Positions 1-42,649 of a DNA stretch of 42,649 nt are shown here, one piece after another (within the stretch, counting starts at the first letter, position 1; each line of letters opens with the position of its first letter). The DNA lies in the IMG/VR virus record IMGVR_UViG_3300025131_006463, positions 1 to 42,649 of that record; one strand, written 5' to 3'. Under the pieces are notes generated by a model. The model had not been told where the DNA came from. It worked only from the letters and a program-made list of their open reading frames with translations, and did not search any database. Source of the DNA: a virus. A program made the translations under genes and the position numbers.

Positions 1-1
1 G

Positions 2-625
2 GACGAAAAACGCAATGTAAATGAATTAACTGCTCATGTTAAAAGTTTTACAAAATATAATTTCGGTGTAGTAGGTAATGCCTACGGTCAATGGGAGCAT
101 AAAACTGAATGGATTTGTGATGGTTTAACTAAAATATACACATATATGGAAGATGCTGACTTAATGACTGATCTCTGGTTAAATGTTTATTTTAAAAGAG
201 AGTTTAATGCAAGTCAGATTCGTGAAAGCATGTGGTTCCATTGTAATGATCATCATTTTAAAGATACGGAATATAAAGATGAAATGCTTACCAGACATCT
301 TAACAGAGCTGACGAATTACTTAAAGAACAAGGAGTATTATATTTTTGGCAGTTACAAGCACTATATCACGGATCGTGGAAGGAATTGCTTCCTCTTGAT
401 AGATATAATGAATATAGAAACGAAGTGCATAACCAAGTACTGATGCATCAACCATCAAACGCTGAACTTTACAATAATCATTTTATAAATCATAATACTT
501 GTATAATTGTAGATATGATGAATATAAATTTTGAAGAGTTATGTGACACTTTAAATATAGAATTTAATCCTAAAATGCAGAGTGAATATGAGATTTTTAA
601 ACTATTTGTAGAGGATAACACATGA
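2..625 (+). CDS. 5'-truncated unknown phage protein
   Basis: The frame is open from the window edge, so the gene begins upstream; about 207 residues are visible and the first in-frame ATG is at 146. I do not recognise the family. The C-terminal part (an N-H-rich stretch, then IIVDMMNINFEELCDTLNIEF, then a short helix ending at FVEDNT) resembles the last segment of the P-loop, sulfotransferase-like proteins at 6454 and 27224, where a 'tyrosine/asparagine-rich, D-F/Y-N' motif is followed by 'hFxxxLxIE'. That likeness is weak and is inference only. Its stop overlaps the ATG of the HIT gene (ATGA), so the two are probably translationally coupled. Confidence 0.6.
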   Translation, partial: DEKRNVNELTAHVKSFTKYNFGVVGNAYGQWEHKTEWICDGLTKIYTYMEDADLMTDLWLNVYFKREFNASQIRESMWFHCNDHHFKDTEYKDEMLTRHLNRADELLKEQGVLYFWQLQALYHGSWKELLPLDRYNEYRNEVHNQVLMHQPSNAELYNNHFINHNTCIIVDMMNINFEELCDTLNIEFNPKMQSEYEIFKLFVEDNT

Positions 626-993
626 ACGATTGTTTATTTTGTAACCTACCCGAAGATAGAATTATACGAGGATTTGAAAAGGAATTTCAAACCTGCTTTT
701 TAATAAAAGATCAGTATCCTGTATCTCCAGGACATGCATTAATTATACCTGACAAGCACGTAGAAAGTTGGTTTGATTTAACCAAATACGATTTAGAATT
801 TATGCATATGTTAGCAAATGAGTATAAAGAAACAGTAGAATGCGACGGATGGAATGTTGGTATAAATATTGGTGCATATGCTGGACAAACAATTTTCCAC
901 ATGCATATGCATTTAATACCAAGATATGAAGGGGACATGGAAAATCCCAGAGGAGGCGTTAGACATATTATCCCCGGAAAAGGCTATTATTGA
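622..993 (+). CDS. HIT-family nucleotide hydrolase/transferase
   Basis: 123 residues, the usual size for HIT proteins. The N-terminus carries CLFCNLPEDRI, as in zinc-containing Hint/HIT members. A central SPGHALIIPDKHVESW block and the C-terminal catalytic triad FHMHMHLIPRY (His93, His95, His97) define the family. Such proteins split the phosphoanhydride or phosphoramidate bonds of nucleoside mono- or polyphosphates in the cytosol. The gene starts inside the stop of the upstream gene (ATGA) and ends overlapping the TTG start of the next (TTGA), so it lies in a tightly coupled operon. The exact substrate cannot be read from the sequence. Confidence 0.93.
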   Translation: MNDCLFCNLPEDRIIRGFEKEFQTCFLIKDQYPVSPGHALIIPDKHVESWFDLTKYDLEFMHMLANEYKETVECDGWNVGINIGAYAGQTIFHMHMHLIPRYEGDMENPRGGVRHIIPGKGYY

Positions 994-1238
994 AAAAATT
1001 TTTAGATAAGTTAGATCAATTGCTATACAAATACCAAGAACAACAATTACATTTCTTTTGGGCATTTAGTGTTACCACATTAGCAGTATGGTGGAAACCA
1101 TTGCTTATATCAGGCTTAGTTATTACAGTGGCAAAAGAATTTTGGGATTCCAAAAACCCACCCCATAAATGGTCATGGTCTGATATGCGATACGGAATGG
1201 CAGGCTGGATAGTTGCTTTATTGATCGTAGGTACATAA
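990..1238 (+). CDS. Small membrane protein, DUF2279/YfiM-like
   Basis: 82 residues from a TTG start that overlaps the HIT stop (TTGA), with AAGG about seven bases upstream. Two hydrophobic segments flank a conserved-looking core: an N-terminal amphipathic helix with QLHFFWAFS, a first membrane span, then a KEFWDSKNPP turn, and a last span GWIVALLIVG. The order H-F ... KE-x-x-D ... G resembles small DUF2279 (YfiM-type) membrane proteins, where a similar KE..D motif follows the first span. The family assignment is tentative. A spanin or holin role is possible but unsupported. Confidence 0.6.
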   Translation: MKKFLDKLDQLLYKYQEQQLHFFWAFSVTTLAVWWKPLLISGLVITVAKEFWDSKNPPHKWSWSDMRYGMAGWIVALLIVGT

Positions 1239-1246
1239 ATACCTGG

Positions 1247-1747
1247 ATGAAGAAGGAACATAGAAAGCTCTACGATTTGTGGAAATATAAGAAATGGAGT
1301 AAAAATTTTATGGAATTTAATAATCCTGTTATGCAAACCCTCATCGGTTTGGTAGTATTTTACATAGGATTAAAACTGTTCTCAGGTGGAATGAAGTCAA
1401 TGGGTCGCTTAGAACAACTTGAATGGTTTTTAGGGAACCCTTATTATATGTTTGTTGGATCTATTGTTTGTACACTTCTTTGGCAATCATCATCCCTTAC
1501 AACAACAGCAGTTATAGGACTTGTCGCTTCAGGAACATTGCCGTTGCCCTCAGCAGTAGCCGCAATACTAGGAGCAAACGTAGGCACAACAGGTACAGTA
1601 TGGATCGCAGGGATATTAGTTAGTGATGGAATGCCTACGGGCATTACACGACAGGTAGCTCTTATACATACAGGAGTTAATACAGTAATGGCAGTGGCAT
1701 TACTTCCATTTGTACAACCAATATCACGGTTTATATCAAAATTTTAA
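1247..1747 (+). CDS. Na/phosphate cotransporter-like protein, single repeat
   Basis: 166 residues. After a basic 25-residue N-terminus there are several membrane spans: LIGLVVFYIGLKLFSGGMKSM, then the family's signature WQSSSLTTTAVIGLVASG (Gln80 begins the QSSS motif), then a Gly/Ala-rich span with ILGANVGTTGT. These are hallmarks of the NptA/PF02690 Na+/phosphate cotransporter fold. Family members normally carry two inverted repeats, each with QSSS, in 300 or more residues; only one is present here. It could act as a homodimer, or be a reduced or decayed copy. Phage-borne phosphate uptake would suit phosphate-poor seawater, which is inference. Confidence 0.85.
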   Translation: MKKEHRKLYDLWKYKKWSKNFMEFNNPVMQTLIGLVVFYIGLKLFSGGMKSMGRLEQLEWFLGNPYYMFVGSIVCTLLWQSSSLTTTAVIGLVASGTLPLPSAVAAILGANVGTTGTVWIAGILVSDGMPTGITRQVALIHTGVNTVMAVALLPFVQPISRFISKF

Positions 1748-1751
1748 CAAT

Positions 1752-2543
1752 ATGAAGATAGACTTTGTATCCGATTTACATGTAGATACTTGGCAACCCG
1801 AGCAAAGATGGAACTGGACTACTACACGAAAAAGTGATTATATTTTAATTGCCGGCGACATTTCAGATTATATTGAAACTGGCGACGAGAATGATGTATA
1901 TACAAGCCTTATACGTTTAGGTAACATATATAAAGATGTGTATTTTGTTGATGGTAATCACGAGTTTCAACCAAACAGATTAAATGTAGAAGCAGTAAAA
2001 GAAGATTTAATAGATTGTATAGGTGTATTAGAAAATGTACATTATATTCCAATGCAAGAAAACATAATAGGTGATGTTGGTATTGTTGGTTGTAATGGCT
2101 GGTGGGATTATACATTTGATGGAACTGACCCGGAAGAATGTTTAGAGGATTGGAAACTACGAGAAGGGTTTAAAATTGATACAGAAATACTTCGCCATTT
2201 TTTTACATATCTTGCAAAAAAAGATGCAATCGAATTAGAACAACAAATCAAAAACATTTACGATAAAGTGAAAAAAATAATAGTTGTTACTCATGTCGTA
2301 GCACACCCAACCATGTGTACAACTCATTACCCCGGACCAAAGGTAAGAAATGGTTTATATGGTAATGCTAAATTTATGCCAATAGCAAAAAAATACTCAA
2401 GTAAAATTAAGTATTGGATTAGCGGACATTCGCATGATGTTATGGAAGAAAAAGAGCATGGTATACACTTTTTAAGTAACCCACGAGGTCGTCCATACGA
2501 CTTCAACAGAATAGATTATTCTGTTAAAACACTTGACATTTAG
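1752..2543 (+). CDS. Calcineurin-like metallophosphoesterase
   Basis: 263 residues using the ATG at 1752, four bases after the upstream stop; an earlier in-frame start at 1710 would overlap the transporter gene by 38 bases and add residues without family character. The five metallophosphatase blocks are in order: DFVSDLHVD (D-x-H), IAGDISDY (GD), VDGNHEF (GNH), VVTHVVAHP (H) and ISGHSHD (GHxH). The protein should bind two metal ions and hydrolyse a phosphomonoester or diester in the cytosol. The substrate is unknown. Next to a phosphate-transporter-like gene, a phosphate-scavenging role is possible. A promoter for the next gene overlaps its last codons. Confidence 0.93.
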   Translation: MKIDFVSDLHVDTWQPEQRWNWTTTRKSDYILIAGDISDYIETGDENDVYTSLIRLGNIYKDVYFVDGNHEFQPNRLNVEAVKEDLIDCIGVLENVHYIPMQENIIGDVGIVGCNGWWDYTFDGTDPEECLEDWKLREGFKIDTEILRHFFTYLAKKDAIELEQQIKNIYDKVKKIIVVTHVVAHPTMCTTHYPGPKVRNGLYGNAKFMPIAKKYSSKIKYWISGHSHDVMEEKEHGIHFLSNPRGRPYDFNRIDYSVKTLDI

Positions 2544-2562
2544 CATCATAACATGTTATAAT
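2533..2562 (+). promoter_or_regulatory. Sigma70-type promoter for the sliding clamp gene
   Basis: TTGACA (2533-2538), 18-base spacer, TATAAT (2557-2562); both hexamers match the bacterial consensus. The -35 box lies in the last codons of the metallophosphoesterase gene. The start codon at 2593 is 30 bases past the -10 box and is preceded by AAAGG, giving a normal short leader. This is an early-type promoter read by host RNA polymerase. Confidence 0.8.
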
Positions 2563-2592
2563 GTTTAAGTAAACATTCTAATAAAGGCAAAT

Positions 2593-3339
2593 ATGAAAGA
2601 TATAATTCTGGATATAGTAAAGCATACAGCAGGACTTGGTTTCATTGAATCTGCAAAAGTCACTTCAGACGATAAAGCAACTATAATTGAAGCAATGGAT
2701 CCTGATAGAACTGTGATCTTAAACGCAACAACTCACAGTAACATAAGTGAATTCAATGGTGAATTTGGATTAGGTAACTTAACGTTTTTAAATGGCGTAT
2801 TAGGCCTAAATAATTATCAAGAAGCAGACACCGATATACAAGTAAAAACTCGTAATATGAATGGTGAAGAAGTTCCAGAGAGTTTAACTTTCGAAGACCA
2901 ATATGGTAATACAGATCAGTATAGATTTATGAGCAAAGAAATTGTAAATCAACAACTTCGAACAGTCAAGTTTAAAGGTGCTTCTTGGGATGTAACAGTA
3001 ACACCAACAAAACCAAAAGTAAGTGAGCTTGCTCAAGTTGCAACTATTTACGGAACAGTAGAACCGACATTTAGTGCAAGTACTGATAATAAAAATTTAG
3101 TATTTACATTAGGTACTGCTGATGGTAGTGGACATTTTGGTAAACGTATCTTTGCAAATAATGTTGAAGGTACACTTACACAAACTTGGTCATGGCCATT
3201 AAATCAAGTTATAGGTATTCTTAAACTTGGTATGAGTGGTAATTGTGTAATGAAACTTAGCGACAAAGGTGCATTGCAAATTACTATCGATAGTGGTTTA
3301 GCAAACTACGACTATATATTACCGGCGATGAGTAAATGA
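2593..3339 (+). CDS. Sliding clamp (T4 gp45-like DNA polymerase processivity factor)
   Basis: 248 residues, close to the roughly 228 of T4 gp45. The N-terminal half has a beta-rich pattern with NATTHSNISEFNGEFGLGNL followed by TFLNGVLGL, which parallels the gp45 region DVAIYDLNGFLGILSL. The C-terminus, ending in LSDKGALQITIDSGLANYDY and ILPAMSK, has the 'small-molecule strand then D-S-G-L-x-x-Y-x-Y-I-L-P' ending of phage clamps. The protein would form a ring that tethers the replicative polymerase and possibly late transcription factors. It has its own promoter. The call rests on length, pattern and phage context rather than on a catalytic motif, so it is probable, not certain. Confidence 0.7.
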   Translation: MKDIILDIVKHTAGLGFIESAKVTSDDKATIIEAMDPDRTVILNATTHSNISEFNGEFGLGNLTFLNGVLGLNNYQEADTDIQVKTRNMNGEEVPESLTFEDQYGNTDQYRFMSKEIVNQQLRTVKFKGASWDVTVTPTKPKVSELAQVATIYGTVEPTFSASTDNKNLVFTLGTADGSGHFGKRIFANNVEGTLTQTWSWPLNQVIGILKLGMSGNCVMKLSDKGALQITIDSGLANYDYILPAMSK

Positions 3340-3860
3340 AAAATATTGATAAAAAATTAGATGAATTAGTAGAGCATGTTACTAAATCAAATCCCGAGAT
3401 GGGGGGCATGCCGATGTGTCCTTTTGCTCGGATAGGCTTAGATAAGGGCGAGGTTGAGTTTGTAAAACATGGCAAAAATACGCTCGTAGTTGCTGAAGGC
3501 TACATTAAAAATTATCCACCACATAAAAAACTTGTATTATGTGTTACTGATTCTAAAGAGTTTACATCAAAACAGTTAGATGAGTTTTGCGAAAAATGGC
3601 AAGACTTTGCAATCAAACAAGACTTATATTTGTATCCATCACATCCAGACGATAGCGAAGGATACATTGCTGGGTTAACACACGGTAATCCAGGTTTAGC
3701 AATGATCCTTATACAAACATTAAGTGATCTTAATCAAAAGGCTACATGGTTACAAAACAAAACAAATTATTACTCATATTGGGACAAAGGCTACTATGAT
3801 AGAATTGTTGGAGAAAGATTAAAACATGACAAAGACCTTACAAAACCTAACAGAATCTAA
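3336..3860 (+). CDS. Conserved phage-type hypothetical protein with CPFAR motif
   Basis: 174 residues, starting within the clamp stop (ATGA), so translationally coupled. I do not recognise the family with certainty. A motif MCPFARIGLDKGEVEFV near residues 27-43, then alternating strands and helices, recalls small DUF1415-type proteins with an early 'CPFA' motif, but the match is weak. A middle region DLYLYPSHPDDSEGYIAGLTHGNP would suit a ligand-binding or enzymatic fold. Its end overlaps the DpdA start by 35 bases. Position between the clamp and the DNA-modification transglycosylase suggests a DNA-metabolism role, as inference. Confidence 0.75.
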   Translation: MKNIDKKLDELVEHVTKSNPEMGGMPMCPFARIGLDKGEVEFVKHGKNTLVVAEGYIKNYPPHKKLVLCVTDSKEFTSKQLDEFCEKWQDFAIKQDLYLYPSHPDDSEGYIAGLTHGNPGLAMILIQTLSDLNQKATWLQNKTNYYSYWDKGYYDRIVGERLKHDKDLTKPNRI

Positions 3861-5325
3861 TAACGATTATGCAGTATTTTTACCAAGCATAAGTGGTTTC
3901 TATAATGCATTTATATCCAAACAACAACACGAAGAATATGTACCTAAGGATAGAATACCAGTAGAGTTTGAAAATGGTATTGAAGGTATGAATTTTTTAA
4001 ATGCTGATAAAGGATACTTTAAGTATAAATGGGCTTTATATTCAGCAGGACATGCTCAACTAGATATTGCAAAAAGCGATATTAGTGAAAGTATGGTACA
4101 AAAACGTGATCGAAATAATACACTTATAATAGGCGATAGCGGTGGCTTTCAAATTGCCAAAGGTATTATTAAATTTGATTGGGATAAATTTTATGAAGGT
4201 AGTGCTGATACAGTTAGAACCAAACTACTTAATTGGTTAGAACATACTGCCGATTATTCAATGATACTAGACATACCTACTTGGGCCGCCAGGCCTCCAT
4301 TAAATGCTAGAACAGGATTGAATAGTTTTCGAGATTGTTTAGACGGCACAATATATAATAATGCTTTCTTCATGAAGCATCGAAAACATCAAACAAAATT
4401 TTTAAATGTTTTACAAGGCTCCGATAATGTAGAAGCAGATATTTGGTATAACGAAGTTAAAAATCTTCCATTTGAAGGTTGGGGAATGGGCGGTAATAAC
4501 ATGCAAGACTTTAAATTGATATTACGCAGGCTTATTAATTTACGTGACGAAAAATTACTTGAAAAGGGCGAACGTGATTTAATGCACTTTTTAGGTTCAT
4601 CCAAGTTAGAATTTGGTGTTGCTCTTACTGCACTACAACGTGAAATAAGAAGTACTATTAACGAAGATTTTACTGTTACATATGATTGTGCAAGTCCGTT
4701 TATTGCAACCGCACATGGACAAATGTACACACAACATGTACATAGAAATGATCGTAATAGTTATATCATGGATAAAATGATTGACGATAAGCGATTAAGT
4801 GGTAGTAAAATTCCATTACCTTGGAATAGTCCAATAGCAGAACGTATGACAATGGGCGATGTTTGCTGGTATAAACCTGGAGATTTAAATAAACTAGGTA
4901 AAGAGGGTAAATCAAGTTGGGACTCTTTTTCGTATTTTTTACAAATGGGACACAACGTGTATCAACATATTGAAAGTGTACAACGAGCAAATGCATTAGC
5001 GGATATGGCATGCTCATTACACCAACCGCCAGTTACACAATGGTCTAAAGTTAAAAAAGGACAGGACGAGTATGACACTTGGGTTCCACGTAATGTAATA
5101 TACTTTGTAGAACTTGCTAAAGAAGTATTTCGTAGTCAAACACCAATGGATGTAATTGAAAAAGCAACTCCGTTCTTATCTGAATTTAGTAAGGGTAGAT
5201 TACGTAAAAGTTCAGCAACAACATTTACAAATTTATTTGATACAGAAGATGCTGGTACTGATAATGATAGCGAAGCATTTGACGAGCATGATGATCAACT
5301 TGAAGAACTAGAACAAACAGTATGA
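3826..5325 (+). CDS. dpdA: DpdA-like DNA-guanine transglycosylase (TGT fold)
   Basis: 499 residues. The N-terminal half has the tRNA-guanine transglycosylase barrel features: LIIGDSGGFQIAKG with the base-binding Asp104, DYSMILDIPTW with a candidate nucleophile Asp149, and WGMGGNNMQDF further on, equivalent to the substrate-binding glycine loop. I see no CxCxxC zinc motif of tRNA-acting TGT enzymes, which fits the phage DpdA branch that swaps guanine for a 7-deazaguanine in DNA. QueD-, QueE- and FolE-type genes lie within 11 kb downstream. The acidic C-terminal tail (EDAGTDNDSEAFDEHDDQLE) is likely disordered. The DNA substrate is inferred from context; action on tRNA is not excluded. Confidence 0.85.
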   Translation: MTKTLQNLTESNNDYAVFLPSISGFYNAFISKQQHEEYVPKDRIPVEFENGIEGMNFLNADKGYFKYKWALYSAGHAQLDIAKSDISESMVQKRDRNNTLIIGDSGGFQIAKGIIKFDWDKFYEGSADTVRTKLLNWLEHTADYSMILDIPTWAARPPLNARTGLNSFRDCLDGTIYNNAFFMKHRKHQTKFLNVLQGSDNVEADIWYNEVKNLPFEGWGMGGNNMQDFKLILRRLINLRDEKLLEKGERDLMHFLGSSKLEFGVALTALQREIRSTINEDFTVTYDCASPFIATAHGQMYTQHVHRNDRNSYIMDKMIDDKRLSGSKIPLPWNSPIAERMTMGDVCWYKPGDLNKLGKEGKSSWDSFSYFLQMGHNVYQHIESVQRANALADMACSLHQPPVTQWSKVKKGQDEYDTWVPRNVIYFVELAKEVFRSQTPMDVIEKATPFLSEFSKGRLRKSSATTFTNLFDTEDAGTDNDSEAFDEHDDQLEELEQTV

Positions 5326-5462
5326 AAGCAATAGGTCATAGTGAAATGTACAAGATGGGATTCGATGGAGCAAGTATTGAAAAGTTAAGAAAACTAACAC
5401 CAAAACAATATGAACGTCTTCTCGTTATACTAGCAGAATTTCAAAAGGAACAAACAAAATGA
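5322..5462 (+). CDS. 46-residue micro-ORF
   Basis: ATG overlaps the dpdA stop (ATGA). The protein begins MKAIGHSEMYKMGFDGASIE and continues with a basic amphipathic helix, KLRKLTPKQYERLLVILAEF, ending in QKEQTK. The short, fully helical, positively charged layout and the coupled start support a real gene. Function unknown; a small DNA-binding or adaptor peptide is conceivable. Confidence 0.5.
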   Translation: MKAIGHSEMYKMGFDGASIEKLRKLTPKQYERLLVILAEFQKEQTK

Positions 5463-5590
5463 AAGAGTGTTTATTCTATTACATAATTATTATAACATCT
5501 ATGATGTATATAACTTCGCAACTTAGTTATATTCCTTACATTCATGCTAGACAAGGGATACCAAATAAATATAACTATGCAATTGAATGA
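5459..5590 (+). CDS. 43-residue micro-ORF with hydrophobic N-terminus
   Basis: The ATG overlaps the stop of the preceding micro-ORF (ATGA). Residues 4-22 (CLFYYIIIITSMMYITSQL) form one membrane span or signal anchor, followed by a short polar tail. No cleavage motif is clear. Single-span micro-proteins of this kind in phages include spanin-like and superinfection-related peptides, but nothing here tells which. Its end overlaps the next gene. Confidence 0.4.
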   Translation: MKECLFYYIIIITSMMYITSQLSYIPYIHARQGIPNKYNYAIE

Positions 5591-6479
5591 TTTATTACTA
5601 GAAAAACTTATTAAATATCCGCCATCAGTATATGAGAAATTTGATAAGGTAATGACAAAATACATATTAAGTTATTACTTTCATGCTCATGCCGAGTATC
5701 CGCAACATAAAAGAGCGGCCAAAGCAATGATGAAAAAGTATGGTGTGCCGTTTGTAAAAGATAGTAAAATAATAAACAAAGGTGCTTCAAGTAAAGCCTC
5801 ATTCGAAGAGATTATAGTTGATTGGCCAGATGGGTATCCAGAACCAGAACCCGACTTTGATCAACTACTTTTTATCGTTACCAAAGAGCTTCCCAAAGCG
5901 GCAGTAAAAATGGAATACGATCCGGAATGGGCATCAATAAATGCATACTTGCCACAATACACATTTGACACTCCTTTAGAAGATCCAGATGAAGAAGATA
6001 ATATAGAAGATATTAAGGATGATATTGCGGGCATGATGACACTTATGAAATATGATTTGGGTCACGAACTAATGCATTTTGTACAAGATAAATCAATAGG
6101 TTTAGTTTATTCTAAAAAAGATAGGTATGAAAGAAAATCTGCAAGACGACTTGATAAAACTAGACAAACAGTCGGAGTAGGTGATCCGGTTTCAACAGGA
6201 CAAAATAAAGCATTACCAGGATATCATGCAGGCAAGAAAAATTATTACCTAAGTCCAAACGAATATGATCCAACAATACAATCTGAAATTGGTGAGTTTA
6301 TAAATGATTACAAAGAAAACAAAGATCTAACTACTCAAATACGTGATCACTTAGCAAAAGGTGATAAGCAGAATCCAACATTTTTTTCAATATTACGTAC
6401 ACACGATAAACCAAGATATCAACGTGCCGCGAAAAAATTTGTAACGGGTATTAATGACGTCCTATCCCAAAGAACATAA
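5577..6479 (+). CDS. Putative zinc metallopeptidase (HExxH)
   Basis: About 300 residues from the ATG at 5577; an alternative ATG at 5544 adds 11 residues but overlaps the upstream micro-ORF by 47 bases. The central motif DLGHELMHFVQD (His about residue 163) is a zincin HExxH with the expected hydrophobic helix around it. An acidic linker (DPDEEDNIEDIKDD) precedes it, and ALPGYHAGKKNYYLSPNEYDP and a downstream glutamate (SEIGEF) could supply the third metal ligand. I see no signal peptide, so it should act in the cytosol or inside the virion. Phages use such peptidases in head maturation or host takeover; which applies is not visible. Confidence 0.7.
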   Translation: MQLNDLLLEKLIKYPPSVYEKFDKVMTKYILSYYFHAHAEYPQHKRAAKAMMKKYGVPFVKDSKIINKGASSKASFEEIIVDWPDGYPEPEPDFDQLLFIVTKELPKAAVKMEYDPEWASINAYLPQYTFDTPLEDPDEEDNIEDIKDDIAGMMTLMKYDLGHELMHFVQDKSIGLVYSKKDRYERKSARRLDKTRQTVGVGDPVSTGQNKALPGYHAGKKNYYLSPNEYDPTIQSEIGEFINDYKENKDLTTQIRDHLAKGDKQNPTFFSILRTHDKPRYQRAAKKFVTGINDVLSQRT

Positions 6480-7128
6480 TAAGGTTGTGATATTAACCCA
6501 ACAAGGTGGTTGTGGTGCTCATTTTATAATTTCATTAGCATCTTTTTATTTTAATAGTTGTAACAATCAATCAGGGTGGGAAACCATTTTAATAGATAAG
6601 TTTAATGGATACGTTGGCATACAATGTGCTTTTGAAGATAATACTTCGCCAGAATCAAATTTAACCGAGTTAATAAATAAAAATGTCAAAAACAATGATT
6701 ACATATTTAAAGGACTTAAATTGCAAGAATGGCTTGATCCATCTTTATTTTCAATACAACAATGTCATGTTTCGGTTAAGGAATTAAATCAAAGTCAACT
6801 TGGACCAAGTAATAAGGTTATTAGGGTGTTTACAGAAGATGACGAAACCATGGTATACTGTCAACAATTAGATACTGTTAAAAATGGACCTCGTGAACAT
6901 GAGACTATTCACCGCGAATATATAGGCGCCAACACTCAACCTAGCAATAATATAGACTTATTTGATTTTAATTATAATGAGATAATACTTAAAAGCAATT
7001 ATAAGGAATTTACTAATTTTGCAAATTGGCTTGAAGTAGAACCTATGCCTAAACATATATTTAAGTTTAGAACAAACCATTATTGCTTTAGAAATTTCAA
7101 CATAATAAAAAAACAAAAAAACACTTGA
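6454..7128 (+). CDS. P-loop-like protein, possibly sulfotransferase-related
   Basis: 224 residues. The first strand and turn, KVVILTQQGGCGAHFIISLAS, is a hydrophobic strand, then G-G-x-G, then a helix, like the nucleotide-binding start of sulfotransferases and related P-loop enzymes but without a canonical GKS/T. The C-terminal part (IDLFDFNYNEIILKSNYKEF then FANWLEVEP) matches a pattern also seen at 27224 and perhaps in the first gene of the window. The match is structural and weak. Its start overlaps the metallopeptidase gene by 26 bases. It ends just upstream of a strong promoter. Confidence 0.65.
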   Translation: MTSYPKEHNKVVILTQQGGCGAHFIISLASFYFNSCNNQSGWETILIDKFNGYVGIQCAFEDNTSPESNLTELINKNVKNNDYIFKGLKLQEWLDPSLFSIQQCHVSVKELNQSQLGPSNKVIRVFTEDDETMVYCQQLDTVKNGPREHETIHREYIGANTQPSNNIDLFDFNYNEIILKSNYKEFTNFANWLEVEPMPKHIFKFRTNHYCFRNFNIIKKQKNT

Positions 7129-7154
7129 CTATTATTGGAAATCTGTGTTATAAT
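7125..7154 (+). promoter_or_regulatory. Promoter with near-leaderless start
   Basis: TTGACT (7125-7130), 18-base spacer, TATAAT (7149-7154). The ATG of the next gene is at 7160, five bases past the -10 box, which is about where transcription should begin. The mRNA would therefore have little or no 5' leader, and no Shine-Dalgarno sequence lies between the two. Confidence 0.7.
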
Positions 7155-7159
7155 AATAT

Positions 7160-7678
7160 ATGACTAGACTTACACACGACTGGCCGGAAACTGAACCAAA
7201 ATTCTTTACTGGCATTGAAATAGAAAATACTAAAGCAAAAGGACTTAAAACATTATTTGTTATTGGAGTACAAGATCCAAGCGAAATTGTTAATACTGCA
7301 TTAAGTCATAAAGCAATGCATGTATATTTAGGTGCTAATCATTCATACAGCCATTTAATGACTGGATGGTATAATATGACTAAAGCATGTATTGATAACA
7401 ACTTAGCAGTATCAATAAATTTTTATGAATTGGATATTAATTACTTAAAACAAGAAATGAAAGAATTGTGGATACACGAACTTTTTATTCCACAATTAAG
7501 CATTCCAATACCAAATATAAATACAGAGAATAAGAACTTCAATATAAAAATAGACGACATGTCTATAAACCGTCAAACAAATAAAGGCATTTGGTGCTTT
7601 GATTTGAAAGACGTTCTAACTACTGATAACCTAACTACATGGGATCAGTTTGCCAATGATAAACCACTTAACAACTAA
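7160..7678 (+). CDS. Unknown protein, probably translated from a leaderless mRNA
   Basis: 172 residues. I do not recognise a family. The sequence shows alternating strands and helices: KTLFVIGVQDPSEIVNTAL, HVYLGANHSYSHLMTGWYN, LAVSINFYELDINYL, then ELFIPQLSIPIPN and a C-terminal GIWCFDLKDVL. That alternation suggests a compact alpha/beta domain. It is the first gene after a promoter whose -10 box is five bases from the ATG. It sits ahead of the QueD-like gene with one small gene between, so it may belong to the 7-deazaguanine transcription unit. Confidence 0.75.
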   Translation: MTRLTHDWPETEPKFFTGIEIENTKAKGLKTLFVIGVQDPSEIVNTALSHKAMHVYLGANHSYSHLMTGWYNMTKACIDNNLAVSINFYELDINYLKQEMKELWIHELFIPQLSIPIPNINTENKNFNIKIDDMSINRQTNKGIWCFDLKDVLTTDNLTTWDQFANDKPLNN

Positions 7679-7686
7679 AAGGAAAT

Positions 7687-7884
7687 ATGGCTAAAAAAAT
7701 TAGATTAATCGATGATCCAGAAACTGATGAAGGTATAGATGATTTATCAGAAGGTGCCCTGACTATAAACGAAAAACAAAAACTCATGAAAACAATCGAA
7801 GCACTGGATTGGAAATTATGGGAAATATATCAAATTGCACAAGGTTTTGCAAAACACTTTGACATCGATCTTGAAAAAAAGTAA
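7687..7884 (+). CDS. Small acidic protein, unknown
   Basis: 65 residues, preceded by AAAGGAAAT, a good ribosome site. The N-terminal third is acidic and likely disordered (DDPETDEGIDDLSEG); the rest forms a helix pair (INEKQKLMKTIEALDWKLW and IYQIAQGFAKHFDI). The layout is typical of small phage adaptor proteins. Its stop overlaps the start of the QueD-like gene (TAATG), so the two are coupled. No function can be assigned. Confidence 0.75.
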   Translation: MAKKIRLIDDPETDEGIDDLSEGALTINEKQKLMKTIEALDWKLWEIYQIAQGFAKHFDIDLEKK

Positions 7885-8270
7885 TGTATTATATGGACAA
7901 ACGATACATATGGGTAACATTTCGTAAAGAAGGCATCCACAAGTATCCGGGTGCTGTTGATTTACCAGGCGTAGAATTTCTCGCAAACGAACACAGACAT
8001 ATATTTCATTTTAGAGTAGAGTTACAGGTTTGGCATGACGATAGAGAAGTAGAGTTTATTTTGTTTAAACGTGAACTAGAATCACTATATTCAGAAGGAA
8101 CTATACAACTCGATTATAAATCATGCGAAATGATGTCAGATGACTTGGCCGCATATATTAAAAATAAGTATCCAGGTCGCAACTTAGTAATTGAAGTATC
8201 AGAGGATGGAGAAAACGGCTGTCGGGTCGAATACAATGAGGTTTCTCCAACCAAGGTACAAGGCAAATAA
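7884..8270 (+). CDS. queD: QueD-like 6-carboxytetrahydropterin synthase
   Basis: 128 residues, the size of QueD/PTPS proteins. The segment FLANEHRHIFHFRVELQVWH provides the paired histidines of the zinc site on the first hairpin, followed by DYKSCEMMSDDLAAYI and a closing VIEVSEDGENGCRVEY with the glutamates expected in the active-site strand. QueD turns dihydroneopterin triphosphate into 6-carboxytetrahydropterin, the second step to preQ0. This divergent form departs from cellular QueD at the N-terminus, but folE, queE and dpdA-like genes nearby strongly support the role. An alternative is a pterin-binding paralogue with another product. Confidence 0.75.
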   Translation: MYYMDKRYIWVTFRKEGIHKYPGAVDLPGVEFLANEHRHIFHFRVELQVWHDDREVEFILFKRELESLYSEGTIQLDYKSCEMMSDDLAAYIKNKYPGRNLVIEVSEDGENGCRVEYNEVSPTKVQGK

Positions 8271-8277
8271 AGGCATT

Positions 8278-9501
8278 ATGAATAAATTATTTTACATGGG
8301 TCTCGAGCCCTATGAAGGTAGGTATACCCTACAACTCCAAGACTGGAACGAACGAGTATTTAAAAAACGTAGTCTTGAATACGTAATTGTTCCCGGTGAA
8401 ACACTAGATAATTCCAAAGCAATAGTAACAGGACAAGTATTAGACGCCCACGGGCGTTCATACTTTGCTATGAGCCAAATGATGAGTTTGGTTAAAATGA
8501 TGCGAGAAGGTCAGGTCGACAATGATAGTGTAATATTTTTTGAAGATATGTTCCAACCCGGAATTGAATCATTACCATACATCATGAATCAAATTCCCAA
8601 CGAATTAAGACCAAGAGTTTATGTAAGATGTCTTGCACAAACAATTGATCCTGATGATTTTGTACATGTTTGGGGTATGTATGATTGGATGAGCAAGTAT
8701 GAACAAATGGTTAGTGAATTTGTCGATGGTGTTCTTTGTGCAAGCGAAGAAATGGTTGCACATATTAAAATAGCAGGATGGAGAACAGAAACATTTGTAA
8801 CTGGCTTACCATACGGTAAAGAAGAAGTAAGTTTACGAACAGGTGCTCGTCCTTATTTTATGCGTGAAAGAGCAAATAGAATAGTATTTGCGGCTCGCTG
8901 GGACCAAGAGAAACAACCAAATTTTTATATGGACTTAGCAGAAAGATGGTCTACTGAAAAAGGCTTATACAGTGAAGAAGCGGAGCCACCAGAATTACCC
9001 GAGTTTGCAATTTGTTGTGGAGGTCCATTACGTAGTAATGATCCAAAACTTTTACAACGTGCTAAAGAATTAGAAAAAGTTGGTATAATAAAAATATACG
9101 ACAATCTTAAAAAAGACGAGTATTACGATATATTAGCAAATTCAAAAGTACTATTTAATTGTGCATTACAAGATTGGGTAAGCAATACAGTTAGTGAAGC
9201 AGATACACTCGGAGCAATGACATTGTTTCCTGCTTATAGATCTTTTCCAGAAGTATTTGCAAATAATGCAGAACAAATGTATATACCATGGAGTCTAGAC
9301 GATGCAACAAGTAAACTTGAGAATTTACTAAGTTATGATATTCCGCCCAAATGGGTTGGTAAAGTAAGCGATTATCAAAACAAAACTATCGATAGAACTG
9401 TTGATGTACTTGAACTTCCAAAGTTTGCTAAGCCAAGCAGTTCGCCATATTGGAGAGGCGGAAATAGGTACAGAAATAATGTAAGTGTACCTAAATATTA
9501 A
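8278..9501 (+). CDS. GT-B glycosyltransferase (GT4-like)
   Basis: 407 residues from the ATG at 8278, seven bases after the queD stop with AAAGG upstream; an earlier frame start at 8191 would lie inside queD. The N-terminal domain carries VIFFEDMFQPGIESL and DGVLCASEEMVAHI, a glycosyltransferase-B acceptor half. The C-terminal half has RIVFAARWDQEKQPNFYMDL, the 'R-x-x-x-x-K' start of the donor domain, and NTVSEADTLGAMTLFPAYRS, the usual E-x7-G/A segment that binds the nucleotide sugar. Its place among 7-deazaguanine genes allows sugar transfer to a modified base, but the cell surface or another acceptor is equally possible. Confidence 0.85.
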   Translation: MNKLFYMGLEPYEGRYTLQLQDWNERVFKKRSLEYVIVPGETLDNSKAIVTGQVLDAHGRSYFAMSQMMSLVKMMREGQVDNDSVIFFEDMFQPGIESLPYIMNQIPNELRPRVYVRCLAQTIDPDDFVHVWGMYDWMSKYEQMVSEFVDGVLCASEEMVAHIKIAGWRTETFVTGLPYGKEEVSLRTGARPYFMRERANRIVFAARWDQEKQPNFYMDLAERWSTEKGLYSEEAEPPELPEFAICCGGPLRSNDPKLLQRAKELEKVGIIKIYDNLKKDEYYDILANSKVLFNCALQDWVSNTVSEADTLGAMTLFPAYRSFPEVFANNAEQMYIPWSLDDATSKLENLLSYDIPPKWVGKVSDYQNKTIDRTVDVLELPKFAKPSSSPYWRGGNRYRNNVSVPKY

Positions 9502-9502
9502 C

Positions 9503-10153
9503 ATGGTTGATTGGAACAAACAAAAAAAATGGATAGATTTTGGTATAACAACATATTGCAATGCCGCCTGTCCTAGTTGTCCTCGCACAGATGAAGATGT
9601 TCAACAAGCATGGCCGTGGTTAACGCCAACTCATATTAATGCCAGGAAGTTAGTAAAAGTATTTGAAAAAAACGATTACTTTCCTGGCGTTGAGTACATT
9701 AGATTTTGTGGCGAACGTGGCGACCCAATGATGCATCCAGATATTGAGTATCTAATAGATGCAGTTTGTTCTCACCGAAAAGTTGGTATAAACACCAACG
9801 GCAGTCTTCGTAATCCTGATTTTTATAAACGTATAGCAGAAAAGCACGGACCTAATTGTAACATTATATTTTCAATAGATGGGTTTAAAGATACTAATCA
9901 CATGTATAGAATAGGTTTAGACTTTGATGCAATATGGGAAAACTTCACTACATTTTGTAAAGCAGATGGTTGGGTAGACTGGGACTTTTTGGTTTGGTCT
10001 CACAACTGGCACCAAATTCCAAGAGTAAAAAAAGAAGCAAAAGAACTTGGTATTGAAGAAGTTGGTTTCAAAATAGTATCCTTAGGCAATTCGTATTGTA
10101 CGCCAATTGGTAAAGATATTAAAAAAGCAGTGGAGAAAATGATTGAGTATTAA
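9503..10153 (+). CDS. Radical SAM domain protein A (of a split rSAM/SPASM pair)
   Basis: 216 residues from the ATG at 9503, two bases after the glycosyltransferase stop. The iron-sulfur motif is TYCNAACPSCPRTD, with Cys19, Cys23 and Cys26 in CxxxCxxC spacing. A GEP-like turn follows as FCGERGDPMMHPDIE, then INTNGSLRNPDFY and IIFSIDGFKDTNH. It ends at about where the barrel should end, without the C-terminal SPASM domain; the next gene supplies that. It would bind a 4Fe-4S cluster and S-adenosylmethionine and make a 5'-deoxyadenosyl radical on an unknown substrate. It is closely related to the radical-SAM half of the gene at 10484, sharing a 27-base identical stretch. Confidence 0.9.
   Translation: MVDWNKQKKWIDFGITTYCNAACPSCPRTDEDVQQAWPWLTPTHINARKLVKVFEKNDYFPGVEYIRFCGERGDPMMHPDIEYLIDAVCSHRKVGINTNGSLRNPDFYKRIAEKHGPNCNIIFSIDGFKDTNHMYRIGLDFDAIWENFTTFCKADGWVDWDFLVWSHNWHQIPRVKKEAKELGIEEVGFKIVSLGNSYCTPIGKDIKKAVEKMIEY
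9722..9748 (+). repeat. Direct repeat copy 1, inside rSAM gene A
   Basis: A 27-base stretch beginning gacccaatgatgcatccag is identical to positions 11042-11068 in the second radical-SAM gene. It encodes the G-D-P-M-M-H-P-D-I-E segment. Identity at third-base positions means the two radical-SAM domains arose by recent duplication or are kept alike by recombination. Confidence 0.85.
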
Positions 10154-10463
10154 GTGCCAAATAATTGACGAAGGAGAGATTCAAGTCGACGAAAATTTAA
10201 GAGCATGGCCGTGTTGCTATTATGATACTGCTAATGCCGAAGGACAAGGGAAAACTGGAGATGATTATGTTGATTCTCTCCCAAAAGATTGGAATTCTCT
10301 AAATACACATACATTAGAAGAGATTCTAAAACATAAAGCATTTACGACACATTTTAATGATAGACATTGGAATAATAGTAAATGTTCGCCACTTTGTAAA
10401 GAATATTGTTCTGAAGAATCCGATGCACCATTTGAAGCACGAAATATATCTTTACAAGAGTAA
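10143..10463 (+). CDS. Stand-alone SPASM-like domain protein
   Basis: 106 residues from a TTG start at 10143, with GGAG seven bases upstream inside the rSAM-A gene; the genes overlap by 11 bases in different frames. It begins with IKCQIIDEGEIQVDENLRAW and PCCYYDT, the SPASM 'cysteine, then D-E-N-L-R-x-x-P-C-C' signature, and ends with KCSPLCKEYCSEES, the second cysteine group. It would hold one or two auxiliary 4Fe-4S clusters and work with rSAM-A as a separate subunit. It matches the N-terminal 100 residues of the next protein closely, including a 21-base identical stretch (10338-10358 and 10682-10702). Confidence 0.8.
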   Translation: MSIKCQIIDEGEIQVDENLRAWPCCYYDTANAEGQGKTGDDYVDSLPKDWNSLNTHTLEEILKHKAFTTHFNDRHWNNSKCSPLCKEYCSEESDAPFEARNISLQE

Positions 10464-10479
10464 AGAAAGATGTTATAAT
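10451..10479 (+). promoter_or_regulatory. Promoter with near-leaderless start
   Basis: TTTACA (10451-10456), 17-base spacer, TATAAT (10474-10479). The ATG of the SPASM-rSAM fusion gene lies at 10484, only four bases past the -10 box, so transcription would start at or just after the ATG. There is no Shine-Dalgarno sequence near it. The promoter overlaps the end of the stand-alone SPASM gene. Confidence 0.6.
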
Positions 10480-10483
10480 ATAT

Positions 10484-11488
10484 ATGAGCCCAGAATGCAA
10501 GACACGGAACTTAGTAAAAATAGACGAGAACTTACGTTTATGGCCGTGTCCGTTTGTTAGCAATTCCTATAACAAAACTGAGAGCGGAGGAAAAGCAGTC
10601 CGGGATGAATTTTTAAATGTATTAGATAAAGATTGGAATTCTCTACAAAATAAATCATTTGATGAAGTATTCAATCACGATGCATTTACGACACATTTTA
10701 ATTATGAACATTGGGATGATGAAACAAAATGTTCATGGATATGTAAAAGGAATTGTAGTAAATCGAAGTTGAAAAACATGGATTTGGACTACCAAAAGGG
10801 GAAAAGGAATCGATCCAAATTACTAACAACAAAAAGGTCTCTTCAATCACTTGAACTTGGAATTACTTCACATTGTAACGCAGGATGTTCGGGGTGTAAT
10901 CGCACAGATAATAATACAAGAAAAGCACGTCAAGATCTTAAACTTATTCATACACCAACTATTAAAATTAAACAATGTATTGATAATGCTATTGAATATT
11001 TTCCTGGTATCAAATCTATTGTATTTTGTGGTACTAGAGGAGACCCAATGATGCATCCAGATATTGAGGAGCTCATTGAATATGTATGTCAGAGACTTCA
11101 TTTAAAAATTAACACAAACGGAAGTCTTAGAAGCCCGGAGTTTTATAAACGAATTGCTAATATTCATTTAAAAATTGTATTTTCTATAGACGGATTAGAA
11201 GACACAAATCATATTTACAGATATGGAACTAGTTGGGATAATATTTGGAATAACTTAACATCATATTGTAATGCCGGTGGATATGCCCATTGGGATTTTT
11301 TAGTATGGGAGCATAATTGGCACCAAATTCCTAAGGTTAAACAAATATGCAATAACCTCGGTGTTAAGCATGTAGAATTTAAAATAACACGACAAGGCAC
11401 TCATCGACAAGGCGATGGTACACCAATTGTAAAATCAATAGAAGACGAGCAAACACTTAACACTATAAAGGAATGGATAAATGGCTAG
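10484..11488 (+). CDS. SPASM-radical SAM fusion with inverted domain order
   Basis: 334 residues. Residues 1-100 are a SPASM-like domain (LVKIDENLRLWPCPF, then KCSWICKRNCSKSK). A basic linker follows (LDYQKGKRNRSKLLTTKRS), then a radical-SAM domain: ITSHCNAGCSGCNRTD with Cys131, Cys135 and Cys138, FCGTRGDPMMHPDIE, INTNGSLRSPEFY and IVFSIDGLEDTNH. Known rSAM/SPASM enzymes have the SPASM domain after the barrel; here it comes first. The protein ends, like rSAM-A, at the end of the barrel. Together with the two previous genes this makes an rSAM, SPASM, SPASM-rSAM array. Substrate unknown; the next gene (folE) starts within its last codons. Confidence 0.88.
   Translation: MSPECKTRNLVKIDENLRLWPCPFVSNSYNKTESGGKAVRDEFLNVLDKDWNSLQNKSFDEVFNHDAFTTHFNYEHWDDETKCSWICKRNCSKSKLKNMDLDYQKGKRNRSKLLTTKRSLQSLELGITSHCNAGCSGCNRTDNNTRKARQDLKLIHTPTIKIKQCIDNAIEYFPGIKSIVFCGTRGDPMMHPDIEELIEYVCQRLHLKINTNGSLRSPEFYKRIANIHLKIVFSIDGLEDTNHIYRYGTSWDNIWNNLTSYCNAGGYAHWDFLVWEHNWHQIPKVKQICNNLGVKHVEFKITRQGTHRQGDGTPIVKSIEDEQTLNTIKEWING
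11042..11068 (+). repeat. Direct repeat copy 2, inside the SPASM-rSAM fusion
   Basis: Identical to positions 9722-9748 over 27 bases; see that entry. The distance between copies is 1320 bases, so recombination between them would delete rSAM-A's end, the SPASM gene and the second SPASM domain. Confidence 0.85.
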
Positions 11489-12110
11489 ATGTAACGAAAC
11501 AGTCAGTGTAACAGATAAAGAACTTAATAAAATGCAACGTGATGTTGAAAAACATTTTCAAAAAGTTCTAGAAGCATTAAAAATAGATACAGAAAACGAT
11601 CATAATACTCAAGAAACTGCAAAGCGGGTAGCAAAAATGATGGTACGTGAAATCTTTGCTGGTAGATACGAACCTAAACCAGATATAACTGCATTTCCAA
11701 ATATTAATGATTACGACGAATTATATATAACAGGTCCAATACGAATACGAAGTACTTGTGCCCATCACTTTCAACCAATTGTTGGTAATGCATGGGTTGG
11801 TATTAAGCCAGCAAAAAATGTTATCGGATTAAGCAAGTTTAATAGACTGGTAGATTGGATTGCAAGCAGACCGCAAATACAAGAGGAAATGACTGTTCAA
11901 ATTGCAGATGTTATACAAGAAGAAACAGGCGCAGAAAGTATTGCACTTATTGTTAAAGCAGAACATATGTGTTTAACTCATAGAGGTGTTAAAGAACACG
12001 AAAGTGATATGACAACTTCGGTAATGCGAGGCGACTTTAGAGAATTCCCACATATTAAACAAGAGTTTCTATCATTATTAAATGGCATGAAAGGGTTCGG
12101 TGGATCATGA
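11481..12110 (+). CDS. folE: GTP cyclohydrolase I
   Basis: 209 residues, normal for type I FolE. Zinc ligands are visible in STCAHHFQPIVG (Cys93, His96) and in AEHMCLTHRGVKEHESDMTT (Cys164). IRSTCAHHF and the closing TTSVMRGDF are family signatures. The enzyme converts GTP to dihydroneopterin triphosphate, the entry point to both folate and 7-deazaguanine. With the queD, queE and dpdA-like genes here, the latter role is most likely; it also relieves host control of this step. The start overlaps the end of the radical-SAM gene by eight bases, and the stop overlaps the next ATG. Confidence 0.97.
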   Translation: MARCNETVSVTDKELNKMQRDVEKHFQKVLEALKIDTENDHNTQETAKRVAKMMVREIFAGRYEPKPDITAFPNINDYDELYITGPIRIRSTCAHHFQPIVGNAWVGIKPAKNVIGLSKFNRLVDWIASRPQIQEEMTVQIADVIQEETGAESIALIVKAEHMCLTHRGVKEHESDMTTSVMRGDFREFPHIKQEFLSLLNGMKGFGGS

Positions 12111-12331
12111 AAGCAAAACTAACATTTAATTTACCTGAAGATGAAGAACAATTTAATGTTGCATCTAAAGCAATGGACTGGGCATTAATTGCATGGGATA
12201 TTGATCAACAATGCCGTGATTGGATTAAATATGATAATCATGATTTTAAAGAAGTTGACGAAACTTTACAAGGTATAAGGGATATTATTCATGAAGCAAT
12301 GGAAGAAAAAGGAGTGAGGTTTCCATCATGA
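12107..12331 (+). CDS. Small conserved phage protein, unknown
   Basis: 74 residues; its ATG overlaps the folE stop (ATGA). KAKLTFNLPEDEEQFNVASK opens a beta strand and helix, then AMDWALIAWDIDQQCRDWIKY and a last helix LQGIRDIIHEAMEEKG. This 'F-N-L-P-E-D-x-x-x-F-x-x-A ... A-x-W-x-h-D-x-x-x-R' layout recurs in small T4-like phage proteins that I recall as conserved but uncharacterised. It is acidic and most likely cytosolic. Confidence 0.8.
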   Translation: MKAKLTFNLPEDEEQFNVASKAMDWALIAWDIDQQCRDWIKYDNHDFKEVDETLQGIRDIIHEAMEEKGVRFPS

Positions 12332-12543
12332 AAAAAGGATTCTTCAGCAAACCAACTCCTCGGCCAGAGGACGTACATAAATTATACCAAGATAAAGTCA
12401 CATCACTAAATAGAAAGTGGGCTACGAAAGCCGAAGTTGAAAAACTTGAAAATCAAATAGTACATCTCAGATTAAGACTAGCAGAATTAGAACGAGATTT
12501 TACATATTTGCATAAACATCATGTAGAAAAAAACAATGGTTAG
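12328..12543 (+). CDS. Small coiled-coil protein, unknown
   Basis: 71 residues, ATG overlapping the previous stop (ATGA), with GGAGTGAGG upstream. A basic N-terminus with a short Pro-rich stretch (KPTPRPEDV) is followed by heptad-like residues 38-70: VEKLENQIVHLRLRLAELERD. The coiled coil suggests an oligomer or a scaffold. No family recognised. Confidence 0.75.
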   Translation: MKKGFFSKPTPRPEDVHKLYQDKVTSLNRKWATKAEVEKLENQIVHLRLRLAELERDFTYLHKHHVEKNNG

Positions 12544-12844
12544 AGTAAGGTTTATATGGGAAGCCTCAGGGCTTTATGACGACGAAGAAGAAGATGTCGG
12601 ACCGATAGAATTAGAAACATACTACGATGCGGAAACATGGCAAGAAGCATGTGATGATGCCGCTGACTGTTATGATTGGGACGACGAAGACTGTATCAAT
12701 TTTGATGCTAAAAGTGATTTGTGTGAAACTACTCGATCTCTTGATAAAATACTAATACAAGAAGACGGCAAAGAAGAAGTAGAAGCAGACCCAGAAGTAC
12801 ACGATTACTATTCTAAAGCCGAAGAAAAGGCAATGGGGTTTTAG
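12536..12844 (+). CDS. Highly acidic small protein, DNA-mimic-like composition
   Basis: 102 residues, overlapping the previous gene by eight bases. Asp and Glu dominate: DDEEEDVGPIELE, DDAADCYDWDDEDC, EDGKEEVEADPEV. A strand VRVRFIWEASG opens the protein and a helix ETWQEACDDAADC sits in the middle. The net charge is strongly negative. Such proteins may mimic nucleic acid or bind cations, but nothing specific is visible and I do not recognise the family. It ends one base before the next ATG. Confidence 0.75.
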   Translation: MVRVRFIWEASGLYDDEEEDVGPIELETYYDAETWQEACDDAADCYDWDDEDCINFDAKSDLCETTRSLDKILIQEDGKEEVEADPEVHDYYSKAEEKAMGF

Positions 12845-12845
12845 T

Positions 12846-13031
12846 ATGACGGCAATTGATATTAAAAATTTAAACACCACAGAAATAAAACAAGTAAAAG
12901 AATGGTGTGAACAGGAATTAAAATTTCGTGAAGAAATAGGAGAAGAAATAGAACGCCGTAAGCAATATGACAATGGTATTCGAAACTATCCCGATGGAGC
13001 ACTTGCATATTCAGTGACAAGGAATCCATAA
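12846..13031 (+). CDS. 61-residue helical protein, unknown
   Basis: Starts one base after the previous stop. Residues 8-43 form a long charged helix (LNTTEIKQVKEWCEQELKFR then EEIGEEIERRKQYD), with a short C-terminal tail. No known family. It is the last gene before the GC-rich structured spacer. Confidence 0.65.
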   Translation: MTAIDIKNLNTTEIKQVKEWCEQELKFREEIGEEIERRKQYDNGIRNYPDGALAYSVTRNP

Positions 13032-13037
13032 CGATTT

Positions 13038-13092
13038 TAGGTAGTCTGGGGGCCCAGGTGGGCGTCCTGGCGCTCAGCCTTTGGGCTATCTA
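13038..13092 (+). other. GC-rich structured spacer, candidate regulatory RNA
   Basis: The 81 bases between genes (13032-13112) hold a 13040-13086 block that is strongly GC-rich in an AT-rich region. An outer stem can form: TAGGTAGTC (13038-13046) with GGCTATCTA (13084-13092), nine pairs including two G-U. Inside, CCAGG (13054-13058) pairs with CCTGG (13066-13070). Competing pairings exist: GCCC/GGGC (13052-13055 with 13060-13063) and AGCC/GGCT (13076-13079 with 13084-13087), the latter excluding the outer stem. There is no U-run after it, so it is not an ordinary terminator. AAGGAA for the next gene follows at 13101. It could be a riboswitch-like leader, a processing site or a protein-binding RNA. 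Confidence 0.55.
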
Positions 13093-13112
13093 TTCTTTAT
13101 AAGGAACAAAGA

Positions 13113-13439
13113 ATGGGAAGCACCGCAGACTGGTGGTACAAGGAAAGATTACCTGAACTTCAACGTGAAGAAGAGGAAAAAGCAAAACTAAAAAAAGAAA
13201 AGGAAGGCATGGAACAAGCGACTACAATTAACGCAAATAACATAACATCCGAAGGCGAAATAATGTACGATCAACATACTTCAGAATTTCTTATTGGTTC
13301 AAACACCAGCAAAATAGAGATTGACCTTTCGGATATAAATCTGTTATACTTAACAAAGCAAGCTCATAGCAGAAATATCACATTAAACAATCTTATTAAC
13401 GAAATAATGCATGATACGATTCAGCGAGATTTTTTATAG
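13113..13439 (+). CDS. Coiled-coil plus ribbon-helix-helix-like protein
   Basis: 108 residues with AAGGAA seven bases before the ATG. Residues 8-37 are a charged coiled coil (RLPELQREEEEKAKLKKEKE). The last 45 residues, KIEIDLSDINLLYLTKQAHS then RNITLNNLINEIMHDTI, have the strand-helix-turn-helix spacing of Arc/MetJ-type ribbon-helix-helix DNA-binding domains (I-x-I-D-L-S ... A ... T-L-N-x-L-I-N). It may be a small repressor or DNA-binding accessory. It lies directly after the structured spacer and its end overlaps queE by 29 bases. Regulation of the queE unit is possible, as inference. Confidence 0.7.
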   Translation: MGSTADWWYKERLPELQREEEEKAKLKKEKEGMEQATTINANNITSEGEIMYDQHTSEFLIGSNTSKIEIDLSDINLLYLTKQAHSRNITLNNLINEIMHDTIQRDFL

Positions 13440-14253
13440 TATTCAAGGCGAAGGCAAATGGATAGGAACACCAAGTGTTTTTATGCGATTATTTGGTTGT
13501 AACTTTGAATGTAGAGGATTTGGACAGGGCAGGGATCCAAATAACTGGATTAAAAAAGAATGGATGCCTCATCGAATTGATCCAAAGATAAAAGAATACA
13601 AATCATTTAATGACTTACCAGTACCAGCAATAGGTTGTGATTCTAGTGCCACTTGGGCAAAAGAATACATGCATTTAACAACCTACGAAGAAGCATCATT
13701 AGTTGCAAAACGACTAATCGACATTACACCAACTAAACAATGGGAAAATATACATCTAGTTATTACTGGAGGAGAACCACTTATGTGGCAAAAACAACTT
13801 CCAGAATTACTCAGTGATGAAAAGTTAAAAGATTTAAAACATATTACGTTTGAAACAAACGGAACTCAAAAATTAAGACCTCAATTTATAGAATTTCTTG
13901 AAAACTCTAACTTCTATACAACATTTGCCTGTTCAGCAAAACTAAGCATTAGCGGTGAACCTTGGGATAAAGCCATTAGACCAGATGTGGTAAATATGTA
14001 TGGAAAGGTTAAGAATAGCGAATTGTTTTTTAAATTCGTTGTCCAAGACGAACAATGTTTATATGATGTTAAAAAAGCACTTAACGAATATAAACTACCA
14101 AGTAGTACTCCAGTATATCTTATGCCAGTAGGGGGTACACAAGAAACATTAAACCTGACTGAACGACAGGTTGCTGATGTAAGTTTAGCAAATGGCTTTA
14201 AGTTCAGTCCTCGACTACATGTAGGGCTTTTTGGCAATGCATGGGGAACGTAG
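13411..14253 (+). CDS. queE: QueE, 7-carboxy-7-deazaguanine synthase (radical SAM)
   Basis: 280 residues. It starts FSEIFYSIQGEGKWIGTPSV and carries FMRLFGCNFECRGFG, then after an insertion IGCDSSATW. The cluster cysteines are Cys30, Cys34 and Cys76, so about 41 residues lie between the second and third, as in some phage and clostridial QueE forms rather than in compact enzymes. LVITGGEPLMWQ and FETNGTQKL bind S-adenosylmethionine. QueE contracts the pterin ring of 6-carboxytetrahydropterin to 7-carboxy-7-deazaguanine, the step after QueD. QueC, which makes preQ0 from it, is not in the window. Confidence 0.93.
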   Translation: MIRFSEIFYSIQGEGKWIGTPSVFMRLFGCNFECRGFGQGRDPNNWIKKEWMPHRIDPKIKEYKSFNDLPVPAIGCDSSATWAKEYMHLTTYEEASLVAKRLIDITPTKQWENIHLVITGGEPLMWQKQLPELLSDEKLKDLKHITFETNGTQKLRPQFIEFLENSNFYTTFACSAKLSISGEPWDKAIRPDVVNMYGKVKNSELFFKFVVQDEQCLYDVKKALNEYKLPSSTPVYLMPVGGTQETLNLTERQVADVSLANGFKFSPRLHVGLFGNAWGT

Positions 14254-14256
14254 ACA

Positions 14257-14553
14257 ATGGGACTTAAAGATATTTTTAAAAAGAAAAAGGATAAGCCTAA
14301 AGTTTTGCCGGCTCCAATAATGGATGCTGATTTAGCAAAAGAAAAATTACAGGCGGATAAAAAAGGTGAACCGTGGGTTAAAGTTATAGATTTAAATCTT
14401 AACCCGGATGACCCAAGTAAAGGTTTTATTGAATTAGATTGGAATAATGACTTTGTTAGATACCTTAAAGAACATGGGTTCGAAGGTAATGACGAGGAAA
14501 TAATTGATGAATGGTTAACAGAACTTTGTCGATCAATTTATGCAAACGGATAA
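14257..14553 (+). CDS. Conserved-looking small phage protein, unknown
   Basis: 98 residues, three bases after queE. The first 20 residues are basic (GLKDIFKKKKDKPKVLPAP), followed by a helix DADLAKEKLQADKKGEPW, a strand VKVIDLNLNPDDPSKGFIEL with DWNNDFV, and an acidic helical end (DEEIIDEWLTELCRSIY). The basic head and acidic tail suggest an adaptor that binds nucleic acid or protein. I do not know the family with certainty. Followed immediately by the exonuclease gene. Confidence 0.7.
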   Translation: MGLKDIFKKKKDKPKVLPAPIMDADLAKEKLQADKKGEPWVKVIDLNLNPDDPSKGFIELDWNNDFVRYLKEHGFEGNDEEIIDEWLTELCRSIYANG

Positions 14554-14557
14554 TAAT

Positions 14558-15514
14558 ATGACTGATTACATTCTTGTAGATTTACATAACATGTTTCATA
14601 GAGCAAAACATGTGTCAAGAGGACCAGATGTTGAAACAAAAATAGGTATGTGTTTACATATTCTATTTTCCAGTATAAATTATGTCAGCAAGAAGTTTGG
14701 CGGACATGTTATTATTGCGTCGGAAGGACGAAGTTGGCGTAAAACAGTATATCCAATATATAAAGCAAACCGCAAAGAATTACAAGCACAAGCATCAACT
14801 AAAGAATTACGAGAAGTACAGATGCTTTTTGATGCATTGGACGATACATTAGAATTTTTTAAAAGTAAATCAAATTGTACTGTATTGCACCATCCCGAAA
14901 TGGAAGCAGACGATTTAATTGCGGCTTGGGCACAAAAGTTTCCAGATAAAAAACATGTTATCGTAAGCAGTGATAGTGATTATTTACAATTAATTAATCC
15001 TAATGTTGAAATATACAACGGTATAACAAATAACCTTATTAAATTGGAAGGTTATTTTGATGATAAAGGAAATAAACTTAAAGATACACCTGATCCTGAA
15101 TGGTTATTATTCGAAAAATGTATGAGAGGCGATTCATCTGATAATGTTAAATCAGCCTACCCAGGTGTACGTACAAAGAGTACGAAAAAACAAATTGGGC
15201 TATTAGAGGCTTTTGACGATAGAAATAGCAAAGGATTTGCATGGAATAACTTAATGTTACAACGTTGGGTTGACCATGACAATAACGAGCGTAAAGTAAT
15301 AGACGCTTATTTAGAAAACAAACAATTGATAGACTTGACCAACCAACCCAAAAACATAAGAGAAGCATTGGAAGGATGTATCAACGAGGTTGAACCAAAA
15401 AAGGTTCCCATGGTTGGAATTCACTTTATGAAATTCTGCGGAAAGTACAGTCTAACACGATGTGGCGAACAAGTTAACGAACATGTTCGGTACCTTAATC
15501 GAGGACACGAGTAG
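14558..15514 (+). CDS. 5'-3' exonuclease / RNase H (FEN-like)
   Basis: 318 residues using the ATG at 14558, with GGA seven bases upstream; 14540 would overlap the preceding gene. The FEN-family layout is clear: the first metal ligand in ILVDLHNMFHRAK, an arch region with KTVYPIYKANRKELQ, MEADDLIAAWAQKFPDKKHV with the central acidic pair, IVSSDSDYLQLI, and FEKCMRGDSSDNVKSAYPG leading into the helix-three-turn-helix DNA clamp. It resembles T4 RNase H in size. It should remove RNA primers and 5' flaps during phage replication. Confidence 0.9.
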   Translation: MTDYILVDLHNMFHRAKHVSRGPDVETKIGMCLHILFSSINYVSKKFGGHVIIASEGRSWRKTVYPIYKANRKELQAQASTKELREVQMLFDALDDTLEFFKSKSNCTVLHHPEMEADDLIAAWAQKFPDKKHVIVSSDSDYLQLINPNVEIYNGITNNLIKLEGYFDDKGNKLKDTPDPEWLLFEKCMRGDSSDNVKSAYPGVRTKSTKKQIGLLEAFDDRNSKGFAWNNLMLQRWVDHDNNERKVIDAYLENKQLIDLTNQPKNIREALEGCINEVEPKKVPMVGIHFMKFCGKYSLTRCGEQVNEHVRYLNRGHE

Positions 15515-15523
15515 GAGATATGA

Positions 15524-16594
15524 GTGAAAAAACTAACCACAGTGGCACTTGCCCTCTGTGTTGCTTCAATCGCATGGGCAGGTCTCAATAAAGAAATAGT
15601 AGACCGTGTAAAGGCGGCTACCGTCTTTATACTAATGAAGAGCAATAATAACCTTTCTGTACGCAATCCAGAAGGATCTGGTATGTGTAGTGGATTTGTT
15701 ATTAATGAAAAAAGACATATAGTAACCAATTATCATTGCATACATAATGCAGATGAATTAAAACTTGCATTTTATGACAAAGACGATTGGAATATTTATA
15801 AAGTTGAAATTATTGGTAAAGATCCATTATCGGATTTAGCAGTAATACACATACCAAAACGTAAAAAACCATTACCTTACTTAGAATGGTCCGAAGAAGA
15901 ATTATGGGATGGTATGGATGTATTTGCAGTAGGTCATCCATTTGGCATGGTTTGGTCTGTATCAAAAGGTATTGTAAGTAATACAGAAAGAATTATAAGA
16001 TCACCTTATGTTCGATTACTTCAAACCGATGTAGCAATAAATCATGGTAACTCAGGAGGACCTTTAGTTAATACAGCAGGGAAGGTTATTGGTGTTAATG
16101 CGATGATAATTAATCCGTCGCCAATACAACCTAAAACAAATATAGGCATGGCATTGTCGATACGTAAAGATGATGCAAGAGAAATTGTTGATGTTATTAA
16201 AGAAGGTAAAGAATTTGTACGAGCATACATTGGCGTTCGATTAGTTAATCTAAATCCATTAAATTTAGATACAGTAAGAGAGATGCCTGAAGTTAAAGAG
16301 GCTAATATTACTGTTCCAGATATTTTTGGATGTATGATTGCACCTTTAGGCGAAATGCCAGAAGGTCTCCAATACTTTGATATAATAATAGGTGTAGATG
16401 GAAATGCAGTCAACCGTCAAGAAGATTTAACAAACGTTGTACGAAAAAAGAAGGTAGGCGAAACAATAAATCTCTTAATAGTAAGAGATAAACTTAACAA
16501 AAATGTTAAAGTTACGTTGAGAAAATTGGAAATACGAGCAGGCGAATTATATGACAAACAAGGAAAGTTACAACCTCCAGGTAAAAGTCGCTAG
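15524..16594 (+). CDS. Exported Deg/HtrA-type serine protease with PDZ domain
   Basis: 356 residues from a GTG start with AGGAG seven bases upstream. MKKLTTVALALCVASIAWAG is a Sec signal peptide, so it acts in the periplasm or outside. The chymotrypsin-fold triad is His71 (TNYHCIHN), Asp104 (DPLSDLAVIHI) and Ser177 (NHGNSGGPL). About residue 232 onward is a PDZ-like domain (AYIGVRLVNLNPL, then QYFDIIIGVDGNAVNRQEDL). One PDZ domain, not two, places it nearer DegS or a short DegP. Phages seldom carry exported Deg proteases; it may cope with periplasmic stress or cleave host envelope proteins. An ATG at 15520 in another frame leads only to a 23-residue frame. Confidence 0.92.
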   Translation: MKKLTTVALALCVASIAWAGLNKEIVDRVKAATVFILMKSNNNLSVRNPEGSGMCSGFVINEKRHIVTNYHCIHNADELKLAFYDKDDWNIYKVEIIGKDPLSDLAVIHIPKRKKPLPYLEWSEEELWDGMDVFAVGHPFGMVWSVSKGIVSNTERIIRSPYVRLLQTDVAINHGNSGGPLVNTAGKVIGVNAMIINPSPIQPKTNIGMALSIRKDDAREIVDVIKEGKEFVRAYIGVRLVNLNPLNLDTVREMPEVKEANITVPDIFGCMIAPLGEMPEGLQYFDIIIGVDGNAVNRQEDLTNVVRKKKVGETINLLIVRDKLNKNVKVTLRKLEIRAGELYDKQGKLQPPGKSR

Positions 16595-17084
16595 ATGGAT
16601 TACGGCACTATTATGTTTCTTAATGGTGCCAATCCTTGCTGATGGTAAGGATAAAAAATGTCAGTATCCCCTGAATTGGAGTTCAGGTCCAGTAACATTT
16701 ATGGTGAATGAATGTTTTAAAGCCATGAATAAACAAAGCATAACCTCTTGGGGAGCACCTATACAACCATTCTTAGGAATGAACCATTGTTCATGTGTAA
16801 CCGATGCTATACGAACAGATTACCCATGCCAAGAAGATTATTCAAAATTTACCCTTGAAGGTACATCTGATGTTTATATAGCAGAACTTAGTAAGAAATG
16901 TATACTAAATGGTTCAATGGGCGACGAAGTAAAGAAAGCATATATCAACCTTGGAGGCGATAATGCAACAACATCAGATAATAAAAGTAACAACATTGAA
17001 ATTCCAATGAAAGTTGAAAAAGCACCGCCATTGGTTGAACCCACTAAGGATCAACCAACTTGGGGCGATTTAATTAATAAATAA
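16551..17084 (+). CDS. Exported cysteine-containing protein, unknown
   Basis: 177 residues, overlapping the protease gene by 44 bases. After a short polar start, VKVARWITALLCFLMVPILA is a signal-peptide core with cleavage likely after ILADG. The mature part has several cysteines (KKCQYPLNW, NECFKAM, HCSCVTDA, YPCQEDY, KKCILNG) suited to disulfides in the periplasm. The last 45 residues are Asn/Pro-rich and unstructured. I recognise no family. Overlap with an exported protease suggests a partner or substrate, as inference. Confidence 0.75.
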   Translation: MTNKESYNLQVKVARWITALLCFLMVPILADGKDKKCQYPLNWSSGPVTFMVNECFKAMNKQSITSWGAPIQPFLGMNHCSCVTDAIRTDYPCQEDYSKFTLEGTSDVYIAELSKKCILNGSMGDEVKKAYINLGGDNATTSDNKSNNIEIPMKVEKAPPLVEPTKDQPTWGDLINK

Positions 17085-17114
17085 TGATATTATAACAATA
17101 ATAGAAAAAATATT

Positions 17115-17417
17115 ATGGCAGAAGAAATGGTGGATAGTACTACAAAAAAACATGATAATTTAGAAAGCAGACGAAGTCGGAACTGGTTTGCTAGATACTC
17201 GCTATCAATGATAATCGTTTTAACCTTTTTAGGATTAGTTGGATTATTGTTTTTCGCTACATTACCACAAGAAGCACGAGACTTATTGAATATTTTGTTA
17301 GGTGCTTATGTAGCGGTCTTAGCGAAAACAACCGATTATTGGTTTAAAGAGAAAGACGATCCAGAAATTAATGAAGCACAGGCCCTGCAAGAAGCAGACG
17401 TTATTAACGGGAAATAA
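17115..17417 (+). CDS. Small membrane protein, holin-like
   Basis: 100 residues. A charged N-terminus (STTKKHDNLESRRSRNW) is followed by span SLSMIIVLTFLGLVGLLFF, a short loop and span LLNILLGAYVAVLAKTTDYW, ending in an acidic tail. Two spans with a charged end and the 'L-L-x-x-L-L-G-A-Y-V-A-x-L ... D-Y-W-F' pattern recall three-helix phage holin families that end in a YWFG-type motif. Holin function is a guess; no lysin is next to it. It stops three bases before the metallothionein-like micro-ORF. Confidence 0.65.
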   Translation: MAEEMVDSTTKKHDNLESRRSRNWFARYSLSMIIVLTFLGLVGLLFFATLPQEARDLLNILLGAYVAVLAKTTDYWFKEKDDPEINEAQALQEADVINGK

Positions 17418-17420
17418 AAT

Positions 17421-17528
17421 ATGGAAAAATGTTGCCCAGAATGTAAGTGCGACATATGTGAGTGTACTGTAGGCGGTCCACATAAAGATGATTGCAAATG
17501 CGACTGCCCATGCTCACAACAAAGTTGA
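17421..17528 (+). CDS. Metallothionein-like Cys-rich micro-ORF
   Basis: 35 residues with ten cysteines: Cys4, 5, 8, 10, 13, 15, 25, 27, 29 and 31. The arrangement is two groups, CCPECKCDICEC and CKCDCPC, joined by TVGGPHKDD with one His. CxC and CxxC repeats in so short a peptide are the mark of metallothioneins, which bind Zn, Cu or Cd. The ATG lies three bases after the previous stop with a weak GGGAAA upstream. It overlaps the start of the next gene by 41 bases. That could mean either the downstream start is later or the micro-ORF is chance; ten Cys codons argue against chance. Confidence 0.6.
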   Translation: MEKCCPECKCDICECTVGGPHKDDCKCDCPCSQQS

Positions 17529-17868
17529 GCCTCATCAAATTCAGATTAAAGTCCTCGAAGACATTCGTGTCCTAGAGGACCATATCGAACCCCCCAAACC
17601 TCGACTTATATTCGACAATTATAGGCCAAATGGCTCGGGTTTACGCCTAACCCCTTATGGCTATAAAGTCTGTAAAAGACTTTACGACTCGTCAACAATA
17701 AAAATCAAAAATGAAGTTAAAGGTAAGAATCTAATTTTATTAGATAGAAATCTATATTGGCCGTATTACTTAACACGGCGTGAAATAACAATGTTTGGTG
17801 CTACCGATGTATTTGATCTCAAACTATATGATGGAGATATAAATGCATGGTGTAATGCTAAAATTTAG
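17488..17868 (+). CDS. Unknown protein, start uncertain
   Basis: 126 residues if the ATG at 17488 is used; this overlaps the Cys-rich micro-ORF by 41 bases and no other in-frame ATG lies nearby. A likely disordered N-terminus with VEPHQIQIKVLEDIRVLEDH is followed by a region with RLIFDNYRPNGSGLRLTPYG, then YKVCKRLYDSSTIKI and LLDRNLYWPYYLTRREITMF. The 'L-T-x-x-G-x-x-V ... L-D-x-x-h-x-W-P-Y-Y' pattern resembles small phage proteins I cannot name. It ends overlapping by four bases the stop of a minus-strand gene (convergent). Confidence 0.65.
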   Translation: MIANATAHAHNKVEPHQIQIKVLEDIRVLEDHIEPPKPRLIFDNYRPNGSGLRLTPYGYKVCKRLYDSSTIKIKNEVKGKNLILLDRNLYWPYYLTRREITMFGATDVFDLKLYDGDINAWCNAKI

Positions 17869-18119
17869 TTTAACTTAAACCTACGATCAACATGTCTAAC
17901 AGTACCTCGCAATGCGTCGTGGTCATATATGTAAACATCTTTAATCGGTCCGTCGATATGTTTATCCCAATAATTTAAAAACCTTTGAATTCTGGGATAA
18001 TCGGGTATCTCGTCTTCTGTTTGCCATGCAAATTCGTTAAGAATATGTATGTAATCAGGTATATGATAGATTACCCGTACAGTTGCTAAAGTCCATTTAT
18101 TTAATAAAATTTCTGCCAT
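17865..18119 (-). CDS. Usg-like protein
   Basis: 84 residues on the minus strand within a plus-strand region, with AGGAT upstream of its ATG. Residues AEILLNKWTLATVRVIYHIP, then LNEFAWQTEDEIPDYPRIQR and FLNYWDKHIDGPIKDVYI, follow the pattern of alphaproteobacterial Usg proteins ('T-A-x-I-x-Y-x-x-P-D ... W-Q-x-x-D-x-x-P-x-x-P-x-x-x-x-F-L-x-F-W-x-x-x-x-x-G'). Usg is small and poorly understood; old annotations link it to tRNA modification. As a phage gene it points to capture from an alphaproteobacterial host. It faces the plus-strand promoter at 18147 back to back. Confidence 0.75.
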   Translation of the reverse strand: MAEILLNKWTLATVRVIYHIPDYIHILNEFAWQTEDEIPDYPRIQRFLNYWDKHIDGPIKDVYIYDHDALRGTVRHVDRRFKLN

Positions 18120-18146
18120 AATATCCTAATTTTCTATATTTACCGG

Positions 18147-18175
18147 TTGACCTTTTTATAAGCAGATAGTATAAT
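18147..18175 (+). promoter_or_regulatory. Module promoter 1 (GGTTGACCTTTT type)
   Basis: TTGACC (18147-18152), 17-base spacer, TATAAT (18170-18175). The -35 hexamer sits in GGTTGACCTTTT, which recurs exactly at the promoters before the MoxR and VWA genes. The -10 context TAGTATAATAGTTGTA is also nearly identical to the one at 20751. Confidence 0.88.
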
Positions 18176-18186
18176 AGTTGTAAATT

Positions 18187-18204
18187 AAGTTAATAAGTTA
18201 ACTT
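18187..18204 (+). promoter_or_regulatory. Leader hairpin 1
   Basis: AAGTTAA (18187-18193), loop TAAG, TTAACTT (18198-18204): a perfect seven-pair stem in the 5' leader between the promoter at 18147 and the Shine-Dalgarno AAGGAGA. An equivalent hairpin occurs in the leaders of the two other units with this promoter. Confidence 0.7.
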
Positions 18205-18218
18205 TTCAAGGAGACAAG

Positions 18219-18437
18219 ATGGCGGATTTAACTTTTATACAATACGTAAAAGCACAAACAAGAAAAGCAGAAAAAGTTGAAGAAACTATGCTTCTGCAAG
18301 GGCTTGAAAAATCCCCAATAAGTGACAGAATGATGGATAAGAACATGGCATACATTATCCGAACTAATCGAGTTTTAGACAACAATCATAAGCATTGGGA
18401 TCGTTGGGATAGAGAATTTAATGCAAAAAGAGGTTGA
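18219..18437 (+). CDS. Small helical protein, first gene of the MoxR module
   Basis: 72 residues with AAGGAGACAAG before the ATG, the same leader as MoxR and VWA. Almost wholly helical and basic: FIQYVKAQTRKAEKVEETML, then LEKSPISDRMMDKNMAYIIR and NNHKHWDRWDREFNAKRG. I do not recognise a family. Shared control with the MoxR and VWA genes implies use at the same time, possibly as a cofactor of that chaperone pair. The next promoter overlaps its last codons. Confidence 0.75.
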   Translation: MADLTFIQYVKAQTRKAEKVEETMLLQGLEKSPISDRMMDKNMAYIIRTNRVLDNNHKHWDRWDREFNAKRG

Positions 18438-18462
18438 CCTTTTGGAGTCAAGAGCGTATAAT
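18434..18462 (+). promoter_or_regulatory. Module promoter 2 (GGTTGACCTTTT type), for MoxR
   Basis: TTGACC (18434-18439) within GGTTGACCTTTT, 17-base spacer, TATAAT (18457-18462). It begins in the stop-codon region of the preceding small gene. Start of transcription is expected near 18469, giving a leader of about 43 bases before the MoxR ATG at 18512. Confidence 0.85.
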
Positions 18463-18472
18463 TATTATATTA

Positions 18473-18500
18473 AGTTAATTAAGTGGCATTAATTTTAACT
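18473..18500 (+). promoter_or_regulatory. Leader hairpin 2
   Basis: AGTTAA (18473-18478) pairs with TTAACT (18495-18500) and TTAA (18479-18482) with TTAA (18489-18492), with a two-base bulge and the loop GTGGCA. The outer arms AGTTAA/TTAACT are the same as in leader hairpin 1. It ends next to the Shine-Dalgarno AAGGAGA. Confidence 0.6.
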
Positions 18501-18511
18501 AAGGAGACAAA

Positions 18512-19615
18512 ATGGCAGTAGCAATAGACACAAGGACAGTAACACTGAAGCAAGCAGAGCAAATTGCTAAGAAGGCGTTTAGAATTAAACGTCCACTCAT
18601 GCTTTGGGGTGCACCAGGAATTGGCAAATCCGATTTAGTTAGAATGCTAGGGGCACTTTTAAAACGAGATGTTGTAGACATTCGCTTACCACTTTGGGAA
18701 CCTACCGATATTAAAGGTATGCCTTTTTACAATGCCAAAACTGGCAAAATGGAATGGGCACCACCAGCAGAACTTCCAACCGATCCTAAGTCCACCGCAA
18801 TAGTATTTTTAGATGAAGTTAACGGAGCGGCTCCGAGTGTACAGGCGGCGGCTTACCAGTTGATTTTGGACAGAAAAATTGGATCCTACAAGTTACCAGA
18901 CAATGTACTTTTAATTGCGGCAGGGAACCGCGAAACTGATAAAGGGGTTACTTACCGAATGCCAAAGCCGTTGGCAAACCGTTTCATCCACTTGGAAATT
19001 AAGGTTGACTTTACTTGCTGGTTTGACTGGGCAGTAGAAAACCAAATTCACCCAGACGTTATTGGGTATTTGCAGTTCCAAAAGAAGGACTTGTATGATT
19101 TTAATCCGGCGGCTGATACTAAAGCATTTCCAACTCCACGTAGTTGGTCTTTTGTAAGTGAACTCATGTATGACAGTGATACTGAAAACGCCGAAGAGAG
19201 CGACAGGTCACTCGAAATGGACATGGTATCCGGTTGTGTTGGAGAAGGGGTTGCAACTAAGTTTCAAACTCACAGAAATCAAAAAGCTCACTTGCCACTT
19301 CCACAAGACATTTTGGATGGCAAGGTTAAGTCAGGTGCTAACATTGAAACTTCCGGACAGTATGCATTGACAACCGGTATGTGTTACGAACTTAAAGAGT
19401 CCTGCGAAACTGCACAGAAGGAAAAGAAAATGGATGAGTGGCATGTAAAAGCAGGAAACTTTATCCAGTTTATGATGGACAACTTCAATACTGAGATGAC
19501 TATATTTGGTGCAAGGATGGCACTTAAGAGTTACGGACTACCATTCGATCACAGGAAGTTGTCAAACTTTAAAGAATTTTTTGAACGGTTCGGTAAGTTA
19601 ATTATCGAAGCGTAG
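18512..19615 (+). CDS. MoxR-family AAA+ ATPase
   Basis: 367 residues. Walker A is GAPGIGKS (33-40), Walker B IVFLDEVNG (Asp101, Glu102), sensor 1 LLIAAGNRETD, and PLANRFIHLEI holds the arginine-finger region. This is the MoxR/CobS branch of AAA+ proteins, which with VWA partners insert metals or remodel complexes. The VWA partner is 1.2 kb downstream under the same promoter type. Related cobS-like genes are common in marine T4-like phages. Its codon use looks different from neighbours, with more AAG, TTG and GC-ending codons, and one sampled 60-base line is 43% GC. An unusual Shine-Dalgarno-rich leader suggests high expression. Confidence 0.92.
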   Translation: MAVAIDTRTVTLKQAEQIAKKAFRIKRPLMLWGAPGIGKSDLVRMLGALLKRDVVDIRLPLWEPTDIKGMPFYNAKTGKMEWAPPAELPTDPKSTAIVFLDEVNGAAPSVQAAAYQLILDRKIGSYKLPDNVLLIAAGNRETDKGVTYRMPKPLANRFIHLEIKVDFTCWFDWAVENQIHPDVIGYLQFQKKDLYDFNPAADTKAFPTPRSWSFVSELMYDSDTENAEESDRSLEMDMVSGCVGEGVATKFQTHRNQKAHLPLPQDILDGKVKSGANIETSGQYALTTGMCYELKESCETAQKEKKMDEWHVKAGNFIQFMMDNFNTEMTIFGARMALKSYGLPFDHRKLSNFKEFFERFGKLIIEA

Positions 19616-19670
19616 CCGGGCGCCACTCCGGCTGTCTCCTGAGGAGGATGTACTTTGTGCATCCTCCTTT
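19614..19670 (+). terminator. Tandem hairpins, probable terminator after MoxR
   Basis: First hairpin: AGCCGG (19614-19619), loop of eight, CCGGCT (19628-19633), starting in the MoxR stop codon. Second: AGGAGGATG (19642-19650), nine-base loop, CATCCTCCT (19660-19668), followed by TT and a T-rich stretch after CAC. The second is a GC-rich stem with a short U tail, as in intrinsic terminators. The downstream units have their own promoter at 20731. Confidence 0.75.
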
Positions 19671-19693
19671 CACTGTTTATATAAATAAAAAGT

Positions 19694-20131
19694 ATGAAAA
19701 TTTTAATATTTGGAATAAACAATACAGGCAAAACTACATTAGCAAGAGAACTAGCATATCATTTTATGGTGCCACATTATAATGCCGACACAATAAGAGA
19801 ATATAATAATGATTGGGATTTTTCCGAAGAGGGAAGATTACGACAAGTTAATCGATATAAAAAAATTGAATATGGTATTTTAGATTTTATCTGTCCATTA
19901 GACATAACTAGAGACCAATTAGGTGTCGATTTTAAGATTTGGATGGATACAGCCAAAAAAGGTATCTATGAGGATACCAACCAAATGTTTCAACCCCCCA
20001 CACAATATAACATAAGGATAACAACATGGATTGGACAAGACCAACTACACAAATGCTTGGAAGATTTCAACCCTGGCATCAAGGGCATCAAGAGCTTTTT
20101 AAACGGGCCCTTTCAAAAACTGGTCAAGTAA
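19694..20131 (+). CDS. P-loop kinase, APS-kinase-like, short
   Basis: 145 residues. IFGINNTGKTTLARELAYHF is a Walker A loop (Gly7 to Thr14), followed by VPHYNADTIREYNNDWDFSE and EGRLRQVNRY, the substrate-binding D-x-x-R pattern of adenylylsulfate kinases. The family is usually 170-200 residues, so this copy is short. Its last 36 codons overlap the next gene in another frame. It may phosphorylate adenylylsulfate or a related nucleotide; given the next gene, nucleotide-cofactor salvage is another option. No upstream promoter of its own is clear. Confidence 0.7.
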   Translation: MKILIFGINNTGKTTLARELAYHFMVPHYNADTIREYNNDWDFSEEGRLRQVNRYKKIEYGILDFICPLDITRDQLGVDFKIWMDTAKKGIYEDTNQMFQPPTQYNIRITTWIGQDQLHKCLEDFNPGIKGIKSFLNGPFQKLVK

Positions 20132-20373
20132 TAATTATGTTACGAGAGCAAGATGGCACAGATAGCAACCCTTTTACAGTAGCACAACGGATTGGTTATA
20201 TTAAAGAGGCGTTAGCAGAATACGAAGGTAAATTTGAAGTAATGGCAGTACCTAATATTATGCATATTACATATGGTAGAGGTGTTGGGTATAAAATTGA
20301 AGAGGAATTTTTGGATAAAGAGACCGAAGCAATTTCAGCAACAAATATCCGAAAACAAATGAATGTGGAATAA
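20026..20373 (+). CDS. Cytidylyltransferase-like nucleotidyltransferase (NadM-like)
   Basis: 115 residues, ATG with AAGGA seven bases upstream. MLGRFQPWHQGHQELFKRAL contains the adenylyltransferase GRFQPxHxGH motif, and EAISATNIRKQM is the C-terminal ISxTxxR motif. These bind ATP and a mononucleotide such as NMN or a phosphorylated pyridine or sugar. The length is at the low end for the family. It overlaps the kinase gene by 106 bases, but has its own ribosome site, and the upstream frame is closed by a stop at 20008, so it is not a frameshift fusion. NAD salvage is the most likely role. Confidence 0.8.
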   Translation: MDWTRPTTQMLGRFQPWHQGHQELFKRALSKTGQVIIMLREQDGTDSNPFTVAQRIGYIKEALAEYEGKFEVMAVPNIMHITYGRGVGYKIEEEFLDKETEAISATNIRKQMNVE

Positions 20374-20734
20374 AGAAGATAAAACATACAGAAAACAATG
20401 GATAAGTGCAACAAGAAAAGATAAATGGGGAAGATGTAGAAATACCATTTATCGCATTTATGGTAAGGAAAGATGCAAACACATATGGGGAGATAATTTA
20501 CCAACTCCAAGCGAGATCCAAGAATATAAAAAAGATTGGGTCACTAAGGCCTGGAAAGCCAATCAATATGTTAAATGCACACCGGATGCAAATACAATAA
20601 AGGTTACAAAATGGCTTAAAAATTACGGGATAAATAAGTTAGATTACGATAATGTATTCAAAGATACAATAGTTGTAAGAGATCCCCAAGTATTTGTAAT
20701 GCTTAAACTGTATTTTTCTGAACAAACAGGTTGA
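20363..20734 (+). CDS. Unknown basic protein
   Basis: 123 residues, its ATG overlapping the previous stop. Strongly basic with many Lys, Trp and Tyr (TYRKQWISATRKDKWGRCRN, YRIYGKERCKHIWGD) and a mixed C-terminal half ending IVVRDPQVFVMLKLYFSEQT. I do not recognise a family; the basic and aromatic content suggests nucleic-acid binding. A promoter lies at its 3' end, running into the next gene. Confidence 0.65.
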   Translation: MWNKEDKTYRKQWISATRKDKWGRCRNTIYRIYGKERCKHIWGDNLPTPSEIQEYKKDWVTKAWKANQYVKCTPDANTIKVTKWLKNYGINKLDYDNVFKDTIVVRDPQVFVMLKLYFSEQTG

Positions 20735-20759
20735 CCTTTTCTACCATAGATAGTATAAT
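20731..20759 (+). promoter_or_regulatory. Module promoter 3 (GGTTGACCTTTT type), for VWA
   Basis: TTGACC (20731-20736) in GGTTGACCTTTT, 17-base spacer, TATAAT (20754-20759). The promoter matches module promoters 1 and 2 at the same -35 flank and nearly the whole -10 context of promoter 1. Confidence 0.88.
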
Positions 20760-20776
20760 AGTTGTATGATGAATAA

Positions 20777-20794
20777 GAAATTAGAACTAATTTC
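20777..20794 (+). promoter_or_regulatory. Leader hairpin 3
   Basis: GAAATTA (20777-20783), loop GAAC, TAATTTC (20788-20794): a perfect seven-pair stem between the promoter at 20731 and the Shine-Dalgarno AGGAGA. The sequence differs from hairpins 1 and 2, but position and size are the same. Confidence 0.65.
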
Positions 20795-20804
20795 AGGAGA
20801 CAAA

Positions 20805-22166
20805 ATGGCAATATTGAATACAACATTAGCACCGAACAAAACAGTTCCAGGAAGTTACGAAGTAGACGGAACAGTACCAAGTCAAAAGTTTGGTTGGGAA
20901 GATAAGCCACTTAAAAATGGCGGGAAACCGGCTTTAGAAAGACTTACAATGGCTCGTGTTAGGTTGCTCCTTAACAAGCCATTTTTTGGTAATTTGGTTA
21001 CTAGATTAAAATTGGAAGAAGCCAAATGGTGTCCAACCGCAGGAACTGATGGACGTAAATTTTATTACAATGCAGATTTTGTTGATCGCTTAGACGACAA
21101 CGAAGTACTTTTCCTTTGTGGACACGAAGTATTACATTGTGTATATGACCACTTTGGAGCCAGAGCTGATTATGATTATGACCACCAACTTTACAATGCC
21201 GCAGGTGATTATGTAATAAACATACAACTCACCGAAGATGGATTTACTCCTATTACCACTGTTAAAATTTTACTTGATTGGAAATACCAAGGACTTACTT
21301 CACATGAAGTGTACGAGCAATTAAAAGAAAAATTTAAGTGTAGGGAACCACAAAACGGAGAGCTTGATACATTAGATGATCACATGGGACCAGGAAGCGG
21401 ATTTGGTGAAGGTGAAGACGGTAAAGAAGAGGGAGGATTTGCAACAGGGGACAAGGAAGGTGAAGAAGGTGGAGGACAAGGACAAGGATCAGGTAAGCCG
21501 GGTCCACTTACAGACCAAGAGAAACAACAGATTAAGGACGAACTTAAAGAGGCAATTATAAGTGCCGCAGACAATGCCGGAGCAGGTAACTGCCCAGCAG
21601 GCATTGAACGAATGATTAAAGAATGGACAGAACCAAAAATGAATTGGAGAGATCTAATTCGTTGTCAAATTGAAAGTTCTATTAAAAGTGATTATACATT
21701 TATGAGACCTTCTAGAAAATCACAACAAACTAATGCAATTATACCAGGCATGAATAACGGTGAGTTGCTTGAAGTTGATTTAGCAATTGACTTGAGTGGG
21801 TCTATTTCACATGAACAACAACGAGACTTCTTTAGTGAAATAAAAGGAATTATGGAACAGTACTTGGATTTTAGAATTCGAGTATGGTGCTTCGATACAG
21901 AAGTTTATAACATGCAAGAATTTACTCAAGATAACTTGGATGATTTTATGAACTACGAAGCAATAGGCGGTGGCGGAACCGAGTTCATGTGTAATTGGGA
22001 ATACATGAAAGAAAACGACATTTGCCCAGAACAATTTGTAATGTTTACAGATGGTTATCCATGTGGGGCCTGGGGAGATCCAGATTACTGCGATACGGTT
22101 TTTATTATTCATGATAATCAAAGAGCAGAAGCACCATTTGGAATCACTGCACATTACGAGGAATAA
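20805..22166 (+). CDS. DUF2201-type metallopeptidase plus VWA-like protein
   Basis: 453 residues from the ATG at 20805, chosen because AGGAGACAAA precedes it exactly as for MoxR; the ATG at 20766 would begin at the transcription start. Residues about 40-190 are the N-terminal metallopeptidase-like domain with FLCGHEVLHCVYDH (His107, His111). A Gly/Glu-rich linker follows (GEGEDGKEEGGFATGDKEGE). The C-terminal domain is VWA-like: DLAIDLSGSIS (Asp329, MIDAS), then GGGGTEFMCNW and FTDGYP. This is the usual partner of MoxR ATPases. The pair may remodel or mature a phage complex; the substrate is unknown. Confidence 0.9.
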   Translation: MAILNTTLAPNKTVPGSYEVDGTVPSQKFGWEDKPLKNGGKPALERLTMARVRLLLNKPFFGNLVTRLKLEEAKWCPTAGTDGRKFYYNADFVDRLDDNEVLFLCGHEVLHCVYDHFGARADYDYDHQLYNAAGDYVINIQLTEDGFTPITTVKILLDWKYQGLTSHEVYEQLKEKFKCREPQNGELDTLDDHMGPGSGFGEGEDGKEEGGFATGDKEGEEGGGQGQGSGKPGPLTDQEKQQIKDELKEAIISAADNAGAGNCPAGIERMIKEWTEPKMNWRDLIRCQIESSIKSDYTFMRPSRKSQQTNAIIPGMNNGELLEVDLAIDLSGSISHEQQRDFFSEIKGIMEQYLDFRIRVWCFDTEVYNMQEFTQDNLDDFMNYEAIGGGGTEFMCNWEYMKENDICPEQFVMFTDGYPCGAWGDPDYCDTVFIIHDNQRAEAPFGITAHYEE

Positions 22167-22188
22167 GTATAATAAAATAAAAGGAAAT

Positions 22189-22443
22189 ATGGCAGGACTA
22201 CACGTAGATGATATTAACTTAATAAAACAAGTTATAGAAATTGCAAGCACCAGAGGTGCTTTTCAAGCAGGCGAATTAAAAGCAGTTGGTGAGGTGTATG
22301 ATAAAGTAACTGCATTCTTGGCCGAGATAGAAGACAATCAAAAAAAGGCTGATGAAGCTCAACAAGGAGCACCAGACACACCTCCAGAAGAACAACCCCC
22401 AACCGAACCAGTTGAGGTTGTAGAAGACACTAACCCTAGTTAA
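22189..22443 (+). CDS. Small conserved phage protein
   Basis: 84 residues from the ATG at 22189, with AAAGGAAAT before it; longer upstream frames run into the VWA gene. The conserved part is MAGLHVDDINLIKQVIEIAS then TRGAFQAGELKAVGEVYDKV, a helical head found in T4-like marine phage proteins I recall as conserved and unnamed. The last 35 residues are acidic and Pro-rich. It may be a small structural or assembly protein. No enzyme motif. Confidence 0.8.
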   Translation: MAGLHVDDINLIKQVIEIASTRGAFQAGELKAVGEVYDKVTAFLAEIEDNQKKADEAQQGAPDTPPEEQPPTEPVEVVEDTNPS

Positions 22444-22455
22444 AAAGAGGCTAAC

Positions 22456-23070
22456 ATGGCTAAATTTTTAAAACACGTCGGGCGTATTGCAAATACGGAC
22501 CGTCGTTGTGTCGTTGCATTTAGGGAATTACCAGACAATCCAACAGAGTGTTTAGTTATAGACACCGATGCATTACCAGATCGTTTTCATGATGGTGTAA
22601 TGCAGGCAGTTGAAAATTCCACGGCACAAGAAACAGTAGAATTTTATAAGTATCTTGAACGTAATTCATTTATTGATGGTTCAAATATGCTTACCGCATT
22701 ACACAATAAAGGATGGTTAGTAAAACAACCAACCAACAATGTTATAATGCTACCGGCGCCAGAACAAACAATTAAACTAGCAGAGTTAAATGAACAACTC
22801 CGAAGTCTAGGTTTTGATGTTTATACTAGTGACGACAAGGCTCCTAAAAAGGAACCGGCAAAAGCAATAGTAGATAGTATTACTCCTAACATTCCTTTGC
22901 CAGGTCAAGAGAAAGTCGGTGAAGTATTACAAAACGAAGATCTTGCAAAAAACTTCCTACAACAAGCAGAAACAATGATGAAGGAAGTTGAAAATCTTAA
23001 GGAACAGGCATATGAGATGGATCCTTCTTTAAAGCCTAAGAAAGGCAGATCAAAGAAGGCTAATGCTTAG
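22456..23070 (+). CDS. Phage hypothetical protein
   Basis: 204 residues with AAGAGG upstream. The N-terminal domain HVGRIANTDRRCVVAFRELP and CLVIDTDALPDRFHDGVMQA looks like a folded alpha/beta unit; the middle LHNKGWLVKQPTNNVIMLPA is followed by a Lys/Pro-rich linker and a long helix with AKNFLQQAETMMKEVENLKE, ending in a basic tail. I recall similar proteins in T4-like marine phages without a function. No motif supports an enzyme. Confidence 0.75.
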   Translation: MAKFLKHVGRIANTDRRCVVAFRELPDNPTECLVIDTDALPDRFHDGVMQAVENSTAQETVEFYKYLERNSFIDGSNMLTALHNKGWLVKQPTNNVIMLPAPEQTIKLAELNEQLRSLGFDVYTSDDKAPKKEPAKAIVDSITPNIPLPGQEKVGEVLQNEDLAKNFLQQAETMMKEVENLKEQAYEMDPSLKPKKGRSKKANA

Positions 23071-23375
23071 TGATTACTAAAAGACACCGCGATATTGATC
23101 GGATTATCATTAATAAAGCAAATCAAGTATTGCCCCCATTGCAGTATATTCGTGTGATTAAGATATCATTAAATGATGGTAGTAAGAGGGTTATATACCC
23201 AAAAGACTTTAATTGCAAGAGTACTGTTGAATTCTTCGAAAGAGAAGAAGTAAGACAATTCCAAAGTAATACTAAAGAAGTAGAAGTTATATTGGATATG
23301 AAAAAATTCAAGAATGACTTACAATCAACAAATACCACAATTTGGCAAGATGAAGAAAAAACAACAACAGATTAA
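23070..23375 (+). CDS. Small hypothetical protein (GTG start)
   Basis: 101 residues; the GTG at 23070 overlaps the previous stop by one base (TAGTG). RDIDRIIINKANQVLPPLQY and IRVIKISLNDGSKRVIYP are strand-rich; FFEREEVRQFQSNTKEVEVI and LDMKKFKND follow. Small, mostly beta with a charged tail. Unknown family. Its end overlaps the thyX start by 26 bases. Confidence 0.7.
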   Translation: MITKRHRDIDRIIINKANQVLPPLQYIRVIKISLNDGSKRVIYPKDFNCKSTVEFFEREEVRQFQSNTKEVEVILDMKKFKNDLQSTNTTIWQDEEKTTTD

Positions 23376-24243
23376 TGTTTTAGACCACGGCTTTGTACGC
23401 CTTATAGATGTTATGGGGACAGACGATTCTGTTGTTCAAGCCGCTCGTGTTAGTTATGGTGATGGTACTAAAACTGTAAATACAGATAGAAACCTAATAC
23501 GTTATTTAATGCGTCATGAACACACTACTCCTTTTGAAATGTGCGAAGTTAAATTCCACATTAAATTGCCCATATTCGTTATGCGACAACTTATACGTCA
23601 TCGTACTGCCAGTGTTAACGAGTATAGTGGTAGATACTCTATTATGAGTAATGAATTTTATATTCCAGAAACATTCGAATCACAAAGTAAAGTTAATAAC
23701 CAAGGACGGGGCAAACCGTTAGACGATATCCAAGGCAAATTGCATTGGGATTTCAAAACAAGTTCAAAACTAGCATATGAAAAATATGAAGAACTCTTAG
23801 AACACGACTTAGCAAGAGAACTAGCAAGGGCGGTTCTTCCGGTTTCTAATTACACAGAAGCATATTGGAAATGCAATGTGAAAAACTTTTTACATATGAT
23901 TCGTCTTCGAGCAGATAGTCATGCACAATGGGAGATACAAGAATATGCTAATGCAATGTATAAGTTAGTTAAACCCAAGTTTCCTGTTATTTGTGAAGCA
24001 TATGAAGATTACCAGCAAGAGGCAGTTAAATTATCTAGAGGAGAGGCCGAACTTACTAAAGCAATTTTCGGCAACTATATGGATGAATGGGATGACTATA
24101 TAACTGACTGGTATGAGCAACCAGATATATCAGAGGAAAGTGTTAAAGAAGCAGAAAAATTATTGTGTAAAGAATTTGGCCTCTCAAAACGAGAGCTTAC
24201 GGAGTTTAAAAATAAGTGGGAATCAGTGACAACAATAAATTAA
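23350..24243 (+). CDS. thyX: Flavin-dependent thymidylate synthase
   Basis: 297 residues from the ATG at 23350; 23314 is also possible but adds residues outside the family's usual start (INVLDHGFVRLIDVMG). The ThyX signature RHRTASVNEYSGRYS begins at Arg83, and RLRADSHAQWEIQEYA contains the C-terminal FAD/dUMP-binding R-x-x-x-x-A-Q-x-E motif. It methylates dUMP to dTMP with methylenetetrahydrofolate and FAD. In a phage it raises dTTP for replication, and it ties to FolE only through the folate family. The next gene begins inside its last codons. Confidence 0.95.
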   Translation: MKKKQQQINVLDHGFVRLIDVMGTDDSVVQAARVSYGDGTKTVNTDRNLIRYLMRHEHTTPFEMCEVKFHIKLPIFVMRQLIRHRTASVNEYSGRYSIMSNEFYIPETFESQSKVNNQGRGKPLDDIQGKLHWDFKTSSKLAYEKYEELLEHDLARELARAVLPVSNYTEAYWKCNVKNFLHMIRLRADSHAQWEIQEYANAMYKLVKPKFPVICEAYEDYQQEAVKLSRGEAELTKAIFGNYMDEWDDYITDWYEQPDISEESVKEAEKLLCKEFGLSKRELTEFKNKWESVTTIN

Positions 24244-24959
24244 AAATATTCCATGTTATTAATCATATCGCAATAATACCCGCATTATTATACGGCCAGT
24301 TGTCTTACTGGCTAATTGCTTACCTAGTTTGGGGAGTTATAGCATCAATAGGTGTTAGCACAGGTCTCCATCGTTTATTATGCCATCAATCATTTAAATG
24401 TCCTTTGTGGTTTGAACAACTAGCAACCTATGTCAGTTGTTTATCTACTGCTGGCAGTCCTCTTGGATGGGTAGGTGTGCATAGACTTCATCATATATAC
24501 GTAGATCGAACAGGCGACCCACATGGTCCTATGCAAATAGGTTTTTTAAATGCATATGTACATAACTGGGGCGATGTACAAATAGAACGTAAATACATTA
24601 AAGACTTATTAAAAAAGCCACATGTAATGTTTTGCCATAAAATGTGGTGGATAATTATATTATTATATGTCATACTATTGTTATTATTTTTTGGTTCACT
24701 AGGTGTTATATTTGGATATTGTGTACCGGGAGTAATGGCATTTCATGGAATGGGTTGGGTTAATGCAGTCGGGCATTCCTGGGGTTATCGTAATTATAAA
24801 ACTAGAGATAAAAGTTATAATAATCCTATAACAAATATTTTAACATTCGGTGAAGGCTGGCATAACAATCATCATCACGATCCTAATAACTGGCGTTTAG
24901 GTAAAAAATGGTGGGAATGGGATCCTACATCATGGATAATAAGATTGGTTAAATTATGA
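24216..24959 (+). CDS. Acyl-CoA/acyl-lipid delta-9-type fatty-acid desaturase
   Basis: 247 residues from a GTG start with GGAG upstream, overlapping thyX by 28 bases. Three histidine boxes hold the diiron site: HRLLCH, HRLHHIY and HNNHHHDP. Four membrane spans occur (IIPALLYGQLSYWLIAYLVW, a second in LATYVSCLSTAGS, WWIIILLYVILLLLFFGS and LGVIFGYCVPGVMAFHGMGW). It should introduce a double bond in host or virion lipid acyl chains. Shorter than cellular enzymes, which often exceed 300 residues. The next gene overlaps its stop (ATGA). Confidence 0.92.
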   Translation: MGISDNNKLKIFHVINHIAIIPALLYGQLSYWLIAYLVWGVIASIGVSTGLHRLLCHQSFKCPLWFEQLATYVSCLSTAGSPLGWVGVHRLHHIYVDRTGDPHGPMQIGFLNAYVHNWGDVQIERKYIKDLLKKPHVMFCHKMWWIIILLYVILLLLFFGSLGVIFGYCVPGVMAFHGMGWVNAVGHSWGYRNYKTRDKSYNNPITNILTFGEGWHNNHHHDPNNWRLGKKWWEWDPTSWIIRLVKL

Positions 24960-25693
24960 GACAAAACGAAAAAGGAAATCCTATAAATGCAACTAAAAGA
25001 GCCCGTGTTAGAGGTAACAGAGGGCCGCGACGCCATCAAGTAAAGCGTTTGGTTGAAATATTTGATGTACCAAATAATGTTATTGAGGATATAAAAACAG
25101 TAAGTAGAGACCATGCAATAGATCATTTAGGTACTGAAGATTATCAAGTTAGTAAGTATTGCGATTTAACAGATACATTTCATAGACTAAAAAAAACAAT
25201 AGGAAAACAATGGCCGTATAATGTTAATGATGACCTATTTGACAAATCAACTACTAATTATAAACAAGTTCTTTTACAGAAATGTAATATATACGATAAT
25301 CCATTAGAAGAAGTAGAGGAAACAAATTATTTTAATTGGGATATTGAGAAGCCTATTAATAATATAAAAACATGGCTAGAAGATAATTTTGCAAATGTCT
25401 ATAGATCTCGCATTGCAATTTGCCCTCCAGAACATTACTTGGAATGGCATATTGATACTGATACAAGTGCTATTGGCCGAATACAAATATGTGCTGAACA
25501 TGGCGATGCTAAAATTGAATGGAAAACAAAACAAGGCGTTGAGCAATATAAAATGGAAAACAATAAATGTTACTTTTTTAATACAGGATGGCCACATAGA
25601 ATTATAAATGGACCCGCTCAACGAACTGTTTTACTTGCTGGTGTATATATAGATGAAATGTCCGATGATTTAAAACAGAAGATTTTAATATGA
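24956..25693 (+). CDS. 2OG/Fe(II) oxygenase, Asp/Asn beta-hydroxylase-like
   Basis: 245 residues, ATG overlapping the desaturase stop. The first 35 residues are basic (GNPINATKRARVRGNRGPRR), suited to binding nucleic acid or a negatively charged surface. The double-stranded beta-helix core begins at YRSRIAICPPEHYLEWHIDT, with His and Asp of an HxD iron site, then RIQICAEHGDAKIEW and FFNTGWPHRIINGPAQRTVL with the distal His and the 2OG-binding Arg. This follows the aspartyl/asparaginyl hydroxylase-like cupin layout. Its substrate may be a protein side chain or small molecule; not determined. Confidence 0.8.
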   Translation: MRQNEKGNPINATKRARVRGNRGPRRHQVKRLVEIFDVPNNVIEDIKTVSRDHAIDHLGTEDYQVSKYCDLTDTFHRLKKTIGKQWPYNVNDDLFDKSTTNYKQVLLQKCNIYDNPLEEVEETNYFNWDIEKPINNIKTWLEDNFANVYRSRIAICPPEHYLEWHIDTDTSAIGRIQICAEHGDAKIEWKTKQGVEQYKMENNKCYFFNTGWPHRIINGPAQRTVLLAGVYIDEMSDDLKQKILI

Positions 25694-26550
25694 AAGAATA
25701 TACAACTTTAGATTGGAAAACAATAGGTAAAGAATTAGGTAACGAAATTGTTGGAATTTTAAAAAATCAACAATTAACTGAAAGAGAACTTATTGATGGT
25801 TGTAAAACAATTGGTAAGATATATGCTCCGGGCCTTGCTGACGTCTATTTTATGCATCCAGATTATCCTGAAATATTTAGAGTAACAAATAGAAAAGAAA
25901 ATGGCAAAAAGATTGGTTTGTTTCCTGAGGCAGAATTACTATGGCATAATAATGGATACTTACGACATTGGCGTCATGTTAATGAAGCAATCGTTGCCTT
26001 GTATTGCATTGAGCCCGGCATTGATTCTGTTACAAGTTTTTTAGATAGTAAACAAGCATATAAAGATTTACCAGAAGAATTAAAAATAGAATCTAAAAAA
26101 TATGAATATTGGGTAAAATTTGATCCTGATGATTCGATATACGAATTTACTGATGGCGACGAAGAATTAATAGAAGTGTTTAAAGGTAATGTTGGCGGTA
26201 ACAAAAGAAATGTCAGTCCCATGAAACCTAGTTGGAAGCCTGTAATTGTTACTCATCCACATAGAACAGTTCCTAATTGGTGGAAGCAGGAAGAAGCAAT
26301 TTATATTGGTAATCGGTTCATGCGAAAATTCCGCAATAAAGATACAAAAGAAGAATTTTCTATGGAAAGTATGAAGGCATTACTTAATAAGTTAGAAGAA
26401 CATTTATACCAAGAAAAGTATATGTATCACCATCATTGGCAAAAAGGCGATTTAGTTTTTAGTGATCAATTCTATAGTTATCATATGCGAAATGAAGTTA
26501 AAGGTGATAGAATGTTATATAGGCTTGCATTTAATTATAAAAACTTATGA
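25690..26550 (+). CDS. TauD-like oxygenase with HxN iron-site variant
   Basis: 286 residues, ATG overlapping the previous stop. It aligns by eye with the two minus-strand TauD-like proteins in the window: ALYCIEPGIDSVTSFLDSKQ, AYKDLPEEL, SDQFYSYHMRNEV near the C-terminus (distal His), and a final YRLAFNYKNL. The iron facial triad should be His-x-Asp near residue 86, but the sequence is LLWHNNGYL: His86, Asn88. A nearby Asp or Glu may replace the ligand, or activity may be altered. A taurine-dioxygenase/TfdA-like reaction on a small organic acid or betaine is the family norm. Confidence 0.8.
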   Translation: MKEYTTLDWKTIGKELGNEIVGILKNQQLTERELIDGCKTIGKIYAPGLADVYFMHPDYPEIFRVTNRKENGKKIGLFPEAELLWHNNGYLRHWRHVNEAIVALYCIEPGIDSVTSFLDSKQAYKDLPEELKIESKKYEYWVKFDPDDSIYEFTDGDEELIEVFKGNVGGNKRNVSPMKPSWKPVIVTHPHRTVPNWWKQEEAIYIGNRFMRKFRNKDTKEEFSMESMKALLNKLEEHLYQEKYMYHHHWQKGDLVFSDQFYSYHMRNEVKGDRMLYRLAFNYKNL

Positions 26551-27059
26551 TGAATAAATTTTTAACACACATAGAATTATCTTTTAATAAAGAACTGATT
26601 TTGAAAGAAATGGAGACAATAACTTTTGACACTAGGATGTTTGGAGATGACTTCCCGCGAGGACTTATTACTAACCCTCTCACACCTTCAGAGATGCGAC
26701 TTCAAGAAATGGATAACACACCAGAGATCAAAAGATTATATATCCAATTAAAAACTTTAACAAAAAGTAATGATATTCGCCCTAGATTTTATAGGCAATT
26801 AGCAAATAAAGAATTACTATTCCATCAAGATAAAGGTACTTTGTGTGCTATTAACATAGTATTATCAGAAGAATATGGGCCAATTATTTTTGAAGGCGTT
26901 GATGAAATATATTATAAATGTGCTCTTATTAATACACAACCAAGACATGGAGTTAAAGCACATCCCGAGGAAAGAATTATTTTAAAGTATAGCATTTTTG
27001 ATAAAAGTTACGAAGAAGTTTATGACACAGTAAGCATTTTGGAAACTCATGATAGATAA
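26547..27059 (+). CDS. Small 2OG/Fe(II) oxygenase-like protein
   Basis: 170 residues. RPRFYRQLANKELLFHQDKG carries an HxD (His-Gln-Asp), AINIVLSEEYGPIIFEG the following strands, and LINTQPRHGVKAHPEERIIL the distal His and Arg of a double-stranded beta-helix. The layout resembles phage prolyl-4-hydroxylase-like oxygenases that act on proteins or peptides. The ATG overlaps the previous gene's stop region, forming one polycistron with the 24956 and 25690 genes. The substrate is not visible. A degenerate jelly-roll with no catalysis is a possible alternative. Confidence 0.72.
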   Translation: MMNKFLTHIELSFNKELILKEMETITFDTRMFGDDFPRGLITNPLTPSEMRLQEMDNTPEIKRLYIQLKTLTKSNDIRPRFYRQLANKELLFHQDKGTLCAINIVLSEEYGPIIFEGVDEIYYKCALINTQPRHGVKAHPEERIILKYSIFDKSYEEVYDTVSILETHDR

Positions 27060-27252
27060 AGACCATTTAGAAGAAGTTAATTCAACATATATTGAGCATT
27101 TTATGTATGCCGGAAAGTTTACTTTGTTAACGTTGTTAGCATTTTTCCTAGCATTAATACATACATTTATTCCCTGGCTGTTTCCTTATTCAGCATTTAA
27201 CATACAAAAAAAGATTGTAAAAGATGCAGAAGAAATCTTTGCTAGAACATGA
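27049..27252 (+). CDS. DUF6356-like small membrane protein
   Basis: 67 residues overlapping the previous gene. HLEEVNSTYIEHFMYAGKFT, then LLTLLAFFLALIHTFIPWLF and PYSAFNIQKKIVKDAEEIFA, fits the DUF6356 pattern ('V-x-x-x-Y-x-x-H-x-x-x-A-x-x-F ... L-x-x-x-h-x-A-L-I-H-x-x-h-P-x-L-F'), a small membrane protein mostly known from Alphaproteobacteria. It has one membrane hairpin. In cells its function is unknown. Presence in a phage suggests capture from the host and supports an alphaproteobacterial host. Confidence 0.75.
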   Translation: MIDKDHLEEVNSTYIEHFMYAGKFTLLTLLAFFLALIHTFIPWLFPYSAFNIQKKIVKDAEEIFART

Positions 27253-27880
27253 TAAATTTTTATTTATAGCATTTGAACAAGGTGCTAGAGGGCATTGGTG
27301 GGGTAGACACTTAGCATCTACAGATAGTAGTGTATATTGGTATTCTTGCAAAGAAAACGGATTAACGCCAATGGATACGGAAGTTAATGAATATTCAATA
27401 TCACGTCGTCGAATTGCTCCAAATCATTTTGATAGAATAGTCAATGGCAAAATGCTACCGCCGTTGTTTAATGTTATTGAACCTTACTATAATGATATAG
27501 AAGAATATTATCCGCTATTTGAAAAACTGTTTATAGAACGTGGTGGGTTAGAAATAATGGAAAGTGGCAAGTATATAATGTATCCAGTACATGCAACAAA
27601 ATCAAAAATACAAGCAAAATTTCCTAATGCTAGAATAGAAGAAATTATACCATATAATATAGAAAAGGTAGTAGAGCATTATTTAAATACAGTAGCAATG
27701 TTTCCAGCATACTTAAAACTAGCAGATTTTCGTCCTAATTATCTTACTCCGTATGCTAAAAAATTAGAAGATAACAAAGATGCAACTATACGAGATTTGT
27801 TTAATGGCACAGACGAACAATATAAAAAACATGTATATGACACTATAAAGCATCTAGTAGAGATAAGAGATAATGATTGA
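27224..27880 (+). CDS. P-loop-like protein, possibly sulfotransferase-related
   Basis: 218 residues; ATG overlaps the DUF6356-like gene by 29 bases. The start, FLFIAFEQGARGHWWGRHLA, has a hydrophobic strand, then G-x-x-G, then a helix ending LAS, as in the protein at 6454. IEEIIPYNIEKVVEHYLNTV and the Pro-rich DFRPNYLTPYAKKL follow. It lacks canonical GKS/T. Sulfotransferase-like P-loop chemistry is a guess from pattern alone. It sits between oxygenase genes, so it may act on the same molecule. Confidence 0.62.
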   Translation: MQKKSLLEHDKFLFIAFEQGARGHWWGRHLASTDSSVYWYSCKENGLTPMDTEVNEYSISRRRIAPNHFDRIVNGKMLPPLFNVIEPYYNDIEEYYPLFEKLFIERGGLEIMESGKYIMYPVHATKSKIQAKFPNARIEEIIPYNIEKVVEHYLNTVAMFPAYLKLADFRPNYLTPYAKKLEDNKDATIRDLFNGTDEQYKKHVYDTIKHLVEIRDND

Positions 27881-28295
27881 GTTTTTAGATTTACCGGATC
27901 CGCCGTGTTTTTTAGATACCGAATCAATAAAATTAAAAGAAAATACTTGGGTAGGAAATAAAGAAAACTACGGAATTTATTTTTGCGAAGATGAATTAAC
28001 AGATTTTCTAAAACCATTATTTCCAGAATGTACTTGTTTTAGATATCAAGTGTTACAACCTAATATACCTAGACATATAGATTATAATAGATCATCGTGT
28101 TATAATTATTTACTACAATTAGGTGGAGATAATGTTGAAACTGTATGGTGGAAAAATGATAAAGAAATTTATAGAACATGCATACCAGAAAAAAAGTGGC
28201 ACAAATTAGATATTAGTATAGAACATTCAATAGAAAATATAGAAACTGAACGAATAGCAATAACGGTGTTTAAAAGTGAGCGTTCTTCCATATAA
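27873..28295 (+). CDS. Small 2OG/Fe(II) oxygenase-like protein
   Basis: 140 residues overlapping the previous gene by eight bases. CTCFRYQVLQPNIPRHIDYN holds HxD (His-Ile-Asp), SSCYNYLLQLGGDNVETVWW the next strands, and KWHKLDISIEHSIENIETER the distal His and Arg. The shape fits a short Asp/Asn-hydroxylase-like oxygenase. It ends in a convergent overlap of 26 bases with the minus-strand methyltransferase gene, closing the plus-strand oxygenase operon. Activity not proven. Confidence 0.68.
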   Translation: MIEFLDLPDPPCFLDTESIKLKENTWVGNKENYGIYFCEDELTDFLKPLFPECTCFRYQVLQPNIPRHIDYNRSSCYNYLLQLGGDNVETVWWKNDKEIYRTCIPEKKWHKLDISIEHSIENIETERIAITVFKSERSSI

Positions 28296-28890
28296 TTATG
28301 TCATGATATTGCTTTTCGCCTTCTGGTGTAGTTAGGCTGTGTACATGTTTTATACTGACTACTTCTAAATTCTTTTGAGAATTCCACCCACCATCAAAGA
28401 ACCAATCACCAGTGTATCCTTTTTTTAGAATAGTTTCTAAATTATGTTTAGACATACTGCAAAATAATAATCCTTCATCTGTTAAACTATCTGCAAGATT
28501 CTTAGATGCACTTGCATCAACATGTCCTTGTGTAAGTACACCAATGGCTGTGATACAATCATACTGTTTTGGTAGAGGTGATTGAGTTATATCATGTAGT
28601 TGTTTTGATCTATAATTTTTTGCTATGAATCTATCAAGCATTTTCTGATTAACATCATATCCATCTATTAAATATAATCCTTGATTGATTCCAAATCCAA
28701 CTTGTCCATTTCCACATCCTATGTCTGCTACTTCTGTACCATGTTTAAAATTATTAGTAATCCATTCAGATGCTAGTATATGACATTTCCAGCCTAGTTC
28801 TTCGATAACTTGTTCATTATAATTTACCCAGTTATCGTATAACTCGCTATTAGTTTTTCCATATACTTCATCTAACCATTTCTTAGTCAT
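28270..28890 (-). CDS. SAM-dependent class I methyltransferase
   Basis: 206 residues. Motif I is VADIGCGNGQVGFGINQGLY, motif II the acidic end of strand 2 (LIDGYDVNQKMLDRF), and YDCITAIGVLTQGHVDASAS the region around motif IV. A Rossmann methyltransferase with SAM bound at the G-x-G-N-G loop. It is the last gene of the minus-strand metabolic island, so it probably methylates an intermediate of that pathway. Overlaps the nitroreductase gene by eight bases. Confidence 0.88.
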   Translation of the reverse strand: MTKKWLDEVYGKTNSELYDNWVNYNEQVIEELGWKCHILASEWITNNFKHGTEVADIGCGNGQVGFGINQGLYLIDGYDVNQKMLDRFIAKNYRSKQLHDITQSPLPKQYDCITAIGVLTQGHVDASASKNLADSLTDEGLLFCSMSKHNLETILKKGYTGDWFFDGGWNSQKNLEVVSIKHVHSLTTPEGEKQYHDIIIWKNAHF

Positions 28891-29572
28891 AATATTTTAC
28901 TATGTTATTAATGTCTTGTCTTCCTGTTCTATACTTATTAATTACGTTGGCGTCATCTTCATATCCAATACTCATTCCACATAATACAATTTTGTCTTTA
29001 TACTCTGGAAGTTCTTGTCTTACAATATCAGCATATTCACCTAATGATCCTTGAGGGCAAGATGCTAGTCCTTTTTCAACAGTAAGTAACATAATAGATT
29101 GTAAAAATATACCATAGTCTACATAGGAACCTTTTCCTAAATCTTTGTCAATAAAAAAGATGAGTATAACTGGGGCGTCAAACCCTCGATAATTTTTAGC
29201 ATATAAATCATCTTTCTCTTTTTTCATTTCTCTAGTAATTCCTAACTGAGAATATAATGCTAAGCCACAAGCCTTTCTGTTTTCTTTATATGAACTAAAC
29301 CATTTAGTTTCTTTTTCTGACTTTTTATTTTGAGGATAATATTCATAATCCATGGCTGGCTCTTTGCCTGATCTAAATGCTTCTTCTAACTTGCTACATA
29401 GGTTATCTTTTGCTTTACCTGTTAATACTGCTACTTGCCATGGTTGATGATTATCTCCACTAGGTGACAGTTTGGCTTGTTCAAGTATATTAGTTATAAT
29501 TGACATATCAACGGGATCTTTTAGGAAAGCCCTAGTTGACTTTCTTATAAACAAAGCATCTTCAACTCTCAT
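28883..29572 (-). CDS. Nitroreductase-family flavin oxidoreductase
   Basis: 229 residues. FIRKSTRAFLKDPVDMSIIT, then LSPSGDNHQPWQVAVLTG, is the FMN-binding start of the family; ASCPQGSLGEYADIVRQELP and CGMSIGYEDDANVINKYRTG complete it. Such enzymes use NAD(P)H to reduce nitro, quinone or related groups, or to oxidise azoline rings in natural-product clusters. The overlapping start with the ANL gene's end (stop at 29569) marks translational coupling. Within the island it is the likely redox step. Confidence 0.92.
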   Translation of the reverse strand: MRVEDALFIRKSTRAFLKDPVDMSIITNILEQAKLSPSGDNHQPWQVAVLTGKAKDNLCSKLEEAFRSGKEPAMDYEYYPQNKKSEKETKWFSSYKENRKACGLALYSQLGITREMKKEKDDLYAKNYRGFDAPVILIFFIDKDLGKGSYVDYGIFLQSIMLLTVEKGLASCPQGSLGEYADIVRQELPEYKDKIVLCGMSIGYEDDANVINKYRTGRQDINNIVKYYD

Positions 29573-30981
29573 ACTTTAGAATGATCCTTTATATTAACTT
29601 TAGATATAATATGTGGAGGATGACTATTTAAAATAATACCTGGCAATTTACTTTTTGATAACTTGTTATCTCCGGAGAAATACAAGTGTTCAGATACGTG
29701 ATATATGTCATGTGGTCTTTTTGACTCTTGGGCGTTGTCCATATAATGTTTAGCAATATCACCAATAAATGCTTTTCCTGTATATATTAAGTAATGGATT
29801 TCATCTTTAGAACAACTAGCAACATTTTCAACATCAGGAACCTCAAGAGCTAATGCTTCTACTAAACCGGTATAAACTTTAACTCCGCCTTTCATAAAGA
29901 TAACATCATCAAACACTCTTCCTTTGTAAAACCATACACCGTCTTTATCGTCAAATTTATCACCGTCAGTTTGCCAATCACGTGTTCCGTACTTGTACCA
30001 AAGTACTCCTTGTTCGTCTAATTTTAAATCACCGTTATAAATTCTATGCTTAAATCCGTAAAAGTTTTCTATTGGATCACCGGGTCTAAATTCTGCTCTC
30101 GAATGACAGTCTGCTTCAGTACTTGCCATCATGTTGTAGATACATTTAAATTTAAACTTCTTTTCAATACTTCTAATTATTACTTCTGAAGTATGGCCGC
30201 CCGAACATTCCCAATAATCAATTCCACTCCAATTAAAGTCATCTGGACATTCGTCAACAATTTTCTTAATAGCATTAGGATATGATATACAACAGTTTGG
30301 GTTTGCTTTTTGTATTTGCTCAGGTATGTTATCACCGTAATTTAAAAAATGTATACTTCCTCCTATTAAGTATATTCTTAATAAGTTATATGGATTGTAC
30401 GTTGCTGTAAATCCTGCCGTACATAATATATTAGGTCTTTTATCTTCTTTAAATTCTGGTGCTATTGCAAACAAATGATTGGTTGATGCCTGTGCTGTAC
30501 AACCTAATAATGTTTCTCCGTCTACAATGGCTTCCTCATGATCTTCGTAATCCCAAAAGAAAGGATACATTTCAAAAAACTCTTTAACCGTAGTACCACT
30601 TGTCATGCCTCTATAAACTTCTAAAGGATGTAGTATAGAAGGTGTCATATCGTCTGTTAGCATAGTGATCTTATTGCTTTGTATTTTACATACTGCTTTA
30701 GATCCTGCTATTAACCCATCTAATTCCATTTTAGATTGTCTAGCATCGGCCTGGGTTGCTGAGCCACCATTTTTAATACTAGCAAGTATCCACAAATAAT
30801 CATCTATTGTAACTTGGTCTTCTGCTACTACAAAAACAACATGTGGGCCTATACCGTGTTCTTTTAGTCTTTCTATTTTAGCATTGAGGTTAGCGTGTAA
30901 TTCGCCCCAAGTAATTTGCTCTGTTGATGAACTCAAAAATATTTGATCGTCGCTGAGTGGTTTTTGAGTTTGCTTTAGCAT
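29569..30981 (-). CDS. ANL-superfamily adenylate-forming enzyme
   Basis: 470 residues, near full length. The N-terminal ITWGELHANLNAKIERLKEH is the usual start; the P-loop TSGTT is at 127-131; IDYWECSGGHTSEVIIRS and ASTEADCHSRAEFRPGDP are the middle of the adenylation core; FYKGRVFDDVIFMKGGVKVY is the hinge; SGDNKLSKSKLPG holds the C-terminal lysine. It should activate a carboxylic acid as an acyl-AMP and hand it to CoA or a carrier. Substrate not readable. No carrier protein or condensation domain is nearby. It shares a one-base start/stop overlap with the upstream TauD-like gene. Confidence 0.9.
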   Translation of the reverse strand: MLKQTQKPLSDDQIFLSSSTEQITWGELHANLNAKIERLKEHGIGPHVVFVVAEDQVTIDDYLWILASIKNGGSATQADARQSKMELDGLIAGSKAVCKIQSNKITMLTDDMTPSILHPLEVYRGMTSGTTVKEFFEMYPFFWDYEDHEEAIVDGETLLGCTAQASTNHLFAIAPEFKEDKRPNILCTAGFTATYNPYNLLRIYLIGGSIHFLNYGDNIPEQIQKANPNCCISYPNAIKKIVDECPDDFNWSGIDYWECSGGHTSEVIIRSIEKKFKFKCIYNMMASTEADCHSRAEFRPGDPIENFYGFKHRIYNGDLKLDEQGVLWYKYGTRDWQTDGDKFDDKDGVWFYKGRVFDDVIFMKGGVKVYTGLVEALALEVPDVENVASCSKDEIHYLIYTGKAFIGDIAKHYMDNAQESKRPHDIYHVSEHLYFSGDNKLSKSKLPGIILNSHPPHIISKVNIKDHSKV

Positions 30982-31862
30982 TATTTGATTACTTTTAGGT
31001 TTTCTATGTTAGGATCATAAAATTTATTAGGGCCGAGTATATTAGTATAGTCAAAAGCTGTCCTCCAAAGTATTCTATCATCACTTTTAACCCAACTGCG
31101 TCTATGTAATGTAATTAATTGGTCACATATTAAAAAGTCGCCGTCTCTAAGAACAACGTCAGTTATGTTTTTACCTTTGTATAAGTCTTTCCAAAACTTA
31201 TCTTTTAATTCTTCTATGTCAATTGGTTCACCTTTGTACCAGGCTTTGTCAAGAAATGCAGGCTGCCATAACATAGTTTCTTTATCAGTATATGGATGAA
31301 TATTAATTACTTTTTGTCTTTCTTCATTATGTTTAAAAATTTTATAACCGTCAAACAACTTACGAGTTCGATTATGTTCTTCAGGTGTTCCATATATTCC
31401 TTGTGGATTCATATTCCATCGGGTTTCAACACCACGCCACCATTCTTTTTCTTCTTCAGACAAATAATTAAATGCAATTTGTGTGTTCATTAGACTGAAT
31501 ATTGTGTCTGGACATGAGCCTACACAATACAGTCCTGTTAGTAGTTCTTTGAATTCACCAAAATGACATATTCCTTGATCATGATGGTATAATAAATCTG
31601 ATGGGCCAAACATTCCATGTGGATTATTGCCTGTAGGTTGGTTTGTAATTATAGCAATGTCTGGCGCATCTTTTGGATTAAATTCCATGTGTCCCATACT
31701 CGGATTAGAATCATTTGTATCACCTATTCGTCTACAAACATTAACTAGCTCTTGTCTGGTAAATTCTTGATCATGTAGTAATATGTAACCGTCTGTTGCT
31801 ACTTGCCACATCGCTTCTTTTAATTCTGTATCTGTGTAGTCTTGTAATTTTTTAATACTCAT
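30981..31862 (-). CDS. TauD/TfdA-like 2OG/Fe(II) dioxygenase
   Basis: 293 residues. LLYHHDQGICHF provides a normal iron site His93-x-Asp95; LLTGLYCVGSCPDTIFSLMN is the 2OG-proximal region; ICDQLITLHRRSWV and WRTAFDYTNI supply the distal His and the 2OG-binding Arg. It hydroxylates a small acid, betaine or sulfonate in the family's usual chemistry. It is the only one of the three TauD-like proteins here that keeps HxD. A binding-protein/permease pair lies two genes upstream in the same operon, so its substrate may be what they import. Confidence 0.88.
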   Translation of the reverse strand: MSIKKLQDYTDTELKEAMWQVATDGYILLHDQEFTRQELVNVCRRIGDTNDSNPSMGHMEFNPKDAPDIAIITNQPTGNNPHGMFGPSDLLYHHDQGICHFGEFKELLTGLYCVGSCPDTIFSLMNTQIAFNYLSEEEKEWWRGVETRWNMNPQGIYGTPEEHNRTRKLFDGYKIFKHNEERQKVINIHPYTDKETMLWQPAFLDKAWYKGEPIDIEELKDKFWKDLYKGKNITDVVLRDGDFLICDQLITLHRRSWVKSDDRILWRTAFDYTNILGPNKFYDPNIENLKVIK

Positions 31863-31874
31863 GTAAATACCTTT

Positions 31875-32726
31875 CTACTTGTCAATAGTATTTTTGTAGT
31901 CTATTGCTACTCTCCATAGTTCTCTATTTTTATCTAATATTGGAGAACGTCTATGTAGTGTGTAAAATTGATCCATAATTAATATGTCTCCGGGTCTAAA
32001 CACAATGTCTTTAATATATTTTGTTCTGTTAATAACAGCATCGAACTTTTCTTGTAATGGCGCAATTTCTATTTCTTTTCCATCGTGCCATGCTTTGCTG
32101 ATTAAAGGTGGCTGCCAATATAAAAACTCTTGCCCGCCAATTGGATGAACATTAACCACAGGCATACGTTCATCTCCTTCGTGCCTTGGTGCTTGGATAT
32201 ATTTTTCCATTCTTGCTACCTTACCTGCATCAGCCTTATCTGATGGGTTCCAGTATTGTCCCATTATACTTCCACCGTTATTGTTTAACTGTACTTCAAC
32301 TTTACGCCACCATGCTTTTTCATCTGCTGGCAAATCTAAAAAAGCATCTCTGTTGTTGCTTAATGATAAAACTGTGTCTAGACAAGTACCTACACAATAC
32401 AAACAAATTAACCATTCTTTATGTTCCCATACGCCATCAACCACGTGATGTACTGTTCCGTTTGAGTGCCATTCTAAATCACAATGTCCTAATAACATCT
32501 CTGGTTTTGGAGATACGATAGAAATATCAGGATATTCTTTTGGATTAAATTGCATATAACCCAACATATCATCGTCTGTGCTACCTATTCTACCACAATA
32601 TTCAACTAACTCACCCATAGTAAATTGTTGATCGTAATGCAACGTAAATCCCTCTGTTAATATACGTGTTGCTTCGTCAAGCATTTCTTCATCTGTAAAA
32701 TCTTTTATCTGTTTTTCCATGCTCAA
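31875..32726 (-). CDS. TauD/TfdA-like dioxygenase with HxN iron-site variant
   Basis: 283 residues, a paralogue of the adjacent TauD-like gene (about 12 bases apart). LEWHSNGTVHHVVDG stands where family members have WHxD: His87, Asn89 instead of Asp. MDQFYTLHRRSPI and WRVAIDYKNT keep the distal His and the 2OG Arg. The gene overlaps the ABC permease stop, so it is in the same operon. An Asn at the carboxylate position may weaken or change iron chemistry, or make it a binding subunit of the active paralogue. Confidence 0.85.
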   Translation of the reverse strand: MSMEKQIKDFTDEEMLDEATRILTEGFTLHYDQQFTMGELVEYCGRIGSTDDDMLGYMQFNPKEYPDISIVSPKPEMLLGHCDLEWHSNGTVHHVVDGVWEHKEWLICLYCVGTCLDTVLSLSNNRDAFLDLPADEKAWWRKVEVQLNNNGGSIMGQYWNPSDKADAGKVARMEKYIQAPRHEGDERMPVVNVHPIGGQEFLYWQPPLISKAWHDGKEIEIAPLQEKFDAVINRTKYIKDIVFRPGDILIMDQFYTLHRRSPILDKNRELWRVAIDYKNTIDK

Positions 32727-33589
32727 TTCTCCTTTATATAGTTATTTTTTTTATTGTGTGATTGTATAACTCTATCTATAATAATTGCTAATGCAACAAT
32801 GCTTAATCCACTTATAACTCCTAGACCTAGATATCCGTTACCTATTGAGTTCATTACCTGTGAACCTAGTCCACGTACTCCAATCATACTAGCAATAACA
32901 ACCATTGCTAATGCCATCATTACTGTTTGGTTTACACCTCCTAGTATAACATTTCGTGCTAATGGTAATTCTATAACTGCTAAAATATGTCTTTGTTTTA
33001 ATCCCATTGCTTGTCCTGTTTCAACTAAATTAAGATCTACATCACGTAAGCCAAGGTTTGTAAATCTAATCACAGGTGGAATAGCAAATACAACTATTGC
33101 TATCAAGCCTGGAACTTTTCCTAGTCCAAATAACATTACTACCGGAATTAGATATACAAAACTTGGAATGGTTTGCATCAGATCTAACACAGGTATTATA
33201 ATTCGTTGTGCTGTATTATTCTTTGCCATTAATATTCCTGTAGGAATACCAATTACTATACAAACAAATGTTGAAACAAATACAATAGATAATGTTTGCA
33301 TTGTATCGTTCCACATGCCTACTAGTCCTATTGCTATAAAACTAGCCAAGAAACCTATTACAATTTTCCAATTGGTAGTTGCTTTCCAAATTATAAAACC
33401 AAATACAATTAGGAAAACATACCAAGGAGTGGCTAGTAATAACTTTTCAAAGTTTATTAGTAACCATTGCAATGGAGAAAGTAAGTCTGTAAACCACTCT
33501 CCCCAATTTGCCGCAAATTCTCTAAACGTTGCATCGATTGATTTTTTGAAACTAGTTATAGTTCCTTTATCTAACGATGGAAAGTTCAT
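32723..33589 (-). CDS. Glycine betaine/proline-type ABC transporter permease
   Basis: 288 residues with six or more membrane spans. VFVSTFVCIVIGIPTGILMA, then LMQTIPSFVYLIPVVMLFGL and ETGQAMGLKQRHILAVIELP (the EAA loop that contacts the ATPase) are typical of ProW/OpuAB permeases, as is MIGVRGLGSQVMNSIGNG. It would form the inner-membrane channel. No cognate ATP-binding protein gene is in the window, so it must borrow a host ATPase or is used another way. Follows the binding protein gene by one base. Confidence 0.95.
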   Translation of the reverse strand: MNFPSLDKGTITSFKKSIDATFREFAANWGEWFTDLLSPLQWLLINFEKLLLATPWYVFLIVFGFIIWKATTNWKIVIGFLASFIAIGLVGMWNDTMQTLSIVFVSTFVCIVIGIPTGILMAKNNTAQRIIIPVLDLMQTIPSFVYLIPVVMLFGLGKVPGLIAIVVFAIPPVIRFTNLGLRDVDLNLVETGQAMGLKQRHILAVIELPLARNVILGGVNQTVMMALAMVVIASMIGVRGLGSQVMNSIGNGYLGLGVISGLSIVALAIIIDRVIQSHNKKNNYIKEN

Positions 33590-33590
33590 A

Positions 33591-34589
33591 TCATTGTAAC
33601 GATTCAGTAATGTTGCTAGCCGCGTCTGGTGTTACCCATGCCGTCCAAAGTTCTGGATGACGCTTTAGAAACTCAACTGCCATATCTTCTGCGGTTGCTT
33701 GATTATCATCTGCCCAAACTAACATAGAAGTAATTACACTGCCGTCAAAACTACGAGCAGTTAAATAGTCCACTACTGCACTATCTAAACCTGGTGTTAC
33801 AATAGTTCCTGTTGCCGCACTTGACCAGTTCATTGGTTTTGGATTAGCACATTCTAACTTAGCAATACAATCACTCCAATGTGCATTATCAAATTCAATA
33901 TCAGAAGTAAGTTTTACCATTCCTAAACGACCTACTAATACTGTAGGTGCCCAATAATAACCAACAACTCCTTTTTCTTTTAAAACTTGTCCTTCCCAAT
34001 ATGCATTCAAGCCTGTACCTGAACCTGGGTCAATAATTTTCCAACCTTTTGCTTCCATATCAAATGCACGGAATAAGTTTTCATTGTGTTTCTTACAACT
34101 CCAACCTTCTGGGCAAATCACAATTCCACCTTTGCTTGGATCTTCTGGGTGTGGGAACAAGTCTGGTCTTGCAAGTACTTGATCAATTGTAGTTAATCCA
34201 TATTGTTCTACAATATAGTCTGGTACATACCAACCCTCTCCTGCACCTACTACAACCGCATCTCTTAGTTGAACAAGAGAGCCTTGATCATCTGATTGGA
34301 TATTAAGTGTAGCATCTTCTCCTAGTAATGATGTCCAGGCTTCTCCAAATACATTGGGAGAGCCAGTTGCCATCATAGATGCAATAGTGGCATCGATACC
34401 ACCTGGTACTAATTTTGTGTTATGTCCATATCCATGTTTGAGAATATAGGCATCAATGTTGGCTATCATTGATCCAGATTGCCAATTTAACTCGGCTATT
34501 TTTATGTCATCAGCTTTTGCTATCATTGACATAGTCATAAGCATAATACCCATGACTATCGATGTCATGTACATATTTTTCATTTTCAT
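33591..34589 (-). CDS. Glycine betaine-type ABC substrate-binding protein
   Basis: 332 residues. A Sec signal (MYMTSIVMGIMLMTMSMIAK then ADD) sends it to the periplasm. KIAELNWQSGSMIANIDAYI and VPGGIDATIASMMATGSPNV match the OpuAC/ProX binding fold; Trp residues near GEGWYVPDYIVEQYG and NAYWEGQVLKEKGVVGYYWA could form the aromatic cage that binds quaternary amines. ATSIDs are not needed to see that it pairs with the permease gene that follows by one base. Likely substrates are betaine, choline-like or related osmolytes, a family-based inference. Confidence 0.95.
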   Translation of the reverse strand: MKMKNMYMTSIVMGIMLMTMSMIAKADDIKIAELNWQSGSMIANIDAYILKHGYGHNTKLVPGGIDATIASMMATGSPNVFGEAWTSLLGEDATLNIQSDDQGSLVQLRDAVVVGAGEGWYVPDYIVEQYGLTTIDQVLARPDLFPHPEDPSKGGIVICPEGWSCKKHNENLFRAFDMEAKGWKIIDPGSGTGLNAYWEGQVLKEKGVVGYYWAPTVLVGRLGMVKLTSDIEFDNAHWSDCIAKLECANPKPMNWSSAATGTIVTPGLDSAVVDYLTARSFDGSVITSMLVWADDNQATAEDMAVEFLKRHPELWTAWVTPDAASNITESLQ

Positions 34590-34607
34590 TTTCTTATTTT
34601 GTCTATA

Positions 34608-34904
34608 TTATGATGTTGTTGAAGATTTAGACCAGCCATTTCCTATTGTTGGCGTAGTAATTGTTGCTGAGTCTGCCCACTTTGCATCTGTCCATGTTCT
34701 AGTAAGAACATATCCTGTAGAATCTGCTTTTAATGCTACAGACTGTACCATATCGCCATCTGCGGTTGCTTGGCTATTGTATGCGGCGGCCGCCGTTAGC
34801 TCGGAACTTGTATTTGCTGATTCAAGTGCATTAATTGCCTCAGCGGCACTTGCATATGTTGTGCCATCATCTTTTGTTAATGTAACGGTTTCTGTGACTG
34901 CCAT
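34608..34904 (-). CDS. Ala/Thr/Ser-rich small protein, unknown
   Basis: 98 residues. AVTETVTLTKDDGTTYASAA, a helix EAINALESANTSSELTAAAA, then TGYVLTRTWTDAKWADSATI. The Ala/Thr/Ser bias and beta pattern suit a virion surface or tail-fibre accessory protein rather than an enzyme. It precedes the ABC binding-protein gene on the same strand. No family recognised. Confidence 0.6.
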   Translation of the reverse strand: MAVTETVTLTKDDGTTYASAAEAINALESANTSSELTAAAAYNSQATADGDMVQSVALKADSTGYVLTRTWTDAKWADSATITTPTIGNGWSKSSTTS

Positions 34905-34928
34905 TGTAATACTCCAATAGTAATTTCG

Positions 34929-35489
34929 TTAAATGTATTTATTAAATCGTTTAGACAAATATTCATTATAATTTAATTCCCAAACATGTTCTTTAGTGTA
35001 TCCTATTTTTAGAATAGTTTCTAATTTTAATATTCCTTGTTTTTCAAGTAAATGCATAACTTTATCCATCCTAAACATTTTACCTGATACATCACTGCCT
35101 TCGTCTGTTTGTGTAGTTATAAAGAAACGTTCTCCACCTTGTTTTTTAATCCATTCTACTTGTGGTCTTACATGCCAATAAAATGGTAAACTATTAAAAT
35201 GATATCTACTTAATCCAGTACGTGTTTCTAAACCTACTGCTCTAAATAATATTCTGTAAGAAGTATCATCTATTTCAGGAAACTCATGACAACCACTTAA
35301 ACAAATAATTTTATTATCTCTTTTAACAACCCAATATTGTCCATAAGGAGGCACCATTTTTTTAAGTTTTAATCTTCCAAAATCAGTATTATTTCTATAT
35401 CCTTTTGTAGCACAAACTTTACAAAATTCTTTTAATTGAGGATACTCTTTTCTATTCAGAATGTCTACCGTTATACCATAATCCATCAT
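34929..35489 (-). CDS. GNAT-like acyltransferase, tentative
   Basis: 186 residues, starting inside the 3' end of the small ANL gene (38-base overlap). QYWVVKRDNKIICLSGCHEF looks like the central GNAT strands, with FRAVGLETRTGLSRYHFNSL after it, but the acetyl-CoA pyrophosphate loop (R/Q-x-x-G-x-G/A) is not clear. The neighbour at 36128 is a clearer GNAT. It may acylate the product of the ANL core. The C-terminus ILKLETILKIGYTKEHVWEL resembles part of the island's methyltransferase, which I cannot interpret. Confidence 0.5.
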   Translation of the reverse strand: MMDYGITVDILNRKEYPQLKEFCKVCATKGYRNNTDFGRLKLKKMVPPYGQYWVVKRDNKIICLSGCHEFPEIDDTSYRILFRAVGLETRTGLSRYHFNSLPFYWHVRPQVEWIKKQGGERFFITTQTDEGSDVSGKMFRMDKVMHLLEKQGILKLETILKIGYTKEHVWELNYNEYLSKRFNKYI

Positions 35490-36135
35490 TATCCATGTAT
35501 GCCATGTCGCCTGTTTTAAACCACCCGGGTGTATAAACTATATCGCCTTTAACATGTAACTCATCAGTATATGTAATTGTCCAATCACAATAATATCTAT
35601 TACCTAAGTACGGTTCGTTTCGTAGTTCAATATTTTCATATGGTTGAAATACTCTATTAATAGCACACGGGCCTACTTCCGTCATGCCCCAATTACACAT
35701 AAATGTAGCACCTTTATTGACAAAGGCTTGCATAACTTTTGGGTATACAGGATCAGATCCGCATGTAATCCACACACCTGTTAAATCTAACTTATCCCAG
35801 GTTTTGTTTCGCATTAATAGTTTACAAAACCCTGGAGTTAAATGTGTATGAGTAAATCCATTTATATCTTTATAAAATGTAAAGGCATTAAATTTTTTAA
35901 CTACAACTTCTGCACCAATACTTAGGGCTGGTAAGGATTGAGCAGTCGTACCACCGGCATGTTTTAAGGAACATACGGTTAAAATTTTAGACTTGTTTGT
36001 TAATTTTTGAGAGTCTACACCTGCTTCGTTATTAGCCTTCAACCGACTAGGCGTGTGGAATACAGTTTTGGGTTTACCAGTAGTACCAGAAGTTTCTAAA
36101 TAAAAACCTTTAGCAATATCAAATTCATTAAACAT
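35452..36135 (-). CDS. Minimal ANL adenylation core without N-terminal region or lid
   Basis: About 227 residues from the ATG at 36135, which overlaps the GNAT stop by eight bases (ATGTTTAA); longer starts run into the GNAT gene. It begins almost at the P-loop, FYLETSGTTGKPKTVFHTPS, then SLKHAGGTTAQSLPALSIGA, WITCGSDPVYPKVMQAFVNK and NWGMTEVGPCAINRV, and stops at WFKTGDMAYMDNDGLWYNGR. That is just where the hinge would lead into the C-terminal lid with its catalytic Lys. So both ends of a normal 450-550 residue enzyme are absent. It may be a reduced enzyme, a subunit, or a remnant. Confidence 0.72.
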   Translation of the reverse strand: MFNEFDIAKGFYLETSGTTGKPKTVFHTPSRLKANNEAGVDSQKLTNKSKILTVCSLKHAGGTTAQSLPALSIGAEVVVKKFNAFTFYKDINGFTHTHLTPGFCKLLMRNKTWDKLDLTGVWITCGSDPVYPKVMQAFVNKGATFMCNWGMTEVGPCAINRVFQPYENIELRNEPYLGNRYYCDWTITYTDELHVKGDIVYTPGWFKTGDMAYMDNDGLWYNGRHSE

Positions 36136-36598
36136 ATTTGTACATATACCAATTGGTGTCATTACCTTGGCCTGTTTTTTCAAAGCCACAACTTTCATAA
36201 AAAGGAATGCTGGATGTTTTTGAGAATGTCCACATCATTTCTGCATGTTGTTTTTTAGCATCTTCTTCTAGTACTTCTATTATCTCGTGGCTGTATCCTT
36301 TACGTCTGCAATCCATATCACACCATGCTCCTCTAGTACGGTAATGTAATACAGACGTTTTATGACCCGAATTAACCGCCTTTATACCGTCATTATAGTA
36401 CCCTAAAAACAAAGGAGTATATAATTTAAATATATTTTCATCAAGACGTTGTAAATTATTAAACACCATACAACTCATTGGTTTAATTTCTTGGGATTGA
36501 AATTGTCCATCTTTGAACACTTCTATTTTGTGCTTTTCGTTCCAAAGATCCTTTGCCCAAATTTCTTTTATTTCGACAAACGATAATTCTCTAACCAT
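36128..36598 (-). CDS. GNAT-family N-acetyltransferase
   Basis: 156 residues. The GNAT core appears in WCDMDCRRKGYSHEIIEVLE, where R-R-K-G-Y-S takes the place of the acetyl-CoA loop, followed by SKTSSIPFYESCGFEKTGQG, the usual FYxxxGF near the C-terminus. It would transfer an acyl group from CoA to an amine. It overlaps the radical-SAM gene start by 31 bases and the ANL core by eight, so the three form one coupled group. Substrate unknown. Confidence 0.85.
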   Translation of the reverse strand: MVRELSFVEIKEIWAKDLWNEKHKIEVFKDGQFQSQEIKPMSCMVFNNLQRLDENIFKLYTPLFLGYYNDGIKAVNSGHKTSVLHYRTRGAWCDMDCRRKGYSHEIIEVLEEDAKKQHAEMMWTFSKTSSIPFYESCGFEKTGQGNDTNWYMYKYV

Positions 36599-37467
36599 AC
36601 AGAATGATTCTCTCGTTGTTTTACATCATAGTTACTATAAAGTAGAGCATCCCTGCTTGCACTTCGTTGATCGCAGTTTTTGCAAACATCAATCTTATGT
36701 GCTTTACCTTCCTTGTGCTTTTTTCTAAACTTATTATATGCGTTGCCGTTCCATATCTTAGATATTGTATTTACATCTAAATGTCCTAGCACGGCTTTAC
36801 TATCTTGTCCTAATACATTACAACATGGTACAACGGCACCTTTATGTCCATCTAATCCACCTGCTCTTACATTTAAAACAGGCCACGATACTTTAGGACA
36901 AGGTTCTTTTGATTCTTCTTTACTTAGTTGTCCTGACCAGTTATGCTTATCCCATACAACAAATTTAACTTTATTATCAAACAGTGATTTATATTCATCT
37001 AACCAGTATTTTTCGATTGCAATACAGTTGACAGATATGTTATAATTGTACATGGCACAAACTTTATCGTACACGTCATGGAATTTATCTTGGCCCATCC
37101 ATTTGTTATATGTCTTAGCATCATATCCAATAAAACTAACACGAATACTTGTTAGTCCTGCGTCAAATAATTCTTCAAGTTCTTGAACGTTTTTTGTGCT
37201 TAAATTGGTTGTTATATAAGATTTTAGACCTAGTTCTTTACAAAAACTTATGATTTCTTTTAACTTTTTGTAAAGAATTGGTTCGCCAGAGCCCTGTAAG
37301 CTCACAGATTTGGCGCCATGTATTTTGGCATGCTCTATTATATCTTTCGCTAACTTAAACGGTAAATGTGTAAGGAATGGTTTCTCTCTCTGATAAATAC
37401 CTTGAGGACATATTTTACAAGTGTAATTACATCCTCCAAACAATTCCAAATTTAGGTGATTAATCAT
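36568..37467 (-). CDS. Radical SAM/SPASM enzyme C
   Basis: 299 residues with normal order. FGGCNYTCKICPQGIY holds Cys13, Cys17 and Cys20; VSLQGSGEPILYKKLKE is the GEP turn; ITTNLSTKNVQELEELFDAG follows. The SPASM end has VVPCCNVLGQDSKAVLGHLD and DVCKNCDQRSAS. Known members modify peptides or small molecules, often in natural-product clusters. It heads the minus-strand island with GNAT and ANL genes behind it. Its ATG (37465-37467) overlaps the divergent ATG at 37466. Confidence 0.93.
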   Translation of the reverse strand: MINHLNLELFGGCNYTCKICPQGIYQREKPFLTHLPFKLAKDIIEHAKIHGAKSVSLQGSGEPILYKKLKEIISFCKELGLKSYITTNLSTKNVQELEELFDAGLTSIRVSFIGYDAKTYNKWMGQDKFHDVYDKVCAMYNYNISVNCIAIEKYWLDEYKSLFDNKVKFVVWDKHNWSGQLSKEESKEPCPKVSWPVLNVRAGGLDGHKGAVVPCCNVLGQDSKAVLGHLDVNTISKIWNGNAYNKFRKKHKEGKAHKIDVCKNCDQRSASRDALLYSNYDVKQRENHSVWLENYRLSK

Positions 37468-37786
37468 GTCGTATACTTCATACGTGTTTATTTATGGGAA
37501 GAATTTTTTCGAGAATACTGACAAGGTATACACGGATATAGACGAATTTGATTCTGTAAATGATTTAACTGAGGCAAAAACTTGGATCGAAACTAATGTT
37601 GTTCCAGAATATGCATCAACGCCATCGTATACTTTATCAGCAAACCAGAAGTTAGTATTAATGCAAGTTGATTGGAAAAGTGAATTAGATCATGTAAATG
37701 CAAAGACCACTCTTGACGGGTGGAGTATTGGTAGTGATCATAATTTTATTCGAGTAACAGAAGAATTATTTAATGAATACCGTTAA
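37466..37786 (+). CDS. Small unknown protein, start overlaps divergent gene
   Basis: 106 residues, with AGGTGA six bases before the ATG at 37466; that Shine-Dalgarno lies within the minus-strand radical-SAM gene. TSYVFIYGKNFFENTDKVYT, then VNDLTEAKTWIETNVVPEYA, then ANQKLVLMQVDWKSELDHVN give alternating strands and helices and no known motif. It may be a virion or small accessory protein. Its coding start overlaps the start codon of the divergent gene, which argues that at least one of the two is read from a distant promoter. Confidence 0.6.
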   Translation: MSYTSYVFIYGKNFFENTDKVYTDIDEFDSVNDLTEAKTWIETNVVPEYASTPSYTLSANQKLVLMQVDWKSELDHVNAKTTLDGWSIGSDHNFIRVTEELFNEYR

Positions 37787-37804
37787 AAGAGATAAATAAA
37801 ATTT

Positions 37805-37859
37805 GTATGCATCACATGTATACGCTCTTACAGAGCACCAATCAAACTCTCACAGAGTT
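37805..37859 (+). promoter_or_regulatory. Three tandem mini-hairpins upstream of TctA
   Basis: Three adjacent stems with three-base loops: GTATGCAT-CAC-ATGTATAC (37805-37823, eight pairs including a G-U), GCTCT-TAC-AGAGC (37824-37836) and AACTCT-CAC-AGAGTT (37845-37859). The second and third share CTCTyACAGAG. They lie in the 95 bases between the small protein and tctA, where no gene is seen. They may be an RNA-protein binding site or a weak terminator/attenuator. No U-run and no clear promoter were seen. Confidence 0.6.
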
Positions 37860-37881
37860 GCAAAATCAAAAAATTTAATAA

Positions 37882-39330
37882 ATGGATTACAGTATAATTT
37901 TATGGGCCTTTATAGGTACCCTGTACGGGTTGTTTATTGGCATCATACCAGCATCAGGCTCTAATAAAGCCTTGATTTTATTATTCAGTATTGCAACATA
38001 TTTCTGGGGAATGCCTTACGAGTTTGTTGCGTTCAGCATGGCGGCGGCTATTTCATGTACAATAGGTGATAGTTTTGCTGGTGTGTATATAGGCGTCCCA
38101 GGTGCTAACTCTGCGGCCGCGACTATGGTAGAAGGCTTTCCTATGACTAAGAAAGGTAGGAGTTCTTATGCTATCGCTTTGGCAGTTACTACAAGTGGAA
38201 TACAAGGATTAATATGGGTTATTCCTGTTATGATAATACTTCCTATATATTTAAATTTTGTCGATCTACTAATGATACCGGAAATATGGTGTGTTATTAT
38301 TTTTAGTTTTTTTACAGTAAGTCTATTGACCAGTAGTAATATTCTTAAAGGACTTTTCGCAGTAGCATTTGGTGTAGGATTGGGATCAATAGGACACGAC
38401 GTATATAGTAACCCAAGATTTACATTTGGGCATCCTGATTATTTTTATGATGGTATTAGTGTGGTACTTATAGCCACTGGATTCTTTTGTATTCCTGAGT
38501 TATGGGGGCTATGGAAGGCAAATATCAAATATGAAAAACAGACGAGCAACTATCAACAGATTAGAGAGGGCATAGTAGATTCTTTCCGTTTATGGAGACA
38601 AAGTTTCCTAGGCGGTGCTATAGGTTTCTTTTATGGATGCTTACCAGGATACGGAGGTATGGGTTCTGAATGGCTTTCATATGGTATAGGTACAAAATTA
38701 AAAAGAAAGTTTGACATTCCGTTTGGTAAAGGAGCACCAGAAGGATTAGTAGCACCAGAGGGTGTTAATAATGCAGGTAAAGCAGGTGCGTTATTGCCTA
38801 CTTTACTGTTAGGTATACCGGGGTCTACATGGACAATGATTATCATGGGACTTTGGCAATTTGTTGGGTTTCCAATAGGTGAATCTTACTTATTGGAAGA
38901 TCAGAAGTTTATTAATACAGTCTTTGGTTCTTATATGTTTGCTTTAATATTCACAGTGATGTTATCACTATGTTTAGCAGGACCATTATCGCATATTTTG
39001 CGTATTAATAAACATGTTTTTATTGTTACAATTATTTGTGTAACATGGTGGGCTTGTATATCAACAAATTTTTACAGTTCAATTTTGGAGGATACATTAT
39101 TATTTTTGTTATTCTCGGCGGTTGGCTTTGCGTGTAAACATTATCGCATCAGCAGGCCAGCAATACTATTAGGCTTTATTCTCAGTAGTAAAGTTGAAGA
39201 ATATTCGTACACATTATATGATATGTATGATTTCGAACAAGTTATAACAAGACCATTTGTTATTGTAGTAATAGGACTAGCAATATTGATGGTACTTTTT
39301 TCAAGAAAAATAAAGGTAGATTATGTTTAA
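37882..39330 (+). CDS. tctA: TctA-type tripartite tricarboxylate transporter large subunit
   Basis: 482 residues, many membrane spans. GLFIGIIPASGSNKALILLF and GDSFAGVYIGVPGANSAAAT, with the repeat GALLPTLLLGIPGSTWTMII, are the TctA signature (G-x-x-P-G/A ... I-P-G). It forms the inner-membrane channel that takes substrate from a TctC-type periplasmic protein, encoded next. The family's small TctB subunit is not seen. Substrates are usually citrate or other organic acids; the actual one is unknown. Overlaps tctC-like by eight bases. Confidence 0.95.
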   Translation: MDYSIILWAFIGTLYGLFIGIIPASGSNKALILLFSIATYFWGMPYEFVAFSMAAAISCTIGDSFAGVYIGVPGANSAAATMVEGFPMTKKGRSSYAIALAVTTSGIQGLIWVIPVMIILPIYLNFVDLLMIPEIWCVIIFSFFTVSLLTSSNILKGLFAVAFGVGLGSIGHDVYSNPRFTFGHPDYFYDGISVVLIATGFFCIPELWGLWKANIKYEKQTSNYQQIREGIVDSFRLWRQSFLGGAIGFFYGCLPGYGGMGSEWLSYGIGTKLKRKFDIPFGKGAPEGLVAPEGVNNAGKAGALLPTLLLGIPGSTWTMIIMGLWQFVGFPIGESYLLEDQKFINTVFGSYMFALIFTVMLSLCLAGPLSHILRINKHVFIVTIICVTWWACISTNFYSSILEDTLLFLLFSAVGFACKHYRISRPAILLGFILSSKVEEYSYTLYDMYDFEQVITRPFVIVVIGLAILMVLFSRKIKVDYV

Positions 39331-40417
39331 GAAATATTTTTTATTGGCTATTATGCTTTTTATATCGACTGCGGTAGTTGCTGAAACTATGTGGTCAGTA
39401 ATTCCTGGTAGGCCTAAACCAGGTGGAACAACAAGATGGGCATGGCTATGGGCCAAACACATGAATCAGAACATCCATCCAGGAAGTTCAGTGTCTAAAA
39501 TTGATTTCAAATATGTCATTGGAAATCGCGGAAAGAAAGCATTAAGAGCATTCCATAAACAATTACGACACGACCCTACACACATGATGGTAAGTCATGG
39601 CGGTAATGCCGTAGCAACATTACTCGAAGATGTAGGCGGATATGACTTTAGAGAATATACTCCTGTTATGATTCATCCAGGAAATATGCTTGTTCCTGTA
39701 AGCACAAATTATGATCCGGATACAGATATACAAAAATCAGCACTTAATGCTGGTGGTGGATCAGAACCAGATCACTGGGCGGCCGCATTAATGGTATGTC
39801 CATATACTAATGATATGGACAAGTTTATGGCATGCTTTGATGAAAAAGTTATCATTGTACGTGGTATGAAGTCTGGACGACAACAAGCTCTTGTTAATGG
39901 TGAATTATCTGTTGGACGAGAAACATGGCAACATTGGAGTGGTAATGCAGTTTATCAGGATAATTTAGACAAAGTTAAACTTTGGTTTCATCATTGTCAA
40001 ATGAATTACAATACTGCAACATGGGTTGATGATCCTAATCAGCAACTTAAAGGAATGTGCTTTGACGATGTCTTTGAAGAAAGATGGGGCCGAAAGCCTG
40101 CAGGTATTGTTTATGATGGTTATGTACTAACTCGTCTATGGAGAGATGGTGTACAAAAAAGTCTATTCATAAACAAAGGTAGCGAGTACCTTGACGACAT
40201 GGTTAAAATTACCAATGCTACATGGAATGATCCAGCCTTCCAAGAAGAGCGAATTGCAAAATTAGGCAATTATGATGCTTTTGTTGGACGTGATGCAGAA
40301 CTTGTTATGTCACGAGTTTTAGGGTTAATTAATCGAGGCGCTCTCGAAGTTGCAGTTCGTTTTGTTAACGAAGGTTTAGGTTACAAAGCAACCGTTAAAG
40401 AGGAGCTCTTGAAATAA
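39323..40417 (+). CDS. TctC-like periplasmic solute-binding protein
   Basis: 364 residues. MFKKYFLLAIMLFISTAVVA is a signal peptide. TMWSVIPGRPKPGGTTRWAW, then HMMVSHGGNAVATLLEDVGG, YTPVMIHPGNMLVPVSTNYD and VALLAREV-like C-terminal elements follow the TctC/Bug layout, where a P-G-x-x-x-x and a middle NGxxS-like loop bind dicarboxylates. The exact substrate cannot be told; the cysteines and Trp are unusual for the family. It should deliver substrate to the adjacent TctA. Confidence 0.82.
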   Translation: MFKKYFLLAIMLFISTAVVAETMWSVIPGRPKPGGTTRWAWLWAKHMNQNIHPGSSVSKIDFKYVIGNRGKKALRAFHKQLRHDPTHMMVSHGGNAVATLLEDVGGYDFREYTPVMIHPGNMLVPVSTNYDPDTDIQKSALNAGGGSEPDHWAAALMVCPYTNDMDKFMACFDEKVIIVRGMKSGRQQALVNGELSVGRETWQHWSGNAVYQDNLDKVKLWFHHCQMNYNTATWVDDPNQQLKGMCFDDVFEERWGRKPAGIVYDGYVLTRLWRDGVQKSLFINKGSEYLDDMVKITNATWNDPAFQEERIAKLGNYDAFVGRDAELVMSRVLGLINRGALEVAVRFVNEGLGYKATVKEELLK

Positions 40418-40418
40418 C

Positions 40419-41057
40419 ATGGAGTATCATAATATAGTAGTAGAACATTTTAACGAAAAACCTTATCGGCATCAGGAATGGGAGACACACGAATTAACCA
40501 GTAACAATTTAATTGCTGAATTAAATGCGTTAGATCCTAATTTAATTATTGATGGAGGGTGTGGTACTAATCCGTTTAAAGGAAAAGTACGTAATATAGT
40601 AGGGTTTGATCCTGCTACTGTTTATGGAACTCCTGATTTGAATCTATCTTTTGAAGAAGTAGTAGAACAAAATATCTTTGGCGAGGGGTGTGCTGATGCA
40701 GTCCTCGCTTTAGGTAGCATTAACTTTGGAGATTATGATAGAATATACAAGCAATTAGAAGCATGTATTAATTGGACTAAACCAGGTGGTTATATAATTT
40801 GCAGAGCTAGACTTGGAAATGCTATACCACCCGATAAAGAACAAGAAAATAAAGGATTTGTAAGTTTCGATTGGAAACCAGATGATGTATTAACTATGAC
40901 TGAACAGTTCGGTAATGTTAGTATGCATAAGGAACCGAAAACTGAAATGGCACATGCTCCACATTACTTATATGACGACCGGGAGAAAGCATTAGAGGAA
41001 AAATTTCCTTTGTGTATGGTCTGGTGGTGGAAAAAATGGCGACACTATGGCGATTAA
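40419..41057 (+). CDS. SAM-dependent methyltransferase-like protein
   Basis: 212 residues, one base after the TctC-like gene. LIIDGGCGTNPFKGKVRNIV is motif I (D-x-G-C-G-T-N), GFDPATVYGTPDLNLSFEE follows as the second strand, and GCADAVLALGSINFGDYDRI the strand near motif IV. The fold is class I, but no substrate-specific motif is visible. Overlaps the next gene by 11 bases. It joins a plus-strand group with a sulfotransferase-like protein and an oxygenase. Confidence 0.8.
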   Translation: MEYHNIVVEHFNEKPYRHQEWETHELTSNNLIAELNALDPNLIIDGGCGTNPFKGKVRNIVGFDPATVYGTPDLNLSFEEVVEQNIFGEGCADAVLALGSINFGDYDRIYKQLEACINWTKPGGYIICRARLGNAIPPDKEQENKGFVSFDWKPDDVLTMTEQFGNVSMHKEPKTEMAHAPHYLYDDREKALEEKFPLCMVWWWKKWRHYGD

Positions 41058-41727
41058 ATATGTCTTTGTAACCGGCCCACCGGGTTCTAAATGGGCCGGT
41101 ATGTCTAAGTGGTTAAGCCAATCAACATCTATTGTTGACAGTTCAGATACTTCACCGTGGCGTATAGATAATCCAGGAAATCATAGTAATCATGCTCATG
41201 CTTTTTTTGGACCATATCACGAATGTGGAGAACGTTTTGATAACTTACATTTGTTGACAAAAGAAGAAATATTTGCAGAAATTGATAGAGCTCACTTAAA
41301 TGCTGATGCTGATAACTGCATACGTTTTTGTAGGAGCCATTGGTTTGCATACCAGTTAGATTGGATTAAAGAAAATTTACCAGAAATTGATATTTTGCTT
41401 GTTACAAGATCTCCACAAATATGTTTTGATTGGTGGTTTGAAGCCGGCGGATGGCATATTCAATATCCTACATATAAATGGTATGGCACAGAAGAAAACA
41501 TGTGGCGTCAAATTAATGTAGAATTAAGATGCATTGCTGAGTTTTCAAAGAAAAATAACATAACATGGCAAAAAGGAATTAATACTGAAAACTGGCTTAC
41601 ACGGAACTGGCCAGAAATGATAAATTATATTAAAGACCCACCTTATGAAATAGACGAACTTACGGTAAGTGCCGCATTATATAAAGGAAAAGAGAGTGTA
41701 CCACTTCAACAAATATCAAGTAGATAG
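41047..41727 (+). CDS. Sulfotransferase-like P-loop protein
   Basis: 226 residues. YVFVTGPPGSKWAGMSKWLS has a P-loop-like G-P-P-G-S-K-W start, as in PAPS-dependent sulfotransferases, and CIRFCRSHWFAYQLDW, with IDILLVTRSPQICFDWWFEA, matches the 3'-phosphate-binding R-S/x7-S region of that fold. The C-terminus has a helix-rich WPEMINYIKDPP. Closest in look of the four P-loop-like proteins here to a real sulfotransferase. Substrate unknown; the next gene is an oxygenase, consistent with hydroxylation then sulfation, as inference. Confidence 0.7.
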   Translation: MAIKYVFVTGPPGSKWAGMSKWLSQSTSIVDSSDTSPWRIDNPGNHSNHAHAFFGPYHECGERFDNLHLLTKEEIFAEIDRAHLNADADNCIRFCRSHWFAYQLDWIKENLPEIDILLVTRSPQICFDWWFEAGGWHIQYPTYKWYGTEENMWRQINVELRCIAEFSKKNNITWQKGINTENWLTRNWPEMINYIKDPPYEIDELTVSAALYKGKESVPLQQISSR

Positions 41728-42370
41728 TCCAAATGGAGACTTTAAACGAGTAGGCCGATTTCATTTTGACTTTAGTAAAGAATGGCCCGAAGCAAACAAG
41801 TATGTAAAAGATGCTCTATATAATGAACAAAATTATGGGCACGCCTCAAATAAACCTTCTAAGGGAAATGTAATTGAAGATAAAGAACTTAGAGACTTAG
41901 GTGGAAATCCAGATCAACCTATGTTTAGATCAGTTGTTTGGCCTAAACGTGAAAAAGATATTTCATTAGATAATTTTCCTAACATGCGAAAAGCATTTGA
42001 ATACTTTGAGCTAGAAAACTATACATGGAAATATAATGTACAATATCCAACAGATAATCTATTATGGCATGTAGATAATTTGCCAGGAAAACCTTCTAAA
42101 GAAAAAGTTTTAGCAAGTGATAGAACTAGTACCACAGTACGATTTCTTGTGTTTCTTAGAGATTGGGAACCAGGACAAGGAGTAATATTTGGAAATGATT
42201 TCTTTTATAGATGGCGTTCTGGAGATGCTTGGTGGTTTGACTGGTTAACAGTTCCTCACGCAACGTTTAATATGAGCTGGGAGGACAGACCAATATTACA
42301 AATAACAGGTAAACCCACAGAAAAAACAAATAAAATAATTAGAGATTTTGTTCCATTTTCTATAGAATAG
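41696..42370 (+). CDS. 2OG/Fe(II) oxygenase-like protein
   Basis: 224 residues from the GTG at 41696, with AAGGA seven bases upstream; the GTG at 41669 is also possible. The core is YNVQYPTDNLLWHVDNLPG (HxD), FLVFLRDWEPGQGVIFGNDF, then WRSGDAWWFDWLTVPHATFN with the distal His, and RPILQITG with the 2OG Arg. It fits the double-stranded beta-helix layout of hydroxylases. It is the seventh such gene in this window. It ends in a convergent overlap with a minus-strand GNAT gene. Confidence 0.8.
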   Translation: MYHFNKYQVDSPNGDFKRVGRFHFDFSKEWPEANKYVKDALYNEQNYGHASNKPSKGNVIEDKELRDLGGNPDQPMFRSVVWPKREKDISLDNFPNMRKAFEYFELENYTWKYNVQYPTDNLLWHVDNLPGKPSKEKVLASDRTSTTVRFLVFLRDWEPGQGVIFGNDFFYRWRSGDAWWFDWLTVPHATFNMSWEDRPILQITGKPTEKTNKIIRDFVPFSIE

Positions 42371-42649
42371 TTTTAGCACCTTCGCCTTCGGCATAATCAA
42401 ATATTATACGTTCCATTGCTTTTTCAATTCCTAATCCTCTATATCTTTTTACAACATTACAATGATGAATATATAATAGATCATTCTTTATATAACCGGC
42501 ACAATACCCTATACGTTTTTTTGCAGAAATAGCTCTCATTGTTTCTGCTCTACAAGCAATCATTGGATACTTTTCATTGTAACTAGATAATACTCGTCTA
42601 TTGCTACAAACTGGTTCAAATGTATAACTTACATCTTGTAATTTAGAAT
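42360..42649 (-). CDS. GNAT-like acetyltransferase, 5'-truncated by the window edge
   Basis: The minus-strand frame is open to the window edge, so its start lies beyond. About 95 residues are visible, including FEPVCSNRRVLSSYNEKYPM, IGYCAGYIKNDLLYIHHCNV and VKRYRGLGIEKAMERIIFDY, with R-Y-R-G-L-G-I as the acetyl-CoA-binding loop. The end at GEGAKTIL is short; a normal GNAT has one more strand and helix, so the C-terminus may be truncated or atypical. It overlaps the oxygenase end by 11 bases. Confidence 0.72.
   Translation of the reverse strand, partial: SKLQDVSYTFEPVCSNRRVLSSYNEKYPMIACRAETMRAISAKKRIGYCAGYIKNDLLYIHHCNVVKRYRGLGIEKAMERIIFDYAEGEGAKTIL

Follow-up and report, generated by a model that had tools for sequence, protein, structure and literature searches.

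Organization of the radical SAM array

The viral DNA analysed here (IMG/VR record IMGVR_UViG_3300025131_006463, positions 1 to 42,649; hereafter the window, that is, the whole 42,649-nt stretch) carries an array of radical SAM barrels (rSAM-A and rSAM-B) and twitch/SPASM-like domains (SPASM-1 and SPASM-2) with the following features.

9503–10153, plus strand: rSAM-A, a radical SAM barrel of 216 aa (Pfam Radical_SAM, 1e-11)
9722–9748, plus strand: 27-bp block encoding the conserved family motif DPMMHPDIE, identical to 11042–11068
10143–10463, plus strand: SPASM-1, a stand-alone four-cysteine twitch/SPASM-like protein
10338–10358, plus strand: 21-bp block encoding AFTTHFN, identical to 10682–10702
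10471–10479, plus strand: extended −10-like TGTTATAAT, located a few bases upstream of where the fusion starts and also present in the related contig L007
10484–11488, plus strand: inverted fusion of SPASM-2, linker and rSAM-B, in the same order in L007 and L008
10484–10783, plus strand: SPASM-2 part of the fusion, with the four invariant cysteines kept
10784–11488, plus strand: rSAM-B barrel part of the fusion, with CNAGCSGC (CX3CX2C; Pfam Radical_SAM, 3.4e-11)

Both barrels belong to the radical SAM superfamily, scoring 45.7 (A) and 44.0 bits (B) against PF04055 (cut-off 29.5), and the CX3CX2C motif is invariant throughout the alignment of the barrel family. In rSAM-A, which also contains a CGERGDPMMHPDIE motif and whose ORF is devoid of any auxiliary domain, the three cysteines are residues 19, 23 and 26; the protein is 93% identical to its L007 orthologue. 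SPASM-1 lies in the +1 frame, its first 11 nt overlapping rSAM-A, and starts at a TTG with GGAG 7 nt upstream, both of which are kept in L007; methionine is absent from SPASM-1 in the window and in L007. Its four cysteines are C4, C23, C84 and C88 (numbering of window positions 10146–10460). The fusion consists of SPASM-2 (residues ~1–93), a flexible linker (~94–115) and the rSAM-B barrel (~118–334). A PCC motif found in most homologues is replaced in SPASM-2 by PCP in the window and PCA in L007, the cysteine thus lost not being among the four invariant ones. A second extended −10-like TGTTATAAT lies at 7146–7154, directly before another gene start, and the count of these sites across the whole window was not above chance.

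Next to the array is a folE-like GTP cyclohydrolase I gene (11481–12110), and a QueE-like radical SAM gene is located nearby (13411–14253). Elsewhere, the minus strand harbors a block of cellular-metabolism-like genes that is unusual for a phage record (28270–37467), encoding a methyltransferase, a nitroreductase, two AMP-binding proteins, two TauD-like dioxygenases, and a glycine-betaine-type ABC permease and binding protein. A conventional rSAM-SPASM protein is also encoded within this block (36568–37467, minus strand), which represents either a host segment or acquired genes.

The gene order recurs in other metagenomes

The ORFs confirm the inverted domain order proposed in the initial annotation, and a search of phage metagenomes for the fusion retrieved the same gene order from four other IMG/VR contigs, two near-identical to the window (L005 and L006) and two diverged (L007 and L008). 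L005 and L006, which originate from other metagenomes, are at least 99.65% identical to the window over 13.3 kb and may derive from the same phage population; the independent lineage for the arrangement is that of L007 and L008, with a nucleotide identity to the window of about 81–88%. Because the order is the same in contigs from other metagenomes, including the L007/L008 lineage, the array is not the assembly artefact that the initial annotation had allowed for. Across all loci examined, fusions of this barrel family with SPASM first were confined to the window/L007 lineage. Searches of INPHARED yielded no match, either by tblastn with the fusion, SPASM-1 and the L018 barrel or by megablast with a 24-kb part of the window.

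SPASM-1 and SPASM-2 resemble a single-cluster twitch domain

SPASM and twitch domains have been described as C-terminal extensions whose catalytic role is hard to isolate, and a twitch domain such as that of BtrN binds one [4Fe-4S] cluster through four cysteines (PMC9012708). Measured against this C-terminal position relative to the barrel, SPASM-1 is a separate ORF and SPASM-2 is N-terminal. The Pfam SPASM model (PF13186) scored 15.7 bits on SPASM-1 (E 0.018), below its 21.5 cut-off, and found no match in SPASM-2; it matched 30 of the 38 aligned homologues at E≤1, with a best value of 2.1e-6. Profile–profile comparison by hhalign aligned the stand-alone twitch family with the C-terminal domain that fused relatives carry (probability 99.2). 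Four cysteines are invariant in SPASM-2 and in all aligned stand-alone homologues, and the C-terminal domain of the fused relatives likewise has four invariant cysteines, matching these. As judged from sequence, this set agrees with a BtrN-type twitch domain, which carries a single auxiliary cluster, rather than with the seven-cysteine SPASM. The functional-looking cluster cysteines noted in the initial annotation are thus borne out, and its concern that homologues of the SPASM-like halves might lack them is dispelled.

Structure prediction gave a model of SPASM-1 with a pLDDT of 81.5, for which Foldseek returned anSME and BtrN as best matches at E>5, that is, not significantly; no recognisable match to solved structures was found with the stand-alone twitch sequence either. 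The AlphaFold2 model of the fusion (pLDDT 85.5, below 50 in the linker) predicts the barrel with high confidence and a disordered linker at residues ~94–115, and its pTM of 0.64 leaves the predicted packing of the domains uncertain.

Barrel and twitch are encoded by separate, probably coupled genes in related phages

We scanned IMG/VR with a profile of the barrel, which identified 449 relatives (79 loci kept), and a broader scan raised this number to at least 542 (80 kept); all proportions given here refer to the best-scoring loci, that is, the branch of the window and its nearer kin. Most non-redundant phage loci encode a barrel followed by a separate twitch ORF. Splitting is therefore the norm in this phage family, and SPASM-1 is not the broken piece that it had been taken for. 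At 66 distinct barrel/twitch junctions in viral contigs, the twitch gene is in the +1 frame in 40 cases and in the +2 frame in 26, with open overlaps at 65 junctions, an ATG start near the overlap at 59 and a twitch start preceding the barrel stop codon at 56; an obvious Shine-Dalgarno-like motif was detected by a crude test at only 41. These mixed frames and starts argue for separately initiated, coupled genes and not for one programmed frameshift. Distant phage relatives are fused too, sometimes on the same contig as split pairs (e.g., L078, L081 and L148). At L142 (2646–4181), a single ORF of 512 aa comprises two family barrels and is followed by one twitch ORF. Clustering of the genes neighbouring these loci revealed no consistent substrate gene, and the conserved small ORFs included no obvious candidate for a precursor peptide.

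No relatives turned up in genome contigs scanned with the phage-type profile, and the fused-type profile identified 113 cellular ones. The 79 loci examined encode mostly single proteins of conventional order, with no genuine split pair among them; an apparent split in a MAG (L243) was discarded, as it looks like a frame-broken conventional gene.

Barrel and twitch genes co-evolve as matched pairs

Barrel and twitch trees of 39 single-pair loci were correlated (r=0.81; 0 of 5000 permutations), common phage ancestry accounting for part of this agreement. Five loci (L082, L153, L165, L174 and L017) contain arrays in which two barrel genes precede two twitch genes (r1 r2 s1 s2). In L082, L174, L153 and L165, r1 pairs with s2 (clade support 100/99 and 97/99), and r2 with s1 (100/99 and 99/99). 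The same nesting is evident in L017, which belongs to a different clade (outer pair, 100/97 and 100/96; inner pair, 100/100 and 100/99). The matching r1–s2 and r2–s1 clades indicate the insertion of one pair into another, independently in at least two lineages, with each twitch keeping its own barrel. L159–L162 carry a matched pair in which the twitch gene precedes that of the barrel (L159, 3103–4187), as separate genes overlapping at TAATG; this swapped pair is plausibly an unfused parallel to the fusion in the window.

An old duplication and a fusion maintained by selection

The identical 27- and 21-base blocks are present as originally noted, together with an exact 18-bp repeat (10284/10628), and had been taken as a sign of recent duplication. 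The 27-bp block encodes the most conserved motif of the barrel family, and protein identity is 48% between barrels A and B and 40% between SPASM-1 and SPASM-2. At identical residues, the barrels use the same codon in 47 cases against 45.8 expected (P=0.44), and their dS is saturated; recent duplication was rejected on this codon test. The corresponding count for SPASM-1 and SPASM-2 is 25 against 17.7 expected (P=0.007), a small excess compatible at most with short conversion tracts. In the 27-bp block, copies from one genome differ less from each other than copies from different genomes do; short gene-conversion tracts would account for this, but the stretch is too short to sustain such a claim.

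In the phylogeny, barrels A and B of the window and L007 form one clade (100/96), within which A groups with A and B with B, and the duplication hence predates the split of the two lineages. SPASM-1 and SPASM-2 of the window and L007 also form one clade, more weakly supported (88/83, on ~112 alignment columns); a quick SPASM tree lacking L007 placed them apart, and L007 with a fuller search brought them together with moderate support. These clades lend support to the proposal of the initial annotation that tandem units were joined anew across the borders between them, as do relatives with one to three pairs in tandem, with nested pairs and, in one case, with a swapped pair. The change of order in the window may stem from loss out of a longer array or from a swap as in L159, and the sequences fit either. 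Relative to L007, dN/dS is 0.074 for rSAM-A, 0.114 for SPASM-1 and 0.353 for the fusion, whose ORF is open in two lineages at a dS of about 0.46. By these ratios, rSAM-A and SPASM-1 are strongly constrained, and the fusion less so, yet still under purifying selection.

A probable two-subunit enzyme family and alternative readings

Collectively, the split genes, the homology and invariant cysteines of the auxiliary domain, the co-evolving pairs, the duplication, the changed order and the purifying selection, all read from sequence comparison, underlie the interpretation that we consider probable: the window contains a split pair of the ordinary kind and a duplicated pair that was swapped and fused, in a phage family of two-subunit twitch radical SAM enzymes. 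The barrel would bind the SAM-cleaving [4Fe-4S] cluster and the twitch-type domain an auxiliary [4Fe-4S] cluster, the two being made as translationally coupled polypeptides that most likely assemble into a heterodimer. In such a complex, the auxiliary subunit would sit as a cap over the barrel's open end and assist in binding or oxidising the substrate, for which a sugar, a nucleotide or another small molecule is a somewhat better candidate than a peptide. The whole pair was duplicated long ago in the window lineage; the rSAM-A/SPASM-1 copy stayed split and strongly constrained, and the genes of the other copy, through rearrangement steps that we infer, probably swapped order and fused into a tethered, faster-evolving SPASM-2–linker–rSAM-B protein.

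Rather than being fixed subunits of a single barrel, stand-alone twitch proteins could have roles of their own, e.g., in carrying electrons or donating iron-sulfur clusters to several radical SAM enzymes, in keeping with the intermolecular electron transfer between unrelated radical SAM enzymes exhibited by PapB and QueE (PMC10470005) and with the queE-like gene 1.9 kb downstream in the window. We regard this as unlikely, since every twitch in the nested arrays goes with a barrel clade of its own, the domain shares homology with the C-terminal domain found in fused relatives, and one copy per barrel would be needless for a general carrier. Alternatively, the split could be only apparent, with programmed ribosomal frameshifting joining barrel and SPASM into a conventional rSAM-SPASM protein. 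The overlapping frames at almost every junction would allow it, as would the methionine-free SPASM-1 with its TTG start in the window and L007; but both +1 and +2 offsets occur, ATG codons lie near most overlaps, spacing varies widely, and the nested or swapped arrangements of L017, L082 and L159 are unreadable by one frameshift. We rejected this mechanism on frame offsets and start codons, and rate it as very unlikely.

As for the fusion, it could be in decay, a by-product that tandem duplication left without a distinct function, as its roughly fivefold faster evolution than rSAM-A and the missing second cysteine of PCC might suggest. This is nonetheless quite unlikely, because the ORF has remained open in two lineages with a dN/dS well below 1, and all four cluster cysteines and CX3CX2C are kept. 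That the whole arrangement arose in assembly or sequencing might be suspected of a virus record from an environmental collection, and has virtually no chance of being correct given its recurrence in other metagenomes, including a lineage with ~81–88% nucleotide identity.

A broader extension of the two-subunit interpretation, to which we give even odds, is that these phages possess a widespread family of obligate two-subunit radical SAM enzymes with the auxiliary-cluster domain as a specific subunit, whose halves would be duplicated, nested, swapped and re-fused as modules, including cross-assembled pairs (e.g., rSAM-A with SPASM-2). Searches of the open-access literature retrieved no account of barrels paired with stand-alone SPASM/twitch proteins, and split enzymes of this kind appear to be undescribed. 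Encoded by a gene of its own, the auxiliary-cluster domain could be supplied to an assay, left out of it or exchanged with no need to cut a protein, and arrays of paired genes offer a natural test of partner specificity. The family also points to a large, uncharacterised capacity for radical chemistry in environmental phages, of which one marine T4-like genome is reported to have 12 radical SAM genes (PMC5332604).

Comparison with known radical SAM proteins

The initial annotation had taken SPASM to follow the barrel in all known rSAM/SPASM enzymes, which the NCBIfam family NF033640 (N_Twi_rSAM) contradicts: like the fusion in the window, its proteins carry a four-cysteine auxiliary domain before the barrel in a single chain. 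Inverted order in itself is thus already known and not new. Six large radical SAM ORFs neighbouring related phage genes match NF033640 above cut-off, and in that of L010 residues 8–70, ahead of the barrel, also match the SPASM model TIGR04085 above cut-off. Alignment of seven N-terminal-twitch proteins (the six matches and one L159 protein added by its layout) revealed invariant C8, C26, C66 and C69 ahead of the barrel CX3CX2C. Neither the window fusion (60.9 bits) nor rSAM-A (48.0 bits) is a member of NF033640, given its 170-bit cut-off; the fusion aligns to the profile only from column 77, and the stand-alone twitch profile and the NF033640 N-terminal domain could not be aligned confidently (probability 18%). 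Since the fusion scores below the cut-off and the twitch domains are not confidently alignable, inverted order most likely arose separately in the window lineage.

Among solved structures, the closest folds to the predicted rSAM-B barrel, which also resembles viperin-like enzymes, are BlsE (cytosylglucuronate decarboxylase), SuiB and SkfB, single-chain enzymes with different, known substrates. BtrN and MoaA share the combination of a barrel and one auxiliary [4Fe-4S] cluster (four cysteines in BtrN; PMC9012708), but their auxiliary domain is C-terminal within one chain, unlike in the window proteins. Similarly, the conventional fused rSAM-SPASM proteins of Bdellovibrionales, Myxococcales and others have a homologous barrel and a homologous four-cysteine C-terminal domain; these are nonetheless single polypeptides with the barrel first, whereas most phage members of the branch of the window consist of two.
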